A DNA stretch of 36,231 nucleotides from Gammaproteobacteria bacterium (GTDB lineage Bacteria; Pseudomonadota; Gammaproteobacteria; SZUA-152). Shown here in pieces: positions 1 to 36,231 of this stretch. The notes under the pieces were generated by a model. That model had not been told where the DNA came from, made no database searches, and saw only the letters and a list, made by a program, of their open reading frames with translations. The stretch's first letter is position 1, and the number at the start of each line of letters is the position of its first letter. The stretch is taken from positions 1 to 36,231 of the forward strand of contig JAJRWE010000037.1 of assembly GCA_024276955.1 (NCBI GenBank), in the 5' to 3' direction. Position numbers and translations under genes: made by a program.

Positions 1-179
1 GCGTTGCGTACGGGAAACCACAGTGCCGTGCCCAGGCTGAGGATGGCGAAAAAGGCAGTCAGAAAGGGGACGATGGCACCGTCACCGTACCACAGGCCGA
101 CGGCCACTGGTGGCAGCATGTTAAGGCTGAAGACCATCATCAGCAGGCCGACGATGCGTTGTATGGTATCGCGTTGCAT
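1..179 (-). CDS. trkH: TrkH potassium uptake membrane subunit, N-terminal fragment
   Basis: The reverse-strand frame opens with ATG at 179 (MQRDTIQRIVGLLMMVFSLN...) and stays open to the window edge, giving about 59 residues. It shows the first hydrophobic segment (roughly residues 8-25) and a second one starting near residue 35, which fits the N-terminus of TrkH, the K+-translocating subunit of the Trk system in the inner membrane. The start lies 6 bp after the trkA stop codon, so the two are almost certainly co-transcribed; TrkA is the cytoplasmic nucleotide-binding gate of TrkH. The identification rests on the short sequence and on the trkA neighbour, because the selectivity-filter regions are outside the window. 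Confidence 0.8.
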   Translation of the reverse strand, partial: MQRDTIQRIVGLLMMVFSLNMLPPVAVGLWYGDGAIVPFLTAFFAILSLGTALWFPVRN

Positions 180-185
180 GAGGCG

Positions 186-1559
186 TTACAGGAAGGTGGC
201 GCTGACCTGGAACAGGCGCTCTACGTCCGGGATACGCTCCTTGTCCACAACAAACAGGATGACGTGGTCTTCGGCCTGAATCATCGTGTCGTGATGGGCG
301 ATGATGACTTCGTCTCCGCGCACAATGGCGCCGATGCTGGTACCCGGCGGCAGATTGATGTCCTCGATGGCACGGTCGACTACCCGCGAAGATGATTTGT
401 CGCCATGGGCCACGGCCTCAATGGCCTCAGCGGCACCACGGCGCAGCGAGTGCACGGCGGTGACATCACCTCGGCGCACATGGGTGAGCAGGCTGCCAAT
501 GGTTGCCTGCTGTGGCGAAATGGCGATATCGATGATGCCGCTCTGTACCAGATCGACATAGGCCGCGCGGTTGATCAGCGCCATCACCTTCTTGGCGCCG
601 AGACGTTTGGCGAGCATGGCGGAGAGAATGTTGGCCTCGTCATCGTTGGTGACGGCACAGAACACATCGGTATGGTTGATGTGTTCGTCCAGTAACAATT
701 CCTCATCGGCGGCATCGCCGAGCAGCACCAGGGTCTTTTCCAGTTCCTCGGAGATCTTTTTCGAACGCTCCGGATTGTGGTCGATGAGCTTGACCTGATA
801 TTTGCTTTCCAGGGTCTTCGCCAGGCGGATACCGATGTTGCCGCCGCCGGCGAGGATAATACGCTTGACCGGCTTGTCGAGGCGCCGCAACTCCTTCATT
901 ACCACACGGATGTGACGCTTGGCGGCAATGAAAAACACCTCGTCGTCGGCCTCGATGACCGTATTACCCTCGGGCACGATGGCCTGGCCGCGGCGGTAGA
1001 TGGCGGCGACACGGGTCTCGATGCTGGGCATGTGCTCGCGCAGGGCCTTCAGCTCGTGGCCCACCAGCGGGCCGCCATAATAGGCCTTCACAGCCACCAG
1101 TTGCACCTTGCCACCGGCGAAGTCGAGCACCTGCAGGGCACCCGGGTATTCGATCAGGCGCTGCACATAGTCGGTGACCAGCTGCTCGGGGCTGATCAGC
1201 ACGTCCACCGGCAACGCCTCCTGGGTGAACAGCTGTGGGTGCGAAAGATAGCCGACGCTGCGCACGCGGGCGATCTTGGTGGGGGTGTGGAACAGGGTGT
1301 AGGCGACCTGGCAGGCGATCATATTGATCTCGTCGCTGTTGGTAACGGCGAGGATCATGTCGGCATCTTCGGCACCGGCGCTGGCCAGCACCTCCGGATG
1401 GGCGGCCTCGCCCAGCACAGTGCCAATGTCGAGGCGGTCACGCAGGGCCTCGAGTTTTTTGCTGTCGACATCGACAACGGTAATGTCGCTGGCCTCGCTG
1501 GCGAGGACTTCTGCAACCGATGTGCCGACCTGGCCGGCGCCGAGGATGATGATTTTCAT
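186..1559 (-). CDS. trkA: TrkA, NAD-binding regulatory subunit of the Trk K+ uptake system
   Basis: The 457-residue product is a peripheral inner-membrane protein that binds NAD(H)/nucleotide and gates TrkH-mediated potassium uptake. It has the full duplicated TrkA layout: a first Rossmann RCK domain with GAGQVG at residues 7-12 and the acidic VVDVD end of strand 2 near 28-32, a TrkA-C domain (about 150-215), a second Rossmann domain with GGGNIG at 238-243, and a second TrkA-C domain (about 370-455). The length agrees with E. coli TrkA. It lies between ntrX (34 bp upstream) and trkH (6 bp downstream) on the same strand. Coupling of trkAH to ntrYX has been noted in other proteobacteria. Nothing looks truncated. 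Confidence 0.96.
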
Positions 1560-1593
1560 CGCGTTTCTAATTTTGGCTCTTATTATTTTGTGG

Positions 1594-2940
1594 CTAATTC
1601 TGTTTGTCGCGCCGGGTGTCTATACCCAGTGATTTCAGTTTTCGATACAGGTGGGTGCGTTCCATACCCACCTGTTTGGCCACCTTGCCCACACTCCAGC
1701 CCGTCTGGCGCAGGTGGTATTCCAGGTAGGCCTTTTCGAACTGTTCGCGCGCCTGCCGCAGGGGGAGATTGAAATTGGTGGCGACAGGCTCGACATTTTC
1801 CTGCTGGCTGCTGAGGATGATCTCGACCTCATCCAGTTCGATCTGTGATTCCAGTCCCCCCACCAGCATGCGCCGCACCAGGTTTTCTAACTGGCGGATA
1901 TTGCCCGGCCAATGGTAGTGACGCAAGCGGTTCTGCGCGGCGACGGAAAAACTACGGTAAGGCAGGCCCTCTCTGTCGCCGAGCAGATTAACATAATACT
2001 GGAGCAGCTCGGTGACATCTTCGGCGTGCTCGCGCAGCGGCGGGATCTGGATCGGCGCCACGTTCAGCAAATGGTAGAGATCCTCGCGGAAACGCCCGGC
2101 ATGCACCTCCTGCTCCAGGCGGTAACGGGTGCCGGCGATGATGCGTACATCAAGGTTCTGCACCTTACTGCCGTTGATACGCACCCACTGTCCGGTGACC
2201 AACACCGCACTGAGGTATTCCTGCAGTTCGGCATCCAGCTCGGCGATGTCATCAAGGAACAGGGTGCCGCCACGGCACTGTTCCAGCAGGCCCGGGGTAA
2301 TGCCGTCGGCATTCTCGCTGCCCAGCAGTAGGGCAGCGCCATTGCCGTCACGGAAGCTGCAGCTGTGAATGTCCATGAAGGGACCGTTGCGGCGCTTACC
2401 ACAGCCATGCAGGTACTGGGCGCAAAAGGTCTTGCCGCTGCCGGGTTCACCGATCAGTAATACTGTGGTGTCGAAGGCGGCGGCGTGTTCGAGGCGTTCG
2501 CGCAGATGCTGCATCTGCGTGCTCTTGCCCAGTGGCGCACTGCAGCGGGGCTGGTTCTTCGGCCCTGCCGATGGCGCCGCCGCGAGGGTCTTTTCCACCG
2601 TGTGCAACAGCTTGGCCAGTGACAGTGGTTTTTCGATGTAGTCCTTGGCGCCCAGCCGCGTGGCCTCGACGGCGGTTTCCACGGTGCCGTGGCCGGACAT
2701 CATCACCACCGGAATTTGTAAGCCCATGTCGGCAGAGAATTCCTTCAGCAGACTGATGCCGTCGATATCCGGCATCCAGATATCGAGCAGGATCATGTCC
2801 GGCTGCTGGCGGCGCACGATCTGCCGGGCGGCATTGCCATTTTCGGCGGTGATGACGGTGTAACCTTCGTCTTCGAGGATGTCCTTGACCGAACTGCATA
2901 TATCCGGCTCGTCGTCCACGACCAAAATGGTAGCTTTCAT
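1594..2940 (-). CDS. ntrX: NtrX-type response regulator with AAA+ and Fis-type HTH domains
   Basis: The 448-residue protein has an N-terminal receiver domain (acidic pair D9-D10, phosphoacceptor D53, switch and lysine around 81-104), an AAA+ domain with Walker A GEPGSGKT at 164-171 and Walker B-like GGTLFLDDI at 224-232, and a C-terminal Fis-type HTH (about 417-440). The partner kinase NtrY is encoded 33 bp upstream, so the assignment to the NtrYX pair (redox/nitrogen-linked signalling) is firm. Two departures from active sigma-54 activators are visible: no GAFTGA-type loop is present between Walker A and Walker B (the stretch 204-222 reads [19 protein letters not shown]), and the usual Asp-Glu of Walker B is Asp-Asp. 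It may therefore act without sigma-54. Confidence 0.93.
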
Positions 2941-2973
2941 GACTTATCGATGTCCTTGAATCAATAATTTGAA

Positions 2974-5199
2974 TTAGCGGCTTTTCGCCTGGCCCGGATG
3001 CAGCTGCGTGACATTGCCGACAGGCTGTTCCAGGGCCGGCAGGCGCACTACCACACGGGCGCCGGCGCGGGTGTTTTCGGCAAACAGATTGCCCATGTGT
3101 TCCTCGACGATACGCTTGACCACTGCCAGTCCCAAGCCGGTGCCGCGCGGCTTGGTGGTGGCGTAAGGCTCGAAGAGTTTGTCGAGCATGTCGTCGGGGA
3201 TGCCGTGACCATTGTCTTCGATGGCCAGGTCGACAAAGGTCTTCGCAGCCTCCTTGCGGCTGGTCAGGGTAATGCGAATTTGTGCATCGGCCTGCCCGGC
3301 AAGCGCGTCGATGGCATTGCGGATCAGGTTGTGCAGCAGTTGCCGCAAGCGGCCGGGGTCGGCCTCCACCGTGGGCAGGTTTTGTTGTTCTTCGAAGTGA
3401 AAGGAAACCTGGGTACCGTAGCCGCGATACAGCTCAAGCACTTCACGAATCAGCTCGCCCAAGGAGAGTGGACGTAACTGAATTTGGGGGGTCTTGGCGT
3501 ATTCTGAAAAGGCCTGCACCATTTCCTTCAGCGCCTGCACCTGCTGCACGATGGTGTGCGTGGAACGGTCGAGTATCTCGGCGTCCTTTGGGTCCATGCT
3601 ATCGAGATACTTGCGCCGCAGGCGCTCGGCGGAAAGCTGAATGGGGGTCAGAGGATTCTTGATTTCGTGCGCCAGTCGCCGCGCCACTGCCCCCCAAGCG
3701 GCATCGCGTTGGGCCTGCACCAGTTCTGTAACATCCTCCAACACTACCACGTAGCCGGCGGGGATGCCCTCCATGCCGGGTAGCCGGGTACCATGGCAGG
3801 TAATGATTTTGTGTCCGCTGCTGCCATATAGTGTGACCTCTTCGCGCCAGTCGGTTTCTGTTTCATTGAGATGAGGCAGTAGGGTCTGTACGAACTGGGC
3901 GACTTCTGGGTAATCTATTTCCAGTTTGGTAAGCTTGTGTCCGGCGCTGTAGTCAAGATTGATGCCGAGAATATGGCTGGCGGCGGCGTTTACGGCGCGT
4001 ATGGTGAGATCACGATCCAGGGTCATCACGCCCGATGACAGACGTCCCAGCACGGCGCGAAGATAGGCGCGTTCGCGGTCGGCCTGACGCTGGCTGCGAA
4101 TAACCTGATCCTGGGCCTCGGCGATGCGCTGGGTCATTTCACTGAATGACTGCACCAGCGAGCCTAGTTCGTCGCTGCTGGTGACGGGCAGTTTCTTGTG
4201 ATAGTTGCCAGCGGCCACGGCGCGTGTGCCGATGGCCAGAATGCGAATCGGTGAGACCAGGCGCTGGGCGAAGAAGAACGCCGCCCATACCGCCGACAGC
4301 AGGGTGACCAGTAGAATCAGAAACAGAGTGAAGGCAAAGGTCTGCTTGAGGGGTTCGCGCAGATACACCAGTTCCTTGTATTTGGTGTAGGCCGATTGCA
4401 CGTTCTCCGCCATTTGGCTGATGCGTTCGCTGACCGGATACAGGGCGATGAGGATTCTTGCCTTGCGGGCGGCGGCTGTCTGTTCAAGGGCGATGGCGAC
4501 GCGGGTGTGCAGGCCTTGATCACGGATCTGCGCAAGGCCGATGTAGAACCTGTTAGTCCTGACTTGTTGCAGCACGGCCTCATCGGGCAGGCTGGGGATA
4601 ATGGTGCCGGAGTCGGTACTGGAGGACGCGATCACCCGGCCATTGGATTGGGCAATCAGCAGTTCACTGGCAGTGGATTTTTCGCGCAATTCATTGAGCC
4701 GGAAAAGCAGCGAACTGTCGTCAGTCTGCTGCAGCTGCCGGCTAAGGCTGCGGGTTTCCTTGAGTTTTTCACGCATGCGCATGTCGAGTGCGGATTTGCT
4801 CAATTCCAGCGCCTCGGTCATGGCGCGGTCGATGCGCACATCAAACCAGCTATCAATACCTTTCTGCATGAAGCCTAACGAAAAATAGAAAACGATGGAG
4901 ACGGGTGTAACAGCCATGACGACAAAGATCAGCACCAGTCGAGCGGTGAGACGTGAGCCGGTCGCCGAACGGCGGTATTGGTGAATCAGACGCAGCAGGC
5001 TGACGCTGATCAGGCCGGTGAGCACGATCAGGCCGAGGATATTGATGACCACCAACACGATATGCAGGCGGCCGAACTGGGCGGAGTTTTCCGTGGCGGC
5101 GGAAAGTAGCCACAGCGAGCCCAGCATGAAGATGCCCATCAGCGCGACCGGGATGAAACTGGTCGATATGCGCCGCAGCCAGGTGATGAAGGCATTCAT
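2974..5199 (-). CDS. ntrY: NtrY-type membrane sensor histidine kinase
   Basis: Starting at ATG 5199 gives 741 residues. The N-terminus has three to four membrane segments (about 14-35, 45-70, 88-110) and another near 290-312 that flank an extracytoplasmic sensor region (about 111-288). These are followed by a HAMP domain (about 312-365), a PAS domain (about 375-495), a HisKA domain with phosphoacceptor H511 in RRLAHEIKNP, and a HATPase_c domain with N box NLIRNAID near 625, G1 DNGHGIP near 662 and GTGLGLAVV near 687. A longer frame beginning at 5247 exists, but ATG 5199 overlaps the preceding stop as TGATG, so translational coupling supports the shorter form. It phosphorylates NtrX, encoded immediately downstream. 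Confidence 0.93.
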   Translation of the reverse strand: MNAFITWLRRISTSFIPVALMGIFMLGSLWLLSAATENSAQFGRLHIVLVVINILGLIVLTGLISVSLLRLIHQYRRSATGSRLTARLVLIFVVMAVTPVSIVFYFSLGFMQKGIDSWFDVRIDRAMTEALELSKSALDMRMREKLKETRSLSRQLQQTDDSSLLFRLNELREKSTASELLIAQSNGRVIASSSTDSGTIIPSLPDEAVLQQVRTNRFYIGLAQIRDQGLHTRVAIALEQTAAARKARILIALYPVSERISQMAENVQSAYTKYKELVYLREPLKQTFAFTLFLILLVTLLSAVWAAFFFAQRLVSPIRILAIGTRAVAAGNYHKKLPVTSSDELGSLVQSFSEMTQRIAEAQDQVIRSQRQADRERAYLRAVLGRLSSGVMTLDRDLTIRAVNAAASHILGINLDYSAGHKLTKLEIDYPEVAQFVQTLLPHLNETETDWREEVTLYGSSGHKIITCHGTRLPGMEGIPAGYVVVLEDVTELVQAQRDAAWGAVARRLAHEIKNPLTPIQLSAERLRRKYLDSMDPKDAEILDRSTHTIVQQVQALKEMVQAFSEYAKTPQIQLRPLSLGELIREVLELYRGYGTQVSFHFEEQQNLPTVEADPGRLRQLLHNLIRNAIDALAGQADAQIRITLTSRKEAAKTFVDLAIEDNGHGIPDDMLDKLFEPYATTKPRGTGLGLAVVKRIVEEHMGNLFAENTRAGARVVVRLPALEQPVGNVTQLHPGQAKSR

Positions 5200-5807
5200 C
5201 AGTGCATCCCCAGATCCCAGCTGTACCAGCCGCTGGTCAGCCACCAATTGCGTGATAGGTAGGCACGCATACGCAGGGGAACCGGCAGGCTTTCAAAGTC
5301 CAGATAGGAGCGGATGCTGACCATATAGTGTTCATCGGGGTCGAGAAGCTTGGCATCGATGATGGGCAGGCCGCGGATATCACCGAGGGCGCGCAGTACG
5401 CTGGTTAAGGTTGAGTAGCTGGCTTCGTGTCCGCTGTTGAGGTTACGCAGCAGGTATTGCTCGGTGAGGGCAAAATACTGGAGGGTGGTGCGTTGTTCGA
5501 GGCTGGCGATGTTTGCATCCCACAGGTAACGGCGTGGCTGGCGGACATCGATATCCAGAGCAAAGGTCAGGGGAACACCGTTATCCAAGGCCTCCAGCAC
5601 CTTTTTCGGCAACGCGAAGGTGAGGAGTGCATCGAGGCGGTAGACGCCGTCTTTCAGGGTGGTCTTTGCACCCTGCACACTGAACGACTGCGCCGCCGCC
5701 AGCGGACTGGCGCAGATCAGCAGCGCGCACAGCCAGCTCAGCAGATGGCGGCCGTGCCGCCGGTGCCGGCGCGTCAGCTGCGGGCCGTGGCGCGTTTGTG
5801 TAAGCAT
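5199..5807 (-). CDS. DUF4390 exported protein
   Basis: This 202-residue protein begins with a basic, His/Arg-rich region followed by a hydrophobic stretch ending in PLAAAQ (about residues 22-40), a Sec signal peptide with an unusually long n-region. The rest (about 41-200) is a beta-rich domain that matches my memory of DUF4390, a family regularly encoded between rsmB and ntrY in gamma- and betaproteobacteria. Its function is unknown; the constant location suggests a link to NtrY, whose sensor loop would face the same periplasmic compartment, but that is inference. The gene overlaps rsmB by 34 bp, and its stop overlaps the ntrY start. The long n-region might mean that an alternative internal start is used. 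Confidence 0.8.
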   Translation of the reverse strand: MLTQTRHGPQLTRRHRRHGRHLLSWLCALLICASPLAAAQSFSVQGAKTTLKDGVYRLDALLTFALPKKVLEALDNGVPLTFALDIDVRQPRRYLWDANIASLEQRTTLQYFALTEQYLLRNLNSGHEASYSTLTSVLRALGDIRGLPIIDAKLLDPDEHYMVSIRSYLDFESLPVPLRMRAYLSRNWWLTSGWYSWDLGMH

Positions 5808-7090
5808 GCGTAGTAAAAACCGTCCATTTGGGCCATGCCGCCGGGCAGGATCTGGCGGCCGATGCCCGTGGCACGGCCCCAGTCTGCGTCGATGGCCCGG
5901 CGCTCGGCATCGGGCCGCTCGGCGATGAAGGTGCTGATACGCCGTTCATTTTCCTGCGGCAGCACGGAGCAGGTGGCATACAGCAGGATACCGCCAGGGC
6001 GCAGCAGAGGCCAGATGGCCTGCAGGATCTCCCCCTGCAACTCTAGCAGAGTTTCGATATCTCCCGGGCGGCGCAGTAGCTTGATGTCGGGGTGACGACG
6101 GATAACGCCAGTGGCGGAACAGGGGACATCAAGCAGGATACGATCAAAGGGACGGCCGTCCCACCAGTCTTGCGGCCGGCGCGCGTCGCCGCTGCAGGTA
6201 TTCGCAGTCAGGCCGAGGCGCTGTAGGTTGTCCGTCACCCGTTGCAGGCGCTGTGCCTCGATATCTACGGCCAGCAGTTCGATGTCATCGTTGCGCTCGA
6301 GAATGTGCGCGGTCTTGCCGCCCGGGGCGGCACAGACATCCAGCACGCGCTCGCCGGGCCGGGCATCCAGCAGCACGGCGGCCAGCTGCGCTGCTTCGTA
6401 CTGTACCGAGACCGTACCCTCGGCAAAACCCGGCAGATGGCTGACATCAATGGCCTGCTGCAGGCGGATGCCGCAGTCACTGGCGATGGTTGCTTCGGCG
6501 TTGATGCCGGCGTGTTCAAGTACCGACAGATAGTCGGCGCGTGACTGTTTGCGTGCATTGACGCGCAGGGTCATGGGAGCACGTTCGTTATTGGCGGCAA
6601 GGATCTGCCGCCAGTCGTCCGGCCAGGCTTGGCGCAGGGCGTCGATGAGCCATTGGGGATGGGCCCAGCGTCCGGGCTCGCTGTCGTCGGCCTTGGCCAG
6701 CAGTATTTCGCTCTGGCGCTGGAAGTTACGCAGCACGGCATTGAGCAGGCCGCGCGCCCAGCCCTTACCCAGCGCGTTGACGGCGCCAACGGTCTCGGCC
6801 ACGGCGGCGTGGGCAGGGATGCGCATGGCGGTGAGCTGGTGCAGGCCGAGCAGGATCAGGGCCTGTAGGTCGCTGTCTTTCTTGCCCAGCGGCTTGCGCA
6901 GCAGGCTGGCGGCGATGCATTCGAGGCGCGGCCAGGCGCGCAGGGTGCCATAGCAGAGTTCCTGGATCAGGGCGTGGTCGTTGTTGCGGGCGCGTGGCGG
7001 GCTGTCGTTGAGGGCGGCAGTGAGGGAGGCTCCGGCGGTGACGCGGGCGAGGGTCTGGGCGGCGAGGGCGCGGGGGTTCTGGCCCTTCAC
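5774..7090 (-). CDS. rsmB: 16S rRNA m5C967 methyltransferase RsmB
   Basis: The 438-residue enzyme methylates C967 of 16S rRNA using S-adenosylmethionine. It carries an N-terminal NusB-like RNA-binding domain (about 5-130) and a Rossmann methyltransferase domain with the SAM motif CAAPGGKT at 253-260. Both family cysteines are visible: the one in DVPCSATG (C324) and the one in YATCS (C374). The length is normal for the family. The start ATG overlaps the fmt stop as ATGA (4 bp) and the 3' end overlaps the DUF4390 gene, placing it in the def-fmt-rsmB-ntrYX-trk transcription unit. Confidence 0.97.
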
Positions 7091-8031
7091 TGTGCACCCA
7101 GCCGCTTGCCCAGCAGACTGTGGGCGTTGAGATAGTCGGCGGCATCGATGGGGCGACCGCCGGGCAGTTGCAGGCGGGTGATGCGTAGCAGGCCCTCGCC
7201 GCAGGCCACATCGATACCGTCGCGGCCTTCGGCCACCACCCTGCCGGGGGTGGCGTTACTGTCGCCATCGACGGCCTCGGCCAGCCAGATGCGCAGGTTT
7301 TGTCCTTTATAGGGTGTATGGGCCACGGGCCAGGGGTTGAAGGCGCGCACCCGGCGGGTTAGTTCCACGGCGGGACGTTGCCAATCGATCTCTGCCTCGG
7401 CCTTGTCCAGCTTGGCGGCGTAGGTGGACTGGCTGTCGTCCTGCGCTTCGGGCTGGAGGGTGCCGGCCTGCAGGCCGGCGAGGGTGTCGAGCAGGGCCTG
7501 TGAACCGAGTCCGGCAAGACGGTCGTGCAGGGTCTGCGCGGTGTCGGTGGCGGTGATGGGAGTGCGGGCCTTGAGCAGCATGTCGCCAGTGTCAAGGCCC
7601 TCATCCATCTGCATGAGGGTGACGCCGGTCTCGGTATCGCCAGCCAGGATGGCGCGTTGGATGGGCGCTGCGCCGCGCCAGCGCGGTAGCAGGGAGGCAT
7701 GCACGTTGAGACAGCCCATGCGCGGGGCTGCGAGCACTTCGGCGGGCAGTATCAGACCATAGGCGACAACGATCATCACGTCGGCGCCGAAGGCAGCCAG
7801 CTCGGCTTGGGCCTCGCAGTCACGCAGGGTCTTGGGCTGCAGCACCGGGATCTCGTGAGCCAGCGCCAGCGCCTTGACCGGGCTGGCCTTAAGCTTACGG
7901 CCGCGGCCGGCTGGCCGGTCGGGCTGGGTGTAGGCGGCGCACACGCGGTGTGGCGAATCCAGCAGGGCTTGCAGGCTGCTGGCGGCGAATTCCGGGGTGC
8001 CGGCAAAGATAATATTCAGCCCTTCGGCCAC
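7087..8031 (-). CDS. fmt: Methionyl-tRNA formyltransferase
   Basis: This 314-residue cytoplasmic enzyme formylates initiator Met-tRNA from 10-formyltetrahydrofolate. The catalytic domain shows the N109/H111 pair in [17 protein letters not shown] and the folate-site MDEGLDTGD with D147. The C-terminal OB-fold tRNA-binding domain runs from about 205 to 305. The length is normal. It lies between def (48 bp upstream) and rsmB (4-bp overlap), the classical arrangement in which formylation and deformylation enzymes are co-expressed. Confidence 0.97.
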
Positions 8032-8079
8032 GGTGTGTTCCTTCTTTTTGACGGGTAAGGGGCAGCGCTGGCCACAGGC

Positions 8080-8583
8080 TTACATGGCATGCAGACGCTG
8101 CTTTTCCAGTTTCTTGCGGATGCGGTTGCGCTTGAGGGCGGAGAGGTGGTCGACAAACAGCTTGCCGTCGAGGTGGTCGATCTCGTGTTGGATGCAGACG
8201 GCCAGCAGGTCGCCGGCCTCCAGTTCGATGGCCTTGCCCTCGCGGTTCAGGGCGCGTACACGGATATGTTCAGCGCGGCGGACCTGCTCATAGATGCCGG
8301 GCACGGACAGGCAACCCTCTTCGCTCTTTTCGCTGCCCGTGGCCTCGATGATCTCCGGGTTGATAAAGCACAGGGGCTGGTCCTTGTTTTCCGAGATATC
8401 GATGACAATAATGCGCTTGAGGATGTTGACCTGCACTGCGGCGAGACCAATGCCCGGGGCCTGGTACATGGTCTCGAGCATGTCATCGACGATGCGGTGG
8501 ATGCCGGCATCCACCGTGGTGACGGGTTTGGCCTTCTGGCGCAAGAGAGGGTCGGGAAAATGCAGAATGTTCAACACTGACAT
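8080..8583 (-). CDS. def: Peptide deformylase
   Basis: The 167-residue metalloenzyme removes the N-formyl group from nascent proteins. All three family motifs are intact: GIGLAAVQ (44-51), EGCLSVP (89-95, metal ligand C91) and HEIDH (133-137, ligands H133 and H137 with catalytic E134). The length matches E. coli Def. It is the first gene of the leftward unit, and a TATAAT hexamer lies about 58 bp upstream of its ATG on the same strand. Confidence 0.97.
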
Positions 8584-8640
8584 GTGAAGTCCATCAATAA
8601 AGCCTGAATGTCATCAAAGATATGCTATCGAGAGCCGATG

Positions 8641-8646
8641 ATTATA
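8641..8646 (-). promoter_or_regulatory. Candidate -10 box for the def operon
   Basis: Read on the minus strand this is a perfect TATAAT placed to give a short 5' leader before the def ATG at 8583. No convincing -35 hexamer is present 16-18 bp further upstream, so the call depends on the -10 alone and on the divergent position between def and the LysM gene. The rest of 8584-8813 shows no other feature that I can support. Confidence 0.35.
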
Positions 8647-8813
8647 CCCAGGTAGCCGGCAATCCGGTAGAAAGCAAGCCCAACTCAAGTGAAGTTTTGC
8701 CGCTATCTCTTTCATTTTCTTTTATTAATAACCCGGCGTACAGCGCTGGCGCCACTGGAGTCCAAGGGATGATTCGTCTACACTCGGGCAAATCGATGAA
8801 CAGAGGGATGACG

Positions 8814-9857
8814 ATGTCGAAGAGAATGCTTCTGGGCCTGTTGCTGTGTCTCAGCATGGGCGTAGTGCTGGCCGACACGATCAAATTGAAATCAGACCAC
8901 CCTGACCGCTATGTGGTCGTCAAGGGCGATACCCTGTGGGATATTTCCGCGCGTTTCCTGGAAAGCCCCTGGCGCTGGCCCGAGGTGTGGAGCTTTAATC
9001 CACAGATCGAGAATCCGCATCTGATTTACCCGGGCGACGAGGTTTATCTGGACTATGATGCCGAGGGTCGGCCGATTCTGCGTGTACAGCGTGGCGCACC
9101 GACGGTGAAGCTGTCACCCAAGGTACGCGCTGAGCGTGTGGACACCCCCATTGCCACCATTCCACTGGATGCCATCAGCCAGTTCCTCGGCCAACCCCGG
9201 GTGCTCAGTGAGCGTGAAGTGGAAGATTCCGCCTATATCGTTTCCGGTAGTGATCAACGCCTGATTTCCGGTGCCGGCGATACCATCTATGCCCGCGGCC
9301 TGGTGCCGGGGCAGGATCCAAAGTCGCGTTATAGCGTATTGCGTGTGGGGAAGCCTTATCGCAATCCGGGGGCCGCCCGTGGTGATATCCTGGGCTATGA
9401 GGCCCTGCATGTCGCCGATGCCGTTGTGGATGAGTTTGGTGACCCCAGCACCCTGCACATCATTCATTCCAATCGCGAAACCCTGGTGGGTGACAAGTTG
9501 GTGCCTAAGGGGCTGGATGGTGTCGACCAGGCCTTTTTACCGCATTCACCGAATATGCCCGTCGAGGGCAAGATCATTTCCGTGGTGGATGGTGTCTCGC
9601 GCATCGGGCAGTTCCAGACCGTTGTGCTGAACAAGGGTGAGCAGGATGGCCTGGAAACGGGCCATGTGCTGGCGGTGTATCAGAGCGGCGCGGTGATTCG
9701 TGACAATTTTGCTGCAAAGCGGGGCGAAAAGGTCACCCTGCCAGATGTCCGGGCAGGTATCGTGCTGGTATTCCGCACCTTTGACCGCGTGAGTTATGCG
9801 CTGGTCATGGAGTCCGAAAAGGCCATGCGCCTCTACGACAGCGTGCGTAACCCCTGA
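8814..9857 (+). CDS. LysM-domain exported protein
   Basis: With ATG 8814 the product is 347 residues. It has a clean Sec signal peptide (KR, then a hydrophobic core ending VVLA|DT near residue 20) and one LysM domain (about 33-80, including YVVVKGDTLWDIS and NPHLIYPGDEV) expected to bind peptidoglycan in the periplasm. The remaining 260 residues have no motif that I can name. The open frame extends upstream to 8622, but AGAGGG at 8802-8807 sits 6 bp before ATG 8814 and the signal peptide begins there. The gene precedes dprA, as in many gammaproteobacteria, where it is annotated only as a LysM peptidoglycan-binding protein. Confidence 0.88.
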   Translation: MSKRMLLGLLLCLSMGVVLADTIKLKSDHPDRYVVVKGDTLWDISARFLESPWRWPEVWSFNPQIENPHLIYPGDEVYLDYDAEGRPILRVQRGAPTVKLSPKVRAERVDTPIATIPLDAISQFLGQPRVLSEREVEDSAYIVSGSDQRLISGAGDTIYARGLVPGQDPKSRYSVLRVGKPYRNPGAARGDILGYEALHVADAVVDEFGDPSTLHIIHSNRETLVGDKLVPKGLDGVDQAFLPHSPNMPVEGKIISVVDGVSRIGQFQTVVLNKGEQDGLETGHVLAVYQSGAVIRDNFAAKRGEKVTLPDVRAGIVLVFRTFDRVSYALVMESEKAMRLYDSVRNP

Positions 9858-9911
9858 TTTCGATCTGTCCGGACAAGGTCTTGAGCCCGGGCTTCATGGA
9901 GGATGTCGGCA

Positions 9912-11048
9912 ATGGAAGGGCCGAACAGCGGGGCCGTACCCCGGGATGATCTACGCTACTGGCTGGCGCTACATCGTACCCCCGGCCTGGGTGCGATAGC
10001 GTTTCAGCGTCTGCTGGAGCAGTTTTCCTCGCCCCGTGAATTTTTTACGTTGCCCGCGTCCGAGCGACGTTGCGCACTGCCTCTGCCACCGGCCGGCCGG
10101 GCCTTTCTTGCTGCGCCCGGTTGGGACAAGGTCGAGCCTGACCTACGCTGGGCGGAAAGTGAATCCCACCATATCCTGACTCTGCACGATCCCGCCTATC
10201 CGCGGCTGTTGAGAGAGATTGCGGACCCACCGCCACTGCTGTTTGTGTGTGGGAATCCGGCCCTCCTCTCCCGGCCACAGGTCGCTATCGTTGGCAGCCG
10301 TAACCCCAGCGCAGGCGGGCTCAGTCTGGCGGAAGACTTTGCCCGCTCTCTGTGTCGTTCCGGTCTGATCGTCACCAGTGGCATGGCGTTGGGCATCGAT
10401 GCGGCGAGTCATCGGGGGGCGTTGCGGGCAAAGGGCGGCACGATTGCCGTGGCGGGTACCGGGCCGGATCGCATCTACCCGGCCCGGCACCGGAGTCTGG
10501 CGCAGGCCATTGTGGAGCAGGGCGCCATCGTCAGCGAATTTTCACCCGGCACACCGGCACTGCCTGGCAACTTTCCGCGCCGCAACCGCATTATCAGTGG
10601 CCTCAGTCTGGGTGTGCTGGTGGTGGAGGCCGCCTGCAAGAGCGGCTCCCTCATCACGGCGCGCCTGGCGGCGGAACAGGGGCGGGAAGTGTTTGCCCTG
10701 CCCGGCTCTATTCACCACCCGCTGGCACGGGGTTGTCACCGGCTGATCCGGCAAGGCGCGAAACTGGTGGAAGACATAGGCGATATCCTGGAGGAACTGG
10801 GGCCGCTGGCTGCAGTCACAGAGTATAAGTCTGCGGGTGTTGAGAAGGAGGATATCGATCCCAATGTGCCGCCTGCCGAGCAGCAGCTGTTGGTGTCACT
10901 GGGTTTTGAACCGGCGAGCATTGACACCCTAGTGGAACGCAGTGGATTGACGGCGGACGTTGTTTCCTCCATGCTTTTAAATATGGAGTTGCAGGGACGC
11001 GTCACATCAAGCGGTGGCCACTACTGCCGCGTTGACAAAAGTAGGTGA
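9912..11048 (+). CDS. dprA: DNA processing protein DprA/Smf
   Basis: DprA binds incoming single-stranded DNA during natural transformation and loads RecA. The Rossmann-like core is complete: VAIVGSRNPS, SGMALGIDAASH, GTIAVAGTGPDRIYP, RRNRIISGLSLGVLVVEA and SGSLITARLAAEQGREVFALPG. An N-terminal SAM-like region and a C-terminal winged-helix region (about the last 65 residues) flank it. The total is 378 residues from ATG 9912. ATG 9903 is also in frame but abuts GGAGG at 9898-9902 with no spacer, whereas 9912 has a 9-bp spacer. The stop codon is followed within 3 bp by smg. Together with pilT/pilU further on, it fits a transformable organism, but competence is not shown. Confidence 0.95.
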   Translation: MEGPNSGAVPRDDLRYWLALHRTPGLGAIAFQRLLEQFSSPREFFTLPASERRCALPLPPAGRAFLAAPGWDKVEPDLRWAESESHHILTLHDPAYPRLLREIADPPPLLFVCGNPALLSRPQVAIVGSRNPSAGGLSLAEDFARSLCRSGLIVTSGMALGIDAASHRGALRAKGGTIAVAGTGPDRIYPARHRSLAQAIVEQGAIVSEFSPGTPALPGNFPRRNRIISGLSLGVLVVEAACKSGSLITARLAAEQGREVFALPGSIHHPLARGCHRLIRQGAKLVEDIGDILEELGPLAAVTEYKSAGVEKEDIDPNVPPAEQQLLVSLGFEPASIDTLVERSGLTADVVSSMLLNMELQGRVTSSGGHYCRVDKSR

Positions 11049-11050
11049 CC

Positions 11051-11530
11051 ATGAAAGAAGATGTGCTTGATGTACTGATGTATCTGTTTGAGAACTATAT
11101 GGACGATGACGCCGCCCTGGATGAAGACCCGGAAACCTTGCGGGTCCAGCTCCGTGAGGCGGGTTTTCTTCATTCAGAGATCAGCAAGGCATTTACTTGG
11201 CTGGAGGATTTGGCCCTGGCCCAGCGTGATGCAGCGCCACAGTCGGTTCAGGCCGGACGCTCCATTCGCGTGTTCAATGCCAGCGAAGAGAAGAAGCTGG
11301 ATATCGAAAGCCGTGGATTTCTCATTTTTCTCGAACAGATGGGCGTGTTGGATGACGCCAGCCGCGAGCTGGTGATCGACCGTATCATGGCGCTGGAGTC
11401 ACCGGATATCGATCTGGAACAGGTGAAGTGGGTGGTGCTGATGGTGCTGTTCAACCAGCCGGGCCTGGAAGAGGCCTTTTCCTGGATGGAAAACATGGTG
11501 ATGGAAGAGTCCCAGCAGTCTCTGCACTGA
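11051..11530 (+). CDS. smg: Smg family protein (DUF494)
   Basis: The 159-residue protein begins MKEDVLDVLMYLFENYMDDD, which is the recognisable N-terminus of the Smg/DUF494 family. It is acidic and mostly helical, with no signal peptide or membrane segment. Its function is not established. It follows dprA as in E. coli and many other gammaproteobacteria. A GTG at 11045 overlapping the dprA stop would add two residues; ATG 11051 was preferred. The gene ends 14 bp before a strong terminator. Confidence 0.9.
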   Translation: MKEDVLDVLMYLFENYMDDDAALDEDPETLRVQLREAGFLHSEISKAFTWLEDLALAQRDAAPQSVQAGRSIRVFNASEEKKLDIESRGFLIFLEQMGVLDDASRELVIDRIMALESPDIDLEQVKWVVLMVLFNQPGLEEAFSWMENMVMEESQQSLH

Positions 11531-11544
11531 TCCCGCACGGCACG

Positions 11545-11586
11545 AAAAAAGCCCCCTGTCTCACGCGTGAGACAGGGGGCTTTTTT
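11545..11586. terminator. Bidirectional rho-independent terminator
   Basis: A perfect 30-bp inverted repeat spans 11551-11580 (left arm GCCCCCTGTCTCACG, right arm CGTGAGACAGGGGGC). It is preceded by six A residues and followed by six T residues, so it can terminate both smg (rightward) and the reductase gene (leftward, stop at 11603). Confidence 0.95.
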
Positions 11587-11602
11587 GTCTCTCGATATTT
11601 TA

Positions 11603-12574
11603 TTAATCCACGGCAGGGACAAACGGATCGGCGTAAATGTCCTTGAGTGAGGCGCCCGCCAGAAAGGCCTTCTGACGGGCGGATTTCACCATGTCTTCGC
11701 GGCCACACAGATAGATGCGCCAGCCGCCCAGTTTGCCGGTCTCTTCCAGCGCCTTTTGGTCTGCACGCCCAGCAGTCATCCCCGCCGGCGGAGTGCCCTG
11801 GGAGACGCAGGGGTGGTAGTGAACATTCGTGTGGACGGCATCCAGTGCCTTCAGCTCATCGATGAGATACAGGCCTTCCGCCGTACTACTGCCGTGGTAG
11901 AGGTGGATTTCGCCCTGGTGCTCCTGGTGCAGGGCATCACGCAGGATGCCATAAAGTGGGGCCAGACCGGTGCCCGTGCCGATCAGGAGCAGGTTTTGTC
12001 CGGGCTGGCCCGGGGTATAGAAGCAGTCGCCGGTTGCCGGACTGATACTGACCCGGTCATCGACTTTCAGGGCAGTGTGTATCCATCCGCTGACCTTGCC
12101 GCCGGGGATATGGCGGACGTGCAGCTCAAGGAAATCGTCGCCATCCGCGAGACTGGCCAGCGAATAGCTACGCTCGGTCCCGTCGGGGCCTTGCAGATTG
12201 AGGAACTGGCCGGGGAAATAGCTGTAGTTCTCCGGTCGCACCAGCCGTACCCGAAGGACATCGGCATTGAGTCTGTCCAGCGCCAGCACGTCGGTTTCCA
12301 CGCTCTGAAAATCCTTGCCCGGCCGGGCGATGGCAATATCTTCTTCCGCAACATAGGAGCACATGAGGAAATAGTTCTGTGCCTTCAGGGCGTCTTTGAG
12401 GCCCTTCTGGGATGCCTCCGAAGGCGTGCCCTCCTTCATCATCATCATGCAGCTCTGGCAGACACCTGCACGGCAGGAGTAATTGACGGATACGTCGTGC
12501 CGGATCAGGCAATCGAGAACCGATTCGCTATCTTCAGCCAGATATTCCCGGCCATCAAATGCAATTATTGGCAT
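11603..12574 (-). CDS. 2Fe-2S ferredoxin / FAD / NAD(P)H reductase
   Basis: The 323-residue protein is a three-domain electron-transfer flavoenzyme. Residues 1-90 form a plant-type ferredoxin with cluster ligands C34, C39, C42 (CRAGVCQSC) and C72. Residues 93-190 form the FAD domain with RSYSLAS at 134-140. Residues 195-320 form the NAD(P)H domain with GTGTGLAP at 198-205 and the late CGRE motif near 294. This order is typical of reductases of multicomponent oxygenases and of CDP-6-deoxyglucoseen reductase relatives. It follows the truncated haemoglobin gene with a 24-bp gap, so it is the likely electron donor that re-reduces the globin haem during NO dioxygenation. That pairing is inferred from context. 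Confidence 0.9.
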   Translation of the reverse strand: MPIIAFDGREYLAEDSESVLDCLIRHDVSVNYSCRAGVCQSCMMMMKEGTPSEASQKGLKDALKAQNYFLMCSYVAEEDIAIARPGKDFQSVETDVLALDRLNADVLRVRLVRPENYSYFPGQFLNLQGPDGTERSYSLASLADGDDFLELHVRHIPGGKVSGWIHTALKVDDRVSISPATGDCFYTPGQPGQNLLLIGTGTGLAPLYGILRDALHQEHQGEIHLYHGSSTAEGLYLIDELKALDAVHTNVHYHPCVSQGTPPAGMTAGRADQKALEETGKLGGWRIYLCGREDMVKSARQKAFLAGASLKDIYADPFVPAVD

Positions 12575-12598
12575 AACCTATCCGTCGAGAGTGATGAA

Positions 12599-12967
12599 CT
12601 AGCGACCTAGAACATCATTGCGGGTGGTTTCGGCGATGGCGGCGACTTCACCGATCAGCTCATCGGAAACGCCCAGTTCTTTCAGTGTGCTACCGAGGTT
12701 TTCGACCACGGCATCAAAGTGGCTGTCATTCAGGCCGCGGGCAACCAGGTGTGCGTGGCCCTTTCGCATGTCTTCACCGGTGTAGCTGTTGGGGCCACCG
12801 AAGGCCATGGTCAGGAAGGCTTTCTGTTTGGCGGCTTGTTTATCCATGTCGACATCGGCAAAGAATTCGTTAATACGGTCATCGGCCAGCACTTTGCGAT
12901 AGAAAATATCGACGGCGGCATCGACGGCGGCATCGCCGCCCAAACGGTTGAAAAGTGAATCGGACAT
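12599..12967 (-). CDS. Group I truncated haemoglobin
   Basis: The 122-residue protein matches group I truncated globins: N-terminal LFNRLGGDAAVDAAV, a distal B10 tyrosine in IFYRKVL (Y23), the proximal F8 histidine in RKGHAHLV (H71), followed by HFDAVVENLGSTLKELGV. It would bind O2 and NO in the cytoplasm; members of this group act as NO dioxygenases when supplied with electrons. It is the first gene of a two-gene operon with the flavoreductase and is divergent from an NsrR-type NO sensor, supporting a role in nitric oxide detoxification. Confidence 0.92.
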   Translation of the reverse strand: MSDSLFNRLGGDAAVDAAVDIFYRKVLADDRINEFFADVDMDKQAAKQKAFLTMAFGGPNSYTGEDMRKGHAHLVARGLNDSHFDAVVENLGSTLKELGVSDELIGEVAAIAETTRNDVLGR

Positions 12968-13128
12968 ACGGGTAGAGCTCCTCGGTTTGCTGGTATCAGC
13001 GATGGAATATACGCCAGAACGGTGAGTGTCTGGCGCGGTTATGGGTACTCAAGGTTATATTTGTCGAAGGCATAAAAGTCACGTCTCCGCGCGGAGATTC
13101 GAATATCCAGCTGAAAACAGTCAATCAA

Positions 13129-13151
13129 ATGATGTATTCTGAATATAGTAT
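13129..13151. promoter_or_regulatory. Candidate NsrR operator
   Basis: The 23-bp stretch has the perfect dyad core TATTC-T-GAATA. Its left half (ATGATGTATTC) matches 8 of 11 positions of the known NsrR half-site AAGATGCATTT; the right half is weaker. It overlaps the proposed -10 box of the globin operon, so binding would block transcription. A separate perfect 14-bp palindrome, TCTCCGCGCGGAGA, lies at 13084-13097 and has no assigned role. Confidence 0.45.
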
Positions 13152-13177
13152 AACTGTGCTCGGGTTGTCGATGTCAA
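13147..13177 (-). promoter_or_regulatory. Candidate sigma-70 promoter of the globin-reductase operon
   Basis: On the minus strand, a perfect TTGACA (13177-13172) is followed after 19 bp by TATACT (13152-13147). The spacing is slightly long, but the hexamers are good and the orientation fits the globin gene starting at 12967, leaving a leader of about 170 nt. The -10 box lies inside the candidate NsrR site. Confidence 0.4.
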
Positions 13178-13227
13178 GATAGCCAGGGCAAAAGGGCTAC
13201 AACGGGTAAAAAGGTGAGAATGCACCG

Positions 13228-13692
13228 ATGCAACTGACGCTACATACAGATTATTCTCTGCGGGTATTGATCTATCTTGCCCAGAAAGGTGACACCCTGT
13301 CGACCATTAGCGAGGTCGCCACTTTCTATGCGATTTCGCGTAATCATCTGGTAAAGGTGGTGCATCATCTGGCGGGTGCCAATTTTATCCAGACCCTGCG
13401 TGGTAAGAACGGGGGTATGCGCCTGGCACGGGCGCCGGAAGATATCTCGGTGGGGGACGTGGTCCGTCAGATGGAGCCCAACTTTGATATTGTGGAATGC
13501 TTTAGTGCCGGTAATAGCACCGACAATCATTCCTGTGCCGTCGCATCCATTTGTGCACTGAAAAATGTGCTGCAGAAGGCCAGTCGTGAGTTTCTCTCCC
13601 TGCTGGATCGCTATTCACTGGCCGATGCCGTCGCCAGTGGCAGACAGGCGGAGATTGTTTTTCCACTGGAACAGTTCAAGCGCGATCGGTAG
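13228..13692 (+). CDS. nsrR: Rrf2-family nitric oxide-sensing repressor, NsrR type
   Basis: The 154-residue Rrf2 winged-helix protein begins MQLTLHTDYSLRVLIYLA, has the recognition helix AISRNHLVKVVHHLA, and carries three cysteines (C91, C103, C109) plus D8, the set that ligates the 4Fe-4S cluster in NsrR proteins. The C103-C109 spacing matches NsrR, while the gap between C91 and C103 is longer than in E. coli, with a Ser/Asn-rich insertion. NO destroys or nitrosylates the cluster and releases DNA. Divergence from the globin operon supports the NsrR assignment over IscR. The 3' end faces the dynamin-like gene across 48 bp. Confidence 0.88.
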   Translation: MQLTLHTDYSLRVLIYLAQKGDTLSTISEVATFYAISRNHLVKVVHHLAGANFIQTLRGKNGGMRLARAPEDISVGDVVRQMEPNFDIVECFSAGNSTDNHSCAVASICALKNVLQKASREFLSLLDRYSLADAVASGRQAEIVFPLEQFKRDR

Positions 13693-13740
13693 CCGCGATC
13701 TCCCCCTGTGTGTCAACCTTCCCGGCCTTTCGGTCGCCGG

Positions 13741-15702
13741 TTAGATCGCCGCCGCAGCGGGCTGTTGCGGGTTTTGGGTCGTCGGCAGTGGCGTATTGAT
13801 TGCCTTCAGAATGCCGTTGATGGTGTCCAGCTGTCGCATGAGGTCTTCGCTTTGGGCTTCCAGCTGGGCAATATTTTCCGCAAGCTTTTCCCGCGAGTTC
13901 TTTATTTTTTGCAGGTTGGCAAGGCGTTTTTCCAGCTGTTGCTTGCGCTCCTTGATGCGTGCCGCCAGCGGGCGCATGACCGAACCCGCCCAGTCCTCGG
14001 CGTCCTGGTTGGCGCGGAAGAAGATATTGCGTGCATGACTCACCATTGAGACGAAGAATTTCTTCACCACGAAGCTCTGCTCGGTCATGGTAGTGACGCT
14101 GCTGTTGCGGAATTCCTCGGCCTTTTTGTACAGCTGATCCAGCTCGCGGGTGTACGAAGCGGTGGCAAACAGGCTGGGATTGAGGTCGGAAAAGCCGTGT
14201 TCGTCGCGAAAACGGTCATAAATGGACTGGACGATGGCGTTGGATTTCTCAGTCTGGTGGTTGACGTGGGTCATGGTATCCCGCGCACCGTCAAAAAAGG
14301 TTTTCATACCCCCTTTCATGCCGTGGGTGGTCCAGCTGTCGACCATTCCGGCGCGGGTCTTGGCGATCAGGTGATCCAGTGAGTCAAGTCCCAGAGATTC
14401 CACCAGGGCGATGAGCTGACGTTTCAGCACATGGCGGCTGGTTTGAAAATTTTCCACATCTTTCTGATAAATGCCCTGCTCCATGCGCAGTTTCTGCATG
14501 GTCTCCATGAGCACGTCCGCGCTTTTTCCAGACAGGGAGCGCAGTTCATCCATCTGCGTCTGGATTTCATCCAGGCGCTGCGTGAGTACCCCCTTGGTGG
14601 TTCCGATCATGGCGCCGATGCGTGAGGTGATGTTGTTGCGCACCAGCTGCTGCTTGGCGGGCAGGACTTCATCGGAGAGCGTTGCCTCCAGCGCCAGCAG
14701 GCCGCTCTTCTGCAGCAGGGCGTCGTCATTCTTGACTCGCGCCAGCAATCCCTTTTGCGCGGTCACCGGGTAGACGCTGCGGCTTTCTACACCGAGTATG
14801 TCGGCGGTGTCTCGGCACTGTTTGTCGATATTGCGCTGTACGGCAGCTTCATCCTGCAATTCATCCCACAGGGTGTCTATCTTGTTCAGTACGACGATGA
14901 GCCCTGTGCGGTGATTGCCGCGGAAGGACTGTGCATGGGTATTCCAGATCTCCATGTCACTCTTGGTGGCCCCGGTGTCGGCCGCCAGCACAAAAATAAC
15001 CGCCTGGGCATTGGGCAGCATGTCCATGGTGAGTTCGGGTTCGGTGCCCATGGCGTTGAGCCCGGGGGTGTCAAGGATCACCAGGCCCTGCTTCAGCAGG
15101 GGGTGGGGGAAGCTGATCAGTACATGACGCCACATGGGAATCTCGATACTGACCGGCGGCACCTCGGCCTTTTCCTGCTCCTCACGGCTGTAAAGACCGA
15201 GCCGGATGGCATTGTCGACGGGAACGGGCTTGGTCTTGATGATTTCCTGAAAGGCCTCAACCATGGCTTGCGGGGAATCAATGTCGAGGTCGATGCTGAT
15301 CCAATGCGCGGGATCTTGCCTGAATTCGCTGATGCTGGTGTCTTCGAGGCGCGTTTCGATGGGCAGCATGCGGATGTAGGGTTTGTCCGCCTTGGTGTCG
15401 TGAAACAGCTCGGTGGGGCACATGGTGGTGCGCCCCGCCGAGGAGGGCAGCAGCCGTCGTTTGTAATTGGCGAAGAAAATGGCGTTGATCAACTCGGTCT
15501 TGCCGCGTGAGAACTCGGCGGCAAAACCAATGGTGATGTTATCGGATTCCAGCGCATCGATAATTTCATAGATGCGCAGGTCGTCTTCCGGGGAACTCAT
15601 ATCGTGCGTCGCCAGCCAGTCACGATAGGTTGTGATTTGCCGCTTGGTGTCGTCCTTCCAGCGGCTATAAGCGTTGAGCTGTTGTGTAAATTGTTCCTTC
15701 AC
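13741..15702 (-). CDS. Dynamin-like large GTPase
   Basis: From GTG 15702 the product has 653 residues. The GTPase domain occupies about residues 30-330: G1 in AAEFSRGKTELINA, a G2-like threonine in AGRTTMCPTE, G3 DTPG (LVILDTPGLNAMG) and G4 NKID (VVLNKIDTLWDEL). The remainder is largely helical, with long amphipathic and coiled-coil stretches at about 355-420 and in the last 75 residues, as in bacterial dynamin-like proteins that act on membranes. The frame extends to ATG 15783, but AAGGTAGG precedes GTG 15702 at a normal distance and the extra 27 residues look non-coding. It stands alone, with no partner DLP gene beside it. Its role is unknown; membrane repair or phage defence are possibilities only. 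Confidence 0.85.
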   Translation of the reverse strand: MKEQFTQQLNAYSRWKDDTKRQITTYRDWLATHDMSSPEDDLRIYEIIDALESDNITIGFAAEFSRGKTELINAIFFANYKRRLLPSSAGRTTMCPTELFHDTKADKPYIRMLPIETRLEDTSISEFRQDPAHWISIDLDIDSPQAMVEAFQEIIKTKPVPVDNAIRLGLYSREEQEKAEVPPVSIEIPMWRHVLISFPHPLLKQGLVILDTPGLNAMGTEPELTMDMLPNAQAVIFVLAADTGATKSDMEIWNTHAQSFRGNHRTGLIVVLNKIDTLWDELQDEAAVQRNIDKQCRDTADILGVESRSVYPVTAQKGLLARVKNDDALLQKSGLLALEATLSDEVLPAKQQLVRNNITSRIGAMIGTTKGVLTQRLDEIQTQMDELRSLSGKSADVLMETMQKLRMEQGIYQKDVENFQTSRHVLKRQLIALVESLGLDSLDHLIAKTRAGMVDSWTTHGMKGGMKTFFDGARDTMTHVNHQTEKSNAIVQSIYDRFRDEHGFSDLNPSLFATASYTRELDQLYKKAEEFRNSSVTTMTEQSFVVKKFFVSMVSHARNIFFRANQDAEDWAGSVMRPLAARIKERKQQLEKRLANLQKIKNSREKLAENIAQLEAQSEDLMRQLDTINGILKAINTPLPTTQNPQQPAAAAI

Positions 15703-15880
15703 CTTGCCTACCTTTTTTGTTGCAAGTGTTGCGAAGAGTGTCACCGTGATGGTGATGTGTGCAGGGCAATACGTCGATATCAATAACGGCCGGCGGGTGA
15801 GGAAGTTTAGAGGGATATCAAGGATTAACGGCGGGCCTGTGGCGTTCCCGACCAGCGGTGTCAGAGCGGATGCGAACGGC

Positions 15881-16465
15881 TCACCCGGCGATCAGTCCCC
15901 GGCCCAGGTCCTGGATGGGGGCGATGAGGAGGATTTCGAGTAATTGCAGGCCGACAAGCACCAGGATGGGCGACAAGTCAAAGCCGGAGATAGGCGGCAG
16001 GATACGCCGCGCCCGGCCCAGCAGGGGCTCATTGAGGCTGTAAAGCAGCGCCACGGCGGGGTTGTAGTTGCCCGGGCTGACCCAGCTGAGGATGACCTGG
16101 ATCAGGATAGTAAAAAAGTAGATGTTGAGCAGCAGCGTCAACAGTCCGGCCAGGGTGAGCACCATCAGCCCTAATGGGTGGATGCCGAAGCCTTGCACGG
16201 CGGCGATGAGCAACAGCTTGGCCGCCTGTAGCACGATCAGCAGCACCACACTCGCCATATCGATGCCCATCACGCCCGGAATGATGCGGCGCAGTGGCAG
16301 CAATGGCGGGTTGGTGACCTTGACCAGAAACTGTGACACGGGATTGTAGAAATCGGCCCGCACCATGGCCAGCAGGAAGCGCAGCATCACGGCGCCCGCG
16401 TACAGGCCGAACAGGGTTTGAATCAGAAAGATCCCGGCATTGCCGGCGTATGAACCGCCCATCAT
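15881..16465 (-). CDS. yggT: YggT family integral membrane protein
   Basis: The 194-residue protein consists of two copies of the YggT unit. Each has a hydrophobic helix, an amphipathic region with NPxxQFLVKVTNPPLLPLRR-like or YSLNEPLLGRARR residues, and further helices, giving four or more membrane segments. Function is not firmly known; the family is linked to osmotic-stress or cell-division phenotypes in different bacteria. It follows proC with one base between them and is part of the conserved yggS-proC-yggT order. The alternative start at 16462 differs by a single Met. Confidence 0.92.
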   Translation of the reverse strand: MMGGSYAGNAGIFLIQTLFGLYAGAVMLRFLLAMVRADFYNPVSQFLVKVTNPPLLPLRRIIPGVMGIDMASVVLLIVLQAAKLLLIAAVQGFGIHPLGLMVLTLAGLLTLLLNIYFFTILIQVILSWVSPGNYNPAVALLYSLNEPLLGRARRILPPISGFDLSPILVLVGLQLLEILLIAPIQDLGRGLIAG

Positions 16466-16466
16466 C

Positions 16467-17300
16467 CTAGGATCCTGTCTCGTCCAGCATTTTCGCCAGC
16501 TCCCGCGAGCGGTCGCGGGCGGCCTTCAGCACCTTGCCCAGCAGGGCGTCGATGTCGCCTTTTTCCATTACCAGCAGGCCTTGCTCGGTGGTGCCGCCGG
16601 GCGAGGTAACGCGCTCGCGCAGGGTGGCGATGGGTTCACTGCTCTCGATCGCCATGCGGGCAGCGCCAAGGGCGGTCTGCAGGGTCAGCAGGCGGGCGCT
16701 CTGTGCCGGCATGCCCAGTTCGATGGCGGCCTTTTCCAGCCCTTCCATGATGCGGAAGAAATAGGCCGGACCGCTGCCGGACAGGGCGGTGACCGTATCC
16801 ATCTGCGCCTCGTCGTCGATCCACAGGGTCAGGCCGGTGGCGCGCAGGATGGCCTCGGCCAAGTCGCGCTGTTCCCCGGAGACGCCGGCGCTGGCATACA
16901 GGCCGGTGGCGCCGGACTGCAGCAGCGCCGGGGTGTTGGGCATGGCGCGCACGATGGCGGCGTCGCCGCCCAGCCAGCGCTTGAGACTGTTGGTGCGCAC
17001 CCCGGCGGCCACGGAGACGACGAGCGGCTGGTTGCGCTGCACGGTATCGATGAGGTCTTTGCAGGCCTCGTGCAACACCTGTGGCTTGACCGCCAGGACG
17101 ATGACGTCGGCATCCTCGGCACAAGCAGCGTTGTCTTCGCTGATACGCACGCCGAACTGCGCGGCGAGGTGTTCCCGTTGGGCGGGGTCACGGTCGGCAA
17201 CGCACAGGCGGGCGGGAGAAACGTGGTCGGCCAGCAGGCCGCCGATGAGGCTGGTGGCCATGTTGCCGCCACCGATAAAGGCAATATTGACGTCTTTCAT
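16467..17300 (-). CDS. proC: Pyrroline-5-carboxylate reductase
   Basis: The 277-residue enzyme carries out the last step of proline synthesis, reducing 1-pyrroline-5-carboxylate with NAD(P)H. The N-terminal Rossmann domain begins NIAFIGGGNMATSLIGGLL, followed by VILAVKPQVL. The C-terminal dimerisation domain contains the conserved ALSGSGPAYFF and the SPGGTTEQGL signature. Length and motifs are normal. It is located 63 bp after yggS and next to yggT. Confidence 0.97.
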   Translation of the reverse strand: MKDVNIAFIGGGNMATSLIGGLLADHVSPARLCVADRDPAQREHLAAQFGVRISEDNAACAEDADVIVLAVKPQVLHEACKDLIDTVQRNQPLVVSVAAGVRTNSLKRWLGGDAAIVRAMPNTPALLQSGATGLYASAGVSGEQRDLAEAILRATGLTLWIDDEAQMDTVTALSGSGPAYFFRIMEGLEKAAIELGMPAQSARLLTLQTALGAARMAIESSEPIATLRERVTSPGGTTEQGLLVMEKGDIDALLGKVLKAARDRSRELAKMLDETGS

Positions 17301-17363
17301 GGGGGCCTAAGATACTGTTTTATCGTCGCCTGCGCTACGTCTTAGCGGCGTCTGGTTGAAGTA

Positions 17364-18080
17364 CTAGTTTCGCGGCCCGAAGATATCGCTGCCAACTCGC
17401 ACAAGGGTGGCACCTTCGGCAATGGCGGCCTCCAGATCGCCGGACATGCCCATGGACAGCGTGTCCAGCGCAAGGCCGTCCGTGTTAAGTGCGTCGAATG
17501 CCTCGCGCAGGTGGCGAAAGGCGGCACGCTGGCGTTCGAAATCACTTTCCCGGGCCGGGATCGCCATCAGTCCGCGCAGGCGCAGGCCAGGTAGCCTGGC
17601 AACGCAGGCCGCCAGCACGGGCAACTGGTCTAGGTCAATACCCGACTTCGTTGCCTCGCTGCTGATGTTGGTCTGCAGGCAGACGTTCAGCGGCGGCAGT
17701 TCCGACGGACGCTGGGTGCTGAGACGGCGAGCGATCTTTTCACGGTCCACGCTGTGTACCCAGTCGAAATGTTGGGCGATGGGCTGAGTCTTGTTGGACT
17801 GGATGGGGCCGATGAAATGCCATTCCAGCCCCAGCACGGTGAGTTCCTTCTGCTTACCCAGCGCCTCCTGCAGGTAACTTTCACCGAAGGCACGATAGCC
17901 GGCACGGGTCAGCTGCTCAATGTCGGCAACAGGGCGGGTCTTGCTCACGGGCAGCAACTTCACGGAACCCGGTGAACGTCCAAAGCGTATTTCGGCCTCG
18001 CGGATACGTTGCTCGACATGGGCGAGGCGCTGTTTAAGTAATGGGCTGGTGGTCACAGAACGGGTTTCCGGCATGGTCAA
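17364..18080 (-). CDS. yggS: YggS/PLPBP pyridoxal phosphate homeostasis protein
   Basis: The 238-residue protein is the PLP-binding single-domain TIM-barrel relative of the alanine racemase N-terminal domain. The PLP lysine is visible in LLPVSKTRPV (K47), followed by FGESYLQEA, WHFIGPIQSNKT, NISSEATKSGI and SMGMSGDLEAAI, the family motifs. It buffers PLP and affects amino-acid pools. It is located upstream of proC and divergent from pilT, as in many gammaproteobacteria. The in-frame ATG at 18074 is an alternative start. Confidence 0.95.
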   Translation of the reverse strand: MTMPETRSVTTSPLLKQRLAHVEQRIREAEIRFGRSPGSVKLLPVSKTRPVADIEQLTRAGYRAFGESYLQEALGKQKELTVLGLEWHFIGPIQSNKTQPIAQHFDWVHSVDREKIARRLSTQRPSELPPLNVCLQTNISSEATKSGIDLDQLPVLAACVARLPGLRLRGLMAIPARESDFERQRAAFRHLREAFDALNTDGLALDTLSMGMSGDLEAAIAEGATLVRVGSDIFGPRN

Positions 18081-18105
18081 CAGGTCACAGTATGCGTTAT
18101 GTTTA

Positions 18106-18131
18106 GGGCGCTTCTATTCTTAGAAGCGCCC
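18106..18131. repeat. Perfect hairpin upstream of yggS
   Basis: GGGCGCTTCTA and TAGAAGCGCCC form an 11-bp perfect stem with a TTCT loop. There is no T-tract on either side, so it is not a clear terminator. It sits 26 bp upstream of the yggS start and touches the larger palindromic element that begins at 18135. Confidence 0.8.
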
Positions 18132-18134
18132 TTT

Positions 18135-18295
18135 AGGGCTTGCAAAACAATAACTTTCCGAATTTGGGAAGTCGAAGCGCCCGTCTGGCAAGGCGCGAAA
18201 ATGCAGGAATATGGGTTATATTTCAAGTTTTCGCAACGCGGACAGGCGGGATGAATCGGCCTTCCAAAACGGAAAGTTATTGTTGTGCGAGCCCT
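18135..18295. repeat. 161-bp imperfect palindromic element (MITE-like)
   Basis: The outer 26 bp of each end are inverted copies with two mismatches (left starts AGGGCTTGCAAAACAATAAC; right, read in reverse complement, starts AGGGCTCGCACAACAATAAC). Similarity continues inward with small gaps through TTTGGGAAG / TTTTGGAAG, CGCCCGTCTGGC / CCCGCCTGTCCG and GCGCGAAAA / TTGCGAAAA to a centre near 18215. Such a folded-back, non-coding unit resembles a non-autonomous mobile element. No clear target duplication is seen at its edges. Confidence 0.75.
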
Positions 18296-18414
18296 CTAGT
18301 GCCCGGTCGAGAAGGCGATGGTTGCGTAAAGGATTCTAGCGCACAGGTCGTTATACTCGGACAATAACAAAGCCTCTTATATACTGAGATCCTAACAAAC
18401 GTAGGAACCCATGC

Positions 18415-19451
18415 ATGGATATCTCTGAACTGCTTGCCTTCAGCGTCAAAAACAACGCGTCGGATTTGCACCTCTCCGCGGGTGAGCCGCCGATGATCCG
18501 CGTCGATGGCGAGATCCGCCGCATCAATGTACCGCACATGGATCACAAGATGGTGCACGCGCTGATCTACGACATCATGAATGACAAGCAACGCAAGGAT
18601 TACGAGGAATTTCTTGAGACCGACTTCTCCTTCGAGATTCCCGACCTGGCCCGCTTCCGTGTCAATGCCTTTAATCACCAGCGTGGCGCCGGTGCGGTGT
18701 TCCGAACCATTCCCAGCACGATTCTTAACTTCGAACAACTGGGTTGCCCGCAGATCTTCGAGTCTATCTCGGAGACCCCGCGTGGCCTGGTACTGGTGAC
18801 CGGGCCCACCGGTTCCGGCAAATCCACCACCCTGGCAGCGATGATCGATTACAAGAATGACACCGACCATGGCCACATCCTCACCATCGAGGATCCCATC
18901 GAATTCGTGCACAAGTCGAAGAAGTCGCTGATCAACCAGCGCGAAGTGCATCGCCACACCCTGGGCTTCAACGAGGCCCTGCGTTCAGCACTGCGAGAAG
19001 ATCCGGATGTGATCCTGGTGGGCGAGATGCGCGACCCGGAGACCATCCGCCTGGCGCTGACCGCGGCAGAAACCGGCCACCTGGTGTTCGGCACCCTGCA
19101 TACCAGCTCCGCAGCCAAGACCATCGACCGTATCATCGACGTGTTCCCGGCGGCGGAAAAGGAAATGGTGCGCTCAATGCTGTCCGAATCGCTACGTGCC
19201 GTTATCTCGCAGACCCTGCTGAAAAGGTTGGTGGCGGCCGTATCGCGGCACACGAAATCATGTTGGGCACGCCGGCGATCCGCAACCTGATCCGCGAGGC
19301 CAAGGTGGCACAGATGTATTCGTCCATCCAGACCGGTCAGGGCCTCGGCATGCAGACCCTGGATCAAAACCTGCAAGCACTGCTGCAGAAGGGTATAATT
19401 ACCAAACAGGAAGCCGCCCACAAGGCCGCCTACAAGGACGCCTTCTTATAG
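18415..19451 (+). CDS. pilT: Twitching motility ATPase PilT, interrupted by a one-base frameshift
   Basis: PilT is the hexameric ATPase that retracts type IV pili. The first frame (18415-19290) has the N-terminal PAS-like domain and the ATPase core with Walker A GPTGSGKS (130-137), Asp box ILTIEDPIEFVH, Walker B VILVGEMRDPET and His box HLVFGTLHTS. After SQTLLK the sequence becomes LVAAVSRHTKSCW and ends at 19290. The normal C-terminus (HEIMLGTPAIRNLIREAKVAQMYS onwards, ending ALLQKGII...) is in the next frame to 19451. Restoring one A to the run of four A at 19222-19225 gives LLKKVGGGRIAAHEI and a 345-residue protein, the standard PilT length. ATG 18415 has AGGA 8 bp upstream. Confidence 0.93.
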
Positions 19452-19478
19452 GCAAAGACAACAGACGCTGGACAGCTG

Positions 19479-20633
19479 ATGGCGACGAAGAACTTCGATA
19501 TCCTGCGGGATTTTACCTCACTGCTGAAGATGATGGTGCGCAAGGATGCCTCAGACCTGTTCGTCACCGCCGGTGTGCCGCCCAGCCTGAAGATCAATGG
19601 CAGTATTGCGCCCATCTCGGATGTGCCGCTGAATGCGGATCAGGTGCGCAAGCTCGCCTACTCCATCATGAGTGAGCCCCAGCGTGCCGAGTTTGATCGC
19701 ACGCAGGAATGCAATTTCGCCATTGCCCCGCCGGATACCGGGCGCTTCCGCGCCAACGTCTTCCAGCAGAAGAACTATGCCGGCATCGTCCTGCGTCGCA
19801 TCAAGACCGAGATTCCGACCTTTGCCGAACTGGGTATTCCGCAAGTGCTGGAAGGCCTGTCCATGACCAAGCGCGGCCTGGTGATCATCGTCGGCGCCAC
19901 CGGCACCGGCAAGTCCAGCACCCTGGCATCGATGATTGGTTTCCGCAACCGCAACAGCCATGGCCACATCATCACCGTCGAAGACCCCATCGAATACGTG
20001 CACGAGCACGACGGTTGCATCATTACCCAACGGGAAGTCGGCGTCGATACGGCAAATTTCGAAGCGGCCCTGCGCAACACCCTGCGTCAGGCACCGGATG
20101 TCATCCTCATCGGCGAGGTGCGCACCCGTGAGACCATGGAGCATGCCATCGCCTTTGCCGAAACCGGTCATCTCTGCGTCACCACTCTGCATGCCAACAA
20201 TGCCAATCAGGCCCTGGACCGCATTCTCAGCTTTTTCCCCAAGGACCGGCGCGACCAGGTTCTGCTGGACCTCTCGCTCAACCTGCGCGCCATCGTCGCC
20301 CAGCAGCTCATTCCCACACCCGACCAGCAGGGCCGCTGTGTCGCCGTAGAAATACTCATGAACACGCCGCTGGTGGCGCAGCTGATCCGCGACGGCAACG
20401 TGGCCACCCTGAAGGATGTCATGAGTAAGTCCAATCAGCAGGGCATGAATACCTTCGATCAGGCCCTGTATGAACTCTACAAGGCGCGCCAGATCACCTA
20501 CGAGGCAGCCCTGCATCATGCCGACTCGGCCAACGAGCTGCGGCTGATGATCAAGCTGGGGCAAAAGGCGGGACTGAAGAAGATGGAAGAGTCGCTAAAT
20601 GGCGTTACGCTGGTGAATATTGATGAGACGTGA
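19479..20633 (+). CDS. pilU: PilU accessory pilus retraction ATPase
   Basis: The 384-residue paralogue of PilT works with PilT in pilus retraction. Walker A is GATGTGKSS (139-147), the Asp box is IITVEDPIEYVHEHDGC, Walker B is VILIGEVRTRET and the His box is HLCVTTLHANN. The C-terminal extension after about residue 345 is longer than in PilT, as usual for PilU. It begins 27 bp after the true end of pilT and is intact. No other pilus genes are in the window. Confidence 0.95.
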   Translation: MATKNFDILRDFTSLLKMMVRKDASDLFVTAGVPPSLKINGSIAPISDVPLNADQVRKLAYSIMSEPQRAEFDRTQECNFAIAPPDTGRFRANVFQQKNYAGIVLRRIKTEIPTFAELGIPQVLEGLSMTKRGLVIIVGATGTGKSSTLASMIGFRNRNSHGHIITVEDPIEYVHEHDGCIITQREVGVDTANFEAALRNTLRQAPDVILIGEVRTRETMEHAIAFAETGHLCVTTLHANNANQALDRILSFFPKDRRDQVLLDLSLNLRAIVAQQLIPTPDQQGRCVAVEILMNTPLVAQLIRDGNVATLKDVMSKSNQQGMNTFDQALYELYKARQITYEAALHHADSANELRLMIKLGQKAGLKKMEESLNGVTLVNIDET

Positions 20634-20677
20634 GTAACTCTATCTGAATCCGGGGCTTCAGGTTGTCAGGTTGTATA

Positions 20678-20744
20678 GTAGGGTGGGCACTGCCCACCAT
20701 CGTTGCCTGGGTAGAATGTAACTGGTGGGCAGTGCCCACCCTAC
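20678..20744. repeat. Inverted GTGGGCAGTGCCCAC dyad (REP-like)
   Basis: Two 22-bp arms (20678-20699 and 20723-20744) are perfect inverted copies across a 23-bp spacer. Each arm is itself palindromic around GTGGGCACTGCCCAC. The unit lies between the convergent pilU and pirin genes and has no T-tract. Similar GTGGGC-rich palindromes are common dispersed repeats in bacteria, by general knowledge. Confidence 0.85.
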
Positions 20745-20835
20745 ATCCGGAAACTGAGAATTGATTAGAGGCATAATAAACCACTCCGCATCACCAGCAG
20801 TAGGTGCCTTAGGCAAGCTGGCGGAGTATTACGTT

Positions 20836-20862
20836 GTAGGAGCGGCCCCTCAGGCCGCGGTA
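20836..20862. repeat. REP-like GTAGGAGCGG repeat
   Basis: GTAGGAGCGGCCCCTCAGGC continues into CGCGGTA, with the pairing CGGCC/GGCCG forming a short hairpin. The GTAGGAGCGG head is repeated at 28048 and, inverted, at 28152-28161, indicating a dispersed REP family in this genome. It is 40 bp from the pirin stop. At 20644-20662 the intergenic region also has CTGAATCCGGGGCTTCAGG, which resembles the tip of the palindromic element at 28346. Confidence 0.6.
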
Positions 20863-20902
20863 TTTTCTCTGCTTGGCATCCTTAGTGCGGTATAAACCAG
20901 CG

Positions 20903-21637
20903 TCAATCGACATAGGGCCCGTGCTGGTAGATGGGTTCACCGTGGGGGCGCCCAAGGCACAACATGAGGTGGCAGCCGGGATCTGAATCCACCACGATGC
21001 GCGAGGCATCTGTGACGAAACAGGCGCTGCCGGTATTAATATCCTGGCCGGAGACCCGCGCCTGCCCTTGCAGCAGATAGGCCAGACCGATGAAGCCCTC
21101 AGGCAGTATTTCCTCAAAGTGGCCACCCGCCTGCAGCGCCAACTCGCTATAGCTGACCTCGCTCAACAGCTGCAGCGGCGAGCCCTCGCCGACGATGGTC
21201 TTCCTCCAGCCCATCTCGAACCGCTCGACAGGAAAATCACCGGCATCCACCTGCTGATAGGCCGGGGCGACGTCTTTCAACCGCCGGGGCAGGTTGATCC
21301 ACAGCTGGATACCCGTGTTGTCGCCACTGCCGCCGGGCATTTCCGAATGCACCATGCCCCGCCCGGCGGTAAAGCGTTGCGCCCCGCCGGCCGTGACCGT
21401 GGACTGGTTGCCGAGGTTGTCGGTGTGCCGCATGCTGCCTTCCAGCATATAGGTGATGGCCTCGAAGCCGCGGTGTGGGTGGTCGGGAAAACCCGTCCCG
21501 GGGGCCACGCTGAAGTGATCCCAAAGCACAAAGGGATCGAGATTGCGCAGCCTCGGCACAGGGAACAGGCGTTTCACCGTGACGCCCGCCCCCTCCAGGG
21601 TTTCCACCGCCGCATGGCTAATGGCCTTTCCGTTCAT
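20903..21637 (-). CDS. Pirin family protein
   Basis: The 244-residue bicupin begins with the pirin N-terminal domain, showing the metal-ligand pattern DHPHRGFEAITYMLEG, HTDNLG and GRGMVHSEMP, followed by a C-terminal cupin (about 160-240). Pirins bind Fe or other metals, and some, such as E. coli YhiW/YhaK relatives, have quercetinase activity. It is the last gene of the DoxX-GHR-CDGSH-pirin operon, overlapping the CDGSH gene as ATGA. A role in quinone or flavonoid-like substrate detoxification is inferred from neighbours. Confidence 0.93.
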   Translation of the reverse strand: MNGKAISHAAVETLEGAGVTVKRLFPVPRLRNLDPFVLWDHFSVAPGTGFPDHPHRGFEAITYMLEGSMRHTDNLGNQSTVTAGGAQRFTAGRGMVHSEMPGGSGDNTGIQLWINLPRRLKDVAPAYQQVDAGDFPVERFEMGWRKTIVGEGSPLQLLSEVSYSELALQAGGHFEEILPEGFIGLAYLLQGQARVSGQDINTGSACFVTDASRIVVDSDPGCHLMLCLGRPHGEPIYQHGPYVD

Positions 21638-21870
21638 GCGTTATGCGAGCCGTCGCAATAGATGCCGTTTTTGCTCTTTCCGCAACCGCAGATGTAGGCC
21701 GTCCCATCCTTTTCCGCTTTGTGTTCCACCGGCCCGCTGGCGCCGGGAACGTCATTGTGCGCGCCGTCGCAGAAGGGCGGATTGGCGGTGTGATTGCAGG
21801 TGCAGATCCAGGCGCTTTCACCGGCCTTTACTTCGATGGCATAGGGCTCGTTCTTATCGTACATGCTCAT
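21634..21870 (-). CDS. Double CDGSH iron-sulfur domain protein
   Basis: The 78-residue protein contains two CDGSH-type 2Fe-2S motifs, CTCNHTANPPFCDGAH and CGCGKSKNGIYCDGSH, each with the three-Cys/one-His ligand set. This is the two-motif bacterial architecture related to mitoNEET/Miner2. Such proteins are redox-active and may transfer electrons or clusters. AGGAGAG lies 7 bp upstream of ATG 21870. Its position between the hydroquinone reductase (42-bp gap) and pirin (4-bp overlap) suggests a redox role in the same stress pathway. The exact function is unknown. Confidence 0.92.
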   Translation of the reverse strand: MSMYDKNEPYAIEVKAGESAWICTCNHTANPPFCDGAHNDVPGASGPVEHKAEKDGTAYICGCGKSKNGIYCDGSHNA

Positions 21871-21912
21871 GCTGTGTCTCTCCTCTTTTTTGCTTAATTT
21901 GTATGACAGGTG

Positions 21913-22896
21913 CTACCGCCCGTGCGGGGCATGCAATGCCAGTTCAGGCCCCAGCGGCACGATTCGCGTCGGGTTGATGCTGGTGTGACTGTAATAATAG
22001 TGCCGCTTAATGTGCGGGAAATTGACCGTTTCGGCAATACCCGGCTGCTGATACAGCTCACGCAGATAACCGGACAGGTTGGGATAATCGGCAATGCGGC
22101 GCAGATTGCACTTGAAGTGGCCGACATAGACGGCATCAAAGCGCACCAGGGTGGTGAACAGCCGCCAGTCGGCCTCGGTGATCTGCGCGCCGACCAGATA
22201 GCGTTGGCCGGCAAGGCGCTGTTCGAGTTCATCCAGGGCATCGAACAGGTGCCGGAAGGCCCGCTCGTAGGCCGCTTGGCTGGCCGCGAAGCCGGTGCGA
22301 TAGACGCCGTTGTTGATGTAGCCATAAACGAAGGTGTTGACCTCGTCGATCTCCTTGCGCAGGGCCTCCGGGTAGTAGTCGGATCCTCCGGCGCCACAGC
22401 CGTCGAAGGCGCTGTTGAACATACGGATGATCTCTGATGACTCGTTATTGACAATGGTCTGTCGCTGCTTGTCCCACAGCACCGGCACGGTGACGATGCC
22501 GGTGTAGTCGGACTGCGCCAGGGTATAGGCCTGATGCAGATAGTCGAAGCCGTTGACCGCGTCGTCATCCACGCCGAGAAAGGGCTCGCCGCCGGCGCTG
22601 GCGAACTGCCAGCCGGCATCGCCCATGTCCGGGTGCACCACCGACAGAGAGATGACGTCCTCCAGCCCCTTCAGCTTACGGAAGATCAGGGTGCGGTGGG
22701 CCCAGGGGCAGGCGTAGGAAATGTACAGGTGATAACGCCCGGGCTCGGCCTTACAACCACCCTCGCCACTGGGTCCGGCGCTGCCGTCCGCGGTGACCCA
22801 GTGGCGGAACTGCGAGTCCTGGCGGATGAATTCACCGTCTTCCCGCTCGGCCTCCAGCCAGTCGTTCCTGAGGGCGCCGTCGATCAGCAGGCTCAT
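21913..22896 (-). CDS. Glutathionyl-hydroquinone reductase (YqjG/ECM4 family)
   Basis: This 327-residue Xi-class glutathione transferase reduces glutathionyl-hydroquinones using glutathione. The N-terminal thioredoxin-like domain carries the catalytic cysteine in SYACPWAHRT (C63), followed by TVPVLWD and NNESSEIIRMF for glutathione binding. The helical C-terminal domain includes YLVGAQITEADWRLFTTLVRFDAVYVGHFKCN, written here only to show the family core. The length is normal. It overlaps doxX by 4 bp, matching the yqjF-yqjG pair of E. coli. Confidence 0.94.
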   Translation of the reverse strand: MSLLIDGALRNDWLEAEREDGEFIRQDSQFRHWVTADGSAGPSGEGGCKAEPGRYHLYISYACPWAHRTLIFRKLKGLEDVISLSVVHPDMGDAGWQFASAGGEPFLGVDDDAVNGFDYLHQAYTLAQSDYTGIVTVPVLWDKQRQTIVNNESSEIIRMFNSAFDGCGAGGSDYYPEALRKEIDEVNTFVYGYINNGVYRTGFAASQAAYERAFRHLFDALDELEQRLAGQRYLVGAQITEADWRLFTTLVRFDAVYVGHFKCNLRRIADYPNLSGYLRELYQQPGIAETVNFPHIKRHYYYSHTSINPTRIVPLGPELALHAPHGR

Positions 22897-23306
22897 GCGC
22901 TGGCCTCCCGTGCCGGGTGACTGCCACTGCCTTGCGCCCGCCTGGCATCGAGACTCAGCGCACCGGCACCGCTGGCGGACAGTGCCAGCAGGCCACCGGC
23001 GAGGGCGATGTTCTTGGTGAACAGCAGCATCTGCATCTGATCGCCCAGATCGGCGTGAAAGATGACCGCCGCAATCACGCTGAAGGCCGCCAGCGCCGCG
23101 GCCGCCCAGCGCACCTGCCAGCCGAGGATGAGGGCCAGCGCACCGCCGATCTCCAGTGCGATGACCGCAGGCAGCAGGACCGGTGAGACGCCCATGGCCT
23201 CCATGTAGGCGGCGGTGGCCGTGTAGCCACCGAGCTTGCTGACGCCAGCGAGCAGGAATATCTGCGCCATCAGCAGGCGCCCGGCGAGGTTGAGTTTCTG
23301 TTGCAC
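22893..23306 (-). CDS. DoxX family membrane protein (YqjF-like)
   Basis: The 137-residue protein has four hydrophobic helices (about 8-25, 45-62, 67-85, 98-113) and the DoxX start LLMAQIFLLAGVSKLGGY. DoxX members are small inner-membrane proteins linked to quinone or thiosulfate redox chemistry and to oxidative stress. It is the first gene of the four-gene operon and is transcribed divergently from the LysR gene. The C-terminal tail (SLDARRAQGSGSHPAREASA) is polar and probably cytoplasmic. Confidence 0.9.
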   Translation of the reverse strand: MQQKLNLAGRLLMAQIFLLAGVSKLGGYTATAAYMEAMGVSPVLLPAVIALEIGGALALILGWQVRWAAAALAAFSVIAAVIFHADLGDQMQMLLFTKNIALAGGLLALSASGAGALSLDARRAQGSGSHPAREASA

Positions 23307-23360
23307 CGTGTTCCCCTTCGATATGTTGTTTGTGTGAACCTGATTATGGTTCGATTCAGT

Positions 23361-23382
23361 GAATATAAAAGTGCAAATATTC
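23361..23382. promoter_or_regulatory. Candidate LysR-type operator
   Basis: GAATAT (23361-23366) and ATATTC (23377-23382) form a perfect 6-bp dyad with a 10-bp AT-rich spacer, the form expected of a LysR recognition site, in the gap between divergent doxX and the regulator gene. It lies downstream of ATG 23359, which argues against that ATG as the start of the LysR protein. Confidence 0.4.
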
Positions 23383-23418
23383 GCTAGTAATTATCGACTA
23401 TTTCGATATGATTGGGTC

Positions 23419-24321
23419 GTGAAAACCACCCGAGTCACCCTGGATCAATGGCGCGCCTTGCAGGCCGTGGTTGATTGCGGCGGTTATGCGCAGGCCGCGG
23501 AGCGTCTGCACCGCAGCCAGTCCTCGGTCAGTCACGCCGTGGCGCGGATGCGGAATCAGCTGGGGGTGCGCCTGCTGCGTGTGGAGGGCCGCAAGGCGCA
23601 GCTGACCGAGGCGGGTCGCGTCCTCCTGCAACAGGCACGGCAACTGCTTGACGATGCCGTGCGCCTGGAATCACAGGCCAGGCAGCTCGAACAGGGCTGG
23701 GAGGTGGAACTGCGGTTGGTGGTGGACACGGCCTTCCCCACCACCCTGCTGATGCAGGCCCTGCAACAGTTCATGCCGCTGGGGCGGGGCACCCGGCTAC
23801 AGCTGGAAGAGATGGTGCTGTCCGGTGTGGACGAGGCCCTGCAGGCGAGCGAGGCGGACATCGCCATCGGTGCGCAAATCCCGCAAGGCTTTCTCGGCGA
23901 TCCCCTGCTGCAAGTGAAATTCATCGCCGTGGCGCACCCGGCGCATCCCCTGCATGCCCTCGGACGGCCGCTGAGCCTAGTCGATCTGCGCCGTGAAACC
24001 CAGGTCGTGGCGCGTGACTCCGGCACCGCTCACAAGCGTGATGCCGGCTGGCTGGGGGCGGAGCAGCGCTGGACCGTGAGCGGCCTGGAGACGGCCCTGT
24101 CGGCCGTCTGTCACGGCCTTGGCTTCGCCTGGCTGCCCGACCACCTGATCGCCCCGGCCCTGGCCGATGGCCGTCTCAAACCCCTGCCGCTGCGCGAGGG
24201 GCAGCACTATTACGCCTCCCTCAGCCTGATCGTCGCCTGCCCGGACCGGCCCGGCCCGGCGGCGCAGGAGCTGCTGCGCATCCTGCGCGAGACGGTCGCC
24301 GCCTGGCCGGCGGTGGGCTGA
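23419..24321 (+). CDS. LysR family transcriptional regulator
   Basis: The 300-residue regulator has an N-terminal LysR HTH (LDQWRALQAVVDCGGYAQAAERL, then RSQSSVSHAVARMRNQLGV) and a substrate-binding domain from about residue 85. The HTH begins directly after GTG 23419, and the 20 residues upstream (from ATG 23359) read as non-coding and cover a probable operator, so the GTG start was chosen; the ribosome-binding site is weak. Divergence from doxX-GHR-CDGSH-pirin makes it the probable regulator of that operon. E. coli YhaJ, which activates yqjF and responds to aromatic breakdown products, is the closest functional parallel, inferred from context. Confidence 0.88.
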   Translation: MKTTRVTLDQWRALQAVVDCGGYAQAAERLHRSQSSVSHAVARMRNQLGVRLLRVEGRKAQLTEAGRVLLQQARQLLDDAVRLESQARQLEQGWEVELRLVVDTAFPTTLLMQALQQFMPLGRGTRLQLEEMVLSGVDEALQASEADIAIGAQIPQGFLGDPLLQVKFIAVAHPAHPLHALGRPLSLVDLRRETQVVARDSGTAHKRDAGWLGAEQRWTVSGLETALSAVCHGLGFAWLPDHLIAPALADGRLKPLPLREGQHYYASLSLIVACPDRPGPAAQELLRILRETVAAWPAVG

Positions 24322-24386
24322 CTCATCACGATTTCTCCCCGATCTCTCGACCCATATTAGAATTGGCTTAAATACCTGAGTAACTC

Positions 24387-24415
24387 TTGGGGTTAATGTG
24401 GGCATGGGCTATCAT
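24387..24415 (+). promoter_or_regulatory. Possible promoter of the first subtilase gene
   Basis: TTGGGG at 24387-24392 and TATCAT at 24410-24415 are separated by 17 bp. Both are weak matches to sigma-70 hexamers, so the call is tentative. They are placed about 70 bp upstream of ATG 24486 in the 164-bp gap after the LysR gene. Confidence 0.25.
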
Positions 24416-24485
24416 TGCCGGGTTCTTTCGAGGGGGGCCGAGATCGGCCATGACGGATCAATAAGACAAATTAAGGAATGACTCA

Positions 24486-26801
24486 ATGACAAAAAAACAC
24501 CTCCTGCTGGCAATTCTGCTGATCGCCGGCTGGTTTTTCAGCGCCTCTGTACTGGCCGTGGTCGGCCAGGTCGCACCGCCGGCGGCGGCCTATGACGGCA
24601 TCCTGGTAAAATTCAAGCCGGGTGTCAGCCAGACCCGTATCAATCGCGCCTTCAGCGCCGCTGGCTGCCGGCAGAACCGGGGCTTTCGCCCGCGTCTGGT
24701 GCACGGCCTGACCCGCGCCCAGATCAGCCGCGGCAGCTCCATGGCCGCCACCCTGCGCCGGCTGCGCAACAACCGCGACGTGGAATTCGCCGAGCCCAAT
24801 TACCTGCTGAGCGCCTATGCCCAGCCCAATGACCCGCAATTCGACATTCTGTGGGCGCTGCACAATATCGGCCAGAGCGGCGGTGTGGCCGATGCCGACA
24901 TCGACGCCCTGGAGGCCTGGGACCTGCAGGTTGGTGGCGACGTAATCATCGCCGTGGTGGACTCGGGTGTGGATTACACCCACCCCGACCTGACCGCCAA
25001 CATCTGGAACAACAGCGCCGAGATCCCCAACAATGGCCGCGATGACGACGGCAACGGCTATGTGGATGACCTGCGCGGCTGGGACTTCGTCAACAACGAC
25101 AACGATCCCATGGACGACAACAGCCACGGCACCCACATCGCCGGTACCATTGCCGCCCGCGGCAATAATGGCCAGGGCGTGGTGGGGGTCAACTGGTCGG
25201 CACGCATCATGCCGCTGAAATTTCTCACCCGCAGCGGCTCCGGCAGCAGCGCCGACGCCATCGCCGCCATCGACTACGCGGTGGCCAATGGCGCTCGCGT
25301 GATCAACGCCAGCTGGGGCGGAGGACCCTACAGCGCGGCCATGTTCAGCGCCCTCAGCGCGGCCAACGACGCCGGTGTGCTGTTCGTCGCTGCCGCTGGC
25401 AACGACAGCCGCAACAACGACAACACGCCCAGCTATCCGGCCGACTACGACCTGCCCAACGTGATCTCCGTGGCCGCCACCGATGACGCCGACACCCTGG
25501 CCGGCTTTTCCAATTTCGGTGCCAACAGTGTGGACCTGGGCGCCCCCGGTGTGAATATCCTCAGCACCACCCCCGGCAATGGCTACACCAGCTACAGTGG
25601 CACCTCCATGGCCGCACCACAGGTGGCCGGCGTCGCCGGGCTGGTGTTGGCCGCCGATCCGGGCATCCGCATTGCCGCCCTGCGTGCGGCCCTGCTCGAC
25701 GGCACGGACGCAGTGGCCGACCTGGCCGGGCGCACCGTCAGCGGCGGTCGCCTCAATGCCTTCAATGCCCTCGGCGGCAATGCCACCCCGCCGCCCACGC
25801 CAGTGGTCAGCGTAACCCCGGCCGGCGCTAGTGTGGTGGTCGGCGCCAGTGTGCAATTCACCGCCAGCGGCGGCAGCGCGCCCTATGTCTGGTCGGTGGC
25901 CGATGCCGCGGTGGGCAGCATCAGCGCCAACGGCACCTTCACCGCCTTCATCGTCGGCGTTACCCAGGTGACCGCCACGGATGCCAACGGTGTGCAGAGC
26001 CTGAGTGCCACCGTAACCGTCAACGCCACCGACGTGGTCACCATCACGCCCAACACGGCGAGCGTCGGCGTGGGGCAGACCGTGACCTTTGCCGCCACTG
26101 GCGGCAGCGCCCCCTACAGCTGGCGCAGCAACGATCCCAGCATTGCCAGCATCAACGCGATCACCGGCGTGCTCACCGGCCTGAGGCCGGGAAGCACCAC
26201 CGTGTCCGTGACCGATAACGGCAACCGCACCGTGACCTCCGGGCCGGTCAGCGTCACCGACATCAGCGTCAGCCCGTCGACGGCGACCCTCGACGTGGGC
26301 GACAGCCTGCAGTTTAGCGCCAGCGGCGGCAGCGCCCCCTACACCTGGAGCAGCAGCAACCCCGGCGTCGCCGGTATCAACGCCAACGGCCGGCTTACTA
26401 CACTGCGCGCCGGCAGCACGGTGGTCATCGCCACCGACGCCAACGGCCAGCAGGGCTCCACGGCCACCATCACGGTGAACGAGCCGCCGGTGAGCGTCGC
26501 GGTGTCGCCTTCCAGCGGCAGTGTCAACGTGGGCTCAACGCTGCGATTCAGCGCCAACGGAGGCCGCGCACCCTATACCTGGAGTGTCAGTAACGGTTCT
26601 ATTGCCAGCATCGACGCCAATGGCCTGCTGACCGGCCTGGCGGCAGGCAGCGTGGTGGTGACGGCGCGTGATGCCGATGGCGTGTCGGGCAGCAGCGGCA
26701 GCATCACCGTCAACAGCGCCACGACCGGCGGCGGACGGCACGGCCGTGGGGGTCGCGGTGGCGGTCGCCGGGGCGGCATGATGGGCGGCGGGTGGCGCTA
26801 G
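24486..26801 (+). CDS. Secreted subtilisin-like serine protease with four Big-type repeats
   Basis: The 771-residue protein has a Sec signal peptide (KK, hydrophobic core, cleavage near residue 24), an I9-like prodomain (about 35-112, YDGILVKFKPG to VEFAEPNYLL) and an S8 catalytic domain (about 118-430) with D159 in AVVDSGVDYTHPDL, H214 in SHGTHIAGT and S374 in SGTSMAAPQVAG. Residues about 440-745 are four bacterial Ig-like (Big_2 style) repeats of about 75 residues, each with SV.VG...F.A.GG.APY.W and a final ITV. The C-terminus is a Gly/Arg-rich tail (TGGGRHGRGGRGGGRRGG...) without the hydrophobic helix of a GlyGly-CTERM sorting signal. It stands alone, followed by a terminator. Confidence 0.94.
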   Translation: MTKKHLLLAILLIAGWFFSASVLAVVGQVAPPAAAYDGILVKFKPGVSQTRINRAFSAAGCRQNRGFRPRLVHGLTRAQISRGSSMAATLRRLRNNRDVEFAEPNYLLSAYAQPNDPQFDILWALHNIGQSGGVADADIDALEAWDLQVGGDVIIAVVDSGVDYTHPDLTANIWNNSAEIPNNGRDDDGNGYVDDLRGWDFVNNDNDPMDDNSHGTHIAGTIAARGNNGQGVVGVNWSARIMPLKFLTRSGSGSSADAIAAIDYAVANGARVINASWGGGPYSAAMFSALSAANDAGVLFVAAAGNDSRNNDNTPSYPADYDLPNVISVAATDDADTLAGFSNFGANSVDLGAPGVNILSTTPGNGYTSYSGTSMAAPQVAGVAGLVLAADPGIRIAALRAALLDGTDAVADLAGRTVSGGRLNAFNALGGNATPPPTPVVSVTPAGASVVVGASVQFTASGGSAPYVWSVADAAVGSISANGTFTAFIVGVTQVTATDANGVQSLSATVTVNATDVVTITPNTASVGVGQTVTFAATGGSAPYSWRSNDPSIASINAITGVLTGLRPGSTTVSVTDNGNRTVTSGPVSVTDISVSPSTATLDVGDSLQFSASGGSAPYTWSSSNPGVAGINANGRLTTLRAGSTVVIATDANGQQGSTATITVNEPPVSVAVSPSSGSVNVGSTLRFSANGGRAPYTWSVSNGSIASIDANGLLTGLAAGSVVVTARDADGVSGSSGSITVNSATTGGGRHGRGGRGGGRRGGMMGGGWR

Positions 26802-26828
26802 CCTGCCACCGGCACAACGGCAGTCGCG

Positions 26829-26857
26829 CAGGGGGTCCATTGGACCCCCTGTTTTTT
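26829..26857 (+). terminator. Rho-independent terminator of the subtilase gene
   Basis: CAGGGGGTCC and GGACCCCCTG form a perfect 10-bp stem with a 3-nt loop, followed by six T residues at 26852-26857. It begins 28 bp after the subtilase stop. Confidence 0.95.
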
Positions 26858-26919
26858 GCGCGGGATAAAGACGTGTGAAAGGGCGCGTGAATCAGAAACA
26901 GTGGTGGCGCCCAGGCGGC

Positions 26920-27177
26920 TCAGCTCTCCATCAACGCATCCAGCTCGCCGTCCATGTGCAGCTCCGTGAGTTCACTGAAGCCGCCGATCCACTTCCCGTC
27001 GATGGTGATCTGCGGCACCGTGCGGGCGTGGTTGCTGATCTCCAGCATCTCCTTCAGCGCCTCACGATCCTCATCGACACGGGCCTCATCGAAGGGAATG
27101 TGCCACTTGGCAAGCAGTAGCTTGACCTTGTCGCAGATGGGACAGGTGGCGGTGGAGTAAACTTTGATGCGTGCCAT
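26920..27177 (-). CDS. Glutaredoxin family protein
   Basis: The 85-residue thioredoxin-fold protein starts MARIKVYSTATCPICDKVKLLL, with a CPIC dithiol active site (C12, C15), a cis-proline region TVPQITIDGKWIGGFSEL, and a glutathione-binding GG. It reduces disulfides or glutathionylated proteins in the cytosol. The open frame continues upstream to 27267, but ATG 27177 with AAAGG 7 bp before it begins at the usual glutaredoxin N-terminus. It is monocistronic as far as can be seen, converging on the subtilase gene. Confidence 0.93.
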   Translation of the reverse strand: MARIKVYSTATCPICDKVKLLLAKWHIPFDEARVDEDREALKEMLEISNHARTVPQITIDGKWIGGFSELTELHMDGELDALMES

Positions 27178-27432
27178 GGGAAGGCCTTTGGGTGATGAAT
27201 GGATATCGCGGCTGAATGTATTGCCGATGCTGCCGATAGGATAGGGGGATGCGGCGTTTGCGTACATCCTCCCGCGGGGATACGCCCCGCCACGGGAACC
27301 TTTTGCACCGCCCCGGCGTCACCGGGACAGCCGTGAATTGTGACTTGTCACGCTGCGCAGCCAGCGCACAGGGTCTACGCTTCAGGGGTGAATTGAGCAT
27401 GGCAGAAAACCGACGGGACTCAGGACAGACCG

Positions 27433-28023
27433 ATGATGAAACGTGAAGTGCTAGAGAAGAAACTGACGCAACTGAAGGCCAAGCAGCAGTTGATGGAAAA
27501 GGCCTGGAAGGAGGCCGGCAATCGCGAGCTGATCCAGTTTTTTGTCGATATCATGCCGCGCACCCTGGATACGGAACGATGCAGCATCTTCATCCTCGAC
27601 CCGGTGGACGAAAAGGCCTGGCTGCAGTGCGGCACCGGTATGAGCGAAAAACAGCTGCAGGTACCCACCAAAAATTCCATCGTCGGCCGCGTCATCTCCA
27701 GCGGAGTATACGTGGTGGAGACCGACCTGCAGGAACAGGTGGGCGTGCACGACGTAGTGGCGGTGAAGACGGGCTTCATCACCCGCAGCGCCCTGTGTGT
27801 GCCGGTGCATGGTGTGACGACGAAAAAGGTGGTCGGTGCCATCCAGGTGCTGAATAAGAACAACGGCATGTTCGATGGCGAAGACCGTAAGACCCTCGAG
27901 CGCCTGGCTTTCCATCTGGAAATGAATATTGAGAACATCTACCTGCGCCAGGAACTGGCAAAGATCTCACTGGAAATGGGCAAGAAGATCCAGCTGCTGG
28001 AGAAAAAGCTGGGAATCAAATAA
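27433..28023 (+). CDS. GAF domain protein flanked by coiled coils
   Basis: The 196-residue protein has an N-terminal helical segment (about 3-30, KKLTQLKAKQQLMEKAWKEA), one GAF domain (about 30-170, ERCSIFILD, NSIVGRVISSG, SALCVPVHG, VVGAIQVLNKN) and a C-terminal coiled coil (about 172-196). There is no output domain, so it may act as a stand-alone ligand sensor or partner of a kinase or cyclase encoded elsewhere. There is no signal peptide. AGGA is 7-8 bp before the first ATG; a second ATG follows immediately. The 255 bp upstream (27178-27432) has no feature that I can support beyond short GC-rich inverted repeats. Confidence 0.85.
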   Translation: MMKREVLEKKLTQLKAKQQLMEKAWKEAGNRELIQFFVDIMPRTLDTERCSIFILDPVDEKAWLQCGTGMSEKQLQVPTKNSIVGRVISSGVYVVETDLQEQVGVHDVVAVKTGFITRSALCVPVHGVTTKKVVGAIQVLNKNNGMFDGEDRKTLERLAFHLEMNIENIYLRQELAKISLEMGKKIQLLEKKLGIK

Positions 28024-28047
28024 TGGCGCCGTGTGTCCACGTGTCAG

Positions 28048-28161
28048 GTAGGAGCGGGCCATGTCCGCGATGATTTTTCCTTTCGCCACAGATAAAATTG
28101 AAGAAGCGTCTTGAGTCGCGAAGAAAGCCAGAATACTATTCGTAGTTATAGCCGCTCCTAC
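28048..28161. repeat. Inverted pair of REP-like GTAGGAGCGG sequences
   Basis: GTAGGAGCGG at 28048-28057 and its exact reverse complement at 28152-28161 enclose about 94 bp. The left unit continues GCCATGTCCGCGATGA, matching the usual REP form of an arm, short hairpin and CGCGATG. The same family occurs at 20836. The stretch 28162-28340 that follows has an 8-C run at about 28255-28262 but no gene or motif that I can support. Confidence 0.65.
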
Positions 28162-28340
28162 AGGTTAATGTCTTGCCCATCAGGACAGGGCTCATCGTGG
28201 ACATGGCCCGTTCAGCCAGCGAGGGACGCTGAGCATACTCGAAAAGGGCTTTCTTGCCCCCCCCTTGACCACGGGATGTCCGTTTGCAGGCCTGTCCCTG
28301 CGTCACGATAGGCTGCAGCCACATCGGTGCTAGTACTGGT

Positions 28341-28510
28341 TTATACCTGAATCCGTGACTTCATGACGGCGCATAGCACAAGCTCTTGATTTCACAGCGG
28401 TTCAAAAAATGCTCGCTTAACCTATGGGTGAAGCTAAGATTTTTTGATTCCACTGTGTAATCAATATCTTGCACTCTGCATCCGCCCTGAAGTCACGGAT
28501 TCAGGTTATA
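28341..28510. mobile_element. MITE-like 160-bp palindromic element with TTATA target duplication
   Basis: The element core is 28346-28505. Its ends are perfect 18-bp inverted repeats (CCTGAATCCGTGACTTCA and complement), and similarity between the arms continues to the centre near 28425, including TTGATT.CACAG.GG and TCAAAAAAT in both arms. It is flanked by direct 5-bp copies of TTATA (28341-28345 and 28506-28510), as expected for a transposed unit. It has no coding capacity. It ends 30 bp before the gene at 28540 and may supply part of that gene's promoter (TATACT at 28507-28512). Confidence 0.8.
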
Positions 28511-28539
28511 CTTTACGCAACATAATTTGGAGTATAGAA

Positions 28540-28860
28540 ATGAACGCTATAAAAAGCCCAAAAAAATACGTGGGAATTGACAATGACTTAAACGGTGGTA
28601 TGACTGATAGCGGTAAGATAATTCGCGATGCCTGGGTTTTTGAAATCATTCCTGAAACAGCAACTTGTGAAGGCTGGTTAGTCACCAGCATACAGTCACT
28701 CTGGGAAAAGACCAGTGCTGAGTGGGGGAAATATGGTTTCTTGGTCAGCGGCCTGCCGGAAGAGGTTCGACAACGTTTTGAGCGTATCCAAAACGATGCG
28801 ATGAAACGCGCTAAAATAGCGGGTTGGGATCCCGAAAAAGAGGTCGACGAGGACAGTTGA
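28540..28860 (+). CDS. Small uncharacterised protein (106 aa)
   Basis: Starting at ATG 28540, with TTGGAG 7 bp upstream, the product begins MNAIKSPKKYVGIDNDLNGG and contains GKIIRDAWVFEIIPETATCEGW, ending in an acidic EKEVDEDS tail. No signal peptide or membrane segment is seen; it is predicted to be cytoplasmic, mixed alpha/beta. I recall similar short proteins with the VGIDNDLNGGMT...GKIIRDAWVF pattern in other proteobacteria but know of no function. The frame upstream of the ATG runs into the MITE-like element, which excludes a longer gene. Base composition is more AT-rich than its neighbours, hinting at transfer. Confidence 0.75.
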   Translation: MNAIKSPKKYVGIDNDLNGGMTDSGKIIRDAWVFEIIPETATCEGWLVTSIQSLWEKTSAEWGKYGFLVSGLPEEVRQRFERIQNDAMKRAKIAGWDPEKEVDEDS

Positions 28861-29019
28861 TTCTCGTAAGAAAGATTGACCACATTAAGTCGAGTGTTCT
28901 GCCCCCATGTTTCGGTGAACAGCCGAATTAGGGCTTATACTAAATATTCCTGGATTTGACCCCATACTCATACTTCTCATACTTGCTCTATCCATCAAGG
29001 CGGGCGGGAAATATGCGTA

Positions 29020-29676
29020 TCAACCACCCCCACACCCGCCCCCACACCCGCCCCCGCCGGCACATCCAACACCGCTGTCACCGCCCCCGCAGCTGCTGCT
29101 CAATCCATGGTTGTCAGATAGGGATCGATACCGGCCTTCGATACCCTGATCAAGGGCATATTTGTAACCATCGAGAATCTGTAATTCTTCATCGATGACA
29201 AAAAGTAGTGGCAGCCGCGAAGGTGATCGGTAGTCGATACCCTCGTAGTCACATGACAATCGCCAACATCTCCCCAGCCCTTTGATCATGTCATCCGTGG
29301 ATTTCATTTCAGATGCCGGCGTATGGTGAAGGAAGCCACCCAGGCCGTGATCGCAGAACTCCTTGTACCGGCGTGTATGGAGGATGAATTCGTGCCAGAC
29401 AATATCCACCACTTGCGATGGCATGGAAACCATCTGTCCGTTTCGACGGTTGCAAATAATGAAATAGGTTTTGAGCGCGGAAATGGCACGCTGAACATCG
29501 TCGTTACTCAGGTGCGGGTATCTTTCGATCACCTTCTCCTGGATGGTTTCCGGGAAATCGTATACTTTGATGTATCCAGGGCCGCGATACCGAAAGTTCA
29601 TCCCCACGACGAGGAGGCGGCGTAAAATAATCGCCACTATTCCGCCGATAATATAGGGGCTAATGCCGTCCATCAT
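29020..29676 (-). CDS. Gly/Cys-tailed protein with WHxFILxTxxYxxFC motif
   Basis: The 218-residue protein has one N-terminal membrane segment (about 6-25) and a soluble domain with the pattern VVDIVWHEFILHTRRYKEFC followed by GGFLHHTP. This resembles the WH...Y..FC core of glycine-rich-domain (DUF1399/GRDP) proteins, though the match is from memory. The last 26 residues are almost only Gly, Ser and Cys (four Cys, including CAGGGGCGGGCGGG), a possible metal- or cluster-binding or cross-linking tail. Its start codon directly follows the stop of the beta-barrel gene, so the two are translationally linked. Function is unknown. Confidence 0.8.
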   Translation of the reverse strand: MMDGISPYIIGGIVAIILRRLLVVGMNFRYRGPGYIKVYDFPETIQEKVIERYPHLSNDDVQRAISALKTYFIICNRRNGQMVSMPSQVVDIVWHEFILHTRRYKEFCDHGLGGFLHHTPASEMKSTDDMIKGLGRCWRLSCDYEGIDYRSPSRLPLLFVIDEELQILDGYKYALDQGIEGRYRSLSDNHGLSSSCGGGDSGVGCAGGGGCGGGCGGG

Positions 29677-30267
29677 TCAGTCGAAATGATACGTAGCAGT
29701 GAAGTTGAAATGCTTGCCGCCGGCTTCACCATTGAGGCCGCCCAACGTCACGTCCGCAGTGGATATGCGGCCCAGAAAACCAATACTCCACGCATCCGAA
29801 AGCAGGGTGTTGATACCGGCTCCAAGCCAAAATCCATTGCCTGAATCACTATCGGAAGCCGTACCGGAATAGTAGCCTGTTACCTCAGCGGAAAGCTTCG
29901 CTGTCACCCTCATCAGGCCGGCCTCGATAAAAGGACGAATCCGATTCTCGGCCAGGTACTTTCTGACACCCAGGCCGATCTCAGTGGTGTTCCCCTTAAT
30001 TCTCAGGGTGTAACCGGGGCCGTATGCCGTTGCTGAACCCTCCGATGTCAAGTAGCTGGCAATCGCGGTGACAGGCCATCCCGGGCCCTGAAATTCGATG
30101 CTGAAGCCGGCTTCCTGTTGTGACTCAACCGGCCGCCAGTTGTCAGCCTCCAGGGACTTGTTGCCATACATGATAGTGAAGCCGCCAGCTGCGAAAGCCG
30201 GACTTGCAGATGCTGTCAGAAAAGCGCTCAACAGATAGTTTTTAAATCTCCGGTTATTCTTGTGCAT
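29677..30267 (-). CDS. Small outer-membrane beta-barrel protein
   Basis: The 196-residue product (ATG 30267, GGGAG 7 bp upstream; an ATG at 30273 is too close to that site) has a Sec signal peptide ending SPAFA|AGG near residue 27. Repeated amphipathic strands follow (GFTIMYGNKSL, GFSIEFQG, TEIGLGVRKYL, IRPFIEAGL, GFWLGAGINTL, SIGFLGRIS), and the C-terminus is HFNFTATYHFD, near the aromatic end signature of outer-membrane proteins. About eight strands are predicted, as in OmpW/OmpA-barrel-like proteins; I cannot assign a specific family. It heads a two-gene unit and has candidate BtsR-type repeats upstream. Confidence 0.8.
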   Translation of the reverse strand: MHKNNRRFKNYLLSAFLTASASPAFAAGGFTIMYGNKSLEADNWRPVESQQEAGFSIEFQGPGWPVTAIASYLTSEGSATAYGPGYTLRIKGNTTEIGLGVRKYLAENRIRPFIEAGLMRVTAKLSAEVTGYYSGTASDSDSGNGFWLGAGINTLLSDAWSIGFLGRISTADVTLGGLNGEAGGKHFNFTATYHFD

Positions 30268-30352
30268 ATCCATTCTCCCTCGTTAGCGGGACGTCGATCC
30301 CATTTGTCGTCAGGCTACTTATGAGCGGATCAGGGAAAAAAGGTAAATTTCT

Positions 30353-30401
30353 CGAGTGGTAGTACTGGTGTCTAAGTGGTCGATAGGGGCATGTGAGCGG
30401 T
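30353..30401 (-). promoter_or_regulatory. Candidate LytTR (BtsR-like) operator upstream of the barrel gene
   Basis: Read on the minus strand: ACCGCTCA (30401-30394), 13 bp, ACCACTTA (30380-30373), 12 bp, ACCACTCG (30360-30353). The first two are perfect matches to ACC(G/A)CT(C/T)A, the repeat I recall for E. coli BtsR/YehT with a 13-bp spacer, and the third matches 7 of 8. Orientation is towards the barrel gene at 30267. The divergent sensor gene begins at 30463. Confidence 0.6.
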
Positions 30402-30462
30402 TTTCCTTTTTTGCGCCGCTGTGCAATCCTCTTCAGCACGGGTGAGAAAAGGAGAACCCTCA

Positions 30463-32190
30463 GTGCAGGACATTTTATTCCTCGAGCACATCGCCCCGCT
30501 GTTGCAGCATGTGCTCGTGTTTCTTGGCATCGCCTATCTGTTTACCAAGACGCCCGTGTTTACCGCGCTGGTGAATAATTCACTGACCCTGCCGGACAAG
30601 GCCGTTATCTACCTGCTGTTCTCTGGCTTTTGCATTCTGGGTACGACTTTCAGCGAGCCATCTCTTCAGTCGGAGGACGCCATCGCCAATACGCGGGCCA
30701 TCGGCGCCGTGCTGGGTGGATTGCTGGGTGGGCCGCTGGTTGGCATTCTGGTGGGTATCACGGGAGGTGTGCACCGGGTGATCAGCATGTCTTCCATTGA
30801 TGACCCGGTGAATTTTATCGATACCGCCTGTGCCACGGCTACGGTATTTGAGGGAACGCTTGCTGGATTCGTGCATCATTATTTTTTCCGCAAAGGGAAA
30901 ATGAATGTCCTCTTTTCGCCACGGCTTGCCTTTACCGTGGCACTGATCGCCGGGTTTGGGCATGTGCTCATCATCCTGCTGTTTGGCGCGCTTGCCAGTG
31001 AGTTCACGATGGCCTGGAACATTGAGCAGGAACTCGCCTTGCCCATGTTGATCGCCAATCCCGCGGGCGTGGCCCTGATCATCTACATGATCCGTGAACA
31101 GAAGCGGGCCTGTGATGACCTCGGCAGCAGCGGCAAGGCATGGCAGATAGCGAACAAGACGGCGGGTATTGTCTACAGCCGGTTCAACCAGGAGGCGTGC
31201 CGGCAAATGGCCCAAATCATCCAGCAGGAAACCAATGTCGGTGCCGTCGCCATCACCAATCGGGAGGAGCTGCTGGCCTTTTCCGGTATCGGTGAGGATC
31301 ATCACCAACCGGGGTCACGCATTTCATCCGGGGATACCTTGCGCGCCATGGAGGAAAACAGGGTTATATTTATCGACGGAACCAGCCGTTCCTATCGCTG
31401 CGGGATAAAAAATGACTGTGAGCTGGGTTCGGCATTAGTAATCCCACTGAGAGATGATGCCGTCAATGAGGTCATTGGTGCCATCAAGCTTTATGAGCAG
31501 AGGAACAAACTGTTCCGCAACATCAATCGTAAGCTGGGCGAGGATATTGCCCACCTGTTGTCAGGGCGGATTCTGGCCGGGCGTTATGAATTGCAGCGTG
31601 AGCTGCGTATTCAGGATCAGTACCGGCTTCTCACGGCACAGGTCAACCCTCACTTTCTTTACAATGCGCTAACGACCATTGGCCACATTGCCGGTAATCA
31701 GCCTGGTCGGGCGAAGCGTCTGCTGCATCATTTATCAGATTTCTTTCGCAAAAATCTCGGCTCCTCGGCGGATACAAGCACCTTGAAACATGAACTCGAA
31801 CACGTGGAATCCTATCTCGAAATAGAAAAGGCCCGCTTCGAAGGGCGGTTGCACGTCACAGTCGATGTGCCGGAGCATTTGTATGAACAGACAGTGCCGG
31901 TTTTTACCTTGCAGCCCATCGTCGAGAATGCGATAAAGCATGGCACCAGTGAGTTGATCCATGATGGTCGTATCGGTATCCACTGTAGTGAGGATGCGCA
32001 AGGCTTTACCCTGATCGTGGAAGATAACGCCGGGCTGTACGATGCGAACCATGCAAAAGGTTTCGGGCTGCAAATTGATGAACGTATCAAGATACGCCAT
32101 GGCAGTGGATATGGTGTCGATATTCAGTGTGAGCCTGAGCAATGGACGAGAGTCAGCATACGTCTGCCCAAGGGAAAACAAGCCGCATGA
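30463..32190 (+). CDS. LytS/BtsS-type membrane sensor histidine kinase
   Basis: The 575-residue kinase from GTG 30463 (AAGGAG 8 bp upstream) has an N-terminal 5TMR-LYT membrane region (about 1-210, with GAVLGGLLGGPLVGILVGITGG), a GAF domain (about 230-375) and a His_kinase plus HATPase_c module. The phosphoacceptor is H397 in AQVNPHFLYNALTTI, and PIVENAIKHG is the N box. This is the layout of E. coli BtsS (YehU), a high-affinity pyruvate receptor. A frame upstream to ATG 30421 exists but lacks a ribosome-binding site. Its stop overlaps the response-regulator start as ATGA. The signal it senses here is unknown. Confidence 0.9.
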   Translation: MQDILFLEHIAPLLQHVLVFLGIAYLFTKTPVFTALVNNSLTLPDKAVIYLLFSGFCILGTTFSEPSLQSEDAIANTRAIGAVLGGLLGGPLVGILVGITGGVHRVISMSSIDDPVNFIDTACATATVFEGTLAGFVHHYFFRKGKMNVLFSPRLAFTVALIAGFGHVLIILLFGALASEFTMAWNIEQELALPMLIANPAGVALIIYMIREQKRACDDLGSSGKAWQIANKTAGIVYSRFNQEACRQMAQIIQQETNVGAVAITNREELLAFSGIGEDHHQPGSRISSGDTLRAMEENRVIFIDGTSRSYRCGIKNDCELGSALVIPLRDDAVNEVIGAIKLYEQRNKLFRNINRKLGEDIAHLLSGRILAGRYELQRELRIQDQYRLLTAQVNPHFLYNALTTIGHIAGNQPGRAKRLLHHLSDFFRKNLGSSADTSTLKHELEHVESYLEIEKARFEGRLHVTVDVPEHLYEQTVPVFTLQPIVENAIKHGTSELIHDGRIGIHCSEDAQGFTLIVEDNAGLYDANHAKGFGLQIDERIKIRHGSGYGVDIQCEPEQWTRVSIRLPKGKQAA

Positions 32191-32900
32191 TCAGAACCAT
32201 CATTGTCGACGACGAACCTCACGCCTGCGAGGATCTGAAAACAAAAATCGAATTGGATGACGCCTTTACCGTCATTGGAAAATGTGCCAATGCCTTTGAG
32301 GCGGTCAGGGACATCAATCGTGAACGACCCGATATCGTTTTTCTGGATATTAAAATGCCGAAAATTTCCGGCATTGAAATGCTTGCCATGCTGGACAGAG
32401 ATCACATGCCCCGCATTGTCTTTGTCACAGCCCACGGTGAATATGCCATCGAGGCCTTTGAAAGCAATGCCATCGATTTCCTGCTCAAGCCGGTAATGAG
32501 TGATCGCCTGGCCGTCACCCTGGCGCGGCTCAAGGAAGATCATCAGCCGCAGTCTGCCGTTGCCGAGGCCTTTCCCACCGACCTGCAATTCGTTCCCTGC
32601 TATCAAGGCGCCCAGTTCTATCTGGTGAATGCCAAGGAGATCATCCATGCCCACTCCGAGCCGACGACCGGCGTGCAACTGCTGACAACGAGCGGCAAGA
32701 CATTCCAGACCAGCGTTTCCCTCAAGGTTTTCGAGGACAACAGTCCCTTGCTGCGTTGCCATCGTCAGCACTTGATCAATCCCGAATACATAAAATATAT
32801 CGAGCGGCTGGAGAATGGCCTGGGCAGGATCCATACCTACGGCGATTACACAATTCCCGTTAGTCGGCGCTATATGGACGACTTCCCCTCTATCGGCTGA
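32187..32900 (+). CDS. LytTR-type response regulator (BtsR-like)
   Basis: The 237-residue protein has a receiver domain (acidic DDE at 8-10, phosphoacceptor D54 in VFLDIKMPKISG, VTAHGEYAIEAF, LLKPV) and a C-terminal LytTR DNA-binding domain (about 135-235: VNAKEIIHAHSE, FEDNSPLLRCHRQHLINPEYI). Length and order match E. coli BtsR/YehT (239 aa). Translation is coupled to the kinase by a 4-bp overlap. ACC-type repeats lie just downstream, before the transporter gene, and also upstream of the barrel gene, so these are its likely targets. Confidence 0.92.
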   Translation: MIRTIIVDDEPHACEDLKTKIELDDAFTVIGKCANAFEAVRDINRERPDIVFLDIKMPKISGIEMLAMLDRDHMPRIVFVTAHGEYAIEAFESNAIDFLLKPVMSDRLAVTLARLKEDHQPQSAVAEAFPTDLQFVPCYQGAQFYLVNAKEIIHAHSEPTTGVQLLTTSGKTFQTSVSLKVFEDNSPLLRCHRQHLINPEYIKYIERLENGLGRIHTYGDYTIPVSRRYMDDFPSIG

Positions 32901-32943
32901 CTGGCCAAGCCCCCTACCGCTATTTCACGGTGGCCTGTTCGGT

Positions 32944-32972
32944 ACCGTTTAGGCCATCATGCCCACCGCTCA
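32944..32972 (+). promoter_or_regulatory. Candidate LytTR (BtsR-like) operator of the transporter gene
   Basis: ACCGTTTA (32944-32951) and ACCGCTCA (32965-32972) are direct repeats with exactly 13 bp between them; the second is a perfect match to ACC(G/A)CT(C/T)A and the first matches 7 of 8. Weaker ACCGCTAT copies lie at 32916-32923 and 32974-32981. The site is about 118 bp upstream of ATG 33091. The region 32901-33090 has no other gene. Confidence 0.6.
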
Positions 32973-33090
32973 CACCGCTATATTTCCGTTTGCCATCTTT
33001 CGGCTGAACAGCCTGCCTTGTCCCGTTAGCCTGTCTGTCATCCGGCCGTTGTCAGCGCCGGACATTCATGGGAAAACGGGAGATAACGAG

Positions 33091-34325
33091 ATGATTCAGC
33101 GGACAATCCAGTTCCTGTCCACCCTGGGGCCAGGGCTGCTCTATGCCGGCGCGGCGGTGGGCGTGTCACATCTGGTCATGTCGACCCAGGCGGGAGCGAT
33201 GTATCAGTTCCTGTTTCTGTTATTGATCCCGCTGATTCATGTTGTCAAATATCCCTTCTTCAAATATGGCCCGCAATACACGGCCTTGACGGCGTACTTG
33301 TCACCAGCGCCATCGCCATTCACTTCCTGGGCCTGCAAATTCCGGCAGCGTACTTGCCGCATGTCCCCGCCATAGCGATTCTCGTTATCGCCGCAATCAT
33401 TTTGTTCATTGGCCAATACAGCGCCCTGGACAAGATGATGAAGGCCATCATTCTGGTGCTGACGCTGACCACTATCACCGCACTGCTCATGGTCTTGTTT
33501 AAGCAGCCTGCGGATGCGGCATTTCCGGTGAAACCAGCCTTCAACCTGTATGAATACGCTGATATTATTTTTCTGGCGGCCTTTCTTGGCTGGATGCCGG
33601 CACCCATGGATATCAGCGTCTGGCACTCGGTGTGGGCCGAGGAAGACGCTCGCAGCAAGGGGCAGCGTCCTTCCCTGCAACGTGTGATGCGGGACTTTCG
33701 GATCGGCTATTTTGGCACCGCCATCCTGGCGATGATTTTTTTATCATTGGGCGCCATGATCATGTTTGGCAATGGTGAGACGCCCTCGCAGAGCGGGGCC
33801 GTTTTCGCCGCTCAGTTAATGAGTATGTATACGGACTCGCTGGGTGAGTGGGCCTACCCCCTTATTGGCATTGCGGCCCTGGCGACCATGTTCAGCACCA
33901 CGCTGACCTGTCTGGATGCCTATCCACGAACCCTGGCAGCGTGCTATTTGATTTGGCGGCGCGACAGCGGCCGTCGGCCAGTGGCCGCTGAGCGGGTGAT
34001 GGCGCCAGGCCCCGCCGTGGATGACGGCCCACGGCATGTCTACCGGGTTATGCTGGTGATCGGTGTGATCGGCACCGTGACGATATTCTTTGTGGTCAGT
34101 AATATGGCTGGCGCCATGGGGCTGGTTGTCACCGTTGCCACCGTCGTCTCCTTTCTTTCCGCGCCGGTTCTCGCCGCCATCAATCACCGCGTGATGCAGG
34201 GTGAAACGATTGCCGTGGCCGACCGGCCGGGTGCCATAATGATCCTGTGGAGCCGGGTGGGCATTGCCACCATGGCGGTGTTCAGCCTGGCCTATCTCTG
34301 GCTCATGCTCATGCTGGCCGGCTGA
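33091..34325 (+). pseudogene. Nramp-related transporter, frame broken and probably missing one helix
   Basis: The first frame (ATG 33091, stop 33375) starts GPGLLYAGAAVGVSHLVMST and reaches FKYGPQYTALTA near 33294. The rest of the protein, from about LVTSAIAIHFLGLQIP (near 33300) through the helices to the stop at 34325, is in another frame. Together they give about 411 residues and ten hydrophobic helices. Nramp proteins have 11-12, and the expected loop and third helix after KYGPQYTA appear to be absent, which suggests a deletion plus frame change at about 33285-33305. The first-helix metal motif DPGN of classical Nramp is replaced by GVSHLV and the sixth-helix MPHN-type motif by MPAPMD, so the substrate may not be a divalent metal. 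A 9-bp direct repeat GCGTACTTG occurs at 33292 and 33348. Confidence 0.75.
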
Positions 34326-34485
34326 TACATGACAGAGTGTGAACTTCCGCCTGGAATTCTGTCGGTTTTGGCAATATTCTACTGTGTTTTTCCTTCATGT
34401 TCGCTACGATTACCAAGACCCGATAGACCCTTGGGCAAACAAAAGCCCATGCCGGATGTGTATTTTGACTAAGGAAGGCCACCCA

Positions 34486-36231
34486 ATGCTGCATGACCGT
34501 GTGACTCACCAGACACTGAAATCCATTTTGCTTCTGGGGGGACTGTTTGGCCTCCTGAGTGGCTGTACCAGTGGCGATGACTCAGGAGACAACCCGCCTG
34601 CCCCTCGCTTCACCCTTAGCGGCACAGTGAGCAGTGCTGCGGGCTCTATCGTTGACAGTGACGTCAATGACCCCTTCGCCCCCTACGCGGCCAATGATAC
34701 CCCTGCCCAGGCCCAGTCGATTCCTAATCCGGTGATGGTGGGCGGTTACGCGAATGTGGCCGGCACGGGCTGGCCCGGCCCTTTATTCTTTTCCGGTGAT
34801 CGCTCGGATTATTATCGCGTCAGCCTGGCTGCGGGCCAGACCATTACCCTCAATATTGCTGACTTTAGTACGGGTGACCTGGATCTGTATTTGTATTATG
34901 ACGATGGCGACATTGACCCGGAAAATCCGGACTTTGGGGCGAATGGTGTCGGACAAACAGAAAGCCTGACCATCGACGAAGCTGGGAAGTATGTCATTGA
35001 AGTGTACGCCTACTCCGATTATACCAACTACGCCTTGGTCGTTGGCCAAGGTGCTGCCTCAGCCGTAACCAGTAGTGCAACCGGCAGGTTGGTCTTGACC
35101 GATGACTTCGTGCCCGGCGACGTCGTTGTACGTTTTAAGGACACTGCGCTGGCATTAAGCACAAATCAGACTCTGACGGCCCGGGCGGCCAGTCTCGGCC
35201 TGCGCGCCAAGGCCGGCGCCAACGGCCGGGCCATGCTGCTGGAACTGGGAGACCCGCAAAGCCGCCAGGCAAGCTTCAAGGCCCTGGGTATCACATCGGC
35301 ACAAAAAGGCGGCCAAGCGAAACAATTCCGCTCAGCAGATCCTGATAAACAATTGAAGATGGATACCCTGCTGGTGATCAAGGCCCTGCGCAAACGCCAC
35401 GATGTGTTGTATGCGGAGCCAAACTATATCCGCCGCGCCAAGTTGACGCCCACGGATCAATATTACGACCTGCAATGGCACTATCCGCTTATCAATCTGC
35501 CCGCCGCCTGGGGTGTCTGGGATGCAAGCACCGGCAAGAGCAGTGTCATCGTGGCCGTGATCGACACTGGGGTTCTGCTTGACCATCCCGATCTGGCCGG
35601 GCAGTTTTCGGCCGATGGCGGTTATGATTTCATTCGGAACGACAGCATCTCTCAGGACGGCCAGCCAGGCATCGATCCCGACCCCAATGATCCCGGTGAC
35701 TCGGCCACCGGCGGCAGCTCCTTCCATGGCACCCACGTTGCCGGCACCATTGCTGCGGCGACCAGCTTTAGCGGCAGCAGCAGCGGCGTGGCAGGCGTGG
35801 CCCCGGGGGCGAAGATCATGCCGCTGCGCGTCCTGGGCACGGGTGGCGGCACCAGCTACGACATCAGCCAGGCGGTACGCTATGCCGCTGGCCTGTCCAA
35901 TGATTCCGGCATCGATCTCACCAATGCCAATAGGGCCGATGTGATCAATCTCAGCCTCGGCGGTGGCAGTTACTCCCAGGCGGAGCAGGAAACCTATACC
36001 AAGGTTCGCAACGCCGGCGTGATCATCGTTGCGGCTGCCGGCAATGAATCCACCAGCAGTCCCTCCTATCCTGCCGCCTATACCGGAGTGATCTCCGTCA
36101 GCGCAGTGGACATCAATAAACAACTGGCGCCCTATTCCAATTTCGGCACCAGCATCGATGTGGCCGCACCCGGTGGCGATGCCGGGCGGGATATCAACGG
36201 TGACGGGTATTCCGATGGCGTGCTCAGTACC
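34486..36231 (+). CDS. Lipoprotein subtilisin-like protease with PPC domain, C-terminally cut by the window
   Basis: The frame from ATG 34486 (AAGGAAGG 7 bp upstream) runs 582 codons to the edge without a stop. The signal peptide ends with a lipobox, LLSGC (C27), indicating a lipoprotein. A bacterial pre-peptidase (PPC) domain follows at about residues 63-185 (DYYRVSLAAGQTITLNI, DLDLYLY, GKYVIEVYAYS). After that come an I9-like segment ending VLYAEPNYI and the S8 domain with D360 in AVIDTGVLLDHPDL and H414 in FHGTHVAGT. The catalytic serine lies beyond the window. It differs from the first subtilase in anchoring and domain order, although both share the AEPNY pro-region motif. The PPC domain is N-terminal, whereas it more often follows the catalytic domain. 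Confidence 0.92.
   Translation, partial: MLHDRVTHQTLKSILLLGGLFGLLSGCTSGDDSGDNPPAPRFTLSGTVSSAAGSIVDSDVNDPFAPYAANDTPAQAQSIPNPVMVGGYANVAGTGWPGPLFFSGDRSDYYRVSLAAGQTITLNIADFSTGDLDLYLYYDDGDIDPENPDFGANGVGQTESLTIDEAGKYVIEVYAYSDYTNYALVVGQGAASAVTSSATGRLVLTDDFVPGDVVVRFKDTALALSTNQTLTARAASLGLRAKAGANGRAMLLELGDPQSRQASFKALGITSAQKGGQAKQFRSADPDKQLKMDTLLVIKALRKRHDVLYAEPNYIRRAKLTPTDQYYDLQWHYPLINLPAAWGVWDASTGKSSVIVAVIDTGVLLDHPDLAGQFSADGGYDFIRNDSISQDGQPGIDPDPNDPGDSATGGSSFHGTHVAGTIAAATSFSGSSSGVAGVAPGAKIMPLRVLGTGGGTSYDISQAVRYAAGLSNDSGIDLTNANRADVINLSLGGGSYSQAEQETYTKVRNAGVIIVAAAGNESTSSPSYPAAYTGVISVSAVDINKQLAPYSNFGTSIDVAAPGGDAGRDINGDGYSDGVLST

Follow-up and report, generated by a model that had tools for sequence, protein, structure and literature searches.

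Among the LytS/LytTR systems of the gammaproteobacteria, BtsSR is the most common (PMC5552118). The closest known relative of the pair described here is E. coli BtsS/BtsR with its target btsT (YehU/YehT and yjiY), in which pyruvate binding by the kinase requires R72, R99, C110 and S113; the last two of these residues differ among LytS kinases (PMC10653868). BtsSR is known almost solely through pyruvate transporters. A second LytS/LytTR pair of E. coli, YpdA/YpdB (PyrS/PyrR), with yhjX, is likewise pyruvate-responsive and has a tandem-repeat site with spacing similar to that described below (PMC4847170). A third point of comparison, on the side of the target, is the NRAMP superfamily (MntH, NRMT, NRAT), whose ion-site signature is DxxN in helix 1 and A/CxxM in helix 6 (PMC8806188).

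The window analysed here, the whole 36,231-nucleotide stretch of DNA, is contig C196, one of 251 that make up a 3.16-Mb genome of 86.5% completeness. It comes from a group of uncultured gammaproteobacteria, and the named relatives that carry the same module are gammaproteobacterial MAGs. We consider it probable that the locus encodes a BtsS/BtsR-type sensing system of the pyruvate family with a replaced and enlarged set of local targets. What would be new is the replacement of the CstA-family target by an NRAMP-like transporter and the gain of a barrel/Gly-Cys output, probably together with self-control. The locus comprises the following features.

29020..29676, minus strand: Gly/Cys-tail protein, 218 aa (open reading frame; homologues in relatives)
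29677..30273, minus strand: small outer-membrane beta-barrel protein, 198 aa, with signal peptide (OMP_b-brl; orthologues)
30353..30401, minus strand: triple BtsR-type array ACCGCTCA-N13-ACCACTTA-N12-ACCACTCG (24/24 consensus positions; unique genome-wide; kept in relatives)
30463..32190, plus strand: BtsS-type LytS histidine kinase, GTG start (5TM-5TMR_LYT, GAF, His_kinase and HATPase domains, Pfam)
32187..32900, plus strand: BtsR-type LytTR response regulator (NCBIfam BtsR equivalog)
32944..32992, plus strand: triple BtsR-type array ACCGTTTA-N13-ACCGCTCA-N12-TCCGTTTG (23/24 consensus positions; kept in relatives)
33091..33375, plus strand: 5' part of the transporter gene (open reading frame 32959-33375; frame ends prematurely after a deletion of about 100 bp near 33285-33300)
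33354..34325, plus strand: 3' part of the transporter gene (open reading frame in a shifted frame; orthologues; NRAMP superfamily)

A BtsS/BtsR-type sensor and regulator

Because of its Pfam domains, the 48% identity of its kinase with E. coli BtsS and the pocket residues retained there, and a regulator score of 275 bits against the NCBIfam BtsR equivalog, above the cut-off of 246 (41% identity with E. coli BtsR), the pair at 30463-32900 is assigned from its sequence to the BtsS/BtsR type, as the original prediction had proposed. In the alignment the kinase retains equivalents of R72, R99, C110 and the His at position 382 of E. coli BtsS. Three of the four positions of the pyruvate pocket are conserved; unlike in E. 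coli BtsS, the fourth, S113, is Ala, and the loop between the R99 and C110 equivalents is about 7 residues longer. Pyruvate is therefore a likely but not certain ligand of the kinase, and the exchange of S113 together with the longer pocket-side loop could alter the ligand. The pair also resembles YpdA/YpdB as a LytS/LytTR system, but the YpdB half-site, GGCATTTCAT, differs from the half-sites of the window, and the regulator matches the BtsR model.

Triple repeat arrays on both sides of the pair

Both arrays consist of half-sites of the form ACCRYTYR with spacers of 12-13 bp. One lies 79 bp upstream of the barrel start and 61 bp upstream of the kinase start, the other 98 bp upstream of the transporter start. 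The direct repeats described earlier on the barrel side (30401-30353, including the third half-site ACCACTCG) and the pair on the transporter side (32944-32972) were both found as claimed; an extra transporter-side half-site, TCCGTTTG, which ends at 32992, had been overlooked and makes both arrays triple. A search of the whole 3.16-Mb genome for exact ACCRYTYA-N13-ACCRYTYA gave two hits, the pairs ACCGCTCA-N13-ACCACTTA (30373-30401, minus strand) and ACCGTTTA-N13-ACCGCTCA (32944-32972, plus strand); the reversed control gave none. The btsT promoter of E. coli, taken as a positive control, contains GCCGCTCA-N12-ACCGCTTA-N13-ACCACTCA, a triple ACCRYTYR array with the same 12-13-bp spacing before a transporter gene; a published oligonucleotide for the YehT site covers this stretch (PMC4847170).

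The triple pattern was scanned in 17 genomes, nine with a BtsS-type kinase and eight related ones without, with the reversed pattern as a control. The kinase-bearing genomes contain 14 matches, of which 13 belong to this locus or to one of its remnant copies and the fourteenth lies upstream of an outer-membrane-barrel-like gene (G015, L090). None of the eight kinase-free genomes has a match, and over the 17 genomes the reversed pattern matched twice. In related genomes arrays are kept at both the kinase-side and the transporter-side position. Beyond close kin, an array accompanies the system in three more distant genomes (L112, L113 and G099). The kinase-side array is absent from the kinase promoters of L112 and L113, so the transporter array alone is common to all.

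Transporter promoters were also surveyed at 77 loci with usable upstream sequence, with a box threshold of at least 14/16. A near-consensus box precedes the transporter in 9/9 cases where a BtsR-type regulator is linked and in 5/68 where none is, counts that are not independent trials, as loci within one family are kin. One of the five boxed loci without a linked regulator (L114) belongs to a close relative and is cut by a contig end.

That the arrays are chance matches, or serve some other function, is hardly credible. The looser two-half-site pattern is indeed about as common as its reversed control in genomes without the kinase, and we took some such matches outside the locus as chance; a two-half-site pair that sits within a coding gene (G015:C43 and G013:C82) was rejected in the same way. 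The triple pattern, however, occurs only in kinase-bearing genomes and there, with the one exception given above, only at the locus or its remnants, and the same site occurs at E. coli btsT. This distribution and the btsT match already contradict a chance origin; the repeats are real, and chance is an unlikely source of them. Regulation of both flanks by the pair is well supported by comparison, with binding of the regulator predicted.

A remote NRAMP-like transporter

The original prediction overlooked that the transporter gene of the window is not a single open frame. Alignment with two relatives (G001 and G003) places a deletion of about 100 bp and a frameshift near 33285-33300; the break would reflect recent pseudogenisation or a fault of the assembly. 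The orthologue in relatives is intact and encodes 430 aa, as at L105:9001-10290.

The module orthologue scores 41.2 bits against NCBIfam Nramp_1, below the cut-off of 50, while a Nitrosomonas homologue reaches 54.6 bits with that model and a Bacteroidales homologue 54.8 bits with Pfam Nramp. A PDB search with the single transporter sequence gave no match; a profile search from the transporter against the PDB gave NRAT only. The predicted model of the orthologue (pLDDT 83.9) has DraNramp and EleNRMT as its best PDB matches, with a TM-score of 0.75, normalised to the query, for the best of them, DraNramp. The transporter is thus like members of the NRAMP superfamily in its predicted fold and remote sequence match, and unlike them in its ion site, where GxxH, invariant over 50 sequences, stands for DxxN and, in the alignment with NRAT, WxxA stands for A/CxxM. 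On sequence and model we classify it as a divergent, remote member of the NRAMP superfamily that lacks the metal-site signature. Of the two marks of a canonical NRAMP metal transporter, the NRAMP/LeuT fold is present in the model and the signature is absent.

The same residues bear on a metal-based reading of the whole module, in which the kinase would sense a metal, or a signal tied to one, the transporter would import a divalent cation and the Gly/Cys-tail protein would act as a metal chaperone. Membership of the transporter in the NRAMP superfamily fits this scheme, and the Gly/Cys tail with its conserved His/Cys residues could bind metal. We nevertheless regard it as improbable: the ion-site signature is replaced by GxxH...WxxA, the kinase retains the pyruvate-binding arginines and cysteine, and another array-bearing gene of the group encodes an SDF-family dicarboxylate symporter.

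Unlike E. coli BtsSR, the window pair is associated with a target that is NRAMP-like rather than CstA-like. A search of ten of the group's genomes for the CstA/BtsT family (PF02554) gave no match, the E. coli control being positive. Because this family is missing from the ten genomes and an array stands before the NRAMP-like transporter, the latter would take the place of the usual CstA/BtsT target. Among the papers searched, no relevant one joined LytTR or LytS with Nramp.

Membership of the CstA/BtsT family is a trait of the targets known so far and does not define the sensor-regulator family.

The divergent operon and probable self-control of the pair

A further difference from E. coli BtsSR is that the window pair adjoins its targets and that a second array, in divergent orientation, and a barrel/Gly-Cys operon are present. 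The barrel (about 198 aa) matches only small OMP_b-brl models, all below cut-off (OMP_b-brl, E=2.1e-5, 25.2 bits, cut-off 28.7). The start codon of the Gly/Cys gene abuts the barrel stop codon, and the same gene order is found in G003; the two genes are probably co-transcribed.

The Gly/Cys-tail protein has an N-terminal transmembrane segment, a conserved VDxxWHEFIL...FC...LHH domain and a C-terminal Gly/Cys-rich tail, and matches no Pfam or NCBIfam family at E<0.01. Because positive charges (an Arg/Lys-rich sequence) follow its single transmembrane segment, the positive-inside rule predicts an inner-membrane protein with a cytoplasmic domain. An AlphaFold model from four sequences (pLDDT 43.6) was set aside. 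In its D-x-x-W-H sequence style and Gly-rich tail the protein recalls plant-type GRDP-like proteins (PF07173), and a related Gly/Cys-tail protein (L113) scores 19.0 bits against that family (E=0.0024), below the curated cut-off of 22.7; the window protein itself gave no match to PF07173 and, unlike GRDP-like proteins, is membrane-anchored with a Gly/Cys tail.

Several relatives that retain the kinase, regulator and transporter have lost or moved the barrel and Gly/Cys gene. Behind the kinase-side array stand a barrel remnant and the Gly/Cys gene in G001, the Gly/Cys gene in G015 and G019, and only Gly/Cys remnants in G013 and on a second contig of G015. We tested whether Gly/Cys genes bear the array wherever they are present and rejected this, as four unlinked loci, not beside a kinase, lack it; the regulatory case for the Gly/Cys protein therefore rests on its position.

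The original prediction did not consider autoregulation. The kinase-side array might mainly autoregulate the kinase-regulator operon, with the barrel and Gly/Cys genes as bystanders that settled alongside. In 9/9 kinase-bearing genomes examined, the array precedes the kinase start by 57-113 bp; four of these (G099, G011, G018 and G013) keep it although they have no intact divergent gene opposite. The lack of arrays at unlinked Gly/Cys genes is in keeping with such a role. We still judge it rather unlikely that this is the main function, given that the array is oriented towards the divergent gene as other arrays are towards btsT and the transporter, and that E. coli btsS has no such array. The barrel of G011, located away from the kinase, bears its own 24/24 array, which offers independent sequence support for control of the barrel. 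The Gly/Cys remnants in G013 and on the second G015 contig, moreover, suggest that the array there once faced a Gly/Cys gene. Control of the divergent operon thus remains our preferred reading, and because in each of the nine genomes the array stands just ahead of the kinase start, even without an intact divergent gene, control of the pair itself is a likely additional role.

A predicted rewired regulon

In the mechanism that we propose, the kinase would bind an external small 2-oxoacid or monocarboxylate through its conserved Arg/Arg/Cys pocket and phosphorylate the regulator. Bound to the arrays, the regulator would activate both the NRAMP-fold transporter, in the place that BtsT/CstA holds in enterobacteria, and the divergent barrel and Gly/Cys operon, and at the divergent array it would probably modulate the kinase promoter as well. 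With the transporter gene decayed or mis-assembled here, the only local output still working may be that of the barrel and Gly/Cys genes. The regulator type gives a clue to the substrate of the transporter, for which a 2-oxoacid such as pyruvate is our leading guess. The fuller proposal, that under BtsSR control the place of BtsT/CstA has passed to an NRAMP-fold family which lost the metal site and imports a pyruvate-like 2-oxoacid, alongside the barrel and Gly/Cys protein, is tentative and somewhat doubtful.

The original prediction, in which a BtsSR-type pair has two neighbouring targets, one on each strand, thus stands as regards the arrays, which are kept on both sides and match that of btsT, and has to be qualified for the transporter, which is broken in this genome. 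Its assembly of these genes into a trans-envelope uptake module did not hold up and is a weak reading: the barrel is small, the Gly/Cys domain is predicted to be cytoplasmic, both genes are lost or moved in relatives and the transporter gene is broken here. The outer-membrane barrel and the Gly/Cys protein are not known to have been assigned to a BtsSR regulon before. With the same sensor type and array attached to a different transporter family, the locus would be a clean case of the rewiring of a nutrient-sensing regulon.

The triple array is also a simple genome-wide search tool for more targets, among them an SDF symporter, other barrels and a cupin/methyltransferase operon. In relatives, arrays or near-arrays occur before an SDF-family dicarboxylate symporter (G011:C90, L088), before a cupin/methyltransferase/Asn-synthetase-like operon (L111) and before other outer-membrane-barrel-like genes (L090, L094). 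Because arrays precede the SDF dicarboxylate symporter, and in Methylomonas an SDF symporter adjoins the transporter homologue, there are hints that organic-acid uptake may be a common theme of the wider regulon.

Integrity of the transporter gene and its module

The NRAMP-like transporter gene of the window is split at 33285-33300, where comparison with G001 and G003 reveals a deletion of about 100 bp and a frameshift. In G005, a genome of the same genus, the transporter is reduced to its 3' part and the BtsS-type kinase is absent. Therefore, the module seems to be decaying within this genus.

Downstream of the transporter, the window encodes a subtilase (Peptidase_S8) with a PPC domain (34483-36231), which also follows the transporter in G003 and G005. 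Many genomes of Nitrosomonas, for example at L122 and L134, carry homologs of a small ORF of the window (28540-28860), placed about 650 bp upstream of their transporter homolog; this ORF is possibly an old neighbor of the transporter.

Genes associated with the module in other genomes

Other loci contain the following features:

L094:2901-2948 (G019), array-like repeats upstream of an outer-membrane-barrel-like gene
L094:3044-5411 (G019), the outer-membrane-barrel-like gene, then a second LytS-type kinase
L105:10324-14575 and L111:982-5147, operon for a cupin, double methyltransferase, Asn-synthetase-like protein and small protein, behind or facing the transporter

The second kinase of G019 lacks the 5TM domain. 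The cupin/methyltransferase operon may be a biosynthetic cluster; its small protein ends in a Gly-rich tail in L105, and in L111 the operon is preceded by its own array of predicted regulator sites.

In G011, a separate triple array (L088:3955-4003) lies upstream of the gene for an SDF (dicarboxylate) symporter, and in Methylomonas (L129, L132) a gene for an SDF symporter adjoins the transporter homolog. Another Gly/Cys-tail protein (L113:6585-7496), weakly GRDP-like and with a (CGG)n tail, is encoded between the kinase and regulator genes, on the opposite strand.
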